A stretch of DNA of 64,000 nucleotides from Chryseolinea sp. (GTDB lineage: Bacteria > Bacteroidota > Bacteroidia > Cytophagales > Cyclobacteriaceae): positions 1 to 64,000 of the forward strand of contig JAICGJ010000009.1 in NCBI GenBank assembly GCA_025923195.1. Reading direction: 5' to 3'. This document shows, piece after piece, positions 1-64,000 of this stretch. Under the pieces are notes generated by a model, which searched no databases, was not told where the DNA came from, and saw only the letters and a list, made by a program, of their open reading frames with translations. Position 1 is the first letter of the stretch, and each line of letters starts with the position of its first letter. A program made the position numbers and the translations under genes.

Positions 1-120
1 AAACTACCACACCCCATAGCCAGCCGTTGCCAGATCATTAATGACTGGAACGAATGTACCAGCAATGGGAACAGCGCTACTACCACCTTCGCGCAGTTGT
101 CCTCGTATTTTGTTGCATAA
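1..120 (+). CDS. Possible C-terminal end of an upstream gene (partial)
   Basis: A reading frame is open from the first base of the window to a TAA at 118-120, giving 39 residues that include two cysteines and a Thr/Ser-rich stretch near the end. It looks like the tail of an exported protein, but no domain can be recognised and the opposite strand is also open over much of this stretch. The stop codon overlaps the inverted repeat that precedes the next lipoprotein gene. Coding status is uncertain; sequence to the left would decide it. Confidence 0.3.
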   Translation, partial: KLPHPIASRCQIINDWNECTSNGNSATTTFAQLSSYFVA

Positions 121-135
121 GACAAAGGTTGTCTT
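119..135. promoter_or_regulatory. Inverted repeat upstream of the first IPT lipoprotein
   Basis: AAGACAA-AGG-TTGTCTT is a perfect inverted repeat with 7-base arms and a 3-base centre. Its core GACAAAGGTTGTC ends 30 bases before the ATG at 164. The same core occurs 30 bases before the ATG of the paralogous lipoprotein at 5338. Conserved sequence extends leftward in both copies (TTTTG, three variable bases, CATA). It may be an operator for the AraC-type output of the neighbouring hybrid sensors, or an mRNA leader hairpin; the sequence alone cannot separate these. Confidence 0.6.
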
Positions 136-163
136 TAATCAAACATTCAAACAAAAAAGCTTT

Positions 164-535
164 ATGAAAAAACAACTCATTCTCGTTTTGGCCATGTCCA
201 CCATTTTATTCACAGGTTGTGAAGAGGATAATGTTAACGTAACAAGTCCGGGGTCGCATGCTGTACCTAATATCTCGTCCTTTTATCCAGAGTCAGGGCC
301 AGGAGGTTCAGTGGTAGCCATATTTGGAGAAAACTTCGGTGCGAGCATCGCTGACAATCAGGTTACCTTCAATGGTATGTATTCGGAGGTTACGCAAGTT
401 CAACCTGGAACCTTGATCGTAAGGGTACCTATGAATTTATCACAAGGCGATTACCAGATTAACTTGTCGACTCAGGGACAGACGGTGACTTCCATGACAA
501 AATTTAAGGTAAATAATGGCAATCCGACCAACTGA
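164..535 (+). CDS. Small IPT/TIG-domain lipoprotein
   Basis: A 123-residue exported lipoprotein. The chosen ATG gives a classical type II signal peptide, MKKQLILVLAMSTILFTGC, with Cys19 as the lipidation site; an in-frame extension upstream would bury this signal and is unlikely. After a short linker, one IPT/TIG immunoglobulin-like domain (about residues 36-118) is recognisable by 'FYPESGPGGSVVAIFGENFG' and later 'GDYQINL'. IPT domains in Bacteroidota occur in surface glycan-binding lipoproteins, so a cell-surface or periplasmic binding role is plausible but not shown. It is a clear paralogue of the lipoprotein at 5338, and both are followed by paralogous hybrid sensor genes, suggesting signalling partners. 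A 7-bp hairpin lies just past its stop. Confidence 0.8.
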   Translation: MKKQLILVLAMSTILFTGCEEDNVNVTSPGSHAVPNISSFYPESGPGGSVVAIFGENFGASIADNQVTFNGMYSEVTQVQPGTLIVRVPMNLSQGDYQINLSTQGQTVTSMTKFKVNNGNPTN

Positions 536-539
536 CCCA

Positions 540-557
540 GGGAGACATCCGTCTCCC
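540..557 (+). terminator. Hairpin after the first IPT lipoprotein (possible terminator)
   Basis: GGGAGAC-ATCC-GTCTCCC forms a perfect 7-bp stem with a 4-base loop five bases after the stop codon of the lipoprotein gene. No T-run follows, so intrinsic termination is doubtful; it may only stabilise the 3' end of the message. Confidence 0.4.
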
Positions 558-706
558 TCGGGCGATGTCTATCATGGCAGCCGGAGTAATAATGCGATTT
601 CTCCTATATATTTATATAAGAACCGCATGTCGAAATCGTGGTTAGACACTTGCTCTCGAATTGAGCATCTTATTTTATGAGTCTTTCGTTCTAAACTCCA
701 TTATTT

Positions 707-3700
707 ATGAAAGTAGTGCCACCGATTTTTCTTGCGCTCTTTTTGACACTCTTCGTGGCTTCTCCCTCCCATTGCCAGAGGCTGGCCTTCAATCGGGTTC
801 CGCCGCCAACAGGTATGCATGCTGCAGTTCTCTGTGGCGTGCAGGACCTTAACGGATATATGTGGATCGGAACTTATCAGTCAGCGTTGCGCCGGTTTGA
901 TGGATATAATTATGCGCTCTACGCAAATGATCCGCAGAATCCAAACTCCTTGGCGGGCAACTGGATGGAATCTCTTTGCGCCGATAGCAAAGGATTCATT
1001 TGGATTGGCACCCTCGGATACGGGCTCGACCGGTTGGATCCAGCGACTAATAAATTTGAGCACCACCGGTTCGATCCGAACAACGCCAACAGCCTGAGCA
1101 ACGACTCCGTAAGAACGATCTTGGAAGACCGCAACGGTCGTATATGGGTTGGTACTCAAAACGGGCTTAATCGGTTCGACCCTCAAACAGGAAAGTTCAA
1201 GCAATATTTCAGTAAGCATAATGACCCTTCCAGTCTAAGTTGCAACAGGGTGATGAAGATTTATGAGGATCGGCAAGGAACGATTTGGGTTGGAACGGGC
1301 AGCGTGTGGCTTGGCCAGGGAGGTGAAACTGCGGAAGGGGGTCTGAATCGCTACGATGAAAAGTCAGACAAATTTATCCGTTACCTCCACGATCCGGCCG
1401 ATCCGCGCTCGCTAATCAACAATAAGGTGAAAGCTATTTTTGAAGACAGCCGCGGCACTTTTTGGGTAGGCACCGCTGGCGATGGCTTGCACACAATGGA
1501 TCGTACAACGGGCACATTTCAACGCCACTTGTATGATCCAAAACATCCTAAGAATTTGAGTCGTCCCCCGCAAATTAGAATCCGTCCTCATGCCGACGAT
1601 CACATCACATTTATCATTGAGGATGCAGTTGGGGCGATTTGGATCGGCACATTTGGCAATGGTCTCAACCGGTATGATCCCGACACTAAACAGGTGACTC
1701 ACTACCCAAATTTTAAGGATCAGGAAACAGGTGTGGAGTTGGAAGTTCCATGGTGGGCTTGTGTGACGCGTGATGGTATGCTTTGGATTGGTTATTGGCG
1801 AGGCTTGTACAGGATTGATCCTCTGCCAAGGAACATTCCATATTTTGCAACTGGCAGACCCGTGACCCAGATCTTTGAGGACGACTCGGGGGTTTTGTGG
1901 TTCGGCTCGGATGAGGGACTGGTGGCGAAAGACCGAAAAACAGGAAGCGAGAGGCGTTATCTTCATAATCCTAGCGATCCTCACAGTATTAGCAATGACA
2001 GGATCGGGGCAATTTATCAAGACCGGCAAGGTATCTTGTGGGTCGGAACAGGGAATGGCTTAAATAGGTTTGACCCGAAAACCGGCCACTTTTCCCGGCA
2101 GCTTTTCAACCAACAGGGGGACAGTAGCTTGATCAATCACAACGTTGGTGCTGTTTACCAAGATCGCCAAGGTTCATTTTGGTTTGGTGTTGATGAAGTG
2201 GGTGCAGGACTTATTCGTAAAGATCGACAGTCAAAAAACCTAACGCATTATCGTCACAATCCGGAGGACACGACCAGTTTTAGTAAAGGTGAGGTTTATC
2301 GCATTTACGAAGATAATTCAGGTAGCCTATGGGTTGGTACACGGGGTGGTGGACTCAATAGGTTTTTACCGGAAACTGGAACCTTTCAACATTTTCTTGT
2401 TAAAGCCAACATCCATAATCTTTGGCAGGATTCTGAAGGTATAATTTGGGTAGGTACGTCTACTGGCCTCTACCGAAGCAATCGTGAGATGAACACCTTC
2501 TCACGTTTCACTGGACCCAATGCCGAACTGGCGGAAAATACAATTGTGAATGGAGTGCTGGAGGATGATCAAAAGGTCTTGTGGGTCAATGCATCTACAG
2601 GAATATGCCGGATTAATTCCGAGCGAAACGAAGTGTTAATTTTTAGCCGGTATAATGATCCTATATTCTATAACGGTACGGGTAGTCACAAAAGTAGGAA
2701 TGGTGAACTCTTTTTTGGAGGTGGAAGTGGTTATTTTGCTTTTTTTCCTCAGCAAATGAAAAGCAATTCGAAACCTCCGCAGATTGTTTTATCTGAGTTT
2801 CGAATAGGCGACCAGCGGATTATACCAGGTTCAAAAGCCAGCCCACTGAAGGCTCCGCTTTCTGAGACAAATGAAATTTCGCTCCAACATAATGAAAATG
2901 TTTTCTCTTTCGATTTTGCCGGCATTCATTACCGCAGCCCGGAAAATAACCGCCACCTTTTTAAGCTCGAAAATCTTGACAACACCTGGCGGAAAGCTGG
3001 CGATGAGAAAACGGCGTATTATTATAACGTGCCGCCCGGCGAGTATACCTTTAGAGTTAAGGCCGCGAATAGCGATGGTATATGGGAAGAAAAATCGGTA
3101 GCTATAACCATTTCACCTCCTTGGTGGCGGACTTCTTGGGCCTACGCTCTATACGCCCTCGCCTTTGTCGGAACGCTGTATGGCGGATGGAAGTACCTGC
3201 AACGGCAGGAGAGGATAAAGAATGAACAGAAAGTCAGGCGGATCAAAGCCGAACAGTTGTTGGAAATGGATACGCTTAAGTCGCGTTTCTTTGCCAATAT
3301 TTCTCACGAATTCCGTACCCCGCTTACCCTGATCCTCAGCCCCCTTGAGAAACTGCTTGCACAAGAGTCAGAGGACAGCCGACACAAGAGCCTCTACCAA
3401 ATGATGCAACGCAATGCACGTCGGCTACTCAACTTGGTCAACCAACTTCTAGACCTCTCCAAGCTGGAGGCGCGAAAGATGAAACTTGAAACACAGCCTG
3501 GAGATGTAATTGATTTCCTTCGACGAATTACCGCATCATTTGCATCACTTGCTGAAGAGCGAAAGATTAATTTTCAAGTTCAGTCACCAGCGGGTAGTCT
3601 CTGGACGTGTTTTGATCACGATAAACTGGAGAAAGTATTGAACAACTTGCTTTCAAATGCCTTTAAGTTTACCTCTCCCGACGGTGAGGTGACCATCGCT

Positions 3701-4906
3701 CTTCGCTTGAAACCTGCATCAACAAATCCGCAGGCTACGAAAGAAAAGGCCTACATCCTGGCAGAATTCTCCGTGCGCGACAGTGGTATCGGCATTGCCA
3801 CTCCCATGCTCAGCCGGATTTTCGACCGTTTTCATCAGTTGGACAACTCCCTCACACGGGAGCAGGAGGGAACAGGAATTGGTCTGTCGCTTACACGGGA
3901 ATTGGTGGAACTGCACCAAGGAACCATTGCTGTGACCAGTGAGCTTGGAAAAGGAACACAATTCACAGTATCCTTGCCGCTTGAAATGATCCACCCAAAG
4001 CAGTCAGAGATGGTAGATACGTTAACGGAAGAGCGTCATGACGCGTCAAACGGGAAACCAGAGCAACTCGCAGATCCAGCCCCGTTGACTACAGCGGACA
4101 CATCTAATCAGGTTGAATCGATCGCGGACCTACCTACTCCGCTCGTGTTGATTGTAGAGGATAATGATGATCTTCGGCGCTTTCTTCGACAATCGCTTAG
4201 TGAGGATGAGAATCTGGCTTGCCGGGTGATCGAGGCGGCTAACGGACTAGAGGGCTACCAGCTAGCCATGGACCACATCCCCGATCTTGTAGTTAGCGAC
4301 ATCATGATGCCAAAAATGGATGGAGTGGAATTCTGCCGCCTGTTGAAGCGCGATAAAAAAACGGATCACATTCCAATCATTCTGTTAACGGCTAAGGCAA
4401 GTGGGGAAAGCAGAATAGAAGGTCTCGAGACAGGTGCTGACGATTACCTTACCAAACCCTTTGAAGCAGCTGAACTATTGGTACGCATCAAAAACCTTAT
4501 AGAAGGACGCAAGAAATTAAGAGAGCGGTTTAGCCGGGAGATTACGCTTCAGCCTGCTTCCATTCCGATGACATCCATGGATGAGAAATTACTGCAGCAC
4601 GTTATGCAGATCGTGGAGGAACATATGTCGGATTCGAATTTTGGAGTGGAAGCTTTCTGCAGGGAAGCAGGTATGAGTCGAACGCAGTTACATCGCAAGC
4701 TCAAGGCCCTTACCGACCAATCAGCGGGAGATTTTATCCGTATCATGCGACTGAAAAGGGCCGCTGAGTTACTTACTAACCAGGTTGGCAGTATCGCGGA
4801 GGTTGCTTTCATGGTAGGCTTTAATGACCCTTCCTACTTTACCAAATGTTTTCAAAAGCAGTTTGGTCAAACACCGTCGGAATTTGTAGAGGCTAGTTCT
4901 GTTTGA
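707..4906 (+). CDS. Hybrid two-component system sensor/AraC-type regulator (copy 1)
   Basis: A 1399-residue one-protein signalling system (HTCS). In order: a signal peptide (residues 1-23); about a dozen two-component propeller repeats with recurring 'D..G..WvGT' motifs forming a periplasmic sensor; a Y_Y_Y domain (about 722-803); a membrane helix (about 806-831); a dimerisation/phosphoacceptor domain with His867 in HEFRTPLT; a HATPase domain with 'DSGIGI' and 'GTGIGLSL'; a receiver domain with phospho-accepting Asp1198 and Lys1250; and a C-terminal AraC helix-turn-helix pair (about 1290-1399). HTCS proteins usually detect a glycan fragment and activate an adjacent susCD locus, but no susCD genes are near here; the only partner is the small IPT lipoprotein upstream. 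It is a full-length paralogue of the gene at 5933. Confidence 0.95.
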   Translation: MKVVPPIFLALFLTLFVASPSHCQRLAFNRVPPPTGMHAAVLCGVQDLNGYMWIGTYQSALRRFDGYNYALYANDPQNPNSLAGNWMESLCADSKGFIWIGTLGYGLDRLDPATNKFEHHRFDPNNANSLSNDSVRTILEDRNGRIWVGTQNGLNRFDPQTGKFKQYFSKHNDPSSLSCNRVMKIYEDRQGTIWVGTGSVWLGQGGETAEGGLNRYDEKSDKFIRYLHDPADPRSLINNKVKAIFEDSRGTFWVGTAGDGLHTMDRTTGTFQRHLYDPKHPKNLSRPPQIRIRPHADDHITFIIEDAVGAIWIGTFGNGLNRYDPDTKQVTHYPNFKDQETGVELEVPWWACVTRDGMLWIGYWRGLYRIDPLPRNIPYFATGRPVTQIFEDDSGVLWFGSDEGLVAKDRKTGSERRYLHNPSDPHSISNDRIGAIYQDRQGILWVGTGNGLNRFDPKTGHFSRQLFNQQGDSSLINHNVGAVYQDRQGSFWFGVDEVGAGLIRKDRQSKNLTHYRHNPEDTTSFSKGEVYRIYEDNSGSLWVGTRGGGLNRFLPETGTFQHFLVKANIHNLWQDSEGIIWVGTSTGLYRSNREMNTFSRFTGPNAELAENTIVNGVLEDDQKVLWVNASTGICRINSERNEVLIFSRYNDPIFYNGTGSHKSRNGELFFGGGSGYFAFFPQQMKSNSKPPQIVLSEFRIGDQRIIPGSKASPLKAPLSETNEISLQHNENVFSFDFAGIHYRSPENNRHLFKLENLDNTWRKAGDEKTAYYYNVPPGEYTFRVKAANSDGIWEEKSVAITISPPWWRTSWAYALYALAFVGTLYGGWKYLQRQERIKNEQKVRRIKAEQLLEMDTLKSRFFANISHEFRTPLTLILSPLEKLLAQESEDSRHKSLYQMMQRNARRLLNLVNQLLDLSKLEARKMKLETQPGDVIDFLRRITASFASLAEERKINFQVQSPAGSLWTCFDHDKLEKVLNNLLSNAFKFTSPDGEVTIALRLKPASTNPQATKEKAYILAEFSVRDSGIGIATPMLSRIFDRFHQLDNSLTREQEGTGIGLSLTRELVELHQGTIAVTSELGKGTQFTVSLPLEMIHPKQSEMVDTLTEERHDASNGKPEQLADPAPLTTADTSNQVESIADLPTPLVLIVEDNDDLRRFLRQSLSEDENLACRVIEAANGLEGYQLAMDHIPDLVVSDIMMPKMDGVEFCRLLKRDKKTDHIPIILLTAKASGESRIEGLETGADDYLTKPFEAAELLVRIKNLIEGRKKLRERFSREITLQPASIPMTSMDEKLLQHVMQIVEEHMSDSNFGVEAFCREAGMSRTQLHRKLKALTDQSAGDFIRIMRLKRAAELLTNQVGSIAEVAFMVGFNDPSYFTKCFQKQFGQTPSEFVEASSV
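4798..4866 (+). repeat. 69-bp block identical to 9997-10065
   Basis: The last part of the AraC domain is identical base for base over 69 bp in the two hybrid sensor genes, third codon positions included, whereas the flanking codons differ. This is more identity than protein conservation alone requires and suggests local gene conversion. Confidence 0.8.
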
Positions 4907-5294
4907 GAAGGGAATTTCGTGGCAGGTTAGGCCTTGACGGCGTTGTAAACGAGAGAGATTCTGTGGACATAAAAGCAAACTGGCTTTGGTCAGCTTGATT
5001 ACCCTTTCATGCGAACATGTACAACCGCCATTTATAAGTATTTCATCGCTCACAATTTCTCCGCGTCAAGTAATTCATTCGCGCGAATTTAAGGTGATCT
5101 TTTTTCGTTTTAGGGAGGCAGATCTTTTTTATCAATCTTACGTTGCCTGGCATCCTATTACCAGAGTTGGCATAATTCTACCGTGAATTTTCTCCTGTCC
5201 GCAGTTTCCTCTTTTCAGCCGGCATTACTCTACCTGTAATAGACATAGACTTACTAACCTCTTAGGGCTTGAGTTCTCCAATTTTGACTCATAG
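4907..5294. other. Intergenic region with no gene seen
   Basis: About 390 bases separate the first hybrid sensor from the palindrome that marks the second lipoprotein promoter region. Short frames here have no recognisable protein features. No tRNA, terminator with T-run or repeat array is apparent. Confidence 0.6.
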
Positions 5295-5307
5295 GACAAA
5301 GGTTGTC
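5295..5307. promoter_or_regulatory. Inverted repeat upstream of the second IPT lipoprotein
   Basis: GACAA-AGG-TTGTC recurs here, identical to the core at 121-133 and with exactly the same 30-base spacing to the start codon (ATG at 5338). Flanking bases on both sides are also conserved (TTTTG to the left, TTTA to the right), although the surrounding intergenic DNA is not. Conservation of sequence and spacing between paralogous promoters supports a shared regulatory site. Confidence 0.65.
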
Positions 5308-5337
5308 TTTATCTCAAACCTTTAAATATCAAACAAC

Positions 5338-5694
5338 ATGAAAAAGCAAGTCATCGTCGTTTTAGCAGCAACAATGTTTTTATTAACATCTTGTGATGAG
5401 GAGACGCTACGCTCTTCGAAACCTGTTCCCGAACCTATCATAACATCCTTTTACCCTCAAACCATAGTAGGGGGAGAACCTGTGGTCATCTTTGGACAAA
5501 ATCTTGGAGAATCTCTCACGGATAACTATGTTACCTTAAATGGTGAATATGCAGAAGTTACGCATGTTCAGCATGGCGCAGTTGTAGTCCGTATCCCGAT
5601 GAATTTACCGCCTGGCGATTACACTATTAGGTTAACCGTCCGTGGAGAAAGCGCTACGGCAACGAACTCCTGCAGGTTGATAGCATCTGAGTAG
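5338..5694 (+). CDS. Small IPT/TIG-domain lipoprotein (paralogue)
   Basis: A 118-residue lipoprotein paralogous to the one at 164. The signal peptide MKKQVIVVLAATMFLLTSC ends in a lipobox with Cys19. One IPT/TIG domain follows ('SFYPQTIVGGEPVVIFGQNL' then 'PPGDYTIRL'). The two lipoproteins share the overall layout and the conserved block V-R-(I/V)-P-M-N-L, but the linker after the lipidated cysteine is not conserved. It sits 238 bases upstream of the second hybrid sensor, mirroring the first module. Likely surface-exposed or periplasmic; its ligand is unknown. No other function can be assigned. Confidence 0.8.
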   Translation: MKKQVIVVLAATMFLLTSCDEETLRSSKPVPEPIITSFYPQTIVGGEPVVIFGQNLGESLTDNYVTLNGEYAEVTHVQHGAVVVRIPMNLPPGDYTIRLTVRGESATATNSCRLIASE

Positions 5695-5932
5695 TGTTGG
5701 CAAAGGCATCATAAATTTCATCGAGCCCTAATTATAAATAGCGCTCTCTGTTTTGATGCTTTATGATGCTTTGTGCTGAAAAATGTATTAACTTTTTCAT
5801 GCCCAATTGTTCTGCTACATCGCGCAACGCCACAGTAAAGAAAAAGCGTTGAATACTTCAGTATACAAGGTGACCAATTTCATTAGTTGGCTGCCTCTTG
5901 CAATAAGGTTCTCATATATAACCTTATCATTT

Positions 5933-8900
5933 ATGAAAACCCTTCTATCCGTTTTTTGTGCTGCGTTGCTTGGGGTGTTTTCTTTGGCTATCTCTTCGTT
6001 TTCCCAGGACCTGAGCTTCAACCTGGTTCCACCGCCGAAAGGTTTATACCCTGGCACGAATGCAGGCGTTCAAGATCTGCAGGGCTATATGTGGATTGGA
6101 GCCTTTCAGTCAGCGCCATTGCGCCGGTACGATGGATATAGCAATACTCTCTATTCTAATGATCCCCTGGATTCAAATTCATTAGCAGGCAATTGGACGA
6201 TATCTCTCTGTGCCGACAGCAAAGGGTTCATTTGGATCGGTACCGCGGGGTATGGCCTTGATCGGCTGGATCCGACAACGGGCAACTTTGAGCATTTCCG
6301 ATCCAATCCGAAAGATCCCAATAGTCTAAGCAATGATATGGTGCTGAGTATTCTTGAGGACAGAGACGGAATATTATGGATTGGAACCGAAAGGGGCCTG
6401 AACCGGTATGATCCTAACACAGGTAAATTCACCCGGTATTATCACCAGCCAAACGACCCTTACAGTTTAAGTTGTAATCAGGTAGAAAAAATTTATGAAG
6501 ACAGGCAAGGAAGGCTTTGGGTGGGAACCGGAGGAATTTGGACAGGAGCGGGAGGTGAAACAGACGAAGGAGGTTTAAACCGATTCGATAAGAAAGCGAA
6601 CAAGTTTATCCGCTACATCCACGAGCCTCTCAACCCTCGTTCGCTTATCAACAACAAAGTGAAAGCCATTTTTGAAGACAGCCGTGGAACCTTTTGGGTT
6701 GGTACCGCTGGTGATGGCTTGCATACCATGGACCGCGACCAAGGTACTTTTCAACGTCATCTGTACGATCCAGTCCGTCCCAAAAATTTAAGTCGGCCGC
6801 CGCAAAAGAAAATCAGGGTGAGAGCAGATGATCACATCACTTTTATCATTGAGGATGCCACCGGATCGATTTGGATTGGTACGTTCGGCAACGGCCTGAA
6901 CCGCTACGATCCGGAAACAAAACAGGTAACTCACTACCCCAATATAGATCCGGTATCGGGTGCAGACTTGGAAGTTGCCGCGTGGGCCTGTAGTACGAGG
7001 GATGGCATGCTTTGGATCGGCTATTGGCGAGGTTTGTACCGCATTGATCCACTGCGAAAAAATATCCCGTACTTTGCCACTGGCGCACCTGTTACACAAA
7101 TCTACAAAGACAAGGTCGGGGTGTTATGGTATGGAACGGACGAGGGACTGGTCAGAAAAGACGTTGACTCGGGCATCGAGCAGCGATACGTTCATGATCC
7201 ACGCAATCATCGCACTCTCAGCAACAATCATATTGCTGCCATTTACGAAGACCGGCAGGGCGTATTGTGGATCGGAACATGGAATGGTTTGAATAGTTTT
7301 GATCGTAAGACGGAAACCTTTATCCGCCACCCTCTCATCCTTGGTAATGACAGTAGTAGTCTAGTTAACAAGGGAGTTTACCCCATTCATGAAGACCGTG
7401 AAGGATTTTTTTGGTTCGGAATCGACGGAGCGGGATTGATCCGCAAGAAGCCGCAGGCGAACACCTTTACGCATTACCTGCACAACCCACAAGACACGAA
7501 CAGCTTTAGCAACGCAACTGCTTACCGCATTTATGAAGATAACCACAACAACCTGTGGATCGGAAACTGGGTTGGTGGATTGGACAGGTTTGTACCTCAA
7601 ACCGGAAAATTTCAACACTTTCTTGGCCAGGCTAACATTCATAACCTGTGTCAGGATTCGGACGGCATATTATGGGTAGCCACCTCAACTGGCCTTTACC
7701 GGAGCAACCAAGAGATGACCGCCTTTTCGCGTTTTAGTGGTCCTAACGCCGAGTTTGCGGAAAATGTGGTTGTGAATGGCGTGTTGGAAGACAATCACAA
7801 GGCATTGTGGATAAATTCTTCTTTGGGGATATGCCGACTTAGTCCCCAGCGAAATGAATTAGTAACTTTCAGCAGGAATGAAGACCTCATCTTTCTTAAC
7901 GGTACCGGTTGTTATAAAGGAACGAACGGCGAACTTTTTTTTGGTGGCAGTAGCGGATATTTTATGATTCCCCCTGCGCAAATCAAGAGCAATCCGAAAC
8001 CACCTCAGATCGTTTTATCTGCTTTTCGAATTGGCGGCCAGTCTATCATGCCAGGCGAGCAGGGCCCTTTGAAGGCCCCTCTTGCACAAGTCGAAGAAAT
8101 CCGACTTCAACACAACCAGGATGCTTTTTCGTTCGATTTTGCCGGCATTCATTACAGCAGTCCGGAGAATAACCGGCACTTTTTTATGCTGGAAAATTTA
8201 GATAATGCCTGGCGGAAAGCCGGCGAAGAGAAAACGGCTTACTATTACAACGTGCCACCGGGTGAGTATGTGTTCAGAGTTAAGGCCTCTAATAGCGATG
8301 GTGTCTGGGCCGAAAAGGCGGTGACCGTTGTCATTTCACCGCCATGGTGGCTTACCAGTTGGGCATACGTTGCCTATGTGATTCTGGGTGTGAGCCTGTT
8401 GTATGCGCTGCGACAGTATACACTAAGACGAGAAAGGTTGAAACATGAGCTAAGATTTCAGCGAATGGAAGCGGAGAAGATGCATGAAATTGATAAAATG
8501 AAATCTCATTTCTTTGCAAACATTTCTCATGAATTCCGCACTCCGCTCACGCTCATTTTAGGGCCTTTAGAAAAATTCCTGTCACGCGAAGTTGATCAGG
8601 ATAAACCGATCTACCAGGCAATGCAGCGTAATGCGAAACGCCTCCTTAATCTGGTTAACCAACTGTTGGACTTATCGAAATTGGAAGAGGGAAATATGCG
8701 ACTGGAAACAAGACCAGCAGCTATTTTTGCTTTTCTTAAGGCAATTGTATTTTCTTTTACTTCCCTTGCTGAAAGGAAACAGATTCAATATCATTTTCAG
8801 TACCCCACTGACAATCCTGTAGTTTATTTTGATGCCGATAAACTCGAAAAAATCATCAGCAACCTCCTTTCGAATGCCTTTAAGTTTACGCCAGAAGGTG

Positions 8901-10099
8901 GAAACGTCACAATATCAGTCCGGTTGCTCCCCGCTAAAGACCAACGGCTCACTTCTCCTATTTCTATAAACGATAAACAACTACCAAAGCTAAAGACGTT
9001 GGAACTGAGTGTGAAGGATAACGGTATGGGTATTCCAAAAGATCAGCTTGCCAAGGTATTTGATCGCTTTTACCAAACAGATAATTCGCATACCGGAAAG
9101 CCAGAAGGAAGTGGGATAGGCCTGGCGTTGGTGCGGGAATTAGTGGAATTGCACGCGGGTGAAATTGTAGTTGAAAGTGAGTCAGGAGAAGGCACTTGCT
9201 TCACTGTACGTCTACCACTTGCAGTAGCAGATTTGGAGGAGACTGTGATTGCAGAAAATACTTTGGATAAAAGCCAACAAAGCCTTGCCTCATTCGAAGA
9301 TGGGGGATACGAACTACGCAATTCATCGGAGCCTGTGTCAGAAGGTGTTCCTTTGATACTGATCGTGGAAGACAATGCAGATATACGTCATTTCATACGA
9401 GAAAACCTGCATCCGGAATATAAGGTTATAGAGGCTGCCGATGGTGAAGCAGGATATAGTCTGGCACTAGAACATATACCAGACTTGATTCTTAGTGACG
9501 TAATGATGCCCAAAATGGATGGTGTGGAACTTTGCCGTAAGTTGAAGGAGGATAAAAGAACAGATCATATTCCTGTAATTCTGCTCACCGCCAAGGCAAG
9601 CGGAGAGAGTAAGATTGAGGGACTGGAAACCGGCGCAGATGATTACATTATCAAACCCTTTGAAGCGTCTGAGCTTTTGGTTCGCATCAAAAACTTAATT
9701 GAGGGTCGCAGGAAATTAAGGGAGCGATTTAGCCGCGAGATTACTTTAGAACCTGCCTCCATTTCAATCAGCTCAAGAGATGAGAAATTACTGAGCCATA
9801 TCAAACAGATCGTCGAGGAACATATGTCGGATCCGGATTTTGGGTTGGATTCATTCTGCATGCAATCAGGCATGAGCCGATCCCAGTTGCATCGTAAGCT
9901 TAAAGCACTAACGGACCAATCCCCCGGAGACTTTATCCGCATCATGCGACTTAAGAGAGCCGCCGAACTACTAAATAATCAGGTTGGAAGCATCGGGGAG
10001 GTTGCTTTCATGGTAGGCTTTAATGACCCTTCCTACTTTACCAAATGTTTTCAAAAGCAGTTTGGCCGAACACCATCTGAATTTATAATGCAAAGCTGA
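5933..10099 (+). CDS. Hybrid two-component system sensor/AraC-type regulator (copy 2)
   Basis: A 1388-residue HTCS paralogous along its whole length to the gene at 707. The start at 5933 is chosen because it gives a clean signal peptide (MKTLLSVFCAALLGVFSLA) matching that of copy 1; an in-frame upstream start at 5807 would add 42 residues before it. Domains in order: propeller repeats, Y_Y_Y domain, one membrane helix, HisKA with His866 in HEFRTPLT, HATPase ('NGMGIP', 'GSGIGLAL'), receiver with Asp1189 in 'LSDVMMPKMDG', and AraC helix-turn-helix. Propeller motifs are conserved in number but residues on the loops differ from copy 1, which may mean different ligands. It ends five bases from a convergent gene. 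Confidence 0.95.
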   Translation: MKTLLSVFCAALLGVFSLAISSFSQDLSFNLVPPPKGLYPGTNAGVQDLQGYMWIGAFQSAPLRRYDGYSNTLYSNDPLDSNSLAGNWTISLCADSKGFIWIGTAGYGLDRLDPTTGNFEHFRSNPKDPNSLSNDMVLSILEDRDGILWIGTERGLNRYDPNTGKFTRYYHQPNDPYSLSCNQVEKIYEDRQGRLWVGTGGIWTGAGGETDEGGLNRFDKKANKFIRYIHEPLNPRSLINNKVKAIFEDSRGTFWVGTAGDGLHTMDRDQGTFQRHLYDPVRPKNLSRPPQKKIRVRADDHITFIIEDATGSIWIGTFGNGLNRYDPETKQVTHYPNIDPVSGADLEVAAWACSTRDGMLWIGYWRGLYRIDPLRKNIPYFATGAPVTQIYKDKVGVLWYGTDEGLVRKDVDSGIEQRYVHDPRNHRTLSNNHIAAIYEDRQGVLWIGTWNGLNSFDRKTETFIRHPLILGNDSSSLVNKGVYPIHEDREGFFWFGIDGAGLIRKKPQANTFTHYLHNPQDTNSFSNATAYRIYEDNHNNLWIGNWVGGLDRFVPQTGKFQHFLGQANIHNLCQDSDGILWVATSTGLYRSNQEMTAFSRFSGPNAEFAENVVVNGVLEDNHKALWINSSLGICRLSPQRNELVTFSRNEDLIFLNGTGCYKGTNGELFFGGSSGYFMIPPAQIKSNPKPPQIVLSAFRIGGQSIMPGEQGPLKAPLAQVEEIRLQHNQDAFSFDFAGIHYSSPENNRHFFMLENLDNAWRKAGEEKTAYYYNVPPGEYVFRVKASNSDGVWAEKAVTVVISPPWWLTSWAYVAYVILGVSLLYALRQYTLRRERLKHELRFQRMEAEKMHEIDKMKSHFFANISHEFRTPLTLILGPLEKFLSREVDQDKPIYQAMQRNAKRLLNLVNQLLDLSKLEEGNMRLETRPAAIFAFLKAIVFSFTSLAERKQIQYHFQYPTDNPVVYFDADKLEKIISNLLSNAFKFTPEGGNVTISVRLLPAKDQRLTSPISINDKQLPKLKTLELSVKDNGMGIPKDQLAKVFDRFYQTDNSHTGKPEGSGIGLALVRELVELHAGEIVVESESGEGTCFTVRLPLAVADLEETVIAENTLDKSQQSLASFEDGGYELRNSSEPVSEGVPLILIVEDNADIRHFIRENLHPEYKVIEAADGEAGYSLALEHIPDLILSDVMMPKMDGVELCRKLKEDKRTDHIPVILLTAKASGESKIEGLETGADDYIIKPFEASELLVRIKNLIEGRRKLRERFSREITLEPASISISSRDEKLLSHIKQIVEEHMSDPDFGLDSFCMQSGMSRSQLHRKLKALTDQSPGDFIRIMRLKRAAELLNNQVGSIGEVAFMVGFNDPSYFTKCFQKQFGRTPSEFIMQS
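9997..10065 (+). repeat. 69-bp block identical to 4798-4866
   Basis: Second copy of the identical segment in the AraC output domain of the paired hybrid sensors; the identity starts and stops abruptly at synonymous or conservative differences. Confidence 0.8.
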
Positions 10100-10103
10100 C
10101 GTA

Positions 10104-10580
10104 TCACTTCAATACAGATTCATTGACTGAACGTTTACCTCTCGTTACCCATCGAAAGAAATAAAAGGCATTGGGAAAGAAGATCACGGCCTGCAATAAA
10201 CCAGTCACCTCGAATATGAAGTCATTAGGCATGACATATGTAGGGGGAGGAAACAATTTCAGGAGTATCGAATCATTTACACCCGAGAAAAATAATATAT
10301 TCTTCAGCAGGTGATTGTATATGCCTTCATACCCGCCAATGAGGCAGATTGAAAAAATAAAAATCAGGGCGCTTAAGAACCACACCAGGAAATTGAACTT
10401 TTCTTTTACTGCAAGCCTGTTCCAAATCACGCAACAAATAATCATCGGGAAACTTGCAATTAATATATGTAATCGCCAGGGTGTGTTATAAATCAACGCA
10501 CCATAAATGTGGTGAACGGATGTTACGGTCATCATTGCGATGCTGTAAAAACTAATTCTTGAAACTTCTGTCGTTGTCAT
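10104..10580 (-). CDS. Multi-pass membrane protein of unknown function
   Basis: A 158-residue protein with about four hydrophobic segments and a basic C-terminal tail (FFRWVTRGKRS). The start at 10580 (MTTTEVSRISF) is preferred over an in-frame start 16 codons upstream because the first membrane segment follows directly. No family is recognised. It is divergent from the HxlR-type regulator at 10699, with about 120 bases between them, so the regulator may control it. It converges on the second hybrid sensor with only four bases between the stop codons. Confidence 0.65.
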   Translation of the reverse strand: MTTTEVSRISFYSIAMMTVTSVHHIYGALIYNTPWRLHILIASFPMIICCVIWNRLAVKEKFNFLVWFLSALIFIFSICLIGGYEGIYNHLLKNILFFSGVNDSILLKLFPPPTYVMPNDFIFEVTGLLQAVIFFPNAFYFFRWVTRGKRSVNESVLK

Positions 10581-10698
10581 GTCGTTACGCTTTTTTAAAT
10601 ACAATACTAATGGCTGTCGAAAGGCCACAGCAAGTAGTTACCGATTAGAAACCTGGGCTAAGACCAGCTAATGCATTGAAACACAGTCAATTTATTTT

Positions 10699-11067
10699 AT
10701 GCTGAAAAGAACATTCGACGCAAATATTTGCGTGATGACAAAAATTTTGGAGACGGTGGGAGGAAAATGGAAACCCATTATCCTTTACCTCATTCAGCAT
10801 GATGTTAATCGTTTCGGCGCCATGAAAAGGAGTATGCCGAAAATCAGTAAAAAAGTTTTGACTAATCAGCTTCGTGAACTGGAGGCAGATGGCTTGATCT
10901 CGAGACATGTCCATGTCGCGCGAGCACCGCAGGTGATCGAGTACCATTTGACATCCCTCGGCGTCGAGATCCGGCAGCTGATCGACCATATGGTGCAGTG
11001 GGGACTGGCGCACTTTCGAGTGGAGCATCCCGAAGAGTATAAGGAAGAATACGAAGATGTGGCTTGA
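10699..11067 (+). CDS. HxlR-family winged-helix transcriptional regulator
   Basis: A 122-residue regulator. The family signature is plain: an N-terminal cysteine (NICVMTKILETVGGKWKP), the 'GGKW' helix start, a recognition helix in 'KKVLTNQLRELEADGLI', and a wing ending in 'YHLTSLG'. HxlR/MarR-like proteins bind DNA as dimers, and several sense electrophiles or quinones through the N-terminal cysteine, which is present here at Cys11. It is divergently transcribed from the membrane protein gene at 10104-10580, its most likely target. It converges with the CDF exporter, with eight bases between the stop codons. Confidence 0.9.
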   Translation: MLKRTFDANICVMTKILETVGGKWKPIILYLIQHDVNRFGAMKRSMPKISKKVLTNQLRELEADGLISRHVHVARAPQVIEYHLTSLGVEIRQLIDHMVQWGLAHFRVEHPEEYKEEYEDVA

Positions 11068-11075
11068 GGTAGTTC

Positions 11076-12071
11076 CTAACTTCCTATCTCATGTTTTTTG
11101 TCCCTGGAAATATTCTCCACTGTGCATTGAATTTTCTTTTCAAAGGAATGCCTTCTTACTGGGCAATTGATTTTGTCACAAATCCTGCATTGAAACTCCA
11201 TACACCCGTCTGTGTGAATAAAGAATTCAACGCCTTCACCAAACCTTTCACGGGTGAATTTTGTGAGTTCGTCAATCTCTTCGTGTGCTTCGCGAAGGTT
11301 GAAATACCATGGAACCGTCAGATGGCAGTCAATGTGCAGCTTATTTCCGTATTTTATAATTCGGAGATTGTGTAGATCAATCCAGTTCTCCCGCCTGTGT
11401 TTGTTGACCATGTCGGCAATTTTCTTAATCAGGCCAACATCAGTTTCATCCATGATACCCGCCAGTGATCTCCGTAGGATGGTATATCCAGTATAAATTA
11501 TGATGATTGCAAAAAGTATGGCTACAGCGCTGTCTATCCAAAGTATGTCCGTAAAGTAAATAAGGGCTAGTCCGACAATTATTCCTACCGTTGTATAGGT
11601 ATCGGTCTGCAAGTGTTTGCCGCTGGCTTCCAATACCATGGAATTATTCTTTTGTCCTATGCGGACACAAATCATCCCCATAGCATAATTAAGAACGGCT
11701 GTGGCACAAACAAGGGCAATCCCAAGGTCCAATTGCCGCAAAGGCTCGGGATATATAATATTTTCTATCGCATTGTATATGATCAGAAACCCCGCAACAA
11801 AAATCATGCTCCCCTCTAGTGCAGCAGAAACAAATTCGATCTTACCATGCCCATAAGGATGATCTTCATCGTGTGGTTTAGCAGAAACGTATAAGCTATA
11901 AAGTCCTACAAATCCTGCTATAACGTTGACAATACCCTCCAGGGCATCTGTTAATATGGCGACCGAATTGGTAATGAAGTATGCAATTATTTTAACGGCC
12001 AAAAGACAAACCGAGAGAATTGCCACCCACTGCTGTACTTGAATATTCTTCCGGAAAACATCCCTTACCAT
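11076..12071 (-). CDS. Cation diffusion facilitator (CDF) metal exporter
   Basis: A 331-residue inner-membrane divalent-cation/proton antiporter of the CDF family. Six membrane helices are followed by a cytoplasmic domain. The family motif 'HDEDHPYGHGKIE' lies after helix 2, and the helix 5 metal site HxxxD is present in 'GKHLQTD'. The helix 2 site reads D42-A-L-E-G rather than the usual DxxxD, so the second aspartate is a glycine with Glu45 next to it. The C-terminal tail carries a cysteine cluster (CMEFQCRICDKINC) that could bind metal. Substrate could be Zn, Fe or Mn; the sequence does not decide. It appears monocistronic. Confidence 0.9.
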   Translation of the reverse strand: MVRDVFRKNIQVQQWVAILSVCLLAVKIIAYFITNSVAILTDALEGIVNVIAGFVGLYSLYVSAKPHDEDHPYGHGKIEFVSAALEGSMIFVAGFLIIYNAIENIIYPEPLRQLDLGIALVCATAVLNYAMGMICVRIGQKNNSMVLEASGKHLQTDTYTTVGIIVGLALIYFTDILWIDSAVAILFAIIIIYTGYTILRRSLAGIMDETDVGLIKKIADMVNKHRRENWIDLHNLRIIKYGNKLHIDCHLTVPWYFNLREAHEEIDELTKFTRERFGEGVEFFIHTDGCMEFQCRICDKINCPVRRHSFEKKIQCTVENISRDKKHEIGS

Positions 12072-12255
12072 GTCATGATCACTTCATGTTATTTTGAATA
12101 TTATGATTTACCGGACTGAACCAATAGTCCGTGTTGTCTTATTAAATGGTACTCGGCCCCGATAAATTATCACCCAAAGCCAGCGGAAATTCCGCCAAAA
12201 AAAATTGTGAGTAAAGCCGGCAATAAAGTTTTTTGGTAACTAGCCCTTTAAGCCG

Positions 12256-13272
12256 CTAATCTCTTAGTTTCACTCGTACTAAATACATATCTGCCGTCAC
12301 ATACAATGTTTTTTCGTCTGGAGAGAAAGCGCAGTTTGAAGTAAGTTCTGAGATCTTAATCTTTCCTAGGACCTTACCATCCTGATTGAAAACCCAAACC
12401 CCCCCGGGTCCTGTTGCAAAAACATTTCCTTGTTTATCAATTTTCAATCCATCAGGCAAACCTTTTTCAGTTTTTGCACTCTCGGATGCATCATAAAAAA
12501 TTCTCGCGTTTGAGACGGAACCGTTGTCGAGAAGATCGAAGGCGTACCATACAGGCTTTTCAGGATCGGAGTTTGCCACCAACAATGTCTTTTCTCCTGG
12601 AAATAAAGCAATACCATTAGGTCGAGTTACCGAATCTGTAATTAGTTTCGGAGTTCCATTGATAACTTTAAACACGCCATGAAAGGACATCTCTCTAGTG
12701 GAGTCTTCGGCTTTGTTGGGCAAACCGTATGGAGGATCCGTTATGAATAGCTCACCTTTGCTATTAAAGACCGCATCATTTGGACTATTGAATTTTTTTC
12801 CTTCAAAATTGTCGACGATGGAAATAAACTTTGCTTCAGGTGCCGTCAACGGCGCGTCCATCATGGCAACGCGCCGATCGCCATGTTGGCAAAGAACCAG
12901 TTTCCCCTCCGCATTCAGTGTTAGTCCATTTGAGCCAGGTTCATTACCATAGGGCATTGAGCCGGTTCTACCTGAGGGAGTCAAATACGTTTCTTTACCT
13001 TTTTCTTCAGTCCACTTATAAACCGTATTCGTAGGTACATCTGAAAATAGGAGCATCTTTTGTTCTTCAATCCAAAGTGGTCCTTCACTCCACTCAAAAC
13101 CTTCTGCAATGATCTCTACACGTGCATCCGATTTGACCAATGCATCAAACGCCGGATCCATACGTTCAATGGTTCCAATGCTGTCCATTGCACTCACACT
13201 ATCATTTTCTTTTTGTGTTTGCGTACATGAAAACAGCATTGATACAATCGTACAAGTAATAAGATGTTTCAT
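12256..13272 (-). CDS. SMP-30/gluconolactonase-like lipoprotein
   Basis: A 338-residue lipoprotein with signal peptide and lipobox (SMLFSC, Cys16). The mature part is a six-bladed beta-propeller of the SMP-30/gluconolactonase/LRE-like family: 'EGPLWIEEQKMLLFSDVP' is the first blade with the metal-ligand Glu, 'NSPNDAVFNSKGELFITDPPYG' is the central signature, and 'RPNGIALFPGEKTLLVANSD' carries the Asn/Asp ligand region. Members hydrolyse sugar lactones or related esters using one divalent metal. The lipid anchor places it in the periplasm or outer membrane. No pathway neighbours are present, so the substrate is not assignable. Confidence 0.85.
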   Translation of the reverse strand: MKHLITCTIVSMLFSCTQTQKENDSVSAMDSIGTIERMDPAFDALVKSDARVEIIAEGFEWSEGPLWIEEQKMLLFSDVPTNTVYKWTEEKGKETYLTPSGRTGSMPYGNEPGSNGLTLNAEGKLVLCQHGDRRVAMMDAPLTAPEAKFISIVDNFEGKKFNSPNDAVFNSKGELFITDPPYGLPNKAEDSTREMSFHGVFKVINGTPKLITDSVTRPNGIALFPGEKTLLVANSDPEKPVWYAFDLLDNGSVSNARIFYDASESAKTEKGLPDGLKIDKQGNVFATGPGGVWVFNQDGKVLGKIKISELTSNCAFSPDEKTLYVTADMYLVRVKLRD

Positions 13273-13385
13273 AGGTTTGCTTTTTTGAAAACTGGTTTAG
13301 TAGCGTGTAAGGCCTTGGTGCAAGGTCCTTGTATTTAGGTAAATCTACAGATTACAATTACGCGTTAATCTGAATCGCGATAAAT

Positions 13386-13997
13386 TTAGAACATTCTTTC
13401 AATCCGCCTAAATTGCAAATCATAATGTTTAAGAGCCTCGATATATTCAAAGCGCTTTCTTGATGCTGATCTGTCAACGCGGGTGTAGACGAATTTGGAA
13501 TTCAAATCCCACTTTAATTCATAGTTGGTGAGTTTCTTATTGAGAATTTTTTTATCATTCTTTACGAACAAGATTTGTTCAGTTTTAAAAAGCTTACGGG
13601 TTAACGTATCGTAACCCTTGATTGTAAAAGCTCCATAGCTGTGGATAAGGTCGTCAGAAATGTCCTCATCGAGTTCATACTTTGTCTTGGCCAACGTCCC
13701 ATCCAGGAAATATAGGGTAATTGATTTTACAGGTCGGTTGTAGATCGTCTTGTTGGGATTTTCGATGATATAAAATTCCGCACGCGCCTGGAAAAACTTG
13801 CCATAAAGGTTCTTACCAAGCTCATAATTTCTGAGGGTATCGGCCTGCCCATCAATTCTTAAAAACCGCTCGGGAACATTTTTGTCATTATTCTTGACCA
13901 CGGGTGGTGGAAGGCTCGTTTTCTCTTTTTCAACGCTCTTGTCACACGAGACAAAAGCGGCGACCACGGTCGTGAGCGCAAGTATTGCTCTTCCCAT
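13386..13997 (-). CDS. Predicted lipoprotein of unknown function
   Basis: A 203-residue exported protein. The ATG at 13997 gives MGRAILALTTVVAAFVSC with a lipobox cysteine at position 18; a GTG start seven codons upstream is possible but unnecessary. The mature protein is rich in Lys, Tyr and Phe and begins with a charged linker followed by a Pro-Pro-Pro run. No domain is recognised. It is transcribed in the same direction as the SMP-30-like gene, with 113 bases between them, but nothing in the sequence links their function. Confidence 0.6.
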   Translation of the reverse strand: MGRAILALTTVVAAFVSCDKSVEKEKTSLPPPVVKNNDKNVPERFLRIDGQADTLRNYELGKNLYGKFFQARAEFYIIENPNKTIYNRPVKSITLYFLDGTLAKTKYELDEDISDDLIHSYGAFTIKGYDTLTRKLFKTEQILFVKNDKKILNKKLTNYELKWDLNSKFVYTRVDRSASRKRFEYIEALKHYDLQFRRIERMF

Positions 13998-14037
13998 ATT
14001 TATTATTTGACTTAGCACTCTGATTATGCATCAGCGC

Positions 14038-14172
14038 TTAGCCGTACACCGCCTTGATCTCACTATGCGCTTTACGTTCATCTTTTTCTTCCGGCAGCCC
14101 GCTTATGCCAATACCTCCAATTACCTTTTTGTCATGCCCGATAGTTACTCCTCCTCCAAACCCTGTAATGCT
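14038..14172 (-). pseudogene. Remnant of a GlcG/HbpS-family (heme-binding) gene
   Basis: On the minus strand a 44-codon frame ends in TAA at 14038-14040 and is blocked upstream by an in-frame stop at 14173-14175. It reads GFGGGVTIGHDKKVIGGIGI followed by SGLPEEKDE, closely resembling the C-terminal core of GlcG/HbpS proteins (a GG-(V/I)-P/T-I hairpin, G-x-IG-(G/A)-IG-(V/I)-SG, then EqDE). No start codon or N-terminal two thirds is present. This looks like a decayed gene fragment rather than a functional gene. Confidence is limited because the match is made from memory of the family pattern. Confidence 0.5.
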
Positions 14173-14428
14173 TTAATCACCCCAGAAAGCCGGTGCGGGT
14201 GGCGCCGCTACTTATCTCGTCAATCAAATTGATGAGAACTGACCTTCGCGCATGAATACATATAGGATGTGGATGTGAACCAAGGTAAGGGCTCAGATCA
14301 AATTTTGCAAAGGAGAATAGACTCTTTCCCTATCCGATGTCTCGCCAACCGAAGAATTTCTTACTCCTGGTTAAACAATTGAGGATTAACGGTTACGGTT
14401 TCATATTTTTCAGAACCCAAATTTCAGC

Positions 14429-15055
14429 ATGATCACAGTTTTAGGTCTTTCTTTTCGCTATACGCCTTCGTCTTTGATGTCGTTCCCCGATTTTACAGTG
14501 AAACGGGGACAACATTTTTTATTATTGGGTGAATCTGGCAGTGGCAAGACGACATTGCTGCACCTGATTGGTGGGCTGCTTCGTGACTATTCCGGATCGA
14601 TCAGAATTAAGGATGTCGAAATTGAAACTTTAGGGGAGCACGCTATGGATCGGTTCAGGGGGCAGAACATGGGTTTCATTTTTCAGCGCAACCATCTGAT
14701 TAACTCGCTAACGGTAGAGCAGAACCTGATGATGCCGTCATGGCTATCCGGCATGCCCCTGGATAATGGAAGAATTACTGAAACTCTGGAAAGTCTTTCG
14801 ATAGCGGATCTACGTAAGCGCAAGGTGACGCAACTCAGCCAGGGACAAGCACAACGCGTGGCAATTGGACGCGCAATCATTACAAAGCCTTCGGTTATCC
14901 TTGCTGACGAGCCAACGTCAGCGCTGGACGATAAGAGTTGTGAGAATGTCATATCGTTGTTAGCGGAAGCGGCAAGTCTGAATCAATCTACGTTGTTGAT
15001 TGCGACGCACGATCAGCGGTTAAAAGAAAAGATCCCGGGAAAAATTGAATTATGA
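14429..15055 (+). CDS. ABC transporter ATP-binding protein (LolD/MacB-like)
   Basis: A 208-residue nucleotide-binding subunit. Walker A is GESGSGKTT (residues 34-42), the signature is a variant LSQGQ (136-140; most relatives have LSGGQ), and Walker B ends in ADEPTSALD with catalytic Glu161, then the switch His in 'IATHDQ'. The length and the 'FIFQRNHLINSLTVEQN' Q-loop region match the LolD/MacB/FtsE group, which power extracytoplasmic substrate extraction rather than import. Its stop overlaps the start of the permease by four bases (ATGA), so the two are translationally coupled subunits of one exporter. Confidence 0.92.
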   Translation: MITVLGLSFRYTPSSLMSFPDFTVKRGQHFLLLGESGSGKTTLLHLIGGLLRDYSGSIRIKDVEIETLGEHAMDRFRGQNMGFIFQRNHLINSLTVEQNLMMPSWLSGMPLDNGRITETLESLSIADLRKRKVTQLSQGQAQRVAIGRAIITKPSVILADEPTSALDDKSCENVISLLAEAASLNQSTLLIATHDQRLKEKIPGKIEL

Positions 15056-16296
15056 ACACACTTGTTCTCATATGGAGTTACTTTAAGGCAAGACCGCTAA
15101 ATACAGCGATCAACATTTTATTGCTCGCCTTAGGAATTGCTGTGATCACAGTCCTCCTGCTGTTCAACAACCAATTGGAACAAAAGATCTCTGATAATTC
15201 AAGGGGAATCGATTTGGTAATAGGGGCTAAGGGCAGCCCGCTGCAGCTTATTCTTTGCAACATCTTTCATGTGGATTTTCCGACAGGTAACATAACCTTG
15301 CGGGAAGCCGACGCGATCGCCAAGAACCGCCTGATCAACACTGCAATACCCATGGCGTTGGGAGACAGCTACGAATCTTATCGGATTGTTGGTACAAACC
15401 ATCGTTATACAGAATTGTACCGCGCTACGCTTTCAGAGGGCGCGTGGTGGAAAAATAATCTCGAGGTTACTATCGGTTCGAATGTAGCGGAATTTAGTAA
15501 ACTTAAGTTGGGGGATACATTCGCCAGCGCCCACGGGCTTAGTCAGGAAGGCCACCTCCACAACGAACAACTATATGTCGTAACTGGCGTCATGAAGAAA
15601 ACAAACGGTGTGTTGGATAACCTAATCCTCACAAACGTCGAAAGTGTATGGCAGATGCATGAGACCTCTGGTGATAAGGAAACAAAAGCGGTCACGGATG
15701 CTTCTGACCTGCGTTCGGCATTGATTCCCACCGTACCCGCCAGCGACTCTGGAAGAGAAATTACATCCCTGTTGATCAAGTACCGTTCACCGCTGGCTGC
15801 AGTTCAACTCCCTCGCCTTGTTAATTCTCAAACCCGACTCCAAGCGGCGTCTCCCGCATTCGAAACTGCACGTTTGTTTTCTATTTTGGGTGTTGGTATA
15901 GACGTGTTAATGGGATTTGCCTACGTCTTAGTTTTCACCTCCGCGCTTAGTATTTTTATTGCGCTTTACAATTCCTTGAAAGAAAGGCGATATGATATGG
16001 CTGTGATGCGGTCAATGGGCGCGTCAAGGAGAAAGTTATTTACCTCTGTACTGGCTGAGGGTGTCGTGCTCACGGCATTGGGAAGTGGAGCAGGGATGGT
16101 TATGGGGCATGGGTTGCTGATAATCTTATCGATACTGCTGGAGCAAACTCAAAAGGCAGGAATTACAGGATTTATCTTCTATCGGGAGGAATGGGTTATT
16201 TTGGTAGGAAGTTTGTTGCTAGGGGTGATATGTGCCTTGATTCCCGCTTGGCAAGCATATCGATCGGATATCTCACGCGTTCTATCAACTGCTTAA
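15052..16296 (+). CDS. FtsX/MacB-like ABC transporter permease
   Basis: A 414-residue permease with the type VII layout: one N-terminal membrane helix (about residues 16-36), a large periplasmic domain (about 40-275), then three helices at about 280-310, 330-355 and 380-400. The cytoplasmic segment 'YNSLKERRYDMAVMRSMGAS' is the coupling helix typical of FtsX-family permeases. Systems of this kind do mechanotransmission or lipoprotein/peptide export. It overlaps the ATPase gene by four bases. The secreted protein gene at 16444 follows and may be a substrate-binding or accessory factor. Confidence 0.88.
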   Translation: MNTLVLIWSYFKARPLNTAINILLLALGIAVITVLLLFNNQLEQKISDNSRGIDLVIGAKGSPLQLILCNIFHVDFPTGNITLREADAIAKNRLINTAIPMALGDSYESYRIVGTNHRYTELYRATLSEGAWWKNNLEVTIGSNVAEFSKLKLGDTFASAHGLSQEGHLHNEQLYVVTGVMKKTNGVLDNLILTNVESVWQMHETSGDKETKAVTDASDLRSALIPTVPASDSGREITSLLIKYRSPLAAVQLPRLVNSQTRLQAASPAFETARLFSILGVGIDVLMGFAYVLVFTSALSIFIALYNSLKERRYDMAVMRSMGASRRKLFTSVLAEGVVLTALGSGAGMVMGHGLLIILSILLEQTQKAGITGFIFYREEWVILVGSLLLGVICALIPAWQAYRSDISRVLSTA

Positions 16297-16443
16297 GTGT
16301 AGCAACGCCAGGTCTGCCGTTATTGGATTTTGCTTGAGCTAATTCTTGAAATAAAGGTATAAATTGTGCCCGTTTGGTCATATAAGGACGCCCCGTCTGA
16401 GTGCGTCAAGAAAATGGACTTGTATTGTAAATTTATGCCGGTT

Positions 16444-16890
16444 ATGAAAAAATTGTTTGTAGCTATAATACTGTTTGCTTCTCTTTCAACCGCTGTCAGT
16501 CAGATCAAACCCAATATTTGGGACATGTTTGCCAGGACAAAGTTCGAATCGAAATTTGATGAGAAGATAGGCGAGTATCTGTTCTACCCAAATTTTCCTC
16601 CTGACCTGAAAGCGATGGAAGGAAAAGAAATCACGCTAATCGGTTACTATGTTCCGTTCACGCCGGAGGGAGACACGTATGTAATTCTGTCGAAGTATCC
16701 CATGAGCCAGTGTTTTTTTTGTGGAGGCGGTGGACCGGAGTCTGTAGCTGAGGTGAATTTTGCAAAACAATATAACAAATTCGACATTGATGATCTGGTA
16801 ACAGTGAAAGGTAAGCTCAGGTTGAATTCTTCAAGCCTTGATCATTTGAATTTCATTCTCGATGAAGCAATATTTGTGAGCAGTGAATAA
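16444..16890 (+). CDS. Small exported protein resembling DUF3299
   Basis: A 148-residue protein; the ATG at 16444 gives a clear signal peptide (MKKLFVAIILFASLSTAVSQ), so a longer in-frame start 26 codons upstream was not used. The mature part contains 'GKEITLIGYYVPFTPEGDTY' and then a 'SQCFFCGGGGPES' cysteine loop, a pattern resembling DUF3299-type periplasmic proteins. A final beta-rich segment ends in 'VKGKLRLN'. CxxC with neighbouring glycines could bind metal or form a disulfide. It follows the ABC exporter genes by 147 bases, so a functional link is plausible but inferred. Confidence 0.7.
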   Translation: MKKLFVAIILFASLSTAVSQIKPNIWDMFARTKFESKFDEKIGEYLFYPNFPPDLKAMEGKEITLIGYYVPFTPEGDTYVILSKYPMSQCFFCGGGGPESVAEVNFAKQYNKFDIDDLVTVKGKLRLNSSSLDHLNFILDEAIFVSSE

Positions 16891-16954
16891 ATACAATCGT
16901 ATTAAATTCAGGTAGCTTTTCATTATTCGTGAGTGGGCTATAAGACATTAGAAT

Positions 16955-16979
16955 GTTTGAGGTTTGAAGTTTGAGGTTG
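16955..16979 (+). repeat. Heptamer repeats, left arm (GTTTGAG type)
   Basis: Three and a half consecutive 7-base units: GTTTGAG, GTTTGAA, GTTTGAG, GTTG. The matching units in reverse complement (CCTCAAA, CTTCAAA) lie about 270 bases downstream at 17228-17270, so the two arms are inverted. Nothing coding is recognisable between them. Confidence 0.8.
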
Positions 16980-17227
16980 TGCTGTTGTGCAGGGCCCGTG
17001 GTAATTGGCGCATACTGTCAACTTTAAACCTTAGGCACTTTGAGAGGATTGGAGATTTGAAATGGCGAGAAAACCGCACTCGAGGCGTTCGCATAATGCT
17101 ATCTCCACTAGCATTCCAATGGATCAAATTCATTTCTCCTGCTTCGATCTTAGCACATAGGCAGTTCGTGACCACAATTCAGCTGCACTGTGGACTGGAT
17201 CCCACTATCACTACTTTAGTGTGTACA
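16980..17227. other. Intergenic DNA between inverted heptamer arms; no gene seen
   Basis: Both strands carry short open frames through this segment but none shows a recognisable domain, signal peptide or credible start. I looked for the four-helix-bundle protein genes that can sit in such settings and saw none. The pigment cluster promoter probably lies in or just after this stretch, but no good TAnnTTTG match was found. Confidence 0.5.
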
Positions 17228-17270
17228 CCTCAGACCTCAAACTTCAAACAGAAACTTCAAACTGAAATCT
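17228..17270 (+). repeat. Heptamer repeats, right arm (CCTCAAA/CTTCAAA type)
   Basis: Consecutive units CCTCAGA, CCTCAAA, CTTCAAA, CAGAAA, CTTCAAA, CTGAAAT keep a 7-base phase with one 6-base unit. They are the reverse complement of the 16955-16979 arm. Confidence 0.75.
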
Positions 17271-17340
17271 CAATCCTGTGATTATTAGACGCGCTTTGTT
17301 ATTTTGCGATCAATTTGACTTAGCCCCAATAACACAGCTT

Positions 17341-18882
17341 ATGATTAAAGTCGGACAGCAAAGGCTGTCAGCCAATGATTTTGAAAAGGTACTCTACGCC
17401 GGTGAAAAAATTGAACTGGATGCGGATGCATTAGAGAGAGTAGAAAAAAGCTTTGCTTTTCTAAAAAGCTATTCTCAAAACAAAATAATTTACGGTATCA
17501 ACACCGGTCTTGGACCGATGGCGCAATATAAAATCAGCGATGACGATCAACGTCAGCTGCAGTATAATCTCATACGAAGTCACAGTTCTGGATCCGGCCA
17601 ACCCATCAGTGAAGATCTATCGCGCGCCACCATGCTGGCAAGGCTAAACAGCCTGATGCAGGGAGCTTCAGGTGTTCATCCTACTACGGTTACGCTCCTT
17701 CGTGATCTTTTAAATGAGAAAATTTCACCATGCATTTTTGAAAGAGGGGGCGTAGGGGCGAGTGGGGACTTAGTTCAGTTAGCCCATCTTGCACTTAATC
17801 TGATCGGTGAGGGCGAGGTTTTCTCAAATGGGACCAAGCGACCTGCTAGAGAAGTATACGAAGCAAAAGAGATCAAACCCCTTCAGGTTTACTTGCGTGA
17901 GGGTCTCGCGCTCATGAACGGAACATCGGCCATGACCGGTGTGGGCATGTCTAATATCATACATGCCCGTTATTTGCTGACTTGCTCGATCATGCTGTCG
18001 GCTATTACGAATGAATTGATGAAATCTTTTGACGATCACTTTTCTTTCGAACTAAATCATGTAAAACATCATAAGGGTCAGTCAAAGGTGGCGGAAGCGA
18101 TTCGCGCACTTCTGTCGGATAGCAAATTGATCAGAAAGAGACCTGAGCATTTGTATCACCGGAAAATTGAAGAAGCCGTCTTTACTGACAAAGTTCAGGA
18201 GTATTATTCCCTGCGATGTGTTCCGCAGATTCTGGGGCCAGTTTACGACACGCTGGTCGAAGTTCAACGTGTTGTTGAGGATGAGGTGAATTCGGCTAAT
18301 GACAATCCGGTTATCGATCACGAAAAAGAAATGGTTTATCACGGCGGGAATTTTCATGGCGACTATGTTTCGTTGGCAATGGATAAACTGAAGATCGTTG
18401 TAACCAAATTATCCATGCTGTCGGAAAGGCAACTCAACTACCTGTTAAACGATAAGTTAAACCAAAAGCTTCCACCGTTTATTAACCTTGGAAAACTGGG
18501 ATTAAACTTAGGCTTGCAGGGAATGCAATTTACCGCTACCTCCACCGTGGCAGAAAATCAAACACTATCATATCCTATGTATTTGCACAGCATTTCCAAT
18601 AACAACGACAATCAGGATATAGTGAGCATGGGTTGCAATGCTGCGTTAATGACCTGCAGGGTAATTGACAATAGCTTTGATGTTTTGGCCGTGCAGGCGT
18701 TGGCGTTGGCGCAAGCCATCGATTATTTAAAATGCCAACCGCGTATGTGCGCATTTACGCATAAATTTTTTGATGACGTCCGCGCGATAGTACCACCAAT
18801 CATAGAGGACAAACCGCGCTACGATGACATTCAAATGATCCGGAAATATTTACTCAAGCTTGGCGCTTCAACTCCACTATGA
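17341..18882 (+). CDS. Tyrosine ammonia-lyase
   Basis: A 513-residue member of the histidine/phenylalanine/tyrosine ammonia-lyase family, expected to deaminate L-tyrosine to 4-coumarate, the aryl starter of the pigment. The MIO cofactor forms from Ala140-Ser141-Gly142 in 'GGVGASGDLVQLAHLAL'. The selectivity segment is NLIRSHSSG with Ser80-His81, which I recall as the same motif in the tyrosine-specific enzyme of the Flavobacterium johnsoniae flexirubin cluster; 'ATSTVAENQ' and 'SISNNNDNQDIVSMG' also match. Start at ATG 17341 (MIKVGQQRLS) fits the family; a GTG 63 bases upstream would add an unusual N-terminus. It is the first gene of the cluster. Confidence 0.93.
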   Translation: MIKVGQQRLSANDFEKVLYAGEKIELDADALERVEKSFAFLKSYSQNKIIYGINTGLGPMAQYKISDDDQRQLQYNLIRSHSSGSGQPISEDLSRATMLARLNSLMQGASGVHPTTVTLLRDLLNEKISPCIFERGGVGASGDLVQLAHLALNLIGEGEVFSNGTKRPAREVYEAKEIKPLQVYLREGLALMNGTSAMTGVGMSNIIHARYLLTCSIMLSAITNELMKSFDDHFSFELNHVKHHKGQSKVAEAIRALLSDSKLIRKRPEHLYHRKIEEAVFTDKVQEYYSLRCVPQILGPVYDTLVEVQRVVEDEVNSANDNPVIDHEKEMVYHGGNFHGDYVSLAMDKLKIVVTKLSMLSERQLNYLLNDKLNQKLPPFINLGKLGLNLGLQGMQFTATSTVAENQTLSYPMYLHSISNNNDNQDIVSMGCNAALMTCRVIDNSFDVLAVQALALAQAIDYLKCQPRMCAFTHKFFDDVRAIVPPIIEDKPRYDDIQMIRKYLLKLGASTPL

Positions 18883-18893
18883 TTTAGCTGGGT

Positions 18894-18931
18894 AACTTCA
18901 ACACTTAGAACTTCAACACCTCAACACTCCT
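18894..18931 (+). repeat. Short TCAACAC-type repeats between ammonia-lyase and ketoreductase
   Basis: The motif TCAACAC occurs three times (spacing 15 and 8 bases) together with two copies of AACTTCA, in the 52-base gap before the ketoreductase. It has the same 7/8-base quasi-periodicity as the other intergenic heptamer loci, less regular here. Confidence 0.6.
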
Positions 18932-18934
18932 CCC

Positions 18935-19663
18935 ATGAAATATGCTTTAGTAACAGGTGCCTCGCGTGGAATTGGACGGGCTATTTCTATAAAGCTCGCA
19001 GAGCAGGGATATAACATCTTGATAAATTTCAAGAGCAACGAAGCAGAGGCAAACAAAACCGCGGAGATGGTTCGAGGCAAGAATATGTTGGCTGAGTTGC
19101 TTAAGTTTGATGTTTCCAGGAAAAATGAAGTTGATGAAGTACTTGGCCAATGGATAGAAAAAAATAAGGAGAATTCGATTGAGATTTTAGTTAACAACGC
19201 GGGAGTTAGGGAGGATGCTTTAATGATGTGGATGACAGAAGACCAATGGAAGAACGTTTTGGGATCAAGCTTGGATGCATTTTATTACGTTTCAAGACAC
19301 GTGCTGGGCGGAATGTTAGCTAATAAGTATGGACGGATTGTCAATGTCGTTTCGCTGTCAGGTATTAAAGGGATGCCTGGACAGACAAACTATTCTGCGG
19401 CAAAGGCCGGTATCATCGGAGCCACAAAAGCGCTGGCCCAGGAAGTTGCGCGTCGCGGCATTACGGTGAATGCCGTTGCTCCCGGATTCATTCGTACCGA
19501 CATGACACAGGATTTGAATGAACAGGAATTGAAAAATCTAATTCCTATGAAACGCTTCGGCGAACCAGAGGAGGTAGCCGACGCGGTTGTATTTTTAGCG
19601 TCAGTACAGGCTTCGTACATCACAGGTACTGTGTTGTCAATCAATGGTGGACTTTACACATAA
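18935..19663 (+). CDS. 3-oxoacyl-ACP reductase (FabG-like, SDR)
   Basis: A 242-residue short-chain dehydrogenase expected to reduce beta-ketoacyl-ACP intermediates with NADPH during polyene extension. The nucleotide-binding motif TGASRGIG spans residues 7-14, the structural NNAG motif is in 'ILVNNAGVREDA', and the catalytic pair is Tyr153-x3-Lys157 in 'NYSAAKAG', with the catalytic Ser in 'NVVSLSG'. The C-terminal 'YITGTVLSINGGLYT' is the usual FabG ending. It follows the ammonia-lyase by 52 bases. A new promoter appears after it, so it may be the last gene of the first transcript. Confidence 0.93.
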   Translation: MKYALVTGASRGIGRAISIKLAEQGYNILINFKSNEAEANKTAEMVRGKNMLAELLKFDVSRKNEVDEVLGQWIEKNKENSIEILVNNAGVREDALMMWMTEDQWKNVLGSSLDAFYYVSRHVLGGMLANKYGRIVNVVSLSGIKGMPGQTNYSAAKAGIIGATKALAQEVARRGITVNAVAPGFIRTDMTQDLNEQELKNLIPMKRFGEPEEVADAVVFLASVQASYITGTVLSINGGLYT

Positions 19664-19843
19664 CAGTTTCGTCTTTTTTTTCAGCGCTGAACGTTCTTCA
19701 AAATGCTCATGTTTCTATGCAATTCTTACGAGGGTGCTAATAGAAGAGACTTTGAAGTCTTGTTTTATGTGATTCACAATTTTAAACATATTTTTGCATC
19801 CATGTCAGAATCTAAATTTTATGACATGATTTCTTAAGGGTTG
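19664..19843 (+). promoter_or_regulatory. Probable internal promoter and inverted repeat ahead of the ketosynthase genes
   Basis: TATTTTTG at 19789-19796 matches the Bacteroidota -7 element TAnnTTTG; a TTTA/TTTT stretch about 22 bases upstream is only a weak -33 box. Just downstream, CATGTCA (19801-19807) and TGACATG (19822-19828) form a 7-bp inverted repeat 14 bases apart, at or just after the expected transcription start. It could be an operator or 5'-leader hairpin controlling the ketosynthase/ACP genes. Confidence 0.5.
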
Positions 19844-21070
19844 ATGAATAGAGTTGTTATCTCCGGCATAGGAATTTATTCGTGCATTGGCAAGAACCTG
19901 GCGGAAGTCCGGAACTCTCTGTATGAAGGGCGATCCGGAATTGTTTTGGATGCCAAGCGAAAGGAAATGGGATACCGCTCAGGCTTAACGGGTTTAGTAG
20001 AAAAGCCACAGCTTAAGGGGATTCTTGACCGTCGTGCCAGAGTAATGCTGCCCGAACAGGGCGAATATGCCTATCTCGCCACGGCTGAGGCACTAAATCA
20101 GGCTGGAATTGATCAGCAGTACATCGACAAAAATGAAATTGGCATTATTTACGGTAATGACAGTTCAGCTCAGCCGGTTATTGAGGCTATCGATATAATC
20201 CGTGAAAAAAAAGATACGATGATGGTAGGCTCGGGAAATGTGTTTCAGGTTCTAAACTCCACTGTCAACATGAACCTGGCTACAATTTTCCGGCTAAAAG
20301 GCGTCAACTTCACTGTAAGTGCAGCATGCGCCAGTGGATCGCATGCCATAGGTCTGGCTTCAATGTTCATTCAAAGCGGTATGCAGGATTGTATTATTTG
20401 TGGAGGTGCGCAGGAGACCAACGCCTACTCCATGGGTAATTTTGATGCATTAGGTGCTTTTTCAATTCGCGAACATGATCCGACGGCAGCTTCGCGGCCT
20501 TTTGACAAAAATCGTGATGGACTTGTTCCCAGCGGTGGCGCCGCGACGGTCATACTTGAAAGCCTTGAATCAGCGCAACGAAGGGGTGCAAAAATCTTTG
20601 GAGAACTCATTGGTTACGGATTTTCGTCTAACGGTGAGCATATTTCAAATCCCAGTGTTCAGGGTCCGTCTCGATCGCTGAGAATGGCGATGAAGAATTC
20701 CCGGCTTCAGGCATCAGAGATCGACTACGTTAACGCTCATGCAACATCGACTCCTGCAGGTGATGCCAGCGAAGCAAAAGCAATTTTTGATGTCTTTGGA
20801 CGGATGAATACGCCTGTCAGCTCAACAAAATCCATGACTGGGCACGAATGTTGGATGGCTGGCGCAAGCGAAATCGTCTATTCCTTGCTGATGATGCAGG
20901 ATTCGTTCATCGCACCCAACCTTAATTTCGAAACACCGGATGAGGATTCTGAGAAGCTAAACATCATAACAAAGACAACGAATAAAAATATTGATGTATT
21001 TTTGTCTAACTCATTCGGATTTGGCGGAACAAACTCGACGTTGATCATTAAAAAGTGGAAAAATTCGTAA
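19844..21070 (+). CDS. Beta-ketoacyl-ACP synthase (KAS I/II type)
   Basis: A 408-residue condensing enzyme that would elongate the polyene by decarboxylative condensation with malonyl-ACP. The complete catalytic triad is present: Cys162 in 'SAACASGSHAIG', His299 in 'NAHATSTPAGD' and His334 in 'MTGHECWMAGASE'. The ending 'SNSFGFGGTNSTLI' is typical. ATG at 19844 is preferred to an in-frame TTG one codon before it. The stop abuts the ACP start. It resembles the KAS I-type ketosynthase of aryl-polyene systems. A probable promoter precedes it. Confidence 0.93.
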   Translation: MNRVVISGIGIYSCIGKNLAEVRNSLYEGRSGIVLDAKRKEMGYRSGLTGLVEKPQLKGILDRRARVMLPEQGEYAYLATAEALNQAGIDQQYIDKNEIGIIYGNDSSAQPVIEAIDIIREKKDTMMVGSGNVFQVLNSTVNMNLATIFRLKGVNFTVSAACASGSHAIGLASMFIQSGMQDCIICGGAQETNAYSMGNFDALGAFSIREHDPTAASRPFDKNRDGLVPSGGAATVILESLESAQRRGAKIFGELIGYGFSSNGEHISNPSVQGPSRSLRMAMKNSRLQASEIDYVNAHATSTPAGDASEAKAIFDVFGRMNTPVSSTKSMTGHECWMAGASEIVYSLLMMQDSFIAPNLNFETPDEDSEKLNIITKTTNKNIDVFLSNSFGFGGTNSTLIIKKWKNS

Positions 21071-21328
21071 ATGGAAGCAGCACGCATCATAGAGAAAATC
21101 AATGGTTTTTTAATTGAGGAATTTGAGGTGGAGCCAGGAAAGATTACGTCTGAAGCAAACCTTCGGGAAACGTTACAACTGGACAGTTTGGATTACATTG
21201 ATCTGGTTGTAGTTATCGAAAGCCACTTCGGTTTTAAAGTAAGACCCGAAGATTTCGCCCACATCAGCACATTTCAATCTTTCTACGACTACGTTATTAA
21301 CCGCGTAGGAACGAAAGTACCCTCTTGA
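21071..21328 (+). CDS. Acyl carrier protein
   Basis: An 85-residue acidic acyl carrier protein. The phosphopantetheine attachment site is Ser39 in 'LQLDSLDYIDLVV', a slight variant of the usual DSL motif. The start codon directly follows the stop of the ketosynthase, showing tight translational coupling. It would carry the growing polyene or the aryl starter. A second ACP with a more typical 'GLDSIDALE' motif is encoded at 27925, suggesting division of labour between starter and extender acyl groups. Confidence 0.92.
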   Translation: MEAARIIEKINGFLIEEFEVEPGKITSEANLRETLQLDSLDYIDLVVVIESHFGFKVRPEDFAHISTFQSFYDYVINRVGTKVPS

Positions 21329-21329
21329 C

Positions 21330-22214
21330 ATGCCTCAGTGGCAAGGTAGATCCAAAGGTACGCCTCTGGGTTACCGCATTTTTGTTCTAATTATAAAAAC
21401 CTTCGGTGTAAACATCGCCTACCTGGTCTTGCGTCTGGTTGCCTTCTATTATTTTTTGTTTTCCTGGAGCTCGACGGGGTATATATATCGCTACTTCCGT
21501 GACCGACACCGGTATGGTTCTCTGAAATCTGTTGTTAAGATCTATCAGAACTACTACGTATTCGGTCAGACATTGCTCGATAAAGTAATTGTCATGGCGG
21601 GAATCGAAAATAAATTCACCTATCATTTCGACGGCGAGGATAACCTTCGGCAAATCGTAAAAGGCGGAAGAGGCGGGATCTTGCTGAGCGGGCATGTCGG
21701 GAACTGGGAGGCTGCCGGGCATTTACTAAAACGACTAAATACCCGGATCAACGTGGTCATGTTCGACGGTGAGCATCAGCAAATCAAAGAATACCTTGAG
21801 CGAGTAACTGGAGGACACAAGCTCAACATCATCCCCATTAAAGAGGATATTTCTCACGTGTACGCAATGGGCGAAGCTCTGCAGAAGAATGAATTAATAT
21901 GTTTGCACGCCGATCGGTTCTTGGAGGGAAACAAAACAACATTGAGCAAATTTTTGGGCGAAGAAGCTCTCTTTCCCCTGGGGCCTTTCTTACTGGCAGC
22001 TAGTTTCAGAGTTCCGGTCTCTATTGTTTTCGCCTTCAAGGAATCTAAACATCACTACCATTTTTTTGGAAGCCCGCTTCTGACTCGCGCAAGTAATGAG
22101 TCAAAAGATGAGTTCATTTCGCGTCTGACGTCTGCTTTTGTGGAAGAGCTGGAACAAAAAATAAAAATCTATCCCGAACAGTGGTTTAATTATTATAACT
22201 TTTGGCGAAAATGA
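21330..22214 (+). CDS. Lysophospholipid-type acyltransferase (LpxL/HtrB superfamily)
   Basis: A 294-residue membrane-associated acyltransferase with an N-terminal hydrophobic segment (about residues 17-38). The catalytic HX4(D/E) motif is in 'LLSGHVGNWEAAG' and a second conserved motif is 'LHADRFLEGNK'. Relatives transfer acyl chains from ACP to lipid A; aryl-polyene clusters carry a homologue thought to attach the polyene to a lipid. Here it starts one base after the ACP stop and overlaps the dehydratase start by four bases, consistent with using an ACP-bound acyl group made by this cluster. Confidence 0.88.
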   Translation: MPQWQGRSKGTPLGYRIFVLIIKTFGVNIAYLVLRLVAFYYFLFSWSSTGYIYRYFRDRHRYGSLKSVVKIYQNYYVFGQTLLDKVIVMAGIENKFTYHFDGEDNLRQIVKGGRGGILLSGHVGNWEAAGHLLKRLNTRINVVMFDGEHQQIKEYLERVTGGHKLNIIPIKEDISHVYAMGEALQKNELICLHADRFLEGNKTTLSKFLGEEALFPLGPFLLAASFRVPVSIVFAFKESKHHYHFFGSPLLTRASNESKDEFISRLTSAFVEELEQKIKIYPEQWFNYYNFWRK

Positions 22215-22645
22215 CCCTGGCAACACGCGACGATATAACCAAGTACATCCCACAACGTGATCCCATTTTAATGGTGCACGAACTGGTGGAGGCAGATGAT
22301 GATCACGCCGTCACACAGCTGATGATCGAACCCGATAATGTTTTCGTCTCCAACGAATATTTTATGGAACCTGGACTGCTGGAAAATATCGCACAAACTG
22401 CCGCTATGCATGTCGGTTATCAGTGTGCGTTGAAAAGCCTCCCTATTCCCATTGGATATATCGCGGCGGTGAAAGACCTGAAGATTAACTCGTTGCCAAG
22501 ACAAAATACACGTATTGCGACGTCAGTGAAGGTCACGAATAAGGTATTGGATGTGACCGTCGTCGAAGGACGCATCGAACAGGATGGTGATTTGTTGTGT
22601 TCGTGTGAGATGAGAATCTTTGCGAAAATAAACCCTAAAACATAG
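22211..22645 (+). CDS. 3-hydroxyacyl-ACP dehydratase (hotdog fold)
   Basis: A 144-residue hotdog-fold protein expected to dehydrate 3-hydroxyacyl-ACP to the trans-2-enoyl form and so create polyene double bonds. It starts 'TKYIPQRDPILMVHELVE', a FabZ-like 'PhR.P.L..D' pattern, and has 'FMEPGLLENIAQTAAMHVGY' in place of the FabZ 'FPG.P..PGVL..EA.AQ' helix. Start at ATG 22211 overlaps the acyltransferase stop (ATGA); a TTG three codons earlier is less likely. A second, shorter dehydratase-like gene is at 32469. Confidence 0.88.
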   Translation: MTLATRDDITKYIPQRDPILMVHELVEADDDHAVTQLMIEPDNVFVSNEYFMEPGLLENIAQTAAMHVGYQCALKSLPIPIGYIAAVKDLKINSLPRQNTRIATSVKVTNKVLDVTVVEGRIEQDGDLLCSCEMRIFAKINPKT

Positions 22646-22653
22646 CATATATT

Positions 22654-23286
22654 ATGAAGCGCAAGACAATTCTTTTTATTCTTTCTGTTGTTCTGTCGGG
22701 GCCCGCATTCGCACAGACCAAGGGTGAACTATTTAATCCAAATACCGAAGTCACCTGGCTTGGCCTTGATTTCAGTGGAGCCAAATTCATAGGGGATCGC
22801 GAACGGCTTGGATCCGAATCTGACATCCACCATTTGCTGGATGCGCTGAACGAATTAATGGTCAAAGAAGCTGACAAATACAATGTTGCAGCAGCACTTC
22901 AAAAGAAAAAAGTTGAGTACGCTACCGATGTAACTACGGAACACAACGCGGGACTGGACGTCTTGTCGATGATATCGGCAGACGGTAAGGATCATGTCCA
23001 CCTGAAACCGGGTGATGTGGAGGAGATTGTTTCCGGCTACGATTTTAAGGGGAAATCCGGCATTGGCTTGATGTTCAACGTTGAAAGTTTTAACAAGCTG
23101 ATCGAGGAAGGCTCATTCTGGATTACGTTCGTCAACATGGGGACTAAGGAAGTTTTGTTCACCGAACGCCTTTCTGCACCGCCGAGCGGTTTTGGAATGC
23201 GAAATTTTTGGGCCGGCTCGGTGAACGGTGTCCTTACAAAGATCAAGAAAAAGGAATTCGACAACTGGCGTAAGAAGCACGCGTAA
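22654..23286 (+). CDS. Exported protein of unknown function in the pigment cluster
   Basis: A 210-residue protein with signal peptide MKRKTILFILSVVLSGPAFA followed by QTKGELFNPN. It begins eight bases after the dehydratase stop. The body has 'EVTWLGLDFSGAKFIGDRER' and 'SGIGLMFNVESFNKLIEEGS', a mixed alpha/beta protein of no recognised family. Similar exported proteins occur in flexirubin clusters of Bacteroidota as far as I recall. It may act in periplasmic handling of the pigment. A 7-base repeat block follows directly after the stop. Confidence 0.75.
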   Translation: MKRKTILFILSVVLSGPAFAQTKGELFNPNTEVTWLGLDFSGAKFIGDRERLGSESDIHHLLDALNELMVKEADKYNVAAALQKKKVEYATDVTTEHNAGLDVLSMISADGKDHVHLKPGDVEEIVSGYDFKGKSGIGLMFNVESFNKLIEEGSFWITFVNMGTKEVLFTERLSAPPSGFGMRNFWAGSVNGVLTKIKKKEFDNWRKKHA

Positions 23287-23293
23287 AAGCCGT

Positions 23294-23349
23294 CAGCTCA
23301 CAGCCTACAGCAGACAGCTGTTACTGCTGTGAGCTGTTAGCTGTAAACT
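23294..23349 (+). repeat. Palindromic heptamer block (CAGCNNA / GTNAGCT)
   Basis: Eight consecutive 7-base units fill the gap: CAGCTCA, CAGCCTA, CAGCAGA, CAGCTGT, then TACTGCT, GTGAGCT, GTTAGCT, GTAAACT. The second half is the reverse complement type of the first. CAGCTCACAGC (23294-23304) pairs perfectly with GCTGTGAGCTG (23326-23336), an 11-bp stem. It sits between two genes of the operon and could act as an RNA processing or partial termination signal. Confidence 0.85.
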
Positions 23350-23354
23350 TATCA

Positions 23355-23768
23355 ATGAAACACGAAACAGAAATCACCGTACGGTTTAACGAAGCAGATC
23401 CGCTGGGAATAGTCTGGCATGGACATTATGTGCGCTATTTCGAAGATGCGCGCGAAGATTTTGGCAAGGTTCACGGGATCTCTTATCTGGATTTTTACAG
23501 AAATAGTTTAGCCGTTCCGGTGGTTGCAATCCATTGTGACTTTAAAAAACCGTTGCGATATGGCGACACAATCATAGTCGTAACTAAATACATCAATACC
23601 AGAGCAGCTAAGCTTAACTTCAACTATCAGATTCATGATGCTCTGCATGGCACTCAGATTGCCACCGGGTCGTCGAGCCAGGTGTTTGTCGACGCAAAAA
23701 CTTTTGAGCTTCAGCTCACCATGCCTCCTTTCTTTGAAGATTGGAGAAAGAAACAGAAATTGAGTTGA
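23355..23768 (+). CDS. Acyl thioesterase (4HBT hotdog family)
   Basis: A 137-residue single hotdog thioesterase of the YbgC/4-hydroxybenzoyl-CoA thioesterase type. The N-terminal 'VRFNEADPLGIVWHGHYVRY' carries the catalytic Asp in the D-x-x-G-(I/V)-(V/W)-x-x-x-x-Y pattern. It would release or edit acyl groups from ACP or CoA; in aryl-polyene clusters such enzymes are common accessory genes. Its TGA stop shares one base with the ATG of the next ketosynthase. Length is normal for the family. Confidence 0.9.
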   Translation: MKHETEITVRFNEADPLGIVWHGHYVRYFEDAREDFGKVHGISYLDFYRNSLAVPVVAIHCDFKKPLRYGDTIIVVTKYINTRAAKLNFNYQIHDALHGTQIATGSSSQVFVDAKTFELQLTMPPFFEDWRKKQKLS

Positions 23769-24889
23769 TGAGGAGGGTTTGGATGCTTGCCGACAATATT
23801 GTATCTCCGCTAGGAGCGACGACGGGCGAGAATTTTCGCAATGTGCTGAAGGGAATTTCAGGCTTGCAATTAATCAATCATGACGATTTGAGTATTGAGC
23901 CCCTTTGTTGCGGCCTTATTGAGGTTACAGAAAATAACGCTGCTTCAAAATTTGAGTCTCTTTGCCAACAGGTGATCGAGCAGTTAATCGCAAAAATTTA
24001 TCTTGATCCCCAACGCACTATATTTATCCTCTCCACAACGAAAGGCAATATAAGGTTTTTGGAGCAAGGGCGACAACACGATCCTAGACTACATCTGCAT
24101 GAAACTGCCGCGCATTTGGCCAGCAGGTTCGGGTTTAAAAACCAGCTGGTAATTTCCAATGCCTGTATTTCGGGTGTTATGGCACTGATGATAGGTAAAC
24201 GGCTGATTGAAAATATGCAATACGATCACGCACTTGTCGTTGGCGCTGATGTGCTTAGCCGTTTCGTTATTTCCGGTTTTCAAAGCCTGCAGGCATTAAG
24301 TCCTGATCGTTGCCGGCCATTCGACTTGCAACGAAGGGGGATTAACCTCGGCGAGTGTGCCGCTGGTGTTGTTATGGGTGGAGGCAAAGAACTAAGCGAG
24401 GGAGAATCTTCCATCTGCATTGCGGGAGGTGGTCTAAGCAACGATGCAAATCATATTTCAGGGCCGTCTAGGACAGGTGAAGAACTCGCGTTCGCGATTC
24501 GTCAGGCTTGTGGAGAGGCGAAGGTCGGAAATAAGGACATTGACTTCATTTGTGCGCACGGTACTGCTACGATTTACAACGATGAAATGGAGGCTAAGGC
24601 TCTGCATTTGATGAATTTGGAAAATGTTCCCTTAAACAGTTTAAAAGGATATTTTGGACATACTTTGGGCGCCGCAGGTGTTCTTGAAAGCATTCTGAGT
24701 GCAGAGAGCTTGAGGTGTAATGAACTTATCCCAAGTGCAGGCTTCGACCAACTGGGCGTTAGCGAACCGGTTAACGTAATAAAGAAAAATCATCACAGCG
24801 AACTAAAAGTTTGTCTCAAAACGGCATCTGGATTCGGAGGATGCAATGCAGCGATAATTTTACAAAAGGATACTTATTATAGGTCATGA
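23768..24889 (+). CDS. Beta-ketoacyl-ACP synthase
   Basis: A 373-residue ketosynthase, shorter than usual FabF, with a complete triad: Cys133 in 'SNACISGVMAL', His264 in 'CAHGTATIYND' and His298 in 'YFGHTLGAAG'. Start at ATG 23768 gives MRRVWMLADNIVSPLG, matching the family N-terminus and overlapping the thioesterase stop by one base; a TTG 27 bases earlier would overlap more. It may initiate or extend with a different acyl partner from the other two complete ketosynthases. The methyltransferase gene overlaps its end by four bases. Confidence 0.9.
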   Translation: MRRVWMLADNIVSPLGATTGENFRNVLKGISGLQLINHDDLSIEPLCCGLIEVTENNAASKFESLCQQVIEQLIAKIYLDPQRTIFILSTTKGNIRFLEQGRQHDPRLHLHETAAHLASRFGFKNQLVISNACISGVMALMIGKRLIENMQYDHALVVGADVLSRFVISGFQSLQALSPDRCRPFDLQRRGINLGECAAGVVMGGGKELSEGESSICIAGGGLSNDANHISGPSRTGEELAFAIRQACGEAKVGNKDIDFICAHGTATIYNDEMEAKALHLMNLENVPLNSLKGYFGHTLGAAGVLESILSAESLRCNELIPSAGFDQLGVSEPVNVIKKNHHSELKVCLKTASGFGGCNAAIILQKDTYYRS

Positions 24890-25947
24890 ATTTTTTTGAA
24901 AAGGAAAAACTTTCAGCGTTGCAGGCGAAAGAAGAAGCTCAGTGGATCACCTTCGCACCGTTCGTATTTCAGGCAACCAGAGTTCTCCGCGACAGCGGCA
25001 TTCTATCACTCGTTGAAGCCAATCGCGAGGGAATTACCCTAGAGGAAATAAACGGGAAAATAAATCTTCCAGCCTATGGAATAAGGGTGTTAATAGAAGC
25101 GGCATTGGGGATCGGCCTCCTCGTTCTGAAGGATGGAAAATATAAGATCACAAAAACCACATACTTCATCCTTCATGACGAACTAACGAAGGTAAATATG
25201 GATTTCACCCATGACGTATGTTACAATGGTATGTACTTTCTGGAAGAAAGCATAAGAAATCAAAAGCCTGAAGGATTAAAGGTGTTTGGAAATTGGAAAA
25301 CAATTTATGAAGCCCTGTCGACGGATCTCCCGGACAAGGCAAAGAAAAGCTGGTTTTCATTCGACCATTTTTATTCTGACTACGCATTTCCGGAGGTGCT
25401 GCCACATGTTTATTACTACAAACCAAAAAAATTGCTTGACATCGGAGGAAACACCGGTAAATGGTCGATGCAAAGTTTTGAATTCGATGCCGATGTCAAA
25501 ATTACAATTATGGATCTTCCGGGATACGTCGAAACGGCGAAAGAAGAGTTTCAGAAAAAGGGCTTTGGCGAACGCATTTCATTTTATCCGACAAATATTC
25601 TGGATGTATCCAAACAATTCCCATCTGGATTTGATGCAATCTGGATGAGCCAGTTCTTGGATTGTTTCGCCGATGAAGAAATTGTTTCTATTCTGCAGCG
25701 CTGCAAAAAAGCGCTGAATCCTGACGGCCGCATTTTTATATTGGAAACCTTTTGGGACCGGCAGCGATTCGAGGCATCAGCATTTTCGCTTCAGCAAACG
25801 TCATTATACTTTACGGTGATGGCAAACGGTAATAGTCAGATGTATGACTCCAAGGTTTTTATCCGGCTGGTGGAAAAGGCTGGATTGCATGTAATCGATC
25901 AAAAAGACTACATTGGAGTATCCCACACGTTGTTAGTCTGTCAGTGA
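24886..25947 (+). CDS. SAM-dependent methyltransferase
   Basis: A 353-residue class I methyltransferase with an N-terminal winged-helix dimerisation domain (about residues 1-100) and the AdoMet site LLDIGGNTGKW around Asp185, like acetylserotonin/plant-type O-methyltransferases. 'FDAIWMSQFLDCF' and 'RIFILETFWDR' are later motifs. It would methylate the aryl ring or a ring hydroxyl of the pigment; the exact position is not visible. The start overlaps the ketosynthase stop (ATGA). A second methyltransferase domain is fused to the MMPL protein at 34018. Confidence 0.88.
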   Translation: MNFFEKEKLSALQAKEEAQWITFAPFVFQATRVLRDSGILSLVEANREGITLEEINGKINLPAYGIRVLIEAALGIGLLVLKDGKYKITKTTYFILHDELTKVNMDFTHDVCYNGMYFLEESIRNQKPEGLKVFGNWKTIYEALSTDLPDKAKKSWFSFDHFYSDYAFPEVLPHVYYYKPKKLLDIGGNTGKWSMQSFEFDADVKITIMDLPGYVETAKEEFQKKGFGERISFYPTNILDVSKQFPSGFDAIWMSQFLDCFADEEIVSILQRCKKALNPDGRIFILETFWDRQRFEASAFSLQQTSLYFTVMANGNSQMYDSKVFIRLVEKAGLHVIDQKDYIGVSHTLLVCQ

Positions 25948-25996
25948 ACCATATTGGTAGATATCAGTGAAAGGTTATAAATTTTAATAAGAACAG

Positions 25997-27241
25997 ATGA
26001 GTGAGAAGGTTGATGTATTAGTGATTGGAGCAGGTCCCGCAGGATCCGTATCTGCCTCCATGCTTTGCCAGGCAGGCTACTCTATACGAGTGGTGGAAAA
26101 AGAAAAGTTTCCCCGTTTCGTGATTGGCGAAAGTCTGCTGCCGCGATGCATGGAAGTGCTGGAGGACGCCAAATTTTTGGACGCAATCAGGGTAAAGAAT
26201 TTTCAGGAAAAATCCGGTGCCAAATTCATGAAAGGTGACAAGGTATCTGATTTTAATTTCTCGGATCAGTTCTCAGATGGCTGGACCTGGACGTGGCAGG
26301 TACCACGCGCAGAATTTGACCTTACCTTGATTACTGAAGTTGAGAGAATGGGCGTGCCTGTAAGTTTTGAGACGACCGTAACAGGTATAGAATTTTTGGA
26401 AGATGAAACATCGTTGACAACGGTCCAGCACAAGGATGGTTCGACCGAAAAAATCTCAGCGAGATTTATCATGGATGCCAGCGGGTACGGAAGAGTCATT
26501 CCGAGATTGTTTAACTTGGACAAACCTTCCAGTCTTGATCCTCGCAAGGCAGTGTTTGCCCACGTTCATGATATTCACCGAGATAACCATGATGAACCTA
26601 ACCGCATAATTGCCGTGATGTATGCACCCGGAGTCTGGACCTGGATTATTCCATTCTCGACCGGAATAACTTCTCTAGGATTTGTGGGCAGCTACGATTT
26701 CTTCAAAACGTTACCTGAAAGTCAAGCCGAACAATTCAAAACCTGTATTAATGGCAACACCTATTTAAAGAAACGCTTCGGAGACGTGGGCTGGGCCTTC
26801 GAACCTAGAAAGTTGGAAGCATGGTCTGCGACAACCGACAAATTCTATGGTAAGGGATTTGTGCTCACAGGGAATGTCACGGAATTTCTAGACCCTATAT
26901 TCTCGTCTGGGGTTATGTTCGCGACAGTCTCCAGCCATCTCGCCAGCAAACTTGTGATCCGGAAACTAAAAGGCGAAGCCATTGATTGGGATAGAGATTA
27001 CACAAATTTTATCCGCCATGGCGTCGATACATTCCGCACATTTGTGATGGCCTGGTATGACGGAACTTTGGAGAAGATTTTCTTTTCAAAAAATCCTGAT
27101 CCGGCGATTAAGCGGCAAATTTGTTCTGTATTAGCAGGCTATGTATGGGACACGAATAATCCATACGTACGGGACCATGCAACATCATTAAGACGCCTGG
27201 CCAAATTAATAGATGTCCAGGAAAAACTGTCTACACTATAA
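25997..27241 (+). CDS. Flavin-dependent halogenase/monooxygenase
   Basis: A 414-residue FAD enzyme of the tryptophan-halogenase superfamily. The dinucleotide motif GAGPAG is at residues 11-16, followed by 'FPRFVIGESLLP', the superfamily signature. The halogenase hallmark WxWxIP is present as W214-T-W-I-I-P219. A lysine lies in 'FQEKSGAKF', in the region where many carrier-dependent halogenases keep the catalytic Lys; its assignment is uncertain. Flexirubins and xanthomonadins are often halogenated or hydroxylated on the ring, so this enzyme probably does one of these. Which one cannot be decided here. It follows the methyltransferase by 49 bases. Confidence 0.85.
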   Translation: MSEKVDVLVIGAGPAGSVSASMLCQAGYSIRVVEKEKFPRFVIGESLLPRCMEVLEDAKFLDAIRVKNFQEKSGAKFMKGDKVSDFNFSDQFSDGWTWTWQVPRAEFDLTLITEVERMGVPVSFETTVTGIEFLEDETSLTTVQHKDGSTEKISARFIMDASGYGRVIPRLFNLDKPSSLDPRKAVFAHVHDIHRDNHDEPNRIIAVMYAPGVWTWIIPFSTGITSLGFVGSYDFFKTLPESQAEQFKTCINGNTYLKKRFGDVGWAFEPRKLEAWSATTDKFYGKGFVLTGNVTEFLDPIFSSGVMFATVSSHLASKLVIRKLKGEAIDWDRDYTNFIRHGVDTFRTFVMAWYDGTLEKIFFSKNPDPAIKRQICSVLAGYVWDTNNPYVRDHATSLRRLAKLIDVQEKLSTL

Positions 27242-27311
27242 AACATGGGTTCCCTTTACAGATGAAGTTAGTTGCTTTGTTAACCAGTTACTTTGATCAA
27301 AGACCAAGCCA

Positions 27312-27965
27312 ATGAATTTCATCACGCGCTATTCCCACGTACGCAATCGCTCCCTCATCAGACAGGGAGAACTTATTTGCAGGGACTTGCGCGGAACGCT
27401 GCCTGATTTTCTCGATGCTTCATTCGATTCACTCGGCATTGGATATCCGAAATTTTATAAGATGGATACACTCTCCAAACTTGGTTTTTTGGGAGCAGAA
27501 ATGTTGTTAAAAGAAATTCCGTTGCTTGAGGATTACGATCCCTTTCAGGTCGCCTTAATACTGTCAAATGCTTACGGAAGTCTGGATACAGATATGAAGT
27601 ACTTTGAATCTACGAAAACGGTGCCGAGTCCTGCCCTGTTCGTGTATACCTTACCAAATATTGCGGCGGGGGAGATTTGCATCCGAAACGGAATAAAGGG
27701 AGAAAATGCATTTTTTATCTGGCCCAGGTTTGATGCAAAACAAATGCATAATTACGTTGAACTGGTAATGGCAGCTGATAACACACAGGCTTGCGTAGCC
27801 GGCTGGGTAGATGTGATGGGGAGTCACCACGATGTTTTCTTATATTTGGCTGAAAAAAAAGAAAGAGGGAACGCATTGGTGCACGCTGCGGTTCACTTGC
27901 AAAAACTATATGAGTTGAAAGGATATGGAACAGCTAATGACCGATCTGAAGAGGCAAATCATTGA
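27312..27965 (+). CDS. Half-length ketosynthase-like protein, no active-site cysteine
   Basis: A 217-residue protein resembling only the N-terminal half of a ketosynthase. 'FQVALILSNAYGSLDTD' and 'PSPALFVYTLPNIAAGEICI' correspond to the KS segments that precede the nucleophile elbow, but where the Cys should be the sequence reads 'ENAFFIWPRFDAKQM', with no cysteine. 'ACVAGWVDVM' aligns with the following 'GG.D' strand. Similar short proteins are typical of flexirubin clusters and may form heterodimers or bind ACP. Its end overlaps the second ACP gene by 41 bases. Confidence 0.75.
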   Translation: MNFITRYSHVRNRSLIRQGELICRDLRGTLPDFLDASFDSLGIGYPKFYKMDTLSKLGFLGAEMLLKEIPLLEDYDPFQVALILSNAYGSLDTDMKYFESTKTVPSPALFVYTLPNIAAGEICIRNGIKGENAFFIWPRFDAKQMHNYVELVMAADNTQACVAGWVDVMGSHHDVFLYLAEKKERGNALVHAAVHLQKLYELKGYGTANDRSEEANH

Positions 27966-28182
27966 GGCGCTGAATCTAAAACATCTCAAGCCTGAGGATA
28001 TTGGTGACGACCAACCGCTGTTTGTGGATGGACTAGGATTGGATTCAATCGATGCCTTGGAATTGATCGTTCTACTTCAGCAACACTATAATATCAAGCT
28101 GGCAAATCCGCAAGATGGCCCTCAGATATTCAAATCTGTCAAGAGCATCGCAGAATTCATCAAAGCCAATCAACCAGCATAA
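27925..28182 (+). CDS. Acyl carrier protein (second)
   Basis: An 85-residue ACP with the phosphopantetheine Ser41 in 'GLGLDSIDALEL'. The ATG at 27925 has AAAGGA six bases before it, one of the few Shine-Dalgarno-like sequences in this cluster, and overlaps the preceding gene by 41 bases; an ATG four codons later is the alternative. It would serve with the ketosynthases that follow. The pair of ACPs in one cluster matches other aryl-polyene loci. Confidence 0.92.
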   Translation: MEQLMTDLKRQIIEALNLKHLKPEDIGDDQPLFVDGLGLDSIDALELIVLLQQHYNIKLANPQDGPQIFKSVKSIAEFIKANQPA

Positions 28183-28183
28183 T

Positions 28184-29383
28184 TTGGAAGATCGCGTTTA
28201 CGTTGCAGGCATTGGACTCATTTCGGCCATTGGTGATTCAGTGGATGAAACCTTTCAATCGTTAAAGAAAGAAGTTTCAGGAATAAGCCATATTACATTG
28301 TTCGATTCAGTGAATCGAGGGAAGCTTCCGGTAGGGGAAGTTAAGATATCGAACACGCTGCTGGCCAAAAGGCTTTCTCAAAAGACTCACATTACCCGCA
28401 CCGCCTTGCTGGGGATTCATGCAGCTCGCGAAGCAGCATCACACGCAGGTATCGATCTTAAGAAATGGCGAACAGGATTGATCTCAGCTACGACAGTAGG
28501 CGGGATGGACAAGACCGAAAACTTCTTTTATAATTTTAGGGAAAATCCACGGAAGGGACGGCTTCGTGAAGTTGTTAATCACGAATGCGGCAAGACAACG
28601 GAGTTGATTGCAGATGATCTGGGAATTAACAATTTTTTAAGCACCGTCAATACAGCTTGTTCATCATCTGTCAATTCGATTGCATTTGGTGCCCGACTTA
28701 TTAAACACAACGAACTGGATATTGTAATTGCCGGGGGAACAGATGCACTTTCAAAATTTACCTTAAATGGATTCAACAGCCTGATGATACTTGACCCTCA
28801 ACCGTGCAGACCATTTGACGCCAGCCGAAACGGCTTGAATTTGGGTGAAGGTGCAGGTTTTGTTGTGTTGATTTCTGATCGAGTCAGGAAGATGGAAAAA
28901 AAGACACCTGCAGTATATGTGGGTGGTTATGCTAATACGAATGACTCCTACCATCAGACCGCTTCCTCACCCGATGGAAGAGGATCGTATGGTGCTATGC
29001 AGAAAGCTTTAGAAATGAGCGGGCTACATCCTGTAGACGTTGACTACATCAACCTGCATGGGACAGGGACACTGAACAATGATCTCTCTGAAGGAACGGC
29101 GATAGGGAGGTTATATGGCGAGCGATATCCTAAGTTAAGTTCCACTAAAGCGTTTACCGGACATACGTTGGGAGCAAGTGGTGGAATCGAGGCGATATTC
29201 TCAATCATTGCCATTGAAAAACAGTGTGTGTTCCCAAACCTGCGTTTTAAAAATCCGATAGAGGAAGTCAAACTTATCCCTCAAACGAAATTTGAGCAGA
29301 ACATAAAAATCAGACATGTGATGAGCAATTCCTTCGGCTTTGGCGGAAATTGTTCTTCGATCATATTTTCGGCTAACAGCTAA
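28184..29383 (+). CDS. Beta-ketoacyl-ACP synthase
   Basis: A 399-residue KAS II-type ketosynthase with a complete triad: Cys159 in 'NTACSSSVNS', His292 in 'NLHGTGTLNND' and His327 in 'FTGHTLGASG'. The start is placed at TTG 28184, one base after the ACP stop, which yields MEDRVYVAGIGLISAIG and matches family N-termini; the nearest ATG (28115) would overlap the ACP gene by 68 bases in another frame. It probably pairs with the cysteine-less protein at 29415 as a KS/chain-length-factor heterodimer. Its last codons lie inside a heptamer repeat. Confidence 0.9.
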   Translation: MEDRVYVAGIGLISAIGDSVDETFQSLKKEVSGISHITLFDSVNRGKLPVGEVKISNTLLAKRLSQKTHITRTALLGIHAAREAASHAGIDLKKWRTGLISATTVGGMDKTENFFYNFRENPRKGRLREVVNHECGKTTELIADDLGINNFLSTVNTACSSSVNSIAFGARLIKHNELDIVIAGGTDALSKFTLNGFNSLMILDPQPCRPFDASRNGLNLGEGAGFVVLISDRVRKMEKKTPAVYVGGYANTNDSYHQTASSPDGRGSYGAMQKALEMSGLHPVDVDYINLHGTGTLNNDLSEGTAIGRLYGERYPKLSSTKAFTGHTLGASGGIEAIFSIIAIEKQCVFPNLRFKNPIEEVKLIPQTKFEQNIKIRHVMSNSFGFGGNCSSIIFSANS

Positions 29384-29406
29384 CAGTTGACAGCGAACAG
29401 CTAACG
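29372..29406 (+). repeat. Heptamer repeats spanning a stop codon (GCTAACA type)
   Basis: Five exact 7-base units: GCTAACA, GCTAACA, GTTGACA, GCGAACA, GCTAACG. The array begins inside the ketosynthase gene, so the terminal residues and the TAA stop (29381-29383) are made of repeat sequence. Confidence 0.85.
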
Positions 29407-29414
29407 ATTAATTA

Positions 29415-30470
29415 ATGGCAATGTATATCAAAGGAATGGGCTGTATTTCACCTCAGAAGACCTGGGATGACAGTCCTTTGCTTAGCCAGCCATTCCTTAA
29501 TGAAGGTGATAAACTCACATGCTACGAGCCTGATTACGCAAAGTACATCGAGCCAAAGGTGCTTCGGCGAATGAGCAGGATCATTAAGATGGGAGTGACG
29601 GCGGGCATGATGGCTTTAAAACAAGCCGGTCTGGACGTTCCTAACGGTATCATTACGGGTACAGCATATGGATGCCTGGACGACACGGGCATTTTCCTGA
29701 ATAAAATGATCGAAAATTCGGAACAGGCTTTGAATCCTACACCTTTTATTCAGTCAACACATAATACGATAGGTTCGCAGATCGCGTTGTTGCTGCAATG
29801 CCAGGGTTATAATCAAACCTACACCCAAGGAGCCTTCTCGTTTGAAAATGCATTGCTCGATGCCAGGTTGGAGCTTACTGACTTTCCTTCGCAATCTCTC
29901 TTGGTCGGGGCGGTGGATGAAATCACAGCGGTAAGTCATGCTATATTAAGACGGTTTGACATTTACAGGGACGACATTAATAACCTCAACCTATTTACCG
30001 CAAACCAAAACGGCACTCTTCACGGCGAAGGTGCGGCATATTTCGTGCTTTCTGGATTTCGCGCGCCGACAGATCGTGTCTGTCTTGAAGCCATAAAAAT
30101 GGTCTATAATCCAACATATGATGACCTTAGGGATGAAATTCTTTCTTTTTTAAATAGAAACGGACTTGGCGCAGATGACATCGATTTCATCCTGGTAGGC
30201 AAAAGTGGGGATAAAAAGCGCGATGTAAATACAGAATTAATTTCAACTTCGTATTTTGCCTCAAGTTCTGTTGGCGTGTTTAAGCACTTAAGTGGTGAAT
30301 ACCCAACGGCTTCTGCCTTTGCATTGTGGCTTTCAGCAAAAATTATGGCAGAGAACCACATTCCTGACGTAGTTGTTGTCAGAAATGAATACCGGCCAAT
30401 GAAACGGCTGTTAATTCTTAATTCTTATTTTGGAAGGCACCATTCATTGATTTTATTGCGCGAATGTTAA
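29415..30470 (+). CDS. Chain-length-factor-like ketosynthase homologue
   Basis: A 351-residue ketosynthase homologue that lacks the nucleophile. Where active enzymes have T-A-C-S-S, this reads Q-G-A-F-S ('YTQGAFSFENALLDARLEL'), so Cys is replaced by Phe. The first catalytic His is also lost ('FILVGKSGDKKRD' in place of 'NLHGTGT'); a His remains in 'VFKHLSGEYPTASAFAL'. This is the pattern of a chain-length factor that dimerises with an active ketosynthase, most likely the one encoded just upstream. The deacetylase gene overlaps its end by seven bases. Confidence 0.82.
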   Translation: MAMYIKGMGCISPQKTWDDSPLLSQPFLNEGDKLTCYEPDYAKYIEPKVLRRMSRIIKMGVTAGMMALKQAGLDVPNGIITGTAYGCLDDTGIFLNKMIENSEQALNPTPFIQSTHNTIGSQIALLLQCQGYNQTYTQGAFSFENALLDARLELTDFPSQSLLVGAVDEITAVSHAILRRFDIYRDDINNLNLFTANQNGTLHGEGAAYFVLSGFRAPTDRVCLEAIKMVYNPTYDDLRDEILSFLNRNGLGADDIDFILVGKSGDKKRDVNTELISTSYFASSSVGVFKHLSGEYPTASAFALWLSAKIMAENHIPDVVVVRNEYRPMKRLLILNSYFGRHHSLILLREC

Positions 30471-31237
30471 AAGCAAGGACTATCAATATTATATTTCTCG
30501 CCATACTAGTCATTTTGGTGGCATTTGACTCGACGAACAATATTTCTCGCTGGTGGTATGCCTTATTGGTCATTATTTATTTAAACATCCAGGTTTACGG
30601 TGCTTCGGTATTGTCAGCGGAATTTTTTCTCCCCGTAATATTTAAGGGCGATAGAAACTCTAACAAAATTGCGATCACCTTTGACGATGGACCGATTCCT
30701 GTTATGACCGAAAAAATCCTGGACATTTTAAATGCCCATAAAGTGCCGGCGGCATTCTTTTGTATTGGAAATCGCGTCCACGATTACCCAGCGCTTACGA
30801 AACGAATACATGACTCAGGTCATTTGATCGGCAATCATAGTTACTGGCATGGGGCAATGTTCGATCTTCAATCCCCTGACAAAATTGCGAGGGAACTGGC
30901 TGATACGGATACAGCTATTCAAAAGGTCATCAACAAAAAGCCTAATTTTTTCCGACCTCCCTTCGGCGTTACTAATCCCATGGTCGCTAGTGCCGTTAAA
31001 AGGCGCGGCTACAAGACTATTGGCTGGAGTATCCGTTCATTTGATACCATGACTAAAAATGGCAACATTTTGCTGGAACGCGTCACTCAATCGCTAAAGG
31101 GCGGAGATGTGATACTATTTCACGACTACAGTAGGGCCACCTTAGAGATGTTACCTCAATTCTTGGAGCAAGTTGCCAGCCTTGGACTAAAAATTGTGAG
31201 GATAGATGAATTGGTCAAGGAGAAAGCGTATGCCTAG
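30464..31237 (+). CDS. Polysaccharide deacetylase (NodB homology) family protein
   Basis: A 257-residue carbohydrate esterase family 4-like protein with two N-terminal membrane helices (about residues 8-45). The metal-binding triad is complete: Asp74-Asp75 in TFDDGP and His125-x3-His129 in 'HSYWHG'; 'FFRPPFGVTNP' and 'GWSIRSFD' are the later motifs, with a final 'ILFHDY'. It would deacetylate an N-acetyl sugar or a related acyl amide in the envelope. In a cluster that also carries a glycosyltransferase it may trim a sugar attached to the pigment; that link is inferred. Confidence 0.88.
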   Translation: MLKARTINIIFLAILVILVAFDSTNNISRWWYALLVIIYLNIQVYGASVLSAEFFLPVIFKGDRNSNKIAITFDDGPIPVMTEKILDILNAHKVPAAFFCIGNRVHDYPALTKRIHDSGHLIGNHSYWHGAMFDLQSPDKIARELADTDTAIQKVINKKPNFFRPPFGVTNPMVASAVKRRGYKTIGWSIRSFDTMTKNGNILLERVTQSLKGGDVILFHDYSRATLEMLPQFLEQVASLGLKIVRIDELVKEKAYA

Positions 31238-31871
31238 AATGTTTGTAATTTTTGCTGCAATAGTTTTACCATCATTTTTTTTACAGATTTTCGCGCAAAA
31301 CCCGGAGTTCAGGCCGGTTAATGACCTGTCGGCATTTAAGAAAAAGTTCACAACGGAGTCCGCCAAAGTGCAATCTATCACAAGCGATTTTATACAAGAG
31401 AAAACGCTGGCGGCGCTCACGGAGAAAATTACATCTACAGGAAGATTTTGGTTCAAGAGAAACAATCGTGTAAGAATTGAATATCAAAAACCGTTCACAT
31501 ACCTCATGATCATGAACGGGGATAAAATGTCGGTGCGCGATAATGAAAAAGAAAATACCATAGAGGTGAAATCAAACAGACTTTTCCGCCAAGTGAACCG
31601 GATTATGATTGATTGCGTCCAGGGAACAATATTGGACAGCAAGGATTTTACGTCAAAGGTCTTTGAAAATGACCACCTGTACTTGCTCGAAATGACGCCC
31701 ACAGCAAAGTCACTTCGTGAGTTTTTTCAGACCATTCTACTGATCGTTGAGAAGAAGGACTATTCTGTTAAATCTATTGAGATGAACGAACCCGCAGGCG
31801 ATAAGACCATTATTTCTTTTAAGAATAAGAGATTAAATGAACAGGTCGCGGATACCGTTTTTGCTCTTTAG
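31230..31871 (+). CDS. LolA-like outer-membrane lipoprotein carrier family protein
   Basis: A 213-residue periplasmic protein. ATG 31230 gives a signal peptide (MPRMFVIFAAIVLPSFFLQIFAQ) and overlaps the deacetylase stop by eight bases. The mature part has the LolA-type start 'FKKKFTTESAKVQSITSDFIQEK' and strands such as 'STGRFWFKRNNRVRIEY', which build an incomplete beta-barrel around a hydrophobic cavity. Aryl-polyene clusters nearly always contain such a gene; it is thought to carry the lipid-like pigment across the periplasm. It overlaps the lipoprotein gene that follows by 35 bases. Confidence 0.86.
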   Translation: MPRMFVIFAAIVLPSFFLQIFAQNPEFRPVNDLSAFKKKFTTESAKVQSITSDFIQEKTLAALTEKITSTGRFWFKRNNRVRIEYQKPFTYLMIMNGDKMSVRDNEKENTIEVKSNRLFRQVNRIMIDCVQGTILDSKDFTSKVFENDHLYLLEMTPTAKSLREFFQTILLIVEKKDYSVKSIEMNEPAGDKTIISFKNKRLNEQVADTVFAL

Positions 31872-32472
31872 TATCAGCTGGTTGTGCAGCGGCTGCTCTT
31901 CAGACTATCGATATATGCAGTCCGTTGAATCCCGTCCGGATTGTATTGCAAAACTTGCTCCTGTACAGTTCGAAACGTCGTGGTATCATGCGAGTGTTGA
32001 CGTAGTCGGTAATCATATCAGCGGTCTATTGCTGATAAAGAATATGCCGGATAGCTCTTATAGGATCGTTTTTACCAATGAAGCTGGTGTGACGTTTTTC
32101 GACTTTGGGTTCTCGCGGGAGGGAACTTTTGCCGTATATAATGTCATCCATAAATTGGATAAAGGCCCGGTAATACATACGTTGCAACAGGATTTCGAAC
32201 TAATATTAGGTCTCCCATTTCGAAACGCATCTTATAAAACCTGGATAATGAACGACGAAGTTTTTTATGGCACGCGCCAAAAAAACGGAACTTCTTATTT
32301 CATTACCACCAAAGATTGTGCTTCTTTGCGCCGACTGGAATTGGGTTCTGCCCGAAAGCGTAAAACTACAGTTGAAGTTACAGGGCAGGGTTATCCCAGG
32401 CCGGAAAAAATTGAATTAAGACACTACGTTTTTGATATGCGGATCAAACTTACCCGCTTTGACAAGGAATGA
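31837..32472 (+). CDS. Predicted lipoprotein, possible DUF3261-like partner
   Basis: A 211-residue lipoprotein: signal MNRSRIPFLLFSISWLCSGC with the lipid-bearing cysteine at position 20. The mature protein is beta-rich and positionally equals the DUF3261-type lipoproteins that follow LolA-like genes in aryl-polyene clusters, suggesting a LolB-like acceptor at the outer membrane. The domain assignment rests on position and general pattern, not on a clear motif. It overlaps genes on both sides (35 and 4 bases), so it is part of one translationally coupled block. Confidence 0.72.
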   Translation: MNRSRIPFLLFSISWLCSGCSSDYRYMQSVESRPDCIAKLAPVQFETSWYHASVDVVGNHISGLLLIKNMPDSSYRIVFTNEAGVTFFDFGFSREGTFAVYNVIHKLDKGPVIHTLQQDFELILGLPFRNASYKTWIMNDEVFYGTRQKNGTSYFITTKDCASLRRLELGSARKRKTTVEVTGQGYPRPEKIELRHYVFDMRIKLTRFDKE

Positions 32473-32837
32473 TTCTGCTTAACGACTTTTATACACTTAC
32501 CGAAAAAGTTGAAGTTCCCGGTGTCGTGAAGGCAAAAATCGCCATTAACAAGAGACATCGGATTTTTGATGGACATTTTCCCGGGTTACCCGTTGTACCT
32601 GGTGTCTGCATGCTTCAGATAATAAGGGAGATTATGGAAGTAAGTTCGGGTCGGGTATTGAAGGTCACGGCCGCAGATAATATGAAATTCCTTTCCGTTA
32701 TCAACCCTGACCAGAACAACCAAGTAGAAGCCGTCATTAATTATGCAGAGGTCGCTGATAAGTTTTCAATTAATGCCACACTTTTTGCAGGAACAACAAC
32801 ATTTTTTAAATTAAAAGCAATCCTTCAAATCTCCTGA
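32469..32837 (+). CDS. FabZ-like 3-hydroxyacyl-ACP dehydratase
   Basis: A 122-residue hotdog protein. 'IFDGHFPGLPVVPGVCMLQ' is the FabA/FabZ active-site segment with the catalytic His; the Glu that follows in FabZ ('EALAQ') is replaced by 'IIREIME'. It ends 'FKLKAILQIS'. It would share dehydration steps with the protein at 22211, perhaps on different chain lengths. It overlaps the lipoprotein gene by four bases and the glycosyltransferase gene by one base. Confidence 0.85.
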   Translation: MILLNDFYTLTEKVEVPGVVKAKIAINKRHRIFDGHFPGLPVVPGVCMLQIIREIMEVSSGRVLKVTAADNMKFLSVINPDQNNQVEAVINYAEVADKFSINATLFAGTTTFFKLKAILQIS

Positions 32838-33649
32838 TGATACCGGACTTGCGCGAGATGTTCAAAAGACGAAACGTATGTGTGCTTATTCCTACATACA
32901 ATAATGAACAAACACTGGCACGCGTAATACAAAGTGTATTAACATTTACAGATCAGGTCATCGTAGTCAACGATGGGTCGACGGATAGCACGACCGTGGT
33001 GCTTCAGGAGTTTCCGCAGATAGAACTCGTGAGCTACTTGCAGAACAAAGGTAAGGGATATGCGCTACGGACAGGATTTCAGCGTGCAGTAGAGGCAGGG
33101 TATTCGTACGCAATCACAATCGATTCAGATGGACAACACTTCGCAGAAGACCTGGGTAAGTTTCTTATGAAACTTGAGAAGCACCCTGCAGCAATTATCG
33201 TAGGCGCCCGCAATATGGAACAGGCCAGCGTACCTGGCAAAAGCAGCTTTGGAAACAAGTTCTCTAATTTTTGGTTTTGGGTGGAGACAGGCATAAAAAT
33301 GAGTGATACTCAAAGCGGTTATCGGCTTTATCCGGTGAAACTCATGGAGCAGATGCGATTCTTAACAAACAAATTTGAGTTTGAAATTGAGGTGCTGGTG
33401 ACCTCTGCCTGGCGAGGAATCGAAATAGTTGAAGTTCCCGTTCGTGTATACTATGCAGAAAAGGAAAATCGGATTTCGCATTTCAGACCTTTTACGGACT
33501 TCACGCGAATCAGTATCCTCAATACCTTCCTTGTTATTATTGCGTTGCTTTACATAAAGCCTAGGGATTTTTTCCGAGGCATTAAAAAAAAAAATTCAGA
33601 CAATCGGTTTACGATCAACTTTTTGATCCCAACGAATCTGATTGGATAA
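32837..33649 (+). CDS. Glycosyltransferase family 2, probably the N-terminal part of a GT2-DUF2062 protein
   Basis: A 270-residue GT-A fold glycosyltransferase. Nucleotide-sugar motifs are 'CVLIPTYNNEQTLARVI', 'VVNDGSTDST' and 'TIDSDGQHF', in the order of dolichyl-phosphate mannosyltransferase-like enzymes. The last about 20 residues (after 'RGIKKK') look non-native: they follow an A11 run at 33584-33594. In the -1 frame after this run the sequence continues without a stop into the DUF2062 membrane domain at 33679. In related bacteria these two domains are often one protein. The gene therefore appears to be broken by, or to need, a frameshift. It may glycosylate the pigment or its lipid. Confidence 0.88.
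   Translation: MIPDLREMFKRRNVCVLIPTYNNEQTLARVIQSVLTFTDQVIVVNDGSTDSTTVVLQEFPQIELVSYLQNKGKGYALRTGFQRAVEAGYSYAITIDSDGQHFAEDLGKFLMKLEKHPAAIIVGARNMEQASVPGKSSFGNKFSNFWFWVETGIKMSDTQSGYRLYPVKLMEQMRFLTNKFEFEIEVLVTSAWRGIEIVEVPVRVYYAEKENRISHFRPFTDFTRISILNTFLVIIALLYIKPRDFFRGIKKKNSDNRFTINFLIPTNLIG
33584..33594 (+). other. A11 homopolymer, probable frameshift site
   Basis: Eleven consecutive A residues in the glycosyltransferase gene. With twelve the reading frame would run uninterrupted from 32837 to 34014. In the -1 frame the codons from 33586 to 34014 have no stop, while a TAA at 33583-33585 closes this frame immediately before the run, so the junction must be at or just after the run. Confidence 0.8.
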
Positions 33650-33678
33650 AAGCCTGTTCAATTGGGTTTGGTGTTTTC

Positions 33679-34014
33679 ATGGGTATTGTACCTGTGTGGG
33701 GATTTCAGCTAATCATCGCTATTACATTGGCCTTTCTCCTTCGGTTAAATAAAATATTAGTTATCCTGGCGGCGAATATTAGTATACCACCGATGATACC
33801 GCTGATTTTATTTCTTAGCCACCTCGCCGGATCAATTTGGATGGGCGACGATGCGCAACATATTTCTTTTAGCGATGAGATAACTTTGGAGCGTGTTAAA
33901 ACCAGCTTTGTTCAATACGTTTTGGGCGCCATTACACTGGCGTTTGCAGCGGGGATATTCTTTTTCGGCCTTACATATCTGGTATTGAAGTTTTTTAAGC
34001 GTCAGAAGATTTGA
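33679..34014 (+). CDS. DUF2062 membrane domain protein (probable C-terminal part of the glycosyltransferase gene)
   Basis: From the first ATG this encodes 111 residues with two to three membrane helices, but the frame is open back to 33586, and the upstream codons read 'SVYDQLFDPNESDWIKACSI' and then 'GFGVFMGIVPVWGFQ', which is the usual beginning of a DUF2062 domain. The ATG lies inside the conserved helix, so independent translation from 33679 would make a truncated domain. DUF2062 domains are found alone or fused behind GT2 domains. I regard this as the second half of the gene at 32837. The MMPL gene starts four bases after its stop. Confidence 0.8.
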   Translation: MGIVPVWGFQLIIAITLAFLLRLNKILVILAANISIPPMIPLILFLSHLAGSIWMGDDAQHISFSDEITLERVKTSFVQYVLGAITLAFAAGIFFFGLTYLVLKFFKRQKI

Positions 34015-34017
34015 TGT

Positions 34018-37000
34018 ATGGCAACGCTTTTCATAAATATTTATGAGTTTTTTAAGAAGCGAAAATTTCTTTTCTGGACGGCTTTTATTGTGACGTTGGG
34101 TTTGTTTGCAATCGGGGCTTCCCGGATTGCTCTGGAAGAAGATGTATCTAAGTTTTTTCCAGATGATGAACGCGTCGAAAAGTTGAGCTACGTTTTTCAG
34201 AATTCCAAGTTTGTTGAAAGGATCGTAGTTATGATTTCGGTGACCGACAGTGCCACTGCTCCTCAACCAGACAGTTTGGTTTCCTACGCTCAAGCGCTCG
34301 CCTCACGAATGGATCGTGAGTTGAAACCATTCATCAAAGAGCTCACTATACAGATCGATGATGAAAAGATTCTAGGACTGTTTGCAACCATTTATGATCA
34401 TTTACCCATTTTTCTGGATGAGCAAGACTATTCTAAGCTGGATTCACTCATTCGACCAGAGAACGTAAACAAGACATTGGAGAGTAACTATCGACAGCTG
34501 ATTTCACCTGCTGGCGTTTTAGTAAAAAGAATTATCGTAAAAGACCCGTTGGGTTTTTCCTTACTGCCGCTTCAAAAATTAAGACAGCTTCAATACGATG
34601 AAAATTTTGCACTATACGACGGCTATATCTTGACCAAGGATCGGCGGCATTTGGTCTTTTTTATTTCCCCAGTTTTTCCGCCAAATGACACCGGGAATAA
34701 TTCAAGGTTTGTAAATCAACTCGACGCCCTACTGAAAGATATGTCTTCTGACTATCCGAAGCTTCAAGCATCATATTTTGGTGCACCCGTCGTTGCCGCG
34801 GGTAATGCGCTACAATTACGGAAGGATTCGGCGGTCACGATGAGTCTCGTCATTGTTTTCCTGACAGCGTTTCTGATTGCATTCTTTAGGAAGAAGAGGA
34901 TACCATTTTTAATTTTAATTCCCGTGGTATTTGGTGCCTTGTTTTCGCTTTGTTGCATCTTCATGATAAAAGGATCGATCTCAATCCTGGCCATTGCGGC
35001 CGGTTCCGTGATCCTTGGTATCGCTGTTAATTATTCGCTACACTTTTTGTCTCACCTCAAGCATACCGGCAGTCACAAAGAAGTAATCCGAGACTTGGTA
35101 CGACCATTGACTATGGGAAGCGCCACTACAGTAGTCGCTTTTTTTTGCCTGCAATTTGCGAATGCCGCCGTACTTCGGGATGTTGGATTGTTTGCGGGAT
35201 TCAGTCTGATCGGCGCAGCGCTGTGCTCACTTATTTTCTTGCCTCATTTTATTCCGGAAAATTTGCTTGTAAATCAGAATGAGCGTTGGATCGAGCGGAC
35301 ATCACTTTCTGTTTTTGATTCTAACCGTTACGTTGCGCTTGTAATCCTGCTGGCAACTCCCGTCTTGCTGTACTTTGCAAGGCACGTGACTTTCAACAGT
35401 GACATGAACAAATTGAATTTCATGGTACCCGAATTGCGAGAGTCACAACGGCGTCTGGAAACACTCAATCGATCTTCGCTTACGTCGCTGTACGTTGTTT
35501 CTGACGCGGAAAATCTACAGTCTGCATTGCAAAAGAATGAGACAGTAACGCCGGTGCTGAGGTCACTGGAAAACGATAATAGAATTAATAAGTATTCTTC
35601 TGTCTCAACATTTCTTATATCGGATTCACTTCAGAGAATCAGAATATCAAGGTGGAACGACTTCTGGAAAACAAGAAAAGATACAGTTGCGAACGTTGTT
35701 AGGGTGAAGAGTAAGCAGCTCAGATTTTCCGAGCAGATCGTGCGAAATTTTGAATCGCTGCTTTCAAAAACTTATGTAGGGGGTGATTCTGCAGTTACAA
35801 ATCAGATCCGGGCCGCTTTTTTTGAGGACTACATTATTGAGAAAGATGATCAAGCAACCGTTATCTCTTTGGTTAATGTCAGTCCATCCGATAAAAATTT
35901 CGTTTACGAGCGATTGCGAAGTTATCCTGTTCACGCCTTTGATAGGCAGATGCTTACAAACCTTTTTGTGGAATATGTGAATGCGGACTTTAATTTCATT
36001 GTAACCTTTACAGCAGTCCTGGTCTTTTTTGCATTGCTGATCCTATACGGCAGAATCGAATTGACCCTAATCACGTTCCTTCCTATGCTGATAACCTGGA
36101 TCTGGATACTGGGAATCATGGCGCTAGCAGGAATTGAATTTAATATTATCAACATCATGGTCTCTACTTTCATCTTCGGTTTAGGAGATGATTATAGTAT
36201 TTTCACCATGGATGGATTGTTGCAGGAATACCGGCTGGGAAAGAAAACTCTGCCATCCATCCGGACTTCCATTTTCTTGTCAGCCGTCACAACCATTGCT
36301 GGCCTTGGCGTCCTAATCTTTGCACAGCATCCTGCACTACGATCCATTGCGACAATCTCTATTATTGGCATCACGTGCGTTTTCATTATGTCTCAAACCA
36401 TCGAACCATTCTTATTTAGGTGGCTTGTAACGAATCGGATAAAGAGGGGATTGACGCCTATGACATTTCGTGGAATTTTCCGAACCACCTTCACATATTC
36501 GCTGTTCGTTACGGGGGCCATTTTACTTACCCTCGTCGGATCAGTTCTAAGATTGGTTCCCTTTGGCAAGAAGTATATCAAGCTATTCTATCATTCAATG
36601 CTGCGGTTTTTTGCCCGCGTTGTCATTTATGTTGAACCCAGCGTTACAAAAAAAATAATAAATGTCAATTCCGATACGTTCTCCAGATCGAGTGTAATTA
36701 TCGCCAATCATTCTTCTGTTCTTGATATTCTGCTAACGATCATGCTGCATCCCAAACTTATTTTGGTGACCAATAAGTGGGTGTGGAATTCTCCCGTGTT
36801 TGGTAGTGTCGTCCGGTTGGCAGACTACTATCCAGTAAGCGAAGGAGTTGAAGATAGCATTGACAAACTGACGGATCGCTTTCGCGAAGGTTACTCATTG
36901 ATTGTGTTCCCCGAAGGTACCCGATCGGAAAATGGGATGATCAACCGGTTCCACAAAGGAGCCTTTTACATCGCAGAGCGATTCCAGCTTTCCGTGCAGC

Positions 37001-37848
37001 CATTACTTATCCACGGCGCTGCCGATGCTATTCCAAAAGGTACTTTTTACCTCAATGCGGGTCAGCTAACGCTCAAATTTCTTCGCCGGATAGACCATAC
37101 GGATCAAGCTTATGGACAGGGATATTCCGACCGCACAAAAACAATCAGCAAATATTTTAAGCAGCAGTTTGCATTGCTGAAGCGAGAAGTCGAATCGCCC
37201 AAGTACTTTTCACATAAACTTCTTTCAAATTACATTTACAAGGGCCCTGTTCTGGAATGGTATCTGCGCGTTAAGTTAAGACTCGAGAAGTATTATACAC
37301 CATTTCACGAATTGCTACCTCAAAGGGGGTCCATACTGGATCTGGGCTGTGGATATGGATTCCTCTGTTATATGCTTCAGTTTTTATCAGCTGATAGAAC
37401 AATTACGGGTGTGGACTATGATGAAGAAAAAATTGATGTTGCGAACCACGGCTATTTGAAGTCCGACAGGCTCCGGTTCTGTGCTGCAGACGTAAGAAAT
37501 TTTCCCTTGCAAAAATATGATGGCATCGTCTTAAGCGACGTTTTGCATTATCTTCCTTCTCTTGCACAAGAAACTTTGTTGGGGCAGGCTCTTGATGCGC
37601 TTAACCAAGACGGTATTCTGGTGATTAGAGAAGGAATTGTTGATCTTAGAGAGCGGCATCAAGGGACTCAGATTACGGAGTTTTTTAGTGTAAAACTCTT
37701 GAAGTTTAATAAGTCCGTCAACGCGCTTAATTTTTTATCGGGTGAAACCATTAAGAGGATAGCGAATAATAAGGGATTTACCGTAGAGGTCGACGATGAT
37801 GCAAAATATACCTCGAATGTTATTTTTGTAATAAGGAAAAAGCATTGA
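34018..37848 (+). CDS. MMPL exporter - PlsC acyltransferase - methyltransferase fusion
   Basis: A 1276-residue three-part protein. Residues about 1-850 form an RND/MMPL-type exporter with two repeats, each one helix, a periplasmic loop ('EEDVSKFFPDDERVE' in the first) and a bundle of five helices. Residues about 860-1060 are a PlsC-like acyltransferase with HX4D in 'IANHSSVLDI' (His near 898) and 'VFPEGTRSENG'. Residues about 1100-1276 are a class I methyltransferase with 'ILDLGCGYGF'. MMPL proteins move lipids and polyketides across the inner membrane, so the fusion would couple acylation and methylation of the product to its export. Separate genes encode such parts in Proteobacterial aryl-polyene clusters. 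Confidence 0.9.
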   Translation: MATLFINIYEFFKKRKFLFWTAFIVTLGLFAIGASRIALEEDVSKFFPDDERVEKLSYVFQNSKFVERIVVMISVTDSATAPQPDSLVSYAQALASRMDRELKPFIKELTIQIDDEKILGLFATIYDHLPIFLDEQDYSKLDSLIRPENVNKTLESNYRQLISPAGVLVKRIIVKDPLGFSLLPLQKLRQLQYDENFALYDGYILTKDRRHLVFFISPVFPPNDTGNNSRFVNQLDALLKDMSSDYPKLQASYFGAPVVAAGNALQLRKDSAVTMSLVIVFLTAFLIAFFRKKRIPFLILIPVVFGALFSLCCIFMIKGSISILAIAAGSVILGIAVNYSLHFLSHLKHTGSHKEVIRDLVRPLTMGSATTVVAFFCLQFANAAVLRDVGLFAGFSLIGAALCSLIFLPHFIPENLLVNQNERWIERTSLSVFDSNRYVALVILLATPVLLYFARHVTFNSDMNKLNFMVPELRESQRRLETLNRSSLTSLYVVSDAENLQSALQKNETVTPVLRSLENDNRINKYSSVSTFLISDSLQRIRISRWNDFWKTRKDTVANVVRVKSKQLRFSEQIVRNFESLLSKTYVGGDSAVTNQIRAAFFEDYIIEKDDQATVISLVNVSPSDKNFVYERLRSYPVHAFDRQMLTNLFVEYVNADFNFIVTFTAVLVFFALLILYGRIELTLITFLPMLITWIWILGIMALAGIEFNIINIMVSTFIFGLGDDYSIFTMDGLLQEYRLGKKTLPSIRTSIFLSAVTTIAGLGVLIFAQHPALRSIATISIIGITCVFIMSQTIEPFLFRWLVTNRIKRGLTPMTFRGIFRTTFTYSLFVTGAILLTLVGSVLRLVPFGKKYIKLFYHSMLRFFARVVIYVEPSVTKKIINVNSDTFSRSSVIIANHSSVLDILLTIMLHPKLILVTNKWVWNSPVFGSVVRLADYYPVSEGVEDSIDKLTDRFREGYSLIVFPEGTRSENGMINRFHKGAFYIAERFQLSVQPLLIHGAADAIPKGTFYLNAGQLTLKFLRRIDHTDQAYGQGYSDRTKTISKYFKQQFALLKREVESPKYFSHKLLSNYIYKGPVLEWYLRVKLRLEKYYTPFHELLPQRGSILDLGCGYGFLCYMLQFLSADRTITGVDYDEEKIDVANHGYLKSDRLRFCAADVRNFPLQKYDGIVLSDVLHYLPSLAQETLLGQALDALNQDGILVIREGIVDLRERHQGTQITEFFSVKLLKFNKSVNALNFLSGETIKRIANNKGFTVEVDDDAKYTSNVIFVIRKKH

Positions 37849-37881
37849 AAAATTGAGCTTTGAGTTCATCACCAAACAGGA

Positions 37882-39408
37882 ATGGCAGAACAGCATGACG
37901 TGGTTATAGTAGGTAGCGGGTTGGGAGGCCTTGCATGTGGAACGATTCTGGCAAAGGAAGGATATAAGGTTTGCATCCTTGAGAAGAATAAACAGATTGG
38001 TGGCAACCTTCAGACATATGTTCGCGACAGGGTCATTTTTGATTCGGGAGTTCATTACGTAGGAGGATTGGACAAAGGCCAAAACCTCTATCAATTGTTC
38101 AAATACCTCGGCATCATGGATAAGCTCAAACTTCGAAGGCTTGATCTCGACGTTTTTGATGCTATTATTTTTGAGGGAGACCCCGTGGTTTATAAGTACG
38201 CACAAGGTTATGAGAATTTTATCAAGACCCTGGCAACGCAATTTCCGGATGAAGAGCAAGCGCTCCGAAATTATTGCAGCGCGATCCGCGAGGTGTGCGG
38301 TAAATTCCCTTTGTATAATCTTCGAAGCGGTGGCGGATTGTTTGAAAAAATGACGGCGCTTGAAATGGATACCAAGACATTTATTGAATCAATAACCAGC
38401 AATAAAAAACTTCAGAATGTTTTGGCGGGAAATAACTTGTTGTATGCGGGCGTTGCGTACAAAACTCCTTTCTATGTACATGCGCTAATTGTGAACAGTT
38501 ATATTGAAAGCTCATACCGCTTTATTAATGGAGGATCTCAGATCTCAAAATATTTATCAAAAGAGATTCATGCCCACCATGGTAAGATCGTGAAGCGTGT
38601 AAGGGTGACTAAGTTACATGAGGAAGGTGGTGAAGTTGCGTATGCCGAGACCGATAAGGGCGATCGATATTACGGAAAACTTTTTATCTCTAACATTCAC
38701 CCATCCCAAACGTTGGATATGTTGGAGAGTACAATAATCAAGAAAGCTTATCGCAACCGCATAAAAAGTCTGGAAAATTCCATTTCTACATTTTATGTCA
38801 ATGTCGTAATGAAGAAAAATTCTTTCAGGCATTTCAACCATAACTATTATTATTTTGAACAGGAAGACCCATGGGGGGTATTGAACTATACTCAGGAGAA
38901 TTGGCCACTGGGTTTTGCTTTGTTTTTTACCACTTCAGCCGAAGATGAACAATTCACCGAAGGCGTTACGGTCATGGCCTACATGCGCTTCGACGATGTA
39001 AAAAAATGGGAGCATACATTTAACACTGTATCTGATGAATCCAGCCGAGGTGAAGATTATGAAGCATTTAAGCAAGAGAAGGCCGAGGTATTGTTCAATA
39101 TGGTTGAACGACGATTCCCGGGATTCAAATCATGCATCAAGTCTTACACCACAGCCACCCCACTTTCCGCACGTGATTACATCGGTAACGAGGATGGCTC
39201 ATTATATGGACTAACTAAAGACTACCGCGATCCTTTAAAATCATTTATTTCACCACGAACCAAGATACCGAATTTGTTGCTTACAGGACAGAACCTAAAC
39301 CTCCATGGCGTTTTGGGCGTCACAGTTAGTGCCGTGCTTACAGCATCGCAGATTTTAGGGATGGACTATATTTTAGACAAAGTACAAGATGCTCAAAAGG
39401 ATAGCTAA
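37882..39408 (+). CDS. CrtI-like FAD-dependent oxidoreductase
   Basis: A 508-residue flavoprotein of the phytoene desaturase/carotenoid isomerase family. The FAD motif is 'VVIVGSGLGGLACGTILAKE' near the N-terminus and the C-terminal FAD-binding segment is 'LLLTGQNLNLHGVLGV'. 'IGGNLQTY' and 'FDSGVHYVGG' are family motifs. Relatives act on long conjugated polyenes, as desaturases or isomerases; here it may isomerise or saturate double bonds of the pigment. It starts 33 bases after the MMPL fusion and overlaps the C45 gene by 20 bases. Confidence 0.87.
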   Translation: MAEQHDVVIVGSGLGGLACGTILAKEGYKVCILEKNKQIGGNLQTYVRDRVIFDSGVHYVGGLDKGQNLYQLFKYLGIMDKLKLRRLDLDVFDAIIFEGDPVVYKYAQGYENFIKTLATQFPDEEQALRNYCSAIREVCGKFPLYNLRSGGGLFEKMTALEMDTKTFIESITSNKKLQNVLAGNNLLYAGVAYKTPFYVHALIVNSYIESSYRFINGGSQISKYLSKEIHAHHGKIVKRVRVTKLHEEGGEVAYAETDKGDRYYGKLFISNIHPSQTLDMLESTIIKKAYRNRIKSLENSISTFYVNVVMKKNSFRHFNHNYYYFEQEDPWGVLNYTQENWPLGFALFFTTSAEDEQFTEGVTVMAYMRFDDVKKWEHTFNTVSDESSRGEDYEAFKQEKAEVLFNMVERRFPGFKSCIKSYTTATPLSARDYIGNEDGSLYGLTKDYRDPLKSFISPRTKIPNLLLTGQNLNLHGVLGVTVSAVLTASQILGMDYILDKVQDAQKDS

Positions 39409-41044
39409 AATTCTTGCCTGGTTTGTCTCTATAGTTGTCCTGGGCTTGCTTGGATTAATGATGTATGTCCGAGCCGTAGCTACCATTGACGAGCCCATAC
39501 CGGAATCGTTGCAGTCGCTAAATGCTCAAGTTGTGGAAATTGATACCGGATTATTCAAGGTCGATAACAATTGGTTCAAAAAAAGCGAGAGTGGACTGTA
39601 CGAATTGTACGTTGAGGGACAGCCTTTTGAGCGTGGTGTAGCGAATGGTAAGCTAACCCGCGAATTGGTACATTACCAGGAACAGGTTTTTACAGAACAG
39701 ATTCACAGACTAGTACCTTCTGACTTTTATCTGCAGATCTTAAAGAATTTTGTAGGCTGGTTCAATCGCAACCTACAAGACAACGTAATCAAAGAGTACC
39801 AACTGGAAATTTTGGGAGTGTCTTATTCAGCATCACACGAGTTCGACGATATCGCGCCGCCATATCAGCGTATTTTGAACTATCATGCTGCGCATGATAT
39901 AGGACATGCGTTGCAAAATATGTCGCTGGTTGGATGTACGGCATTTGCAACATGGAGCGACAAGTCGGAAGATTCGACGCTGATCATTGGACGAAATTTT
40001 GATTTCTACGTAGGCGACGATTTCGCGCGTGACAAAATTGTTGCTTTTTACAAGCCCGCCGAGGGGCACAAATTCATGATGGTTACCTTTGGAGGTATGA
40101 CGGGTGTGTTATCGGGAATGAATGATCAGGGTCTGACCGTCACCATCAACGCGGCTAAGTCGGATATCCCATCAGGCGCTGCAACTCCCGTCACGTTGGT
40201 AACACGCGAAATTCTTCAATATGCATCCACTATTCGTGAAGCATATGACATTGTTGCAAAGAGAAAAGTGTTTGTTGCAGAATCATTCTTGATCGGTTCC
40301 GGTAAAGAAGGGAAAGCTTCAATCATTGAGAAAACCCCGGAAAGGGTTGACCTGGTTGAAGCTCACGGCAATGCTATACTTAGCACCAACCACTTCCTGG
40401 GACCGAAATTGGGCATGACTCGGTTAAACCAGATTCATATTAAGACCGGCGCTTCTGCATACCGGTATCAAAGGCTGTCAGAGCTGCTTATTGATGGGCA
40501 AAATTCAGTCGCCAGGACCGCCGCGATTTTGCGCGATCAACGAGGCCTCCAAGATAAGGACATCGGTCTAGGAAATGAAAAAGCAATTAACCAGCTGGTT
40601 GCCCATCATGCTGTAATATTTCAACCGGCAAGAAAACTCATGTGGGTGTCCACTGCGCCATGGCAGCTCGGAAAATTTGTTTGCTATGACCTTGAGCAAG
40701 CTTTTGCCTACGAGGCAACGATCAACGAAGAAATCCATCTCGGTGAATATACCATCCCTGCCGACTCTTTTTTACTTACTCCGGAATATAACGACTATGT
40801 CAAATTTAGCAAGTACAGGTTTCCATTTAACCCTCATACAGATACTCATCCAGATAGTATTATCAAATGGAATCCTAATTCATATCACGCTTATATGCTT
40901 GCGGCTGATTATTATTTTGACAGGAAGAACTGGGCAGGAGCGATTCCATTGTACGAAAAAGGGCTGACTAAGGAAGTCGCAACTGAACAGGAGCGCTACC
41001 ATATGGAAAGAAATCTTGATCAATGCAAAAAAAACATCAAATGA
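39389..41044 (+). CDS. C45-type acyltransferase/hydrolase (Ntn fold), membrane anchored
   Basis: A 551-residue protein with one N-terminal membrane helix (about residues 8-30) and an acyl-CoA:6-aminopenicillanic-acid-acyltransferase-like (peptidase C45) domain. The probable nucleophile is Cys183 in 'SLVGCTAFATW', revealed by autocleavage in family members; 'IIGRNFDF' and 'SGMNDQGLTVTINA' are conserved strands. The last about 45 residues look like a TPR-like helical repeat ('SYHAYMLAADYYFDRKNWAGA'). Family members cleave or form amide bonds with acyl groups, so this may acylate or de-acylate a pigment-lipid conjugate in the periplasm. The link to the pigment is by position only. Confidence 0.82.
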   Translation: MLKRIAKILAWFVSIVVLGLLGLMMYVRAVATIDEPIPESLQSLNAQVVEIDTGLFKVDNNWFKKSESGLYELYVEGQPFERGVANGKLTRELVHYQEQVFTEQIHRLVPSDFYLQILKNFVGWFNRNLQDNVIKEYQLEILGVSYSASHEFDDIAPPYQRILNYHAAHDIGHALQNMSLVGCTAFATWSDKSEDSTLIIGRNFDFYVGDDFARDKIVAFYKPAEGHKFMMVTFGGMTGVLSGMNDQGLTVTINAAKSDIPSGAATPVTLVTREILQYASTIREAYDIVAKRKVFVAESFLIGSGKEGKASIIEKTPERVDLVEAHGNAILSTNHFLGPKLGMTRLNQIHIKTGASAYRYQRLSELLIDGQNSVARTAAILRDQRGLQDKDIGLGNEKAINQLVAHHAVIFQPARKLMWVSTAPWQLGKFVCYDLEQAFAYEATINEEIHLGEYTIPADSFLLTPEYNDYVKFSKYRFPFNPHTDTHPDSIIKWNPNSYHAYMLAADYYFDRKNWAGAIPLYEKGLTKEVATEQERYHMERNLDQCKKNIK

Positions 41045-41412
41045 TAATAGGTATAGGTATCGATATGATCGAGGTCGAGCGTGTTATGGAAAAGATCAAT
41101 AGCGACAAAGGCTTTCGCGAGAAGGTTTTTTCAATTAGTGAGATTGATTTCTGTGAATCCAATCGGAAATTTGAAAATTATGCCGCCAGGTTTGCTGCAA
41201 AGGAAGCATTTTTAAAGGCGACAGGCTTTGGATTGTTACTAGGATATGATCTTTCCAAGATCGAAGTAGTGAACGATGTCAATGGAAAACCCTCTATCCT
41301 CCTTCGTGGAAATTTTGAGGATCTTGCAAAACAAAATAATTGGAATAAAATACATTTGTCTCTTTCTCATTTAAAGCAGGTTGCCTGTGCAGTCGTTATC
41401 ATTGAAAAATGA
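41041..41412 (+). CDS. Holo-ACP synthase (4'-phosphopantetheinyl transferase, AcpS type)
   Basis: A 123-residue AcpS-like enzyme that would transfer phosphopantetheine from CoA to the cluster ACPs. 'IGIGIDMIEVERV' contains the metal-binding Asp, and 'FAAKEAFLKATGFG' is the second motif with the Glu and Lys ligands; 'SLSHLKQVACAVV' closes the fold. ATG 41041 is chosen because it begins MIIGIGID, the standard AcpS N-terminus, and overlaps the preceding stop (ATGA). A dedicated copy inside the cluster suggests pigment-specific ACP activation. Confidence 0.92.
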   Translation: MIIGIGIDMIEVERVMEKINSDKGFREKVFSISEIDFCESNRKFENYAARFAAKEAFLKATGFGLLLGYDLSKIEVVNDVNGKPSILLRGNFEDLAKQNNWNKIHLSLSHLKQVACAVVIIEK

Positions 41413-42704
41413 ATCATATTCCGGACATAGAGCTAGAATCAACAGATAGCATCAGGCAGTTCCAATCAGAGAAATTGAAGGTCGCGATGCAATACGTCCT
41501 GCGCCACTCTCCTTATTACAAAAAGTTGTTTGCCCAACACGGTGTCACCGCAAATTCAGTTAAAACAGTGGATGATTTGCAAAAATTGCCAATAACAACT
41601 AAAGATGACCTTCAGCGAAATAACTGGGCCTTCCTGTGTGTTCCAAGGAGCAAAGTCGTTGAGTACACGAGTACTTCCGGTACCCTGGGAATACCGGTTA
41701 CCATAGCGTTAACAGAAGGGGATTTGCAACGGTTAGCCTACAATGAGAGCATATCATTTGCTTGCGCGGATGGTAGTAAAGGGGATCTGTATCAACTTAT
41801 GCTTACACTTGACCGACAGTTTATGGCTGGCATTGCCTATTACGAGGGCATACGAAAGCTAGGCGCTGGGTTAATCCGCGTCGGACCAGGTCTTCCATCG
41901 CTGCAGTGGGAAACGATCGAGCGTTTGAATCCAACGATACTGGTAGCTGTACCGTCTTTTATTATCAAGCTTATTGAATTCGCTGCGCAGCAAGGTATCG
42001 ACCCGAATAACAGTTCAGTCAAAAAGGCTATTTGTATTGGTGAGAGTCTACGAAACGCTTCACTGGAACTTAATACACTTGGGAAGACAATTGCCGGTAG
42101 TTGGAATATTCATTTGTACAGCACCTACGCATCAACCGAAATGCAGACAGCTTTCACGGAATGTTCACACGGTGTTGGCGGCCACCATCACCCCGAATTA
42201 ATCATAGTGGAATTGCTTGACGAACAGAATAGACCCGTGAAAGTTGGAGACACAGGAGAAGTTACCATCACAACTCTCGGCGTAGAAGGGATGCCCCTGA
42301 TAAGATACAAAACCGGAGATATGCTGAAGGCTTATGATTCACCTTGTGCATGCGGAAGGCGGACACTCCGGCTAGGGCCGGTGATCGGACGCCACCAACA
42401 AATGATCAAGTTAAAGGGAACCACTATCTATCCGCCCGGGATCTTTGATATTCTGAACCAGTTCCGTGAGGTAAAAGAATACGTCGTCGAAGTATACACA
42501 GGACCGTTGGATTTAGACGAGCTGCGTGTCTACGTTTGTGTAGATGATAACGAAGCAAGCGTTAAGGAAGTCCTTTCCAATGCCTTCCAGTCCAGGCTTC
42601 GCGTTCAACCGCTGCTTGAGTTTATCACTCCTTCAGCAATCGAGAGCCTGCAGCATTCAGGAAAAAACAGGAAGGTCAAAAAGTTCATAGATAACCGGAA
42701 ATAA
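41409..42704 (+). CDS. AMP-dependent acyl-CoA/ACP ligase (phenylacetate-CoA ligase family)
   Basis: A 431-residue adenylating enzyme of the PaaK type. The phosphate-binding loop is 'YTSTSGTLGIPV', 'YASTEMQTAFTEC' holds the adenine/AMP region, and 'MPLIRYKTGDM' is the conserved domain junction. Cysteines in 'CACGRRTLRLGP' match the zinc-like patch of the family. It should activate 4-coumarate from the ammonia-lyase at the other end of the cluster, loading CoA or ACP. It is the last gene of the cluster, overlapping the holo-ACP synthase by four bases; a strong terminator follows its stop. Confidence 0.88.
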   Translation: MNHIPDIELESTDSIRQFQSEKLKVAMQYVLRHSPYYKKLFAQHGVTANSVKTVDDLQKLPITTKDDLQRNNWAFLCVPRSKVVEYTSTSGTLGIPVTIALTEGDLQRLAYNESISFACADGSKGDLYQLMLTLDRQFMAGIAYYEGIRKLGAGLIRVGPGLPSLQWETIERLNPTILVAVPSFIIKLIEFAAQQGIDPNNSSVKKAICIGESLRNASLELNTLGKTIAGSWNIHLYSTYASTEMQTAFTECSHGVGGHHHPELIIVELLDEQNRPVKVGDTGEVTITTLGVEGMPLIRYKTGDMLKAYDSPCACGRRTLRLGPVIGRHQQMIKLKGTTIYPPGIFDILNQFREVKEYVVEVYTGPLDLDELRVYVCVDDNEASVKEVLSNAFQSRLRVQPLLEFITPSAIESLQHSGKNRKVKKFIDNRK

Positions 42705-42734
42705 AAAAGGATGACCGTTGATGGTCATCCTTTT
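42705..42734. terminator. Bidirectional terminator at the end of the pigment cluster
   Basis: AAAAGGATGACC (42705-42716), a 6-base loop, and GGTCATCCTTTT (42723-42734) form a perfect 12-bp stem with A and T runs at its edges. It lies directly after the ligase stop and 20 bases from the stop of the convergent coiled-coil lipoprotein gene, so it can end both transcripts. Confidence 0.9.
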
Positions 42735-42753
42735 CATCTACAGGTTGAATATC

Positions 42754-43494
42754 TTAGCTAAGATCTTTTTCGAGTTCGTCAATCTTTGCCTGTGCATCTG
42801 CCTTACCCAAAGATAATGACAGTTTGTAGAGCTCAAGTGCTTCGCGTTTTGTTTCCTTTTTCTTTTTCGGAGCAAACTTGGTACGCTCAGCTGCAGTTTC
42901 CAGTGCCTGAGCTTGAGCAAAGTACAAGTCAGCCTGGCTTGCCTTGGATTGTGCATTGATGTCTTCAACGCGAGTCTCCAAGTTAGCTACATCCTGTTCT
43001 CTCATCTTGATTGTTTCAAGATTCTGGCTTATTGCCGAGTCGCGTTGAGAAACCGTCATAGCAAGTGACTCGTTTTCTCCGCGCATTTTCTCAACTTCAG
43101 CCTGGAGAGCCGTGATTTGTTGAGTGCTCATTTCAAGATCAGCTTTCAGTCTCTTGATAGTAGTTGCATAAGTACCCTTTGCCGATTTTACAGATTTCTC
43201 AAGGGTGGCAATTTTGGCCTGTGTTTCCTTGATGTGGGTGTTGATGTCCTTCAAGCGGTTCTTATAGTCCGCATAAGAAGTACCTTCCACAACATCTGTT
43301 CTTAATAATTGACGATTCGCATCTATTGAATCGATCAACACGCCAATCTCTTGCAGAGTTTGTGCAGTTTGCTGGCTCTCATGGAGTTCAGTTCGAAGCG
43401 AATCCACTTGACTTTGAAGGCGTTGCTTTTCTTTCGTGTCACAGCTCCAAAATGCGCCAGCTATGGCTAATCCAAATACTAATTTCCTGATCAT
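42754..43494 (-). CDS. Coiled-coil lipoprotein of unknown function
   Basis: A 246-residue lipoprotein: signal MIRKLVFGLAIAGAFWSC with the lipobox cysteine at 18, then a long coiled coil (about residues 22-200) rich in Gln, Glu, Lys and Leu with heptad spacing. The C-terminal part 'ALELYKLSLSLGKADAQAKI' resembles a single TPR/Sel1-like hairpin. Proteins of this build span the periplasm or scaffold envelope complexes; no specific role can be given. It converges on the pigment cluster and shares the terminator at 42705-42734. Confidence 0.72.
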   Translation of the reverse strand: MIRKLVFGLAIAGAFWSCDTKEKQRLQSQVDSLRTELHESQQTAQTLQEIGVLIDSIDANRQLLRTDVVEGTSYADYKNRLKDINTHIKETQAKIATLEKSVKSAKGTYATTIKRLKADLEMSTQQITALQAEVEKMRGENESLAMTVSQRDSAISQNLETIKMREQDVANLETRVEDINAQSKASQADLYFAQAQALETAAERTKFAPKKKKETKREALELYKLSLSLGKADAQAKIDELEKDLS

Positions 43495-43682
43495 AATGGT
43501 AAGTTTTAAGTTCTTGGGTAGGACTTAGCAAAGGATGGGCGAGACTTACAAAAACGTCTATTTTCTCGTTAAAGAGTCGAAAAACGTGCAATAAGGCCAT
43601 TTATTGTTGCACAATGGGTCCTGGGGGGACAAACACACGTCCACTGTGAGGAAAAAGTCAACAATATGAGGTGTATAAAAGC

Positions 43683-43708
43683 AAAAAAGTCAGGAAGTTA
43701 CCTGACTT
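43683..43708 (-). terminator. Intrinsic terminator for the exported protein gene at 43735
   Basis: Read on the minus strand, AAGTCAGG, TAACTT, CCTGACTT form an 8-bp stem followed by six T residues (the A-run at 43683-43688). It begins 27 bases after the stop of the gene at 43735-44319. Confidence 0.85.
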
Positions 43709-43734
43709 ATACTCGAACGTGGTTGATGCAAAAT

Positions 43735-44319
43735 TTACTTGATATTTTTCTTCAAAAAGGCACCTAGTTCTTTTCCGGCCTTGGCATATGCTTCCTGCAG
43801 CCGTGCGCCCGTTTCGTAGTCAAATCCCATTACATCCCGGCCAGGAGCCTTAACGACGGAGATTTTGGCGACCACTTTAGAAGGATCTTTTGATTCGACG
43901 ATCCAGGCTTCACCGTCGATGAAAGCCGGCTTGCTCGCAACGCCAACATTGAAGCCCGGCTCCGTTTTAATGGTCTTAAATATTAGGGTATAGTCCGCGT
44001 TGTCACCTACTGTGGAGATATCGGAATACTTGGAAAACAGCTCGCGAAATTGAGGTTCAAAACGATCCTGCCGATCCGAAACCCAGGACTGTTCCCATGT
44101 ATCGCCTCTGCCTGCTTCCTTTTCATTCAATTCACTCTTCTTTTTGGCGATGTAGTCTTCTTCTTTGTCAAACTTTCCCACCGACATTTCATATTTGAAT
44201 TCTGTCTTTACGGACGTTTGACCCTTCAACGGCGCTAAATCACCTTCCAACAACTTAATTTTCTGACCATAGCCGACGATCACCAGGCATACAAGCATAA
44301 GACTTAAAACATGTTTCAT
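43735..44319 (-). CDS. Exported protein of unknown function
   Basis: A 194-residue protein with signal peptide MKHVLSLMLVCLVIVGYGQ. The mature part is Lys- and Glu-rich near the N-terminus ('GKFDKEEDYIAKKKSEL'), followed by 'YTLIFKTIKTEPGFNVG' and 'AWIVESKDPSKVVAKI'. No domain is recognised with certainty; the strand pattern may fit small periplasmic Bacteroidota proteins. It is monocistronic: a clear terminator follows, and 237 bases separate it from the divergent BNR-repeat gene. Confidence 0.65.
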   Translation of the reverse strand: MKHVLSLMLVCLVIVGYGQKIKLLEGDLAPLKGQTSVKTEFKYEMSVGKFDKEEDYIAKKKSELNEKEAGRGDTWEQSWVSDRQDRFEPQFRELFSKYSDISTVGDNADYTLIFKTIKTEPGFNVGVASKPAFIDGEAWIVESKDPSKVVAKISVVKAPGRDVMGFDYETGARLQEAYAKAGKELGAFLKKNIK

Positions 44320-44520
44320 AGTGTAGCTGATAGTTTTGGTTATTTGTTAAAATGCGTACAATGTGCTAAGAAAACACAGTAAGCTTTTTCTCCTGCAAAG
44401 GAAATGAAAAAACAAGATTTATTTTTCCGCGGTCCAGAAAATAAATACGTTCATCTGCGAAAAATCTTAAGCGCATCAACTTTGAATGGATAATAGTTAC
44501 CTTATGGATACATTAAGTAC

Positions 44521-44550
44521 TTTGCCAAGCGCGAATACTTTATAATTTTG
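44521..44550 (+). promoter_or_regulatory. Promoter of the BNR-repeat protein gene
   Basis: TTTG (44521-44524) and TAATTTTG (44543-44550) match the Bacteroidota -33 and -7 elements with 18 bases between them. Transcription would start near 44555-44557, at or just before the first ATG, giving a leader of zero to about 13 bases depending on which ATG is used. Confidence 0.7.
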
Positions 44551-44556
44551 TTTAAA

Positions 44557-45882
44557 ATGGTAGAGAAGATGCGTATCGGCATTTGGTTAATTTTGCTCCT
44601 GTTTCCATCGTTTAACTTCGCCCAAATTAAGAGTGTCCGGCTGGACGGGGCTACGACAACGAATCAGGTTTGTCAGCCTGCGATCGTTATTAACAAAAAA
44701 AATCCCAACAACATCATTGCCGCGTCTTCACTCGACAATATCTATTTTACGCTCGATGGTGGCGGTACCTGGCAATCATTGAAGATCAAATCTTCTGGCG
44801 GCGTCAATGGCGATCCAGTACTTGTCTCTGACGACAAGGGAAATATTTTTGTGTTCCATTTGTCGGATCCATCCGGAGAGGGTTCCGCTAACGAAAGGTA
44901 TCTGAATCGGATTCTTTGCCATATTTCCAAAGACGGCGGGAAGACTTGGGAGGAAGGGGCAACTTTTGGAACAGACCAAAAGGACAATACCAACCCCTGG
45001 GCCACAGTTGACTCGAAGGGAACTGTATGGGTTGCATGGACTCAGTTCGATAAGTATAAGAGCAACGATGAAAGTTGCCAATCAAATATTCTATTAACAA
45101 CATCGGCAAACGGGAAGAAGTGGAGCAAGCCATTTCAAATTTCTCAAACTCCTGGCAATTGCAAAGGAGACGACAACACTGCAATGGGTGCGATGCCTGC
45201 TGTTACCTTGGACGGAAAGGCCTTTGTAGCTTGGGCGAACCAGAACAAATTATTTCTTGATCGTTCCTTCAATGGAGGCGGCCTTTGGCTGACAAACGAC
45301 ATTGCCGTCGTCAACCAGCCCGGTGGGTGGGATCTGAAGATTCCGGGTCATAGCCGCTCCAGTGGCAGGCCTGTTTTGATGATCGATCAAAGCAAAAGTA
45401 TCTTTCAAGGCTCTCTATATATGACTTGGGCAGATCAACGAAATGGCGAAGGCGATACCGACGTCTGGTTTATCCGTTCCACTAATTTCGGTGATAATTG
45501 GTCGTCACCCATAAAACTGGGTGAAGACGAAAATAAGCGGCATCAGTATCTGCCCTGGATGACTGTGGATCAGACAACGGGATACATTTATGTTATATTC
45601 TATGACCGCGCACCATACGACGACAATCAGACCGATGTTAGCCTGGCCTATTCAACCGATGGAGGACTTAACTTTAAGACTATAAAACTGAGTGAATCAC
45701 CCTTTACGCCCGTGGATTCCCAATTTTTTGGTAACTATATCAACATATCCGCCCACAAGGGGGTGATTACTCCAATTTGGACACGGCTAGATGATGGCAA
45801 AACCAGCATTTGGACGTCTATCATTAAACAAGCTGACCTGATCCAAGTGCCCCAAGCTGCCCGCTCAAAAAAGAAGAAGTAG
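44557..45882 (+). CDS. Exported sialidase-like BNR/Asp-box beta-propeller protein
   Basis: A 441-residue exported protein; the signal peptide is in 'MRIGIWLILLLFPSFNFAQ', which begins at the second ATG (44569), so either ATG 44557 or 44569 could be used. At least four Asp-box or BNR-like motifs are seen (FTLDGGGTW, SKDGGKTW, STNFGDNW, STDGGLNF), one per propeller blade. The sialidase catalytic Arg triad and FRIP motif are not evident, so it may not be a sialidase. It is a stand-alone gene with its own promoter. Confidence 0.8.
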   Translation: MVEKMRIGIWLILLLFPSFNFAQIKSVRLDGATTTNQVCQPAIVINKKNPNNIIAASSLDNIYFTLDGGGTWQSLKIKSSGGVNGDPVLVSDDKGNIFVFHLSDPSGEGSANERYLNRILCHISKDGGKTWEEGATFGTDQKDNTNPWATVDSKGTVWVAWTQFDKYKSNDESCQSNILLTTSANGKKWSKPFQISQTPGNCKGDDNTAMGAMPAVTLDGKAFVAWANQNKLFLDRSFNGGGLWLTNDIAVVNQPGGWDLKIPGHSRSSGRPVLMIDQSKSIFQGSLYMTWADQRNGEGDTDVWFIRSTNFGDNWSSPIKLGEDENKRHQYLPWMTVDQTTGYIYVIFYDRAPYDDNQTDVSLAYSTDGGLNFKTIKLSESPFTPVDSQFFGNYINISAHKGVITPIWTRLDDGKTSIWTSIIKQADLIQVPQAARSKKKK

Positions 45883-45891
45883 AGGAGGTGT

Positions 45892-45916
45892 TTTAACCCT
45901 GGAATTTCGGGTTAAA
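45892..45916 (+). terminator. Hairpin after the BNR-repeat gene
   Basis: TTTAACCC (45892-45899) and GGGTTAAA (45909-45916) form an 8-bp stem with a 9-base loop, nine bases after the stop codon. There is no T-run, so termination efficiency is uncertain. Confidence 0.45.
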
Positions 45917-45960
45917 TCGCTTAAAGCTAACCGTAATTATGCATTTTCGAGGGTTTAGCG

Positions 45961-45968
45961 TACTTTTG
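45961..45968 (+). promoter_or_regulatory. -7 element of the adenosylhomocysteinase promoter
   Basis: TACTTTTG matches TAnnTTTG 22 bases before the ATG at 45991; no good TTTG box is seen at the expected upstream distance. I looked for an S-adenosylhomocysteine riboswitch fold in this leader and did not see one; the leader would be only about 17 bases. Confidence 0.5.
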
Positions 45969-45990
45969 GCAATTCTAATAAACTGATAAA

Positions 45991-47298
45991 ATGACTGTTG
46001 ATGAAAAACTGACCTTCAAGGTTAAAGATCTATCCCTTGCAGAATGGGGACGCAAAGAAATTAAGTTGGCTGAGGCGGAAATGCCTGGCCTCATGGCTAC
46101 ACGTGAGGAGTACGGAAAACAAAAGCCTTTAAAGGGTGCTCGTATTGCCGGATGCCTTCATATGACTATTCAAACAGCTGTTCTAATCGAGACTCTGGTT
46201 GAACTGGGAGCAGAGGTAAGCTGGTCTTCCTGCAACATTTTTTCAACGCAAGATCACGCCGCTGCCGCAATTGCCGCTGCAGGCATCCCAGTTTTTGCAT
46301 GGAAGGGAATGAATGAAAAGGAGTTTGACTGGTGTATAGAACAGACGCTTTACGCCTTTAAAGACGGTAAGCCCCTCAATATGATTTTGGATGATGGTGG
46401 TGATCTTACCAACATGGTATTGGATCGTTACCCACAATTGGTACAAGGTATCAAGGGCATTTCAGAGGAGACTACGACTGGAGTACACCGGTTAATTGAG
46501 CGGATGAACAATGGAAAGTTACCTCTCCCAGCCATCAACATCAATGACTCGGTCACAAAGTCAAAGTTTGATAATAAATATGGTTGCAAAGAATCGTGTG
46601 TGGATGCCATCAGGAGAGCTACGGATGTGATGATTGCGGGTAAGGTGGCCGTTGTGGCCGGCTATGGTGACGTCGGAAAGGGCTCGGCAGCATCTTTACG
46701 AGGCGCAGGTGCACGTGTAATTGTAACAGAGATTGATCCTATTTGCGCCCTCCAGGCCGCGATGGATGGTTATGCCGTCAAGAGAATGGATGATGCAGTA
46801 AAGGATGCAGATATTATCGTTACGGCTACTGGTAACTTTGGAATTGTTGTTGATCGCCATTTCACGAGCATGAAGGATAAGGCAATAGTCTGTAATATAG
46901 GCCATTTTGACAATGAAATTGACGTAGCCTGGTTGAACAAGAATGGTAAGAAAGATACCATCAAACCTCAAGTGGATATTTATACCCTGGATAACGGACG
47001 TCAAATAATTCTGCTAGCTGAAGGTCGATTGGTTAATCTCGGATGCGCTATGGGGCACCCTTCTTTTGTTATGTCGAATTCTTTCACAAACCAAACCTTA
47101 GCTCAAATTGAACTTTGGACTAATGCGGGTAAGTACGAGAATAAAGTCTATATGCTCCCAAAACATCTCGATGAAAAGGTAGCCAGCCTGCACCTGAAGA
47201 AGATTGGTGTAGAATTGGAGGTACTGTCATCCGCCCAGGCCAAGTACATCGGCGTCGATACAAAGGGTCCATTTAAACCTGATTATTACAGGTACTAA
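45991..47298 (+). CDS. ahcY: Adenosylhomocysteinase
   Basis: A 435-residue cytosolic enzyme that splits S-adenosylhomocysteine into adenosine and homocysteine, using tightly bound NAD. The sequence is unmistakable: '[16 protein letters not shown]' near residue 53, '[16 protein letters not shown]', '[15 protein letters not shown]', the NAD motif '[12 protein letters not shown]', and C-terminal 'KPDYYRY' with the Lys and Tyr that close the NAD site. It removes the by-product of all methyltransferases, including the two methyltransferase domains of the pigment cluster, but it is a housekeeping gene. A bidirectional terminator follows. Confidence 0.97.
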
Positions 47299-47320
47299 AA
47301 TCGATAAATCGTCTCAATGA

Positions 47321-47351
47321 CAAAAAACCCCAGTGCCGCCGGGGTTTTTTG
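47321..47351. terminator. Intrinsic terminator after ahcY
   Basis: CAAAAAACCCC (47321-47331) and GGGGTTTTTTG (47341-47351) form an 11-bp stem with a 9-base loop, ending in a T-run on the plus strand and on the minus strand. Confidence 0.93.
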
Positions 47352-47397
47352 TTTTAGGATACGATGGTTGTCTTTATCTTTATTGAAAATCTCATTC

Positions 47398-47679
47398 ATG
47401 AAAATGAAAGTCGCGCTGGGGTTGTTCTTGGTGATCATATTCTCTACAAGCGCCACCCCAAACCAAGGTGATAACATAGAGTTTGTCTGCCTGAAAACGC
47501 ACAAGGCTACCAACACCTGCCACTTTAATTTCATTGTTGACGGTGCCAAGTACAGGCACGTGGATATGGGCTGCAAGTTTGGCAAGAAGAAGGATGAACT
47601 GATAAAAAAAGTCAAGGAAGGTTCCGCCGCTCTCGCGCGGGACTGGAAGATCGATTGCCCGGAGGCAAAGGAGAAATAG
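47398..47679 (+). CDS. Small exported protein of unknown function
   Basis: A 93-residue protein; ATG 47398 gives a signal peptide 'MKMKVALGLFLVIIFSTSA', whereas a longer in-frame start at 47317 would run through the ahcY terminator. The mature protein has four cysteines ('FVCLKTHKATNTCHF', 'DMGCKFGKKKDEL', 'IDCPEAKEK') likely to form disulfides. No family is recognised. It is followed by GTTATCC-type heptamer repeats. Confidence 0.65.
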   Translation: MKMKVALGLFLVIIFSTSATPNQGDNIEFVCLKTHKATNTCHFNFIVDGAKYRHVDMGCKFGKKKDELIKKVKEGSAALARDWKIDCPEAKEK

Positions 47680-47705
47680 CTAATCGTTATAGGGCGTCGG
47701 GGTGT

Positions 47706-47738
47706 GTTATCCGTTATCAGTTATCCGTGTTGTTATCC
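47706..47738 (+). repeat. Heptamer repeats, left arm (GTTATCC type)
   Basis: Units GTTATCC, GTTATCA, GTTATCC, a 5-base interruption GTGTT, and GTTATCC. Reverse-complement units (GGATAAC, TAATAAC, GATAACG) lie at 47925-47945, so the locus has inverted arms about 190 bases apart, like the one at 16955-17270. Confidence 0.8.
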
Positions 47739-47924
47739 AAACGACAGCGAGGAAGGGAAGGGGTTAGTTAGCAGTTATTGGGACGATCTATGAGACATGT
47801 ATGGTACGTCAGCCACATTTCTCAATAACGTCGAAGACGGAACGCCGAAATCGGAATTTGGAGATATTATGCGTTCAGGTCGCGCGTGGTGTTGCTGCAT
47901 TGCACATCCACTGTAACTATTCAC

Positions 47925-47945
47925 GGATAACTAATAACGATAACG
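47925..47945 (+). repeat. Heptamer repeats, right arm (GGATAAC type)
   Basis: Three 7-base units, GGATAAC, TAATAAC and GATAACG, complementary to the GTTATCC arm at 47706-47738. The array ends three bases before the stop codon of the convergent sugar transporter gene. The DNA between the arms has no credible gene. Confidence 0.7.
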
Positions 47946-47947
47946 CC

Positions 47948-49282
47948 CTAATGAATTCCCAACTCACGCTGTATGCCCTCTAATGACTTGCCTTTTGTCT
48001 CAGGCAACACCTTCCACACGAAAATTCCGTGAACCAACATCATACCTGTAAACAATAAGAAGGAATAGAATCCGCCGTTGCTCGAGCGTTCTACGAGTAT
48101 AGGAAAGGTCCACGATATAAGGGCAGCCATAATCCAGTGCGTGAAACTGCCGAGGGTTTGCCCCTGCGAACGAACCTTGTTGGGGAATATTTCAGACATG
48201 AATACCCAAATGACAGCCCCTTGCGAAAAAGCGAAAAAGGCAATGAATCCCACGAGGTAGAACATGACGTCGAATCCTCCAAAATCCTGCCTGTAAAATG
48301 CAGTCGCAACCAATCCGAGGAACAAAACCATTCCAGCCGAACCAATGAGTAGCAAAGTTTTCCTTCCGAACTTATCTATTAACGAAATGGCAAGCAGGGT
48401 AAAAACCATATTCGTAACTCCGATCGAGACCGCCTGTAATAAAGCGGTGTCTTTTGCTAAACCTGTCATCTCGAAAATGCGTGGTGCGTAATACATTATG
48501 GCATTGATCCCTGACAGCTGATTGAACATAGCTAACGCGACAACATAAAAAATGGGCTTGTTATAACGACCATTAAAGAGGCTTTCCTTCTTCATCCCTA
48601 GCTCAGTGTGAAGGGAATCCTTAATTGTCTTGACGGCGAGTGTACCATCGGCCTCCCCAATATCTTCGAGTACTCGTTTGGCTTCTTCATGTTTGTTATT
48701 CTTGACCAGCCAGCGCGGGCTCTCGGGGACAACAAAAACGAAAATGAAGAATAACAATGAGGGAAACGCCTGAACGCCAAGCATCCAACGCCAGGCATCT
48801 TCTCCTACGCCGAACAAGAGGTAATTGGATACAAAGGCAATGAGAATTCCGCTAACAATATTAAACTGGAACAAGGCGACCAAACGACCACGATTCTTTG
48901 CTGGCGAGATCTCAGAGATATACATTGGCCCCACAACTGAAGAGGCACCTACGCCTATACCACCAATGAATCGGAACAAGACGAAAAATTCCCACGAAGT
49001 AGTAAGTGCCGTAACCAACGACGTAACTAAGTAAATCAGGCCGATAGCTTGAAGTACCCTTCTTCTTCCATATCGTTCCGCGGGCCATCCCGCCAGCAAA
49101 GAACCAAGCACGGTACCAATCAAAGCCGAGGCAACGGTAAAACCATGCGCGAAATCGGCCAACATCCATAACTGCTGGATCGACTTCTCAACACCCGAAA
49201 TTACTGCGGTATCAAAACCAAAAAGAAACCCACCCAAGGAGGCGACTATCGCATTGCGAAAAGCAGTATTAGATCGTGTCAT
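47948..49282 (-). CDS. Sugar porter family MFS transporter
   Basis: A 444-residue twelve-helix major-facilitator protein of the sugar porter family. Family signatures are complete: 'PAERYGRRRVLQAIG' after helix 2, 'VVPESPRWLVKNNKHEEAKR' after helix 6, 'FNQLSGINAIMYYAPRIFE' in helix 7, 'DKFGRKTLLLIGS' and 'PETKGKSLEGIQREL' at the C-terminus. It would import a hexose or pentose with protons; the particular sugar is not deducible and no catabolic genes are adjacent. Expression seems monocistronic. Confidence 0.93.
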   Translation of the reverse strand: MTRSNTAFRNAIVASLGGFLFGFDTAVISGVEKSIQQLWMLADFAHGFTVASALIGTVLGSLLAGWPAERYGRRRVLQAIGLIYLVTSLVTALTTSWEFFVLFRFIGGIGVGASSVVGPMYISEISPAKNRGRLVALFQFNIVSGILIAFVSNYLLFGVGEDAWRWMLGVQAFPSLLFFIFVFVVPESPRWLVKNNKHEEAKRVLEDIGEADGTLAVKTIKDSLHTELGMKKESLFNGRYNKPIFYVVALAMFNQLSGINAIMYYAPRIFEMTGLAKDTALLQAVSIGVTNMVFTLLAISLIDKFGRKTLLLIGSAGMVLFLGLVATAFYRQDFGGFDVMFYLVGFIAFFAFSQGAVIWVFMSEIFPNKVRSQGQTLGSFTHWIMAALISWTFPILVERSSNGGFYSFLLFTGMMLVHGIFVWKVLPETKGKSLEGIQRELGIH

Positions 49283-49332
49283 CTCAAACGATTGAACCGT
49301 TTAAGATAACAAGAATTCTGTCAACCAAAAAT

Positions 49333-49860
49333 TCAGTGACCTGACTGCATCCTTCGCTGAAAGAAAGGCTTTAGGATCGTTCGGTCCAGCACAATCCAGG
49401 CTAGAGCAAGATTTAATATAATAATAATGTTTACTATAAGCTTCCCGTTAAAGGAAAATGAGGGCAGGGGAGTCTTGATGAATTTCTTTGAAACTTCGAT
49501 CTGGTTTAAGTCAATACTTGTGGAGGTGTTATCAAAAGCCCCTGTTGAAACCAACACGGTTGCAATTCCAATTGCCATCAAGACCACCACCAGCAAAAGA
49601 ATTCCGCTTTTGATTGAAAAACCTTTTTGTGCAGGATACTGGTGCAGATGGGTCATGACTCCATCGGTGAAGTTTTTCGATGGCTGCTCAATTTTAGTTT
49701 CACGTAATAACGAATTGATCAATCTTAATTCTTCCAATCTTGATTGCCAGTCGGGATTATTCCGAATTTGATATTCAGCCCTCTCAAGCTCCGTACGATC
49801 CAGATTACCATCCAGGTAATCGAGGAGAATATCGTCTACAGATTGTGGCACCTTTCTCAT
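49333..49860 (-). CDS. Probable anti-sigma factor
   Basis: A 175-residue protein encoded five bases after the ECF sigma factor. An N-terminal cytoplasmic domain (about residues 1-90, 'LLDYLDGNLDRTELERAEYQ' like anti-sigma domains that hold their sigma factor by helices) is followed by two membrane helices (about 83-105 and 135-160). No HxxxCxxC zinc motif is present, so it is not a classical ZAS protein. The paired position and layout argue for an anti-sigma role; the inducing signal is unknown. Confidence 0.75.
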   Translation of the reverse strand: MRKVPQSVDDILLDYLDGNLDRTELERAEYQIRNNPDWQSRLEELRLINSLLRETKIEQPSKNFTDGVMTHLHQYPAQKGFSIKSGILLLVVVLMAIGIATVLVSTGAFDNTSTSIDLNQIEVSKKFIKTPLPSFSFNGKLIVNIIIILNLALAWIVLDRTILKPFFQRRMQSGH

Positions 49861-49864
49861 ATCC

Positions 49865-50428
49865 TTATAAAGTTAAGGCTTCTTTGTTTAATAAATTCTT
49901 CAGTTCATCCGCCAACCTTTGCCGTGCACGATGTATTCTTACTTTCGCAGTGTTGGCTTGCATACCGGTTATTTCTGCAATTTCCTCAAGGGAAAATTCC
50001 TCGAGGTAAAACAGCGATAAGGCCGTCCTGTCTGCAGCATTTAATTTTGCCATGGCCAGATCGAGATACTTTTTTTTGTCCTTCTTCTCAAGCATCCAAT
50101 TCGCTTCTTCCCGGTATTCCACGATGGTACTTTCGATACTTTGAAATTTATGCCGGTATTTTCGCTTATAGCTTATAGCAGTGTTAAAAACAATGCGGTA
50201 TAACCACGTTGAAAACTTAGCCTGGCGGTTAAAGTCTCCCAAATGATGGAAAGCCTTAACAAAAGCGTCCTGTGCTGCTTCCTCCGCGTCGGGTCTGTTC
50301 TGGAGGATTTTCTGGGCTACAGTGTAGGCATAGCTCTTATATTTATCCACCATCTCGGCATATAAGTGTTGCTCACCGGCTAGAATCCTTTCTATAAGTG
50401 AATGCTCCGGATCCTTCGTCATGACCAT
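49865..50428 (-). CDS. ECF-type RNA polymerase sigma factor
   Basis: A 187-residue sigma-70 factor of the extracytoplasmic-function group. Region 2 has 'AEEAAQDAFVKAFHHLGDF' and 'FSTWLYRIVFNTAISYKRK'; region 4 has 'LSLFYLEEFSLEEIAEITGM' followed by a helix-turn-helix with 'VRIHRARQRL'. ATG 50428 or 50422 is the start; a TTG further up is unlikely. It is co-transcribed with the anti-sigma gene. The intergenic DNA before it holds a nearly perfect 28-bp inverted repeat made of heptamers. Confidence 0.9.
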   Translation of the reverse strand: MVMTKDPEHSLIERILAGEQHLYAEMVDKYKSYAYTVAQKILQNRPDAEEAAQDAFVKAFHHLGDFNRQAKFSTWLYRIVFNTAISYKRKYRHKFQSIESTIVEYREEANWMLEKKDKKKYLDLAMAKLNAADRTALSLFYLEEFSLEEIAEITGMQANTAKVRIHRARQRLADELKNLLNKEALTL

Positions 50429-50455
50429 CCTTGGACGCAATGTCTTGTAATCAAG

Positions 50456-50524
50456 TTACACCTTATACCCTATACCTTATACCCTCGTGTTAAACAGGTA
50501 TAAGGTATAGGGTATAAGGTATAA
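50456..50524. repeat. Heptamer repeats forming a 28-bp inverted repeat (CCTTATA/GGTATAA)
   Basis: The left arm has units CCTTATA, CCCTATA, CCTTATA (50461-50481) and the right arm GGTATAA, GGTATAG, GGTATAA, GGTATAA (50497-50524). Positions 50456-50483 and 50497-50524 pair at 27 of 28 positions around a 13-base loop. It lies between the sigma factor and the divergent membrane protein gene. Confidence 0.9.
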
Positions 50525-50594
50525 AACATTCCCTTTCGTGTAACCTCACTGCAAAATACCTCGTCCTAGTGTCACATTTAAAAAAATAATACAA

Positions 50595-50954
50595 ATGGGA
50601 CCAGATATTTTAGGGATTGTAATGGTAATGGTAGCGATCGTGGGTGCATACATTATGATTGTATACTTACGAAGATTCACGAACGAAGAACGCTTGGCAA
50701 TGATTGAGAAAGGCGTCGACCCGCAGCTCTTCAATTTAAAGAAAACCTCGAGCACTTCGCTACCGCTTCGAGCCTCTTTGTTGATGATAGGGGCTGGCGT
50801 GGGGTTGCTACTAGGGCATTTTCTTGATCGAGCCTTCTTTGACATGGAAGAAGTGGCATATTTTTCAATGCTGTTTATCTGGGGAGGAATCGGCCTTGGT
50901 GCCTCTTACCTCATTGAGGAGCGAAAATTAAAGGCCGAGGAGAAAAATAAATAA
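50595..50954 (+). CDS. Small membrane protein, DUF6249-like
   Basis: A 119-residue protein with an N-terminal helix (about 5-25), then the conserved-looking segment 'RRFTNEERLAMIEKGVDPQLF', and two further helices (about 55-75 and 85-105), ending in a charged tail. This 'EERLAMIEKG' motif recurs in small Bacteroidota membrane proteins encoded next to ECF sigma factors; I take it to be the DUF6249-type family, with some doubt. It is divergent from the sigma/anti-sigma pair and may be part of that regulon. Confidence 0.72.
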   Translation: MGPDILGIVMVMVAIVGAYIMIVYLRRFTNEERLAMIEKGVDPQLFNLKKTSSTSLPLRASLLMIGAGVGLLLGHFLDRAFFDMEEVAYFSMLFIWGGIGLGASYLIEERKLKAEEKNK

Positions 50955-51022
50955 AGACTCACGAGAGAAATAGTCTTTGCTAAACGGAAGATGTTATTTC
51001 TTGTAGAGCCATGATCTCATCT

Positions 51023-51046
51023 TGTAGAATCGTTCTACACCTTTTT
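51023..51046 (+). terminator. Probable intrinsic terminator after the DUF6249-like gene
   Basis: TGTAGAA (51023-51029), a TCG loop and TTCTACA (51033-51039) form a 7-bp stem followed by CCTTTTT. It is 68 bases after the stop codon. Confidence 0.5.
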
Positions 51047-51173
51047 CACCCACTTGTCAATCAACAATTTTTAAGTAACTGAAAAACAGGTGGTTTAACT
51101 GCCGTCTGCTTCTGGCATATCATTGGACAAGCTTGAACCAAACTAAATGTTCAACTAAAAATTTCCATTTATC

Positions 51174-51512
51174 ATGAAAAAACTAATGTTTGCCTCTCTA
51201 GCTCTGTTGGGAAGTGTTGCACTTGCAAACGCTCAGGAAGCTACACCTGCACCTGCGCCTCAAGAAAGCAACCAAGCTACGGAAGTAGTGGCTCCGGCAC
51301 CAGCTGCTCAGGATCAAGAAGATAAGACTAAGATCAAATCCGAAGAGCTACCAGAAGCAGTTAAGAAATCGCTTGAAGCTCAAGAATATCGCGGATGGTT
51401 AATTGACGCCGCTTATCATGTTAAATCAACTGATTCTTACGAAGTTGAATTAAAGAATGGTGCTGAAACCAAGACTGTAAAATTTAACAAGGACGGCAAA
51501 GTAGAAGGTTAA
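51174..51512 (+). CDS. Small exported protein, PepSY-like fold suspected
   Basis: A 112-residue protein with signal peptide MKKLMFASLALLGSVALANAQ, a low-complexity Ala/Pro/Gln linker (about 22-50), and a C-terminal domain starting 'EELPEAVKKSLEAQEYRGW' and continuing 'AYHVKSTDSYEVELKNGAET' and 'TVKFNKDGKV'. The helix and strand pattern, with 'V.F...GKV' at the end, is that of PepSY-like/BLIP-like periplasmic domains. Binding partner unknown. A strong bidirectional terminator follows. Confidence 0.7.
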   Translation: MKKLMFASLALLGSVALANAQEATPAPAPQESNQATEVVAPAPAAQDQEDKTKIKSEELPEAVKKSLEAQEYRGWLIDAAYHVKSTDSYEVELKNGAETKTVKFNKDGKVEG

Positions 51513-51552
51513 TTCGCTAGTCATTCTATTGACTTCTAACAACTTGTAAATG

Positions 51553-51590
51553 AAAAAAGAAAGCTGGATAATATTCCAGCTTTCTTTTTT
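51553..51590. terminator. Strong bidirectional intrinsic terminator
   Basis: AAAAAAGAAAGCTGGA (51553-51568) and TCCAGCTTTCTTTTTT (51575-51590) form a perfect 16-bp stem around a 6-base loop, with T-runs on both strands. It ends the small exported protein gene and separates it from the regulator gene at 51605. Confidence 0.95.
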
Positions 51591-51604
51591 ATTTTGGGCC
51601 AATT

Positions 51605-52954
51605 ATGGCGCGGATACTAGTTATTGAAGACGACTTGACATTCTGCAGGATTCTCGAGGGTTTTTTGTCCAAAAATGGGTATTCAGTAGCAGTCTGTCAT
51701 AAGGGGCAGGAAGGCATGAAAGCATTTGATGCCGACAAGATTGACTTGGTTCTGCTAGATTATCGATTACCGGACATGACGGGAATGGACGTCCTGACTG
51801 AGCTGAAAAAGGTTTCACTTACTGTGCCTGTCATCATCATGACCAGCTTCTCTGATATACGCACGGCTGTCAAAGCGATGAAAATGGGTGCCTTCGAATA
51901 CATAACCAAACCCGTTAATCCCGACGAATTACTTATGTTAGTCCAGCAAGCCCTCAAAAAAGAAAAGACTCCGTCTGTGCCTGAACGACCGCAGATGAGT
52001 AAACAATTTGTTGAAGGCACCAGCCCGTTATCTCGAAAATTATATGATTATGTTCGGCTAGTGGCTCCAACTGATATGTCTGTCATAATAGAAGGTGAGA
52101 GCGGCACCGGGAAGGAAAACGTAGCGCGTACCATTCACAGGCTCAGCGCCAGGTCCAAAGCTCCGTTTGTGGCAGTTGACTGCGGAGCGATCTCCAAAGA
52201 ACTCGCCGCGAGCGAATTGTTTGGCCATATCAAGGGTTCGTTCACCGGCGCAGTGCAAGATAAAGTTGGTCAATTTGAGGAAGCTCATAAAGGGACGCTA
52301 TTTCTTGATGAAGTGGGTAACTTGTCATATGAAGTACAGATCAAACTGCTGAGAGCCATTCAGGAACGAGTGATTCAACCCGTTGGAAGCAACAAGGAAA
52401 TCAAAGTTGATGTCAGGATTCTGACCGCCACTAACGATGACCTTGCCGACGCGGTCAAGAAAGGTGCATTCAGAGAGGATCTTTATCACCGCCTGAACGA
52501 GTTTAAGCTTATAGTGCCGGCGGTGCGGGAGCGAGCCGAGGACCTGGAAGAATTTATTAACTTCTTCCGGGAGTTGGCTAATCAGGAACTAAACAGGAAT
52601 GTTGCGGGATTTGATAGCCAGGTATCAGAAATTTTCAGGAAGTATGACTGGCCAGGCAATTTGCGCGAAATGAAAAATGTGATTAAGCGTGCGGTATTGC
52701 TGACGAATGACGGACTGATCAAGGTCAATGCACTGCCTTCAGAAATGCTCGAAACAGTGAAAAACCCTCCCCAAAAAAATACCGGTGAATCTGCCCCAAT
52801 TTACGATTTGAAGGCGCTGCAGGAGACCCAAGAGAAAGAGATGATCATTAAGACTTTGCATGAAGTAAGATTCAACAAGTCTAAAGCTGCGCGTATATTG
52901 AATATCGACCGCAAGACGCTATATCTAAAAATTGAGAAATACGGAATAGAGTGA
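51605..52954 (+). CDS. Sigma-54-dependent response regulator (NtrC family)
   Basis: A 449-residue activator. Receiver domain: acidic pair 'VIEDD' and phospho-accepting Asp52 in 'LLDYRLPDMTG'. AAA+ domain: Walker A GESGTGKE from about residue 164, the sigma-54-contacting loop as GSFTGA (about 211), and 'GTLFLDEVGNL' Walker B. A C-terminal Fis-type helix-turn-helix ends 'KAARILNIDRKTLYLKIEKY'. It would activate an RpoN promoter upon phosphorylation. The neighbouring hybrid kinase, encoded convergently 19 bases away, is the obvious candidate partner. Length and domain order are standard. Confidence 0.95.
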   Translation: MARILVIEDDLTFCRILEGFLSKNGYSVAVCHKGQEGMKAFDADKIDLVLLDYRLPDMTGMDVLTELKKVSLTVPVIIMTSFSDIRTAVKAMKMGAFEYITKPVNPDELLMLVQQALKKEKTPSVPERPQMSKQFVEGTSPLSRKLYDYVRLVAPTDMSVIIEGESGTGKENVARTIHRLSARSKAPFVAVDCGAISKELAASELFGHIKGSFTGAVQDKVGQFEEAHKGTLFLDEVGNLSYEVQIKLLRAIQERVIQPVGSNKEIKVDVRILTATNDDLADAVKKGAFREDLYHRLNEFKLIVPAVRERAEDLEEFINFFRELANQELNRNVAGFDSQVSEIFRKYDWPGNLREMKNVIKRAVLLTNDGLIKVNALPSEMLETVKNPPQKNTGESAPIYDLKALQETQEKEMIIKTLHEVRFNKSKAARILNIDRKTLYLKIEKYGIE

Positions 52955-52973
52955 TTAAGCAGAAAGATATCCC

Positions 52974-55493
52974 CTAGTTAGAGCGTTGTAGCGAGTGAAG
53001 TTTAATGGAATGCACTAGCTTAACCACATCTGCCCTGGCTCTTGAGATTCGATCGATCAGCGTTTCAATCGGAGCGCTTTCAACAATTTCGTTTTCAATC
53101 TCGTGAAGACTTGACGCAAGTGCGAACGCTCCCATCTGCCCGACCCGGCCAGCGAGCTTGTGAACGATTTCACGAATCACTCCGGCCTCCGGTTGCCGCA
53201 ATATCTCCTGCAGGCGTTGTAAATCATTTTCAGTCTCCTCTTGAAACTGCTGCAGGATGGATTGATACAGCGATTCATCTCCCATAGTAATCTTCTGCAA
53301 CATCGAAAGGTCTACAGCAGCATCATTTTCTGTCTTCTCCGTATCCTGTGGTTCTTTGACCTTTAATCCGAATAGTTGAAGCAATTCTTCTTCGCGGAAC
53401 GGTTTTGATAGGATCGTATTAAATCCTTCGTTCAGCAGCTGTTGCTTTTCCTGCGCAAAAACGTGAGCGGTAAGGGCAACGAAGATCGTCTCGCGGTTGT
53501 ACTCTTTTCGAAGCGCGTGACAAAGCTCAACCCCATTGATGTGAGGCATGCGTATATCCATTAGGATATGTGTTACCTCAGGGTCCGGTTCCTGGTGTAT
53601 CAACTTGCCGGCGTCATTATAAGTAATGTGATCGATTTCATTTTTTTTGAAAATGAGGCTGCACAATCTCAGGATCATGGGGTCATCATCCACAACAATT
53701 ACTTTTCCAGAGAAACGATTAGCAACGGCTTCTGGCAAAGTATCAGGCTGGGATATCATTCCAACATTCTTTTCAAATCTGATATTGACGTGGAAAGTAG
53801 AACCATGCCCGGGTTGGCTGGTAACGTTCAGTGTACCACCTTGCGCCTCCACCAGCGACTTGACAATGGTTAGACCCAAACCTGTTCCGCCGAAATTTCG
53901 TGTTATGAATGAGCTGGCCTGCTCAAATTGATTAAAGATCTTTTTTAGCTCATCCCGATGTATACCTATTCCGGTATCCATAATTTCGAACGTGCAGTTC
54001 ACACCATTTTCGTCTTCGATGGTTTTTAACGTTACCTTAACGTATCCCTTAGAGGTGAATTTGATGGCATTGCCAATAAGATTATACAAGATTTGTCTTA
54101 ATCGGAACGAATCGCCCATGAGTTCAAAGTCTGAGGCCTTTTCCAGGTCGAGCAGAAGTGTAAGCCTTTTTTTCTCCGACTGAATGCGCATAGCTGATTC
54201 CACCTCTTTCAATAGGGCGAATAACTTAAAGGGTTCTTTGACAAGCGTAAAGCTTCCCGACGAGATGCGGCTATAGTCAAGCACTTCATTGACGATATGT
54301 AGTAAGTGCTCGGATGAACTGTGGATCGCACCCACTGCTTCCAAGTGTGGGCCGTGATAATTTTTTAACTGCTCCGAAAACCCCAGAATAGACTGAAGAG
54401 GCGTGCGGATCTCATGACTCATGTTTGCAAGGAATCGTTGTTTGATTTTGCTCAATTCCTCCGCTTCTTCTTTCGCCTTTTCCAATTGTTCCTTATAGTA
54501 GTTGCTTCGCGTAATATCCACCCAGATCAGGTAAACCAATACGGCGGCCCCTAGAAAAAATACGAGCAGAAGCAAACTGATTCGGGAAATGTTTTGTGTT
54601 ACAACCTTGACAGCACGATTGTTATTCGCGTGCATCTTGGACAACTCTTCATTTTCAACTTCGTGCAAGATCCCCAGAAGCTGCGTCACGAAGAGGCTAT
54701 TGGAATTGATTAGCGCGAGCTCCTGGTCCATTAATTTTTTGTTTTCAGCACGCTGCTCTCTGTCAAGATCCAGCATGATTTTTCCCACCTCCTCCAGCGC
54801 TTCGTTCTGCCGTGCGACAGACAGCGTGTCAATAATGACACTCATTTCCTCCTCTACTTTGAACTGTGTTGTGTCCGGTGCTTTCTTTTTTTTACCGACG
54901 CCAAAAAGCTTTGCAATCTTGGAGCGCTCATCTTTTTGCTCTATAACCGAATCCTTGGTGTAAGTGGTTACAACTTTTCGTTGTGTAGTCACTACGTTGG
55001 TGTCAACCTTTATTTTCTCGCTTTCAATTATGGACGAAAGTGTGTCAAGGCGGTATGACATCCTTCTGTTGTTAACCAGGTCTGACTTCAGTTTTAGATA
55101 TGATATGAAAAGTTTATTGCGTTTGTTTAAGATGTTTTTCATCGACAGAAGCCTTACCTGTTGCGCTGTATCCCATGACATTAGCCGAAGTGAGTCAATC
55201 TTATCAACCATCGATTTAGATTGAATGAGAAATGCCTCATATGGTTTCTGCGGATTTTTTATCGCATCTGCTCGCTGCAATTGGTCCAGACGGGTGATTT
55301 CCTGGAAAATGCGATTCAACGACTTCAGTTTTTCATTCGGCGCCGAAAGTTGGTCAACGGTAGACATCATCTCCTGAAAGCCGAAACGGGTAATGCCCAG
55401 CGCCAAGAGAATGGCCACGAACACGAGAAGGAATCCCGCCAGGACTTTTCGTTTAACAGAATTGGGATGAAGCTTTCCCTTTAGGTATTGCAT
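52974..55493 (-). CDS. Hybrid sensor histidine kinase with receiver and Hpt domains
   Basis: An 839-residue membrane kinase that carries a full phosphorelay. Two membrane helices (about residues 17-37 and 302-325) enclose a large periplasmic sensor. HisKA His360 lies in 'NMSHEIRTPLQS'; the HATPase has 'MDTGIGI' and 'GGTGLGLTI'; the receiver has Asp646 in 'LMDIRMPHING'; the Hpt domain has His778 in 'REIVHKLAGRVG'. The Hpt could pass phosphate to the NtrC-type regulator at 51605, which converges on it. A charged coiled-coil-like region in the sensor ('KKKKAPDTTQFKVEEEMS') is unusual for a periplasmic segment. Signal unknown. Confidence 0.93.
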   Translation of the reverse strand: MQYLKGKLHPNSVKRKVLAGFLLVFVAILLALGITRFGFQEMMSTVDQLSAPNEKLKSLNRIFQEITRLDQLQRADAIKNPQKPYEAFLIQSKSMVDKIDSLRLMSWDTAQQVRLLSMKNILNKRNKLFISYLKLKSDLVNNRRMSYRLDTLSSIIESEKIKVDTNVVTTQRKVVTTYTKDSVIEQKDERSKIAKLFGVGKKKKAPDTTQFKVEEEMSVIIDTLSVARQNEALEEVGKIMLDLDREQRAENKKLMDQELALINSNSLFVTQLLGILHEVENEELSKMHANNNRAVKVVTQNISRISLLLLVFFLGAAVLVYLIWVDITRSNYYKEQLEKAKEEAEELSKIKQRFLANMSHEIRTPLQSILGFSEQLKNYHGPHLEAVGAIHSSSEHLLHIVNEVLDYSRISSGSFTLVKEPFKLFALLKEVESAMRIQSEKKRLTLLLDLEKASDFELMGDSFRLRQILYNLIGNAIKFTSKGYVKVTLKTIEDENGVNCTFEIMDTGIGIHRDELKKIFNQFEQASSFITRNFGGTGLGLTIVKSLVEAQGGTLNVTSQPGHGSTFHVNIRFEKNVGMISQPDTLPEAVANRFSGKVIVVDDDPMILRLCSLIFKKNEIDHITYNDAGKLIHQEPDPEVTHILMDIRMPHINGVELCHALRKEYNRETIFVALTAHVFAQEKQQLLNEGFNTILSKPFREEELLQLFGLKVKEPQDTEKTENDAAVDLSMLQKITMGDESLYQSILQQFQEETENDLQRLQEILRQPEAGVIREIVHKLAGRVGQMGAFALASSLHEIENEIVESAPIETLIDRISRARADVVKLVHSIKLHSLQRSN

Positions 55494-55593
55494 GGTTTTC
55501 CATTTAGGTAACCTGCAGCAAGTTAGCAGATATTATACCAACGATTAAATCCGAGAAAGAATTTAGGTTGTGGCGACAAATTTTTGCAGCTGG

Positions 55594-57054
55594 CTACCCA
55601 TAAACCCACTTAACGAGTGTGAGGGAGGCCATAAAACAGATTAAAATAGATACAATGTCTAGTAAAATACCTGCGGTAACCATGTCTTTCATCCGGATGT
55701 GACCGCTGGAAAATACAATTGCATTCGGCGGAGTAGCAATGGGAAACATAAAACCAATACTGGCCGCCAGAGTCACGGGCATGGCTAGTAAAATGGGATT
55801 GATTTGCATGCCATCGGCAATTCCAAAGATCACCGGCACAAATATCTGCACCAGGGCAACGTTGCTCATGAACTCAGAGAGCAGAACTGTGGCCACAATC
55901 AAGGCCAATATCAGCCACATATTCATCTTGCTTTGACCCGCAATCCAGTGTCCCACTGTTTGAATAATTCCGGTATGTTCCAGGCCCTCGGCGAGGCAAA
56001 GTCCGCCGCCAAACAGGAAAAGAATTCCCCACTGCAGACGGACTGTGTCCTTCCATGACAACAGGAACTCGAATTTCCGCACACCAACCGGTACAACAAA
56101 CATTAATATCCCTCCCGTCATCGCTATGTTTGTGTCATTCAAAAGGTCTTCTTTGAATACGAGAGTATTCCAGGCCTGTTGAAAGATCCAGAAGAATGAT
56201 GTTAATCCAAAAATTGTCAGCACCAGTTTCTCTTGACTGGAAATCTTTCCTAGATCCCGAAGTTTATTTCTGATCAGGTCGTCTGATCCTTCGATCTTTG
56301 CCAGATGGTTAGGAAATAGTATCCGTGTTATGATGAGATGTGTACTTAGCAATAAAAGTGCAGCTACCGGTACGCCTACTAGCATCCATTTTCCGAAGTC
56401 TAGTTTCTGATGATAAAACTCATCTAATAACCCTGCAAATACAACATTTGGCGGCGTGCCAATAATCGTTGAGAGTCCGCCGAGCGTTGCAGCATATCCA
56501 ACCATAAGCAACAGGCCCATAGCAAAATTCCGTTCCCGTTTCGGGAGTTCGTGCACCTTATCCTCATCGCTGCTCTTCAATAATTTAATGACAGAAAGTG
56601 CGATGGGCAGCATCATCATGGCGGTAGCTGTATTACTGATCCACATACTAATGAATCCTGTGGCAAGCATAAATCCCAGAATAATGCCATTGCCGGATGT
56701 CCCCGTGATGCGTATCAGGTTCAGAGCGATGCGTTCATGCAAACGATGTTTTTCCAATGCCAACGCGATCATAAAACCCCCGAGAAAAAGAAAGATGATT
56801 GGATTGGCATAAGGGGCCGCCGACTCCCTCATACTCATAACGCCAAGGAGGGGGAATAAAATGAGCGGAAGAAAGGATGTTATTGGAATTGGGACAGCTT
56901 CGGCTACCCACCAGGTTATCATCCATGCAGCCACGGCAATTACCTTGTTTGCTCCAGGCGAAACGAACGTGTCGGGAAGTGTTATCCAGAGGATTACAAA
57001 TAACAAGGGCCCAAGATAGAATCCAATCTGACGTCCTGACTTTACAATATTCAC
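55594..57054 (-). CDS. DASS/SLC13 family sodium-coupled carboxylate transporter
   Basis: A 486-residue carrier with about eleven membrane segments. 'WVAEAVPIPITSFLPLILFP' is the conserved N-terminal helix pair, 'WISNTATAMMMLPIALSVI' is the first SNT motif for sodium and carboxylate, 'TIIGTPPNVVFAG' is the loop after it, and the second repeat ends with 'SNVALVQIFVPVI' (a variant of the second SNT) and 'PIATPPNAIVFSSG'. Members take up succinate, malate, citrate or sulfate with sodium. No metabolic genes nearby narrow the substrate. Confidence 0.9.
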   Translation of the reverse strand: MNIVKSGRQIGFYLGPLLFVILWITLPDTFVSPGANKVIAVAAWMITWWVAEAVPIPITSFLPLILFPLLGVMSMRESAAPYANPIIFLFLGGFMIALALEKHRLHERIALNLIRITGTSGNGIILGFMLATGFISMWISNTATAMMMLPIALSVIKLLKSSDEDKVHELPKRERNFAMGLLLMVGYAATLGGLSTIIGTPPNVVFAGLLDEFYHQKLDFGKWMLVGVPVAALLLLSTHLIITRILFPNHLAKIEGSDDLIRNKLRDLGKISSQEKLVLTIFGLTSFFWIFQQAWNTLVFKEDLLNDTNIAMTGGILMFVVPVGVRKFEFLLSWKDTVRLQWGILFLFGGGLCLAEGLEHTGIIQTVGHWIAGQSKMNMWLILALIVATVLLSEFMSNVALVQIFVPVIFGIADGMQINPILLAMPVTLAASIGFMFPIATPPNAIVFSSGHIRMKDMVTAGILLDIVSILICFMASLTLVKWVYG

Positions 57055-57261
57055 CGATGATTCTTGAGTTTGCCCAAAACTATGTTTTTTGATACCCTGT
57101 TCAAATTAATTTTTAGCCCATTTGATCCCATTTTTGCACGCCTGGATGCTAAAACTCATGGGCATTAGAGCCAATCTCGGTCGATTTCCGTTTAAACATT
57201 CATCAGCGCACTAAAATAAAAAAATCCTCAGCTCGACTAATTATTTTATACAGAGGACGCT

Positions 57262-57816
57262 ATGGATCTTGCCATGCAGATAAAGGAGCAAACTTTCCTT
57301 AAAGAAAAGGACCGGCTTTTGGGTTTTATCCGCAACCGCGTTTCTAACGTGGAAGAGGCTGAGGACATTCTTCAGGATGTTTTTTACCAGTTTATTGCCG
57401 GATATGAGACCATCGAATCCATTGATCGTGTAACCTCATGGTTGTTCTCTGTAGCCCGGAATAAGATTATCGATCGTTACCGTAGAGAATCCGGACGGCC
57501 AAAGAAATCGGATTTAGAGATCCACTCGGGTTTAGATGACGGCACTCCTTTGACTCTTCAGGAAATTTTACCTGACTTCGGAAACACGCCTGAAGATGTG
57601 TTTTTCCGGGAGGCAATTTGGGACGCGATCATGGATGCGGTCGAAGAGTTACCGCGAGAACAACGCGAAATATTTATTTTGAATGAACTGGAAGAAAAAA
57701 GTTTTCGTGAGATCGCGGAAGAAAAGAACGTATCCATCAATACACTGCTGTCGCGGAAACGGTATGCAATTATCGCCTTGCGCAAGAAACTACAGCGACT
57801 TTATGACAACATGTAA
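57262..57816 (+). CDS. ECF-type RNA polymerase sigma factor
   Basis: A 184-residue sigma-70 protein. Region 2: 'VEEAEDILQDVFYQFI' and 'VTSWLFSVARNKIIDRYRR'. Region 4: 'LPREQREIFILNELEEKSFR' and 'EIAEEKNVSINTLLSRKRY', a typical helix-turn-helix. The short linker between regions 2 and 4 contains an acidic stretch ('EDVFFREAIWDAIMDAVEEL'). It is followed 12 bases later by a small membrane protein, possibly its regulator. No membrane anti-sigma gene of standard type is adjacent. Confidence 0.9.
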   Translation: MDLAMQIKEQTFLKEKDRLLGFIRNRVSNVEEAEDILQDVFYQFIAGYETIESIDRVTSWLFSVARNKIIDRYRRESGRPKKSDLEIHSGLDDGTPLTLQEILPDFGNTPEDVFFREAIWDAIMDAVEELPREQREIFILNELEEKSFREIAEEKNVSINTLLSRKRYAIIALRKKLQRLYDNM

Positions 57817-57828
57817 ACCCCGAGGGTT

Positions 57829-58173
57829 ATGAAAAAAGGTGCGATGTTCATGAAATGCATTATAGCAATTACAGTAGCCTTCTTGTTTTTCGGTTGGATT
57901 ACCTACTTGCTGTGGAACTGGCTAGTGCCAGCGCTATTCGCAGGCCCAGTGCTTTCCTATTGGCAGGCGCTTGGATTATTGCTGCTGACAAAGATCTTGT
58001 TCTTTGGAATCGGCGGACGCCGTAATTGGTCAGGCGGGCCAGGTTCACCCCAGCGGTATTGGAAGCACCGGTTCTATGAGAAAATGTCGTCCCTAACGCC
58101 CGAGGAACGCGAAGCGCTGAAGAAGAAAATGAGAGAGAAGTGGTGCTCCCCTCCCGACAAAGGGCAGGAATAA
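57829..58173 (+). CDS. Small membrane protein linked to the ECF sigma factor
   Basis: A 114-residue protein with two membrane helices (about 9-28, 'LLWNWLVPALFAG' at the end, and about 42-62) and a basic cytoplasmic C-terminal tail rich in Glu, Lys and Arg ('TPEEREALKKKMREKW'). An internal start at 57850 (MKCIIAIT) is possible. The 'LLWNWL(V/M)P' pattern recurs in small membrane proteins encoded after ECF sigma factors in Bacteroidota, to my recollection. A membrane-anchored sigma inhibitor is plausible but not shown. Confidence 0.68.
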   Translation: MKKGAMFMKCIIAITVAFLFFGWITYLLWNWLVPALFAGPVLSYWQALGLLLLTKILFFGIGGRRNWSGGPGSPQRYWKHRFYEKMSSLTPEEREALKKKMREKWCSPPDKGQE

Positions 58174-58330
58174 AAAAATTTGGGCCGATTGTGTCCAGTT
58201 TGAGAAATCTCAATAGTCATAGCATCGGGTTGAGGAATATGGTTTCAAACGATTGAGATAAGTTTATTTAAACTTCATCAAAAAAATAGCAAAAAAAGCT
58301 AAACCTGGATACCAATCCCGCGTTCAAGGA

Positions 58331-58373
58331 AACTACGGAAACTTTGGTAATGTTTTAAGTTTCCGTAGTTTTG
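58331..58373 (+). promoter_or_regulatory. TetR promoter overlapped by a 14-bp-arm palindrome
   Basis: AACTACGGAAACTT (58331-58344) and AAGTTTCCGTAGTT (58357-58370) are exact inverted copies around a 12-base spacer. The promoter elements TTTG (58343-58346) and TAGTTTTG (58366-58373) are 19 bases apart and overlap both arms. Transcription would start around 58378-58381, right at the ATG at 58382. This is the layout of a TetR autoregulatory operator. Confidence 0.8.
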
Positions 58374-58381
58374 CGACCCTT

Positions 58382-59029
58382 ATGGAACAAGTGGAACAAT
58401 TGGATGTCAAGAAAAAGATTCTAAAGGCGGCTGAGAATCTTTTTATGAAGTATGGTGTGCGCAGTATATCGATGGATGACATATCGCGTCACCTGTCGGT
58501 GTCAAAGAAAACGCTGTATCAACATTTTGCTGATAAGGAAGATATTGTTTCAATGACCTGTCAGGCACATATTGAATCAATCGCAAGTCAGTTTTTAGAA
58601 ATCACCAGGAATTCGAAAAACGCGATCGACGAGCTTGCTAAGATTTCCCGATGTCTGAAAAAGAACACAGAGGATACAAATCCTTCTTTATTGTTTGACT
58701 TGCAAAAATATCATCCAAAAGCTTGGGGCGTCTGGTTGGACCACAAGAACAAATTTATTCGTGAGTCAGTCATAAGGAACTTGAAGCAAGGCATTGAAGA
58801 AGGCTATTACAGGGCTGAACTAAATGTGGATATTATAGCAGCCATGCGCCTGGAACTAGTGCAGCTGCCCTTTGATGACAATGTTTTTCCCACTTCGCGC
58901 TATAAGATCGCGGAGGTGCAAATGCAAATCTTCGATCACTTCGTACACGGAATCGTGACTGAAAAAGGAAGAAAACTTTATCAGAAGTATAAGGAAACGT
59001 CAGGTAACCAATCGGACTTGAATCATTAA
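58382..59029 (+). CDS. TetR/AcrR-family transcriptional regulator of the efflux operon
   Basis: A 215-residue repressor. The N-terminal helix-turn-helix is 'KKILKAAENLFMKYGVRSIS' followed by 'MDDISRHLSVSKKTLYQHFA', standard for TetR. The C-terminal ligand domain begins after 'DKEDIVSMT'. It is the first gene of an operon with the outer-membrane channel, adaptor and RND pump, spaced 17, 9 and 67 bases apart. The palindrome at 58331-58370 that covers its promoter should be its operator, so it would repress itself and the pump until a toxic ligand binds. The mRNA may be nearly leaderless. Confidence 0.93.
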   Translation: MEQVEQLDVKKKILKAAENLFMKYGVRSISMDDISRHLSVSKKTLYQHFADKEDIVSMTCQAHIESIASQFLEITRNSKNAIDELAKISRCLKKNTEDTNPSLLFDLQKYHPKAWGVWLDHKNKFIRESVIRNLKQGIEEGYYRAELNVDIIAAMRLELVQLPFDDNVFPTSRYKIAEVQMQIFDHFVHGIVTEKGRKLYQKYKETSGNQSDLNH

Positions 59030-59046
59030 TTCTCTCTACAACTATT

Positions 59047-60498
59047 ATGAAACGATTACTCTATACAATTTTAAGTCTAATGATAGCTCCGGCTTTGGTG
59101 CATGCCCAGTCTGGAACATCGAATAGCTTTACGTTGGACCAATGCATAAAGTATGCATTGGAAAATACTGTAGATGTCAAAAACGCGCGTGTCGATGAAC
59201 AAATCGCACTGGCGAAGGTGAGAGAAACAAGAGGGATAGGATTGCCGCAAATAGATGCCAGCGTAGGCGTAACACAGAATCAGAAGCTCCCGCGATTTTT
59301 CGGACCTAATACAACAGATTCCACTGCTTTTAGCTTCTTCCAGAACATTGAGGGAGCAAATGATGGCGATATCGTGGCTGGCAGAAACTTTTTCCAGCTG
59401 CCCAGCAGCGGTAATGCAGTTCTAAACATCAATCAAATTTTGTTCAACAGTTCCTATCTGGTGGGGTTGAAGGCTGCCAGCACCTATAAGGAACTGGCGA
59501 GGAAGACTACGGAACAGACGGAAATTGAAATTATTGAGTCTGTCATGAAAGCTTACTACGGGGTATTGGTAAACGACGAACGCATTTCACTGTTTGATAA
59601 TAACATCGCCAGGGTAGACTCTTTGCTTCGCACAACGCGTGCCCTAAATCAAAATGGATTCGCAGAAGAGATAGATGTTGACAGGATCCAGGTGACATTA
59701 AATAATCTGAAATCAGAACGGCTGAAGTTCGTTAATCTTCAAAACTTGAGCTTGGTGCTTTTGAAGTATCGAATGAACTATCCGATGGAACAGCCGCTCG
59801 CCGTTTCGGGAGATCTTAGTCAGCTGAGAGTAAATGAAAGACTGTTTGATGAATACCAGGAAGGCTGGGATTACAAAAATAGAATTGAATATAAAATGTT
59901 AGATACCGAACGTAAGCTGCTGGAACTGGATGTGAAGAATAAATATTCTTATTCGTTGCCCAACTTGTCAGGCTTTGCAAATCTGGGTTATTCAACCCAG
60001 TCACCAGATATCGGCGGTTTATTTAAGACAAACACCAACATAAATGACAATGGGTTCATCGGGCCCGATAAATGGTACAGTTACTCAACCTTTGGTGTTA
60101 CATTAAACATCCCCATCTTCAGCGGGTTGCAACGCACCTATCAGGTTCAGCAGTCGAAACTCGCCTTGCTGAAGGTTGAAAATAGTTTCACATCACTGAA
60201 GCAGAGTATTGACCTGAGCATACAGCAAAATACAGTGACCTACAAGAACTCTCTCGAGACACTACGGTCGCAGGATGAAAATATGAAACTGGCAGAGAAG
60301 GTAGCACGCGTTACCAAAATAAAATATGAGCAAGGTGTGGGCTCTAACATTGAAGTTATCGATGCAGAGAGCAGTTTGCGTGAAGCTCAGGTAAACTATT
60401 ACAATGCTTTGTTTGATGCGATAATCTCGAAGATTGACCTCGACAAAGCTTTTGCTAAAATCGATCCAACCGATTATGTCACGACGACCACTAAATAA
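59047..60498 (+). CDS. TolC-family outer-membrane efflux protein
   Basis: A 483-residue outer-membrane channel subunit. The signal peptide is MKRLLYTILSLMIAPALVHAQ. The two TolC repeats start 'FTLDQCIKYALENTVDVKNA' and at about residue 250, and the C-terminal 'IKYEQGVGSNIEVIDAESSL' with 'REAQVNYYNALFDAIISKID' is characteristic. It would form the exit duct for the RND pump. It starts 17 bases after the TetR stop. Confidence 0.93.
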   Translation: MKRLLYTILSLMIAPALVHAQSGTSNSFTLDQCIKYALENTVDVKNARVDEQIALAKVRETRGIGLPQIDASVGVTQNQKLPRFFGPNTTDSTAFSFFQNIEGANDGDIVAGRNFFQLPSSGNAVLNINQILFNSSYLVGLKAASTYKELARKTTEQTEIEIIESVMKAYYGVLVNDERISLFDNNIARVDSLLRTTRALNQNGFAEEIDVDRIQVTLNNLKSERLKFVNLQNLSLVLLKYRMNYPMEQPLAVSGDLSQLRVNERLFDEYQEGWDYKNRIEYKMLDTERKLLELDVKNKYSYSLPNLSGFANLGYSTQSPDIGGLFKTNTNINDNGFIGPDKWYSYSTFGVTLNIPIFSGLQRTYQVQQSKLALLKVENSFTSLKQSIDLSIQQNTVTYKNSLETLRSQDENMKLAEKVARVTKIKYEQGVGSNIEVIDAESSLREAQVNYYNALFDAIISKIDLDKAFAKIDPTDYVTTTTK

Positions 60499-60507
60499 GT
60501 ACCTCCT

Positions 60508-61653
60508 ATGAAAAATATATTGAATATGAATTCTACTATGTACACCCGTTTATTGATAGTTGTCGCAGTCGCGATCTTGGCTGCCTGCAGCGCAGCCACT
60601 CCGGATGACAAGCAAGCTCAGCTAAAAAAATTAAAGGAACAACAGGCTGACATAACAAAACAAGTGCAGCAATTGGAAAAAGAGATCGCAGCCGCAAATC
60701 CTGAGGAAGCTAATGTGAAGACTAAGGATGTAGCCGTAACGGAGGTTACACCCAAAATATTTGACCATTATGTACAAACTCAGGGCAAGGTTGAAGCTGA
60801 AGATAATATTTCCGTCAGCGCTAAATCTCCTGGGGTGATAATTGCCGTGTATGTCAATGAAGGACAACACGTCTCCAAGGGCCAAGTGTTGGCGCAAATC
60901 GATAATGCTGTGATATTGCGGAATATTGAATCCCTGAAAACCCAATTGGAATTGGCACAGACGGTTTACGAACGTCAGAAGAATCTCTGGGATCAGAAGA
61001 TTGGAACTGAAGTGCAATTTCTACAAGCCAAAAACACGAAGGAGAATCTCGAAAGACAGGTTGAGTCATTGCAGGAACAAAATGACATGATGCGGATAAA
61101 GTCGCCCATCAGTGGAACTGTTGACGAGGTTATCGCGAAGATTGGGGAGGCTGTTCAGCCAGGTCAACCCGCGGTGCGCGTTGTCAACACTTCGGATTTG
61201 AAAATTGCAGCCAATGTTTCTGAGGCCTATGTAACGGATATTAAAAAGGGCAACAAAGTTTTGGTTACCATTCCCGAATTGAAAAAGGATTTGGAATCAA
61301 AGGTGACGTTTGTCGGAAGGACCATCGACCCTCTTTCTCGCACGTTTGCTGTTGAGGTTGCTTTGCCTTCTGAGGCCAACCTCCGGCCTAACATGACCGG
61401 TGTAATTCGGGTGGTTTTTCATACTGAACCTTCAGCAATTACAATACCTATCAATGTTGTACAGAGTATCAATGAAGAAAAGATCGTATTCGTGGCAGAG
61501 ACAAAAGGAAAGAATACTGTGGCCCGTAAGAAAGTTGTCAGGGTTGAAGGCGTATATAACGGACAGGCACAGGTGAGTGGGCTGGCGCCGGGAGACAAGG
61601 TTATAACCTTTGGATATCAGGGTCTGAACGACGGCGAATTTGTCAAAATATAA
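60508..61653 (+). CDS. RND efflux periplasmic adaptor (membrane fusion) lipoprotein
   Basis: A 381-residue HlyD/AcrA-type adaptor. The N-terminus carries a lipobox (ILAACSAATPD, Cys27), then a coiled coil (about 33-60, 'KKLKEQQADITKQVQQLEKE'), a lipoyl/barrel-sandwich half 'VSAKSPGVIIAVYVNEGQHV', an alpha-hairpin, the second half 'RIKSPISGTVDEVIAKIGEA', beta-barrel 'RPNMTGVIRVV' and membrane-proximal domain. An additional N-terminal helix pair before the lipoyl domain is longer than in AcrA. It bridges the pump and the TolC-like channel. A 13-bp hairpin follows its stop. Confidence 0.92.
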   Translation: MKNILNMNSTMYTRLLIVVAVAILAACSAATPDDKQAQLKKLKEQQADITKQVQQLEKEIAAANPEEANVKTKDVAVTEVTPKIFDHYVQTQGKVEAEDNISVSAKSPGVIIAVYVNEGQHVSKGQVLAQIDNAVILRNIESLKTQLELAQTVYERQKNLWDQKIGTEVQFLQAKNTKENLERQVESLQEQNDMMRIKSPISGTVDEVIAKIGEAVQPGQPAVRVVNTSDLKIAANVSEAYVTDIKKGNKVLVTIPELKKDLESKVTFVGRTIDPLSRTFAVEVALPSEANLRPNMTGVIRVVFHTEPSAITIPINVVQSINEEKIVFVAETKGKNTVARKKVVRVEGVYNGQAQVSGLAPGDKVITFGYQGLNDGEFVKI

Positions 61654-61664
61654 ATCGGAAATTG

Positions 61665-61694
61665 AATACGACGATGCGTTAGCATCGTCGTATT
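61665..61694 (+). promoter_or_regulatory. 13-bp hairpin between adaptor and pump genes
   Basis: AATACGACGATGC (61665-61677), loop GTTA, and GCATCGTCGTATT (61682-61694) are perfectly complementary. No long T-run follows, so it may attenuate or protect the message rather than stop it, adjusting pump level against adaptor level. Confidence 0.7.
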
Positions 61695-61720
61695 AATATT
61701 TGCTATTAATCTCTACAAGT

Positions 61721-64000
61721 ATGCAAGACATCGAAAAAGAATTCAAACCCACCAGTTGGGCGATCGATAATAAAATAAGTATTTATGTTGCGACAGTATT
61801 GATTTGCATCGCAGGTATAGTTACCTATAACAAACTGCCTAAGGAAAGCTTCCCTGAAGTGGTCTTCCCACAGATCTACGTACTTACCATATATCAGGGT
61901 GCACCACCAACTGACATTGAAAACCTCATCACCAAACAAATTGAAAAGGAAATCAAATCGATAAATGGTGTCAAGGAAATAGTGAGTAACTCTGTTCAGA
62001 ACTATTCGAGCGTCATAATCGAATTTGAAACAGATATTGATGTAACAGAGGCCAAGCGAGATGTGCAGGACGCCGTAAACCGGGCGAAGACAGAATTGCC
62101 TGCACTTGAAAAGGATCCCGAAGTATATGAGATTGATATCTCGGAGCTTCCCATCATGAACGTAAATCTCTCCGGTAATTATGATCTGCAGACTCTGAAG
62201 CGGTATGCAGAAATGATGCAGGACAAAATTGAAACAGTAAAAGAAATTCGCCGGGTGGATATTGTTGGAGCACTTGATCGCGAAATACAGATTAACGTTG
62301 ACCTCTTTAAAGCCGCTTCAGCCGGTGTAAGCCTCAACGACATTTCATCGGCGATAGGGCAGGAGAATGTCATAATTCCCGGAGGACAGCTTTCCGTAGC
62401 AGGTGTGAAACGTTCACTTAGCGTCAGCGGAGAGTATGTAGATGCATCCGAAATGGCGAATACCATAGTCGGATCCATCAGGGGCGCAAAGGTTTATCTC
62501 AAAGACGTTGCAGAAGTTGTCGACACCCATAAAGAACAAGAAAGTTTTGCGCGTTTGGACAAGAAAAATGTCATTACGCTTAACGTCATCAAACGGAGTG
62601 GTGAAAACCTAATCCTCGCATCCGATGCGATCACCGAGATCATTAATGATTATGAGGAAAACATTCTTCCTCCCGGTCTGGATGTTACAATTACCGCAGA
62701 TCAGTCAGACAACACAAGGGTTACCCTTCACGACCTTATCAATACGATTATTATAGGCTTCATTTTGGTAACTGTGATCCTCATGTTTTTCATGGGGGCA
62801 ACCAATGCCATATTTGTAGGTCTATCTGTTCCTCTTTCAAGTTTTATTGCCTTCTTAGTATTCCCGGTCATCGATTTTACATTAAATATGATGACCCTGT
62901 TCTCGTTCTTGCTCGCGTTGGGTATCGTAGTGGACGACGCCATCGTGGTGATTGAAAATACGCACAGGGTGTTTGACAATGGAAAAGTACCTATACGGAA
63001 GGCGGCCAAAATTGCGGCAGGTGAAGTCTTCCTCCCTGTATTTTCGGGGACATTAGTTGTGTTGGCTCCGTTCATCCCGTTAGCATTCTGGCCAGGCGTC
63101 ATCGGTAAATTCATGATGTATCTCCCAGTCACCTTGATCATCGCGTTGTTGGCTTCATTGCTTGTGGCATACATTATCAACCCGGTATTTGCCGCGGATT
63201 TCATGAAGCCTCATGATCATGAAAGCAACAAAAAACCGACGATTACAAAAGGATTTAAAGTTACGGCGGTGATTTTTGGGGCAATTGCACTGGTGTCGTA
63301 TATCATTGGCGTTGTGGGGGTAGGAAATCTTGCTGTATTTTTATTTGCTCTGTATGCGCTTCACCACTTCTTTATTTCTGGAGTGATCACGCGCTTCCAG
63401 ACAAATACATGGCCAAGCGTGCAGCGTGGTTATAAGAACCTGGTTGCCTGGTGCCTCACCAGATACAGACCCATCGGTATTGTAGCAGGAATTGTTGTTC
63501 TGTTTGTCTTTTCAATTGTATTCACTATGATACGGAAGCCACCCGTAGTATTTTTTCCTCAGGGAGATCCCAATTTTATCTTTGCTTACATTAGAATGCC
63601 TATAGGAACGGATCAGAGAATCACGGATTCCATTACACAGGTGGTAGAAAATCGTGTATTAAGCGTTGTAGGTGAAAATAACCCCATCGTCGAGTCAGTC
63701 ATTTCAAATGTTGCAATTGGAGCAAGTGAAGACCCTATGGAAGGTGGCGGAACGCTAGGCAGCCCGCATTTGGGCAAGGTCTCCGTTGCCTTTGTAAAAT
63801 TTTCACAACGGGATGGCAAGAGCACAAGAGTCTATATGGACAAGATCCGGGAAGCAGTGCAAGGGGTCAAAGGCGCCGAAATCTCCGTTAATCAGGAGCA
63901 AGGGGGTCCACCTACAGGAAAGCCTATCAACATAGAAGTTTCTGCAGACGAATTTGAATTGCTCGCGACTACGTCAGCTCGGCTGAAGCGATATCTGGAT
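61721..64000 (+). CDS. RND efflux pump, inner-membrane subunit (partial, runs off the end)
   Basis: The first 760 residues of an AcrB-family proton-driven pump; the frame is open to the last base, so the 3' end is missing (full proteins are about 1000-1150 residues). Features in order: a first membrane helix ('NKISIYVATVLICIAGIVTY'), porter domain beginning 'ESFPEVVFPQIYVLTIYQGA', 'LGIVVDDAIVVIENTHRVF' with the proton-relay Asp pair, and 'GVIGKFMMYLPVTLIIALLA'. A long hydrophobic insert near residues 510-540 ('VIFGAIALVSYIIGVVGVGN') is seen in some Bacteroidota relatives. Substrate unknown. Confidence 0.93.
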   Translation, partial: MQDIEKEFKPTSWAIDNKISIYVATVLICIAGIVTYNKLPKESFPEVVFPQIYVLTIYQGAPPTDIENLITKQIEKEIKSINGVKEIVSNSVQNYSSVIIEFETDIDVTEAKRDVQDAVNRAKTELPALEKDPEVYEIDISELPIMNVNLSGNYDLQTLKRYAEMMQDKIETVKEIRRVDIVGALDREIQINVDLFKAASAGVSLNDISSAIGQENVIIPGGQLSVAGVKRSLSVSGEYVDASEMANTIVGSIRGAKVYLKDVAEVVDTHKEQESFARLDKKNVITLNVIKRSGENLILASDAITEIINDYEENILPPGLDVTITADQSDNTRVTLHDLINTIIIGFILVTVILMFFMGATNAIFVGLSVPLSSFIAFLVFPVIDFTLNMMTLFSFLLALGIVVDDAIVVIENTHRVFDNGKVPIRKAAKIAAGEVFLPVFSGTLVVLAPFIPLAFWPGVIGKFMMYLPVTLIIALLASLLVAYIINPVFAADFMKPHDHESNKKPTITKGFKVTAVIFGAIALVSYIIGVVGVGNLAVFLFALYALHHFFISGVITRFQTNTWPSVQRGYKNLVAWCLTRYRPIGIVAGIVVLFVFSIVFTMIRKPPVVFFPQGDPNFIFAYIRMPIGTDQRITDSITQVVENRVLSVVGENNPIVESVISNVAIGASEDPMEGGGTLGSPHLGKVSVAFVKFSQRDGKSTRVYMDKIREAVQGVKGAEISVNQEQGGPPTGKPINIEVSADEFELLATTSARLKRYLD

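Follow-up and report, generated by a model that had tools for sequence, protein, structure and literature searches.

Insect endosymbionts reportedly carry ancient frameshifts in poly-A tracts that have been kept. The closest described case is dnaX, for which passages of PMC3711429 give a run of nine A's in Thermus, a run of ten in a two-ORF dnaX, and A AAA AAG in Escherichia coli. In the same passages, the shift measured with E. coli cassettes is 63% for 11 A's, 40% for 9 and 10% for 7, and a homopolymer of about eight or more serves as a criterion for slippage (PMC3711429). In tssM1 of Citrobacter rodentium, an A11 run lies 28 nt before the stop of the shorter frame, and slippage of the polymerase makes a second, full-length product, with evidence from mass spectrometry; the authors found only one further tssM carrying such a run, tssM3 of Yersinia, in which the product of slippage is the shorter form (PMC4256274).

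Here we analyse a gene of Bacteroidota in which a GT2 glycosyltransferase and the membrane domain DUF2062 meet at a run of A's. With some confidence we take this junction for a conserved recoding (slippage) site within one gene, and neither for a pair of genes nor for an error. A literature search confined to main texts free of subscription, and covering transcriptional slippage in Bacteroidetes/Bacteroidota, DUF2062 with glycosyltransferases, dnaX slippage in Bacteroidetes and frameshift surveys, gave nothing on a GT2-DUF2062 gene; the main text of PMC3711429 has 'glycosyl' once, for a DNA glycosylase.

Layout of the locus and selection on its second frame

In the window, the whole stretch of 64,000 nucleotides of Chryseolinea sp. 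DNA analysed here, all features of the locus lie on the forward strand. A FabA-like gene (32469-32837) is immediately followed by the GT2 frame (PF00535; 32837-33649, 270 aa), which meets eleven A's at 33584-33594, reads through them as ATT AAA AAA AAA AAT TCA, and ends, stop included, in a tail past the lysines (33593-33649). The -1 frame carries DUF2062 (PF09835) and is open from the run to a TGA at 34012-34014 (33586-34014), its sequence from the run onwards being KKKFRQSVYDQLFDPNESDWIKACSIGFGVFMGIVPVWGFQL. Immediately downstream lies an MMPL/acyltransferase/methyltransferase gene (34018-37848), a single frame of 1276 aa that holds all three domains; like the FabA-like gene, it is a conserved neighbour. 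The Pfam matches cover residues 15-169 of the first piece (PF00535, 1.2e-25) and residues 22-137 of the second (PF09835, 1.4e-17); an NCBIfam match of DUF2062 to BspA scored 28.9 bits against a cut-off of 300 and was set aside. A second DUF2062 match occurs in the same genome (G000:C6:12134-12550, minus strand), in an open frame of 173 aa.

The DUF2062 frame is closed at the start of the run by a TAA (33583-33585), so that only a shift gives access to it from upstream. The same TAA stands in 17 of the 19 split sequences of the window's clade (see below), and in the other two (L009 and L027) the frame is open 15 and 88 nt further upstream. The first ATG of the frame, the methionine of a conserved FMG (33679-33681), begins its first ATG-started ORF (33679-34014); between the run and 33679 the window has no ATG, GTG or TTG in this frame. 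All four of these elements (run, GT2 frame, TAA, open -1 frame) agree with the original prediction, which was made from the letters of the window.

This prediction also held that DUF2062 coding starts directly past the run, well before any ATG, and that the GT2 frame ends in 18 codons of unrelated appearance. Both statements agree with a comparison of the 78 nt between the run and FMG in 17 of the 19 clade rows (L164 and L166, which have a three-codon insertion, were omitted). At the three codon positions of the DUF2062 frame, pairwise differences amount to 0.36/0.21/0.63, amino acid identity is 0.53 in the DUF2062 frame against 0.30 in the GT2 frame, stops number 0 of 425 codons in the former against 24 of 425 in the latter, and mean pN and pS in the DUF2062 frame are 0.28 and 0.76 (137 of 171 pairs). 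By these measures, the DUF2062-frame codons directly past the run are under purifying selection, from upstream of 33679, and the GT2-frame tail is not conserved: it varies between species in sequence and length, and the GT2 stop falls anywhere from 2 to 119 nt past the run. The short product would consist of the GT2 domain, three lysines and 18 unconserved residues.

The clade of split genes and its fused relatives

GT2 homologues were drawn from 59 relatives and from 390 order, 390 family and 395 phylum genomes, in draws that overlap, together with 80 named loci, the best 80 of 559. The first sample of 170 homologue loci, less 3 without DUF2062 and 16 repeats, comprises 151 distinct sequences that hold both domains; the counts exclude L001-L004 and L124-L153, which are A-run loci and not homologues. 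The second sample of 162 further loci, less 7 repeats and 7 without DUF2062, comprises 148; here 80 places were read besides the loci given by the search, and the unread matches fall mostly in one family (f25). We count as fused any row with DUF2062 in the GT2 frame, including L122 and L279, in both of which a stop lies close to where the matched stretch begins. A search of plasmids gave no match.

In the first sample, both domains share one frame in 127 sequences, and DUF2062 is shifted to -1 in 21 and to +1 in 3. Nineteen of the 21 form one clade together with two fused rows (21 rows), with an SH-aLRT of 84 in a tree of GT2 only (131 of the 151 rows, GT2 identity at least 57%) and bootstrap/SH-aLRT values of 100/98 in a tree of six concatenated proteins (34 rows, 21 of the clade and 13 hand-picked fused outgroup rows). 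The clade includes the genus of the window (named Chryseolinea; 6/6 genomes) and the genus codes g17, g24, g54, g182 and g190; Ohtaekwangia koreensis, in g182, carries the split gene (L023, the same as L160). All 19 sequences are split in phase -1, with a run of ten A's in 15 and of eleven in four. The phase is constant while the length varies because the base beside the run differs, after it in L005-L007 and before it in L009, with no bases gained or lost. The lysine codons at the junction are AAA in 57/57 cases, as compared with 210 AAA to 165 AAG among the 375 elsewhere in the same genes, and no other A10 or T10 occurs in 80.6 kb of clade loci. L163 and L167, the two members of the clade that lack the run, have both domains fused in one frame at this locus, among the same neighbours. 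The 34-row tree implies three state changes, which fit either two re-fusions or one re-fusion and one new split. Within the clade the break and the run are conserved, and outside it the fused form is the usual one, as an alignment of homologues, proposed with the original prediction, brings out.

The second sample adds two -1 splits, L283 (A10) and L290 (A9), whose junctions near 2236 and 2221 belong to family f25, outside the clade. Across both samples, the splits that sit on an A run go to -1 in 23 of 24 cases, 19 of them from the one clade; L105 has a +1 break at an A11 in one draft genome, possibly by error. Two candidates were rejected as splits at a run: in L123 the break falls within DUF2062, and L060/L098 (one gene; L060 is a MAG) shifts to +1 near a T7, has no A run there, and is probably an error. 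In genus g78, L104 (A11, fused) and L107 (A10, split) differ by one A at a junction near 2242. The loss of one base from an in-frame A11, as in this pair, neutralised by slippage and then retained, is a plain history that fits part of the data.

The own genome offers a control. In its 6.57 Mb, A11 occurs four times, and none of the other three splits a long frame. There are 32 distinct runs of ten or more A's, of which only two part frames of at least 300 nt upstream and downstream in different phases: that of the GT2-DUF2062 gene and that of dnaX (a few runs lie near a contig end, for example with ~137 nt on one side in C239, where splits could be missed). This dnaX (G000:C116:17133-18260, minus strand; L206) is split at an A10 with its downstream part in the -1 frame. 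The search for dnaX covered 21 clade genomes, one of which (G667) had no match; the split at A10 recurs in the same direction in 19 of the 20 matched ones (L205-L224), and the gene of G556 is in frame at an A11. A gene resembling DsbD by eye is split at A11 in L133 (G001) and in frame at A10 in L125 (G003), near 1500, which may be error or tolerated slippage.

The fused relatives keep the run as well. Where they have three lysines at the junction, all three codons are AAA in 61 of 63 rows (expected 28.5, sd 3.7, from the loci's own codon use), and still in 19/20 when the rows are thinned to GT2 DNA identity below 0.7. The same triplet elsewhere in these first-sample loci is all AAA in 3/40 cases, and at four conserved positions with a single lysine in the same GT2s, AAA accounts for 54-87%. 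In the second sample the junction is all AAA in 73 of 78 rows (expected 34.6, sd 4.1), with 0/14 elsewhere. Six of the seven exceptions read AAA AAA AAG (L106, L110 and four of the five in the second sample).

Stops past the run are also placed in a particular manner. In the first sample, the first -1 stop comes at a median of 2 codons (background 7) and the first +1 stop at a median of 6 (background 10), so that early stops are there not peculiar to the -1 frame. A -1 TAA arises past the run because the second codon ends in T ahead of AA, and such T-ending codons were chosen in 43/46 cases (expected 25.6, sd 2.9), and in 21/23 after thinning to 12-mer sharing below 0.05 (expected 12.2, sd 2.1). 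This pattern was originally found after looking; it and the nine-A rule were then written down as predictions before the second sample was read, where T-ending codons are weaker yet hold (46/58, expected 30.4, sd 3.3; thinned to 12-mer sharing below 0.10, 33/45, expected 22.7, sd 2.8). In that sample, -1 stops fall within three codons in 72% of rows against a background of 33%, and +1 stops in 9% against 25%. The rows are related by descent, and these signals survive thinning, which removes ancestry only in part.

The run does not extend to GT2 homologues without DUF2062: nine A's are found in none of the nine nearer ones (L116, L251 and seven of the second sample), nor in the distant L015 and L016. 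Those of the second sample with no DUF2062 after them are L358 and L363 (g357, 2/2 matched genomes), L376-L378 (g598, 3/3), L291 and L412. Among the 273 distinct one-frame rows (127 and 146 from the two samples), 126 have no run of nine A's; with the two clade members that lack it, this suggests that a short form made by slippage is not needed everywhere.

The place of the lysines can be seen in an AlphaFold model of the fused L163 protein (mean pLDDT 91, pTM 0.73). They correspond to residues 248-250, within a loop (248-251) that follows the C-terminal helix of the GT2 (216-247), which suggests that the short form would comprise the GT2 domain in full. The FMG methionine (Met 280) lies inside a predicted helix (267-282), the first of DUF2062, which initiation at 33679 would cut.

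Proposed recoding and its alternatives

The comparisons establish, at the level of sequence, a conserved break, a conserved run and phase, and selection. The following mechanism would best explain them. Ordinary reading would end soon past the run and give the GT2 alone; a slip on the A's into the -1 frame, by one extra A in the mRNA or by a -1 shift of the ribosome, would give the GT2 fused to the membrane domain DUF2062. In the clade of the window, slippage would thus make the fusion. In many fused relatives, where at least nine A's are kept at the same place, often with a -1 stop two codons on, a slip would yield the short form. The recoding site would then be older than the clade, in which the default frame would have flipped. 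Two features of programmed transcriptional slippage are found: a homopolymer of about eight or more at the frame transition (A10/A11 in 19/19), and a conserved transition with selection on the downstream frame. Slippage presumably occurs in the cell, and both products probably matter. On a broader proposal we are evenly divided: that this is an ancient GT2-DUF2062 recoding site in Bacteroidota pigment-type clusters with two opposite states, as in dnaX, the fused genes slipping to a -1 stop to give the GT2 alone and the Chryseolinea/Ohtaekwangia clade slipping to give the fusion, with both products wanted, the free and the membrane-tethered enzyme in a set ratio.

We lean towards RNA polymerase as the main agent of the slip, a preference that follows from the run of 10-11 A's never broken by AAG in the clade and from the lack of RNA structure; what speaks for the ribosome are the exceptional fused rows that read AAA AAA AAG and the -1 stop close behind the run. 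The same two products by -1 ribosomal frameshifting, on the heptamer A AAA AAA that the run contains in the GT2 frame (of the type X XXY YYZ), are a serious if less favoured possibility. The prevailing -1 direction fits it, but polymerase slippage that adds an A yields the same direction. Six of the seven nine-A exceptions retain the heptamer A AAA AAG, and the nearby -1 stop recalls E. coli dnaX, but all 19 clade rows keep 10-11 A's where seven would do. Ribosomal shifting at dnaX has a Shine-Dalgarno-like stimulator roughly 10 nt before the slip site. Here, a match of at least four bases to AAGGAGGT occurs within 25 nt before the run in 12/19 clade rows, against 20/70 fused rows with the run, but in those 12 rows 2 or 4 nt separate the GGAG-like stretch from the run, a shorter distance than at dnaX; the stretch may reflect no more than Arg-Ser codons. 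No conserved downstream stem-loop was found, either by folding the 19 rows (mean z 0.02) or by seeking compensatory pairs in a 13-row alignment (12 of the 19 clade sequences, as L008 and L018 are the same gene), under a model that leaves out pseudoknots. This disfavours ribosomal shifting driven by structure and proves nothing for RNA polymerase.

It is rather unlikely that the fused relatives keep the run for another reason, such as a mutational microsatellite that the linker tolerates or pausing of the ribosome on AAA lysines ahead of the membrane domain, and that the clade only exploits it. The position of the run, in the loop that links the GT2 helix to DUF2062, would suit this explanation, but the -1 TAA soon past the run is enriched through codon choice in two samples, and triple lysines elsewhere seldom have nine A's.

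Phase variation by replication slippage, an on/off switch as the original prediction had suggested, is very improbable. The homopolymer is long, and L104 and L107 are one A apart within one genus; yet the 19 clade rows, each from one genome per species, are out of frame in a single phase whether the run has 10 or 11 A's, and the phase is kept by the differing flanking base.

Still less credible are two separate genes, the GT2 ending at 33649 and DUF2062 starting at 33679 by its own or by coupled initiation. An ATG is indeed present 29 nt past the GT2 stop, but it falls inside a predicted helix of a fused relative, selection begins upstream of it, and in 11 of the 19 clade rows the DUF2062 frame offers no start codon (ATG, GTG or TTG) between the run and FMG (the other eight do have one, L027 also above the run). 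Homologues made of two genes throughout with a start at 33679, and a GT2 C-terminus matching relatives up to 33649, were looked for; what was found instead was the one-frame form outside the clade, scattered GT2 stops and an unconserved tail. Sequencing error or a pseudogene can be practically discounted: single-genome splits at A runs in draft assemblies of 180-550 contigs (L105, L107, L117) could be errors, but the clade's break, for which error or a fresh mutation had been one suggestion, recurs with persisting selection in 19 distinct sequences, which refutes this reading for the clade. They come from the one-contig genome G001, from MAGs and from named isolates (Chryseolinea sp. H1M3-3, Chryseolinea lacunae, Ohtaekwangia koreensis DSM 25262). 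Of the earlier interpretation, slippage survives, with break and run conserved in the clade; error and fresh mutation do not, and the switch is unsupported.

Comparison with known enzymes, pigment clusters and slippage systems

The GT2 domain resembles polyisoprenyl-phosphate glycosyltransferases, with ArnC and DPM synthase matched in sequence. Its nearest solved folds are those of ArnC, GtrB and DPM synthase, at a model-normalised TM score of at most 0.48 among the 50 matches listed. The membrane parts of these three enzymes are not known to be DUF2062. Around the split gene, Pfam identifies a polysaccharide deacetylase, LolA, the FabA-like gene and the MMPL/acyltransferase/methyltransferase gene, and an acyl carrier protein and ketosynthases were recognised by eye from the translations. 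In the section of PMC3992019 on the flexirubin cluster, flxP-flxU (deacetylase, acyltransferase, LolA, glycosyltransferase, exporter) are proposed to serve pigment export. All members of this set are present at the locus, acyltransferase and MMPL in one gene. The GT2 and GT2-DUF2062 products may serve a flexirubin-type pigment pathway. Ohtaekwangia reference strains are described as flexirubin-positive in a passage of PMC9296434, and O. koreensis carries the split gene, which may go together with the pigment.

Reading from stop to stop calls two genes at this locus and overlooks the fused protein. If the proposed recoding is true, a cluster found across many Bacteroidota uses slippage to obtain two forms of an enzyme from a single gene, and a single gene family offers both dnaX-type layouts together with natural controls that have lost the run, so that the evolution of slippage sites becomes directly testable.

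The likeness to known slippage systems is threefold. First, as in the dnaX genes covered by those passages of PMC3711429, poly-A stands at the frame transition, and both layouts occur: short by default and long via the -1 frame in the window's clade, long by default with a close -1 stop in the fused relatives. The own genome's dnaX, with its A10, has the layout that is short by default and long by slippage. The GT2-DUF2062 gene is nevertheless a different one, in a pigment-type cluster, and slippage in it is predicted from sequence. Second, tssM1, as described in the part of PMC4256274 on its run, shares an A11 near the stop of the shorter frame and a full-length product obtained through slippage, but is another gene in another phylum, whereas the site described here is common to a clade. 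Third, the poly-A frameshifts reported from insect endosymbionts are likewise said to be kept by selection over long times; in contrast, the Bacteroidota loci have 41-58% G+C, and the run persists even in genes whose frame is intact.
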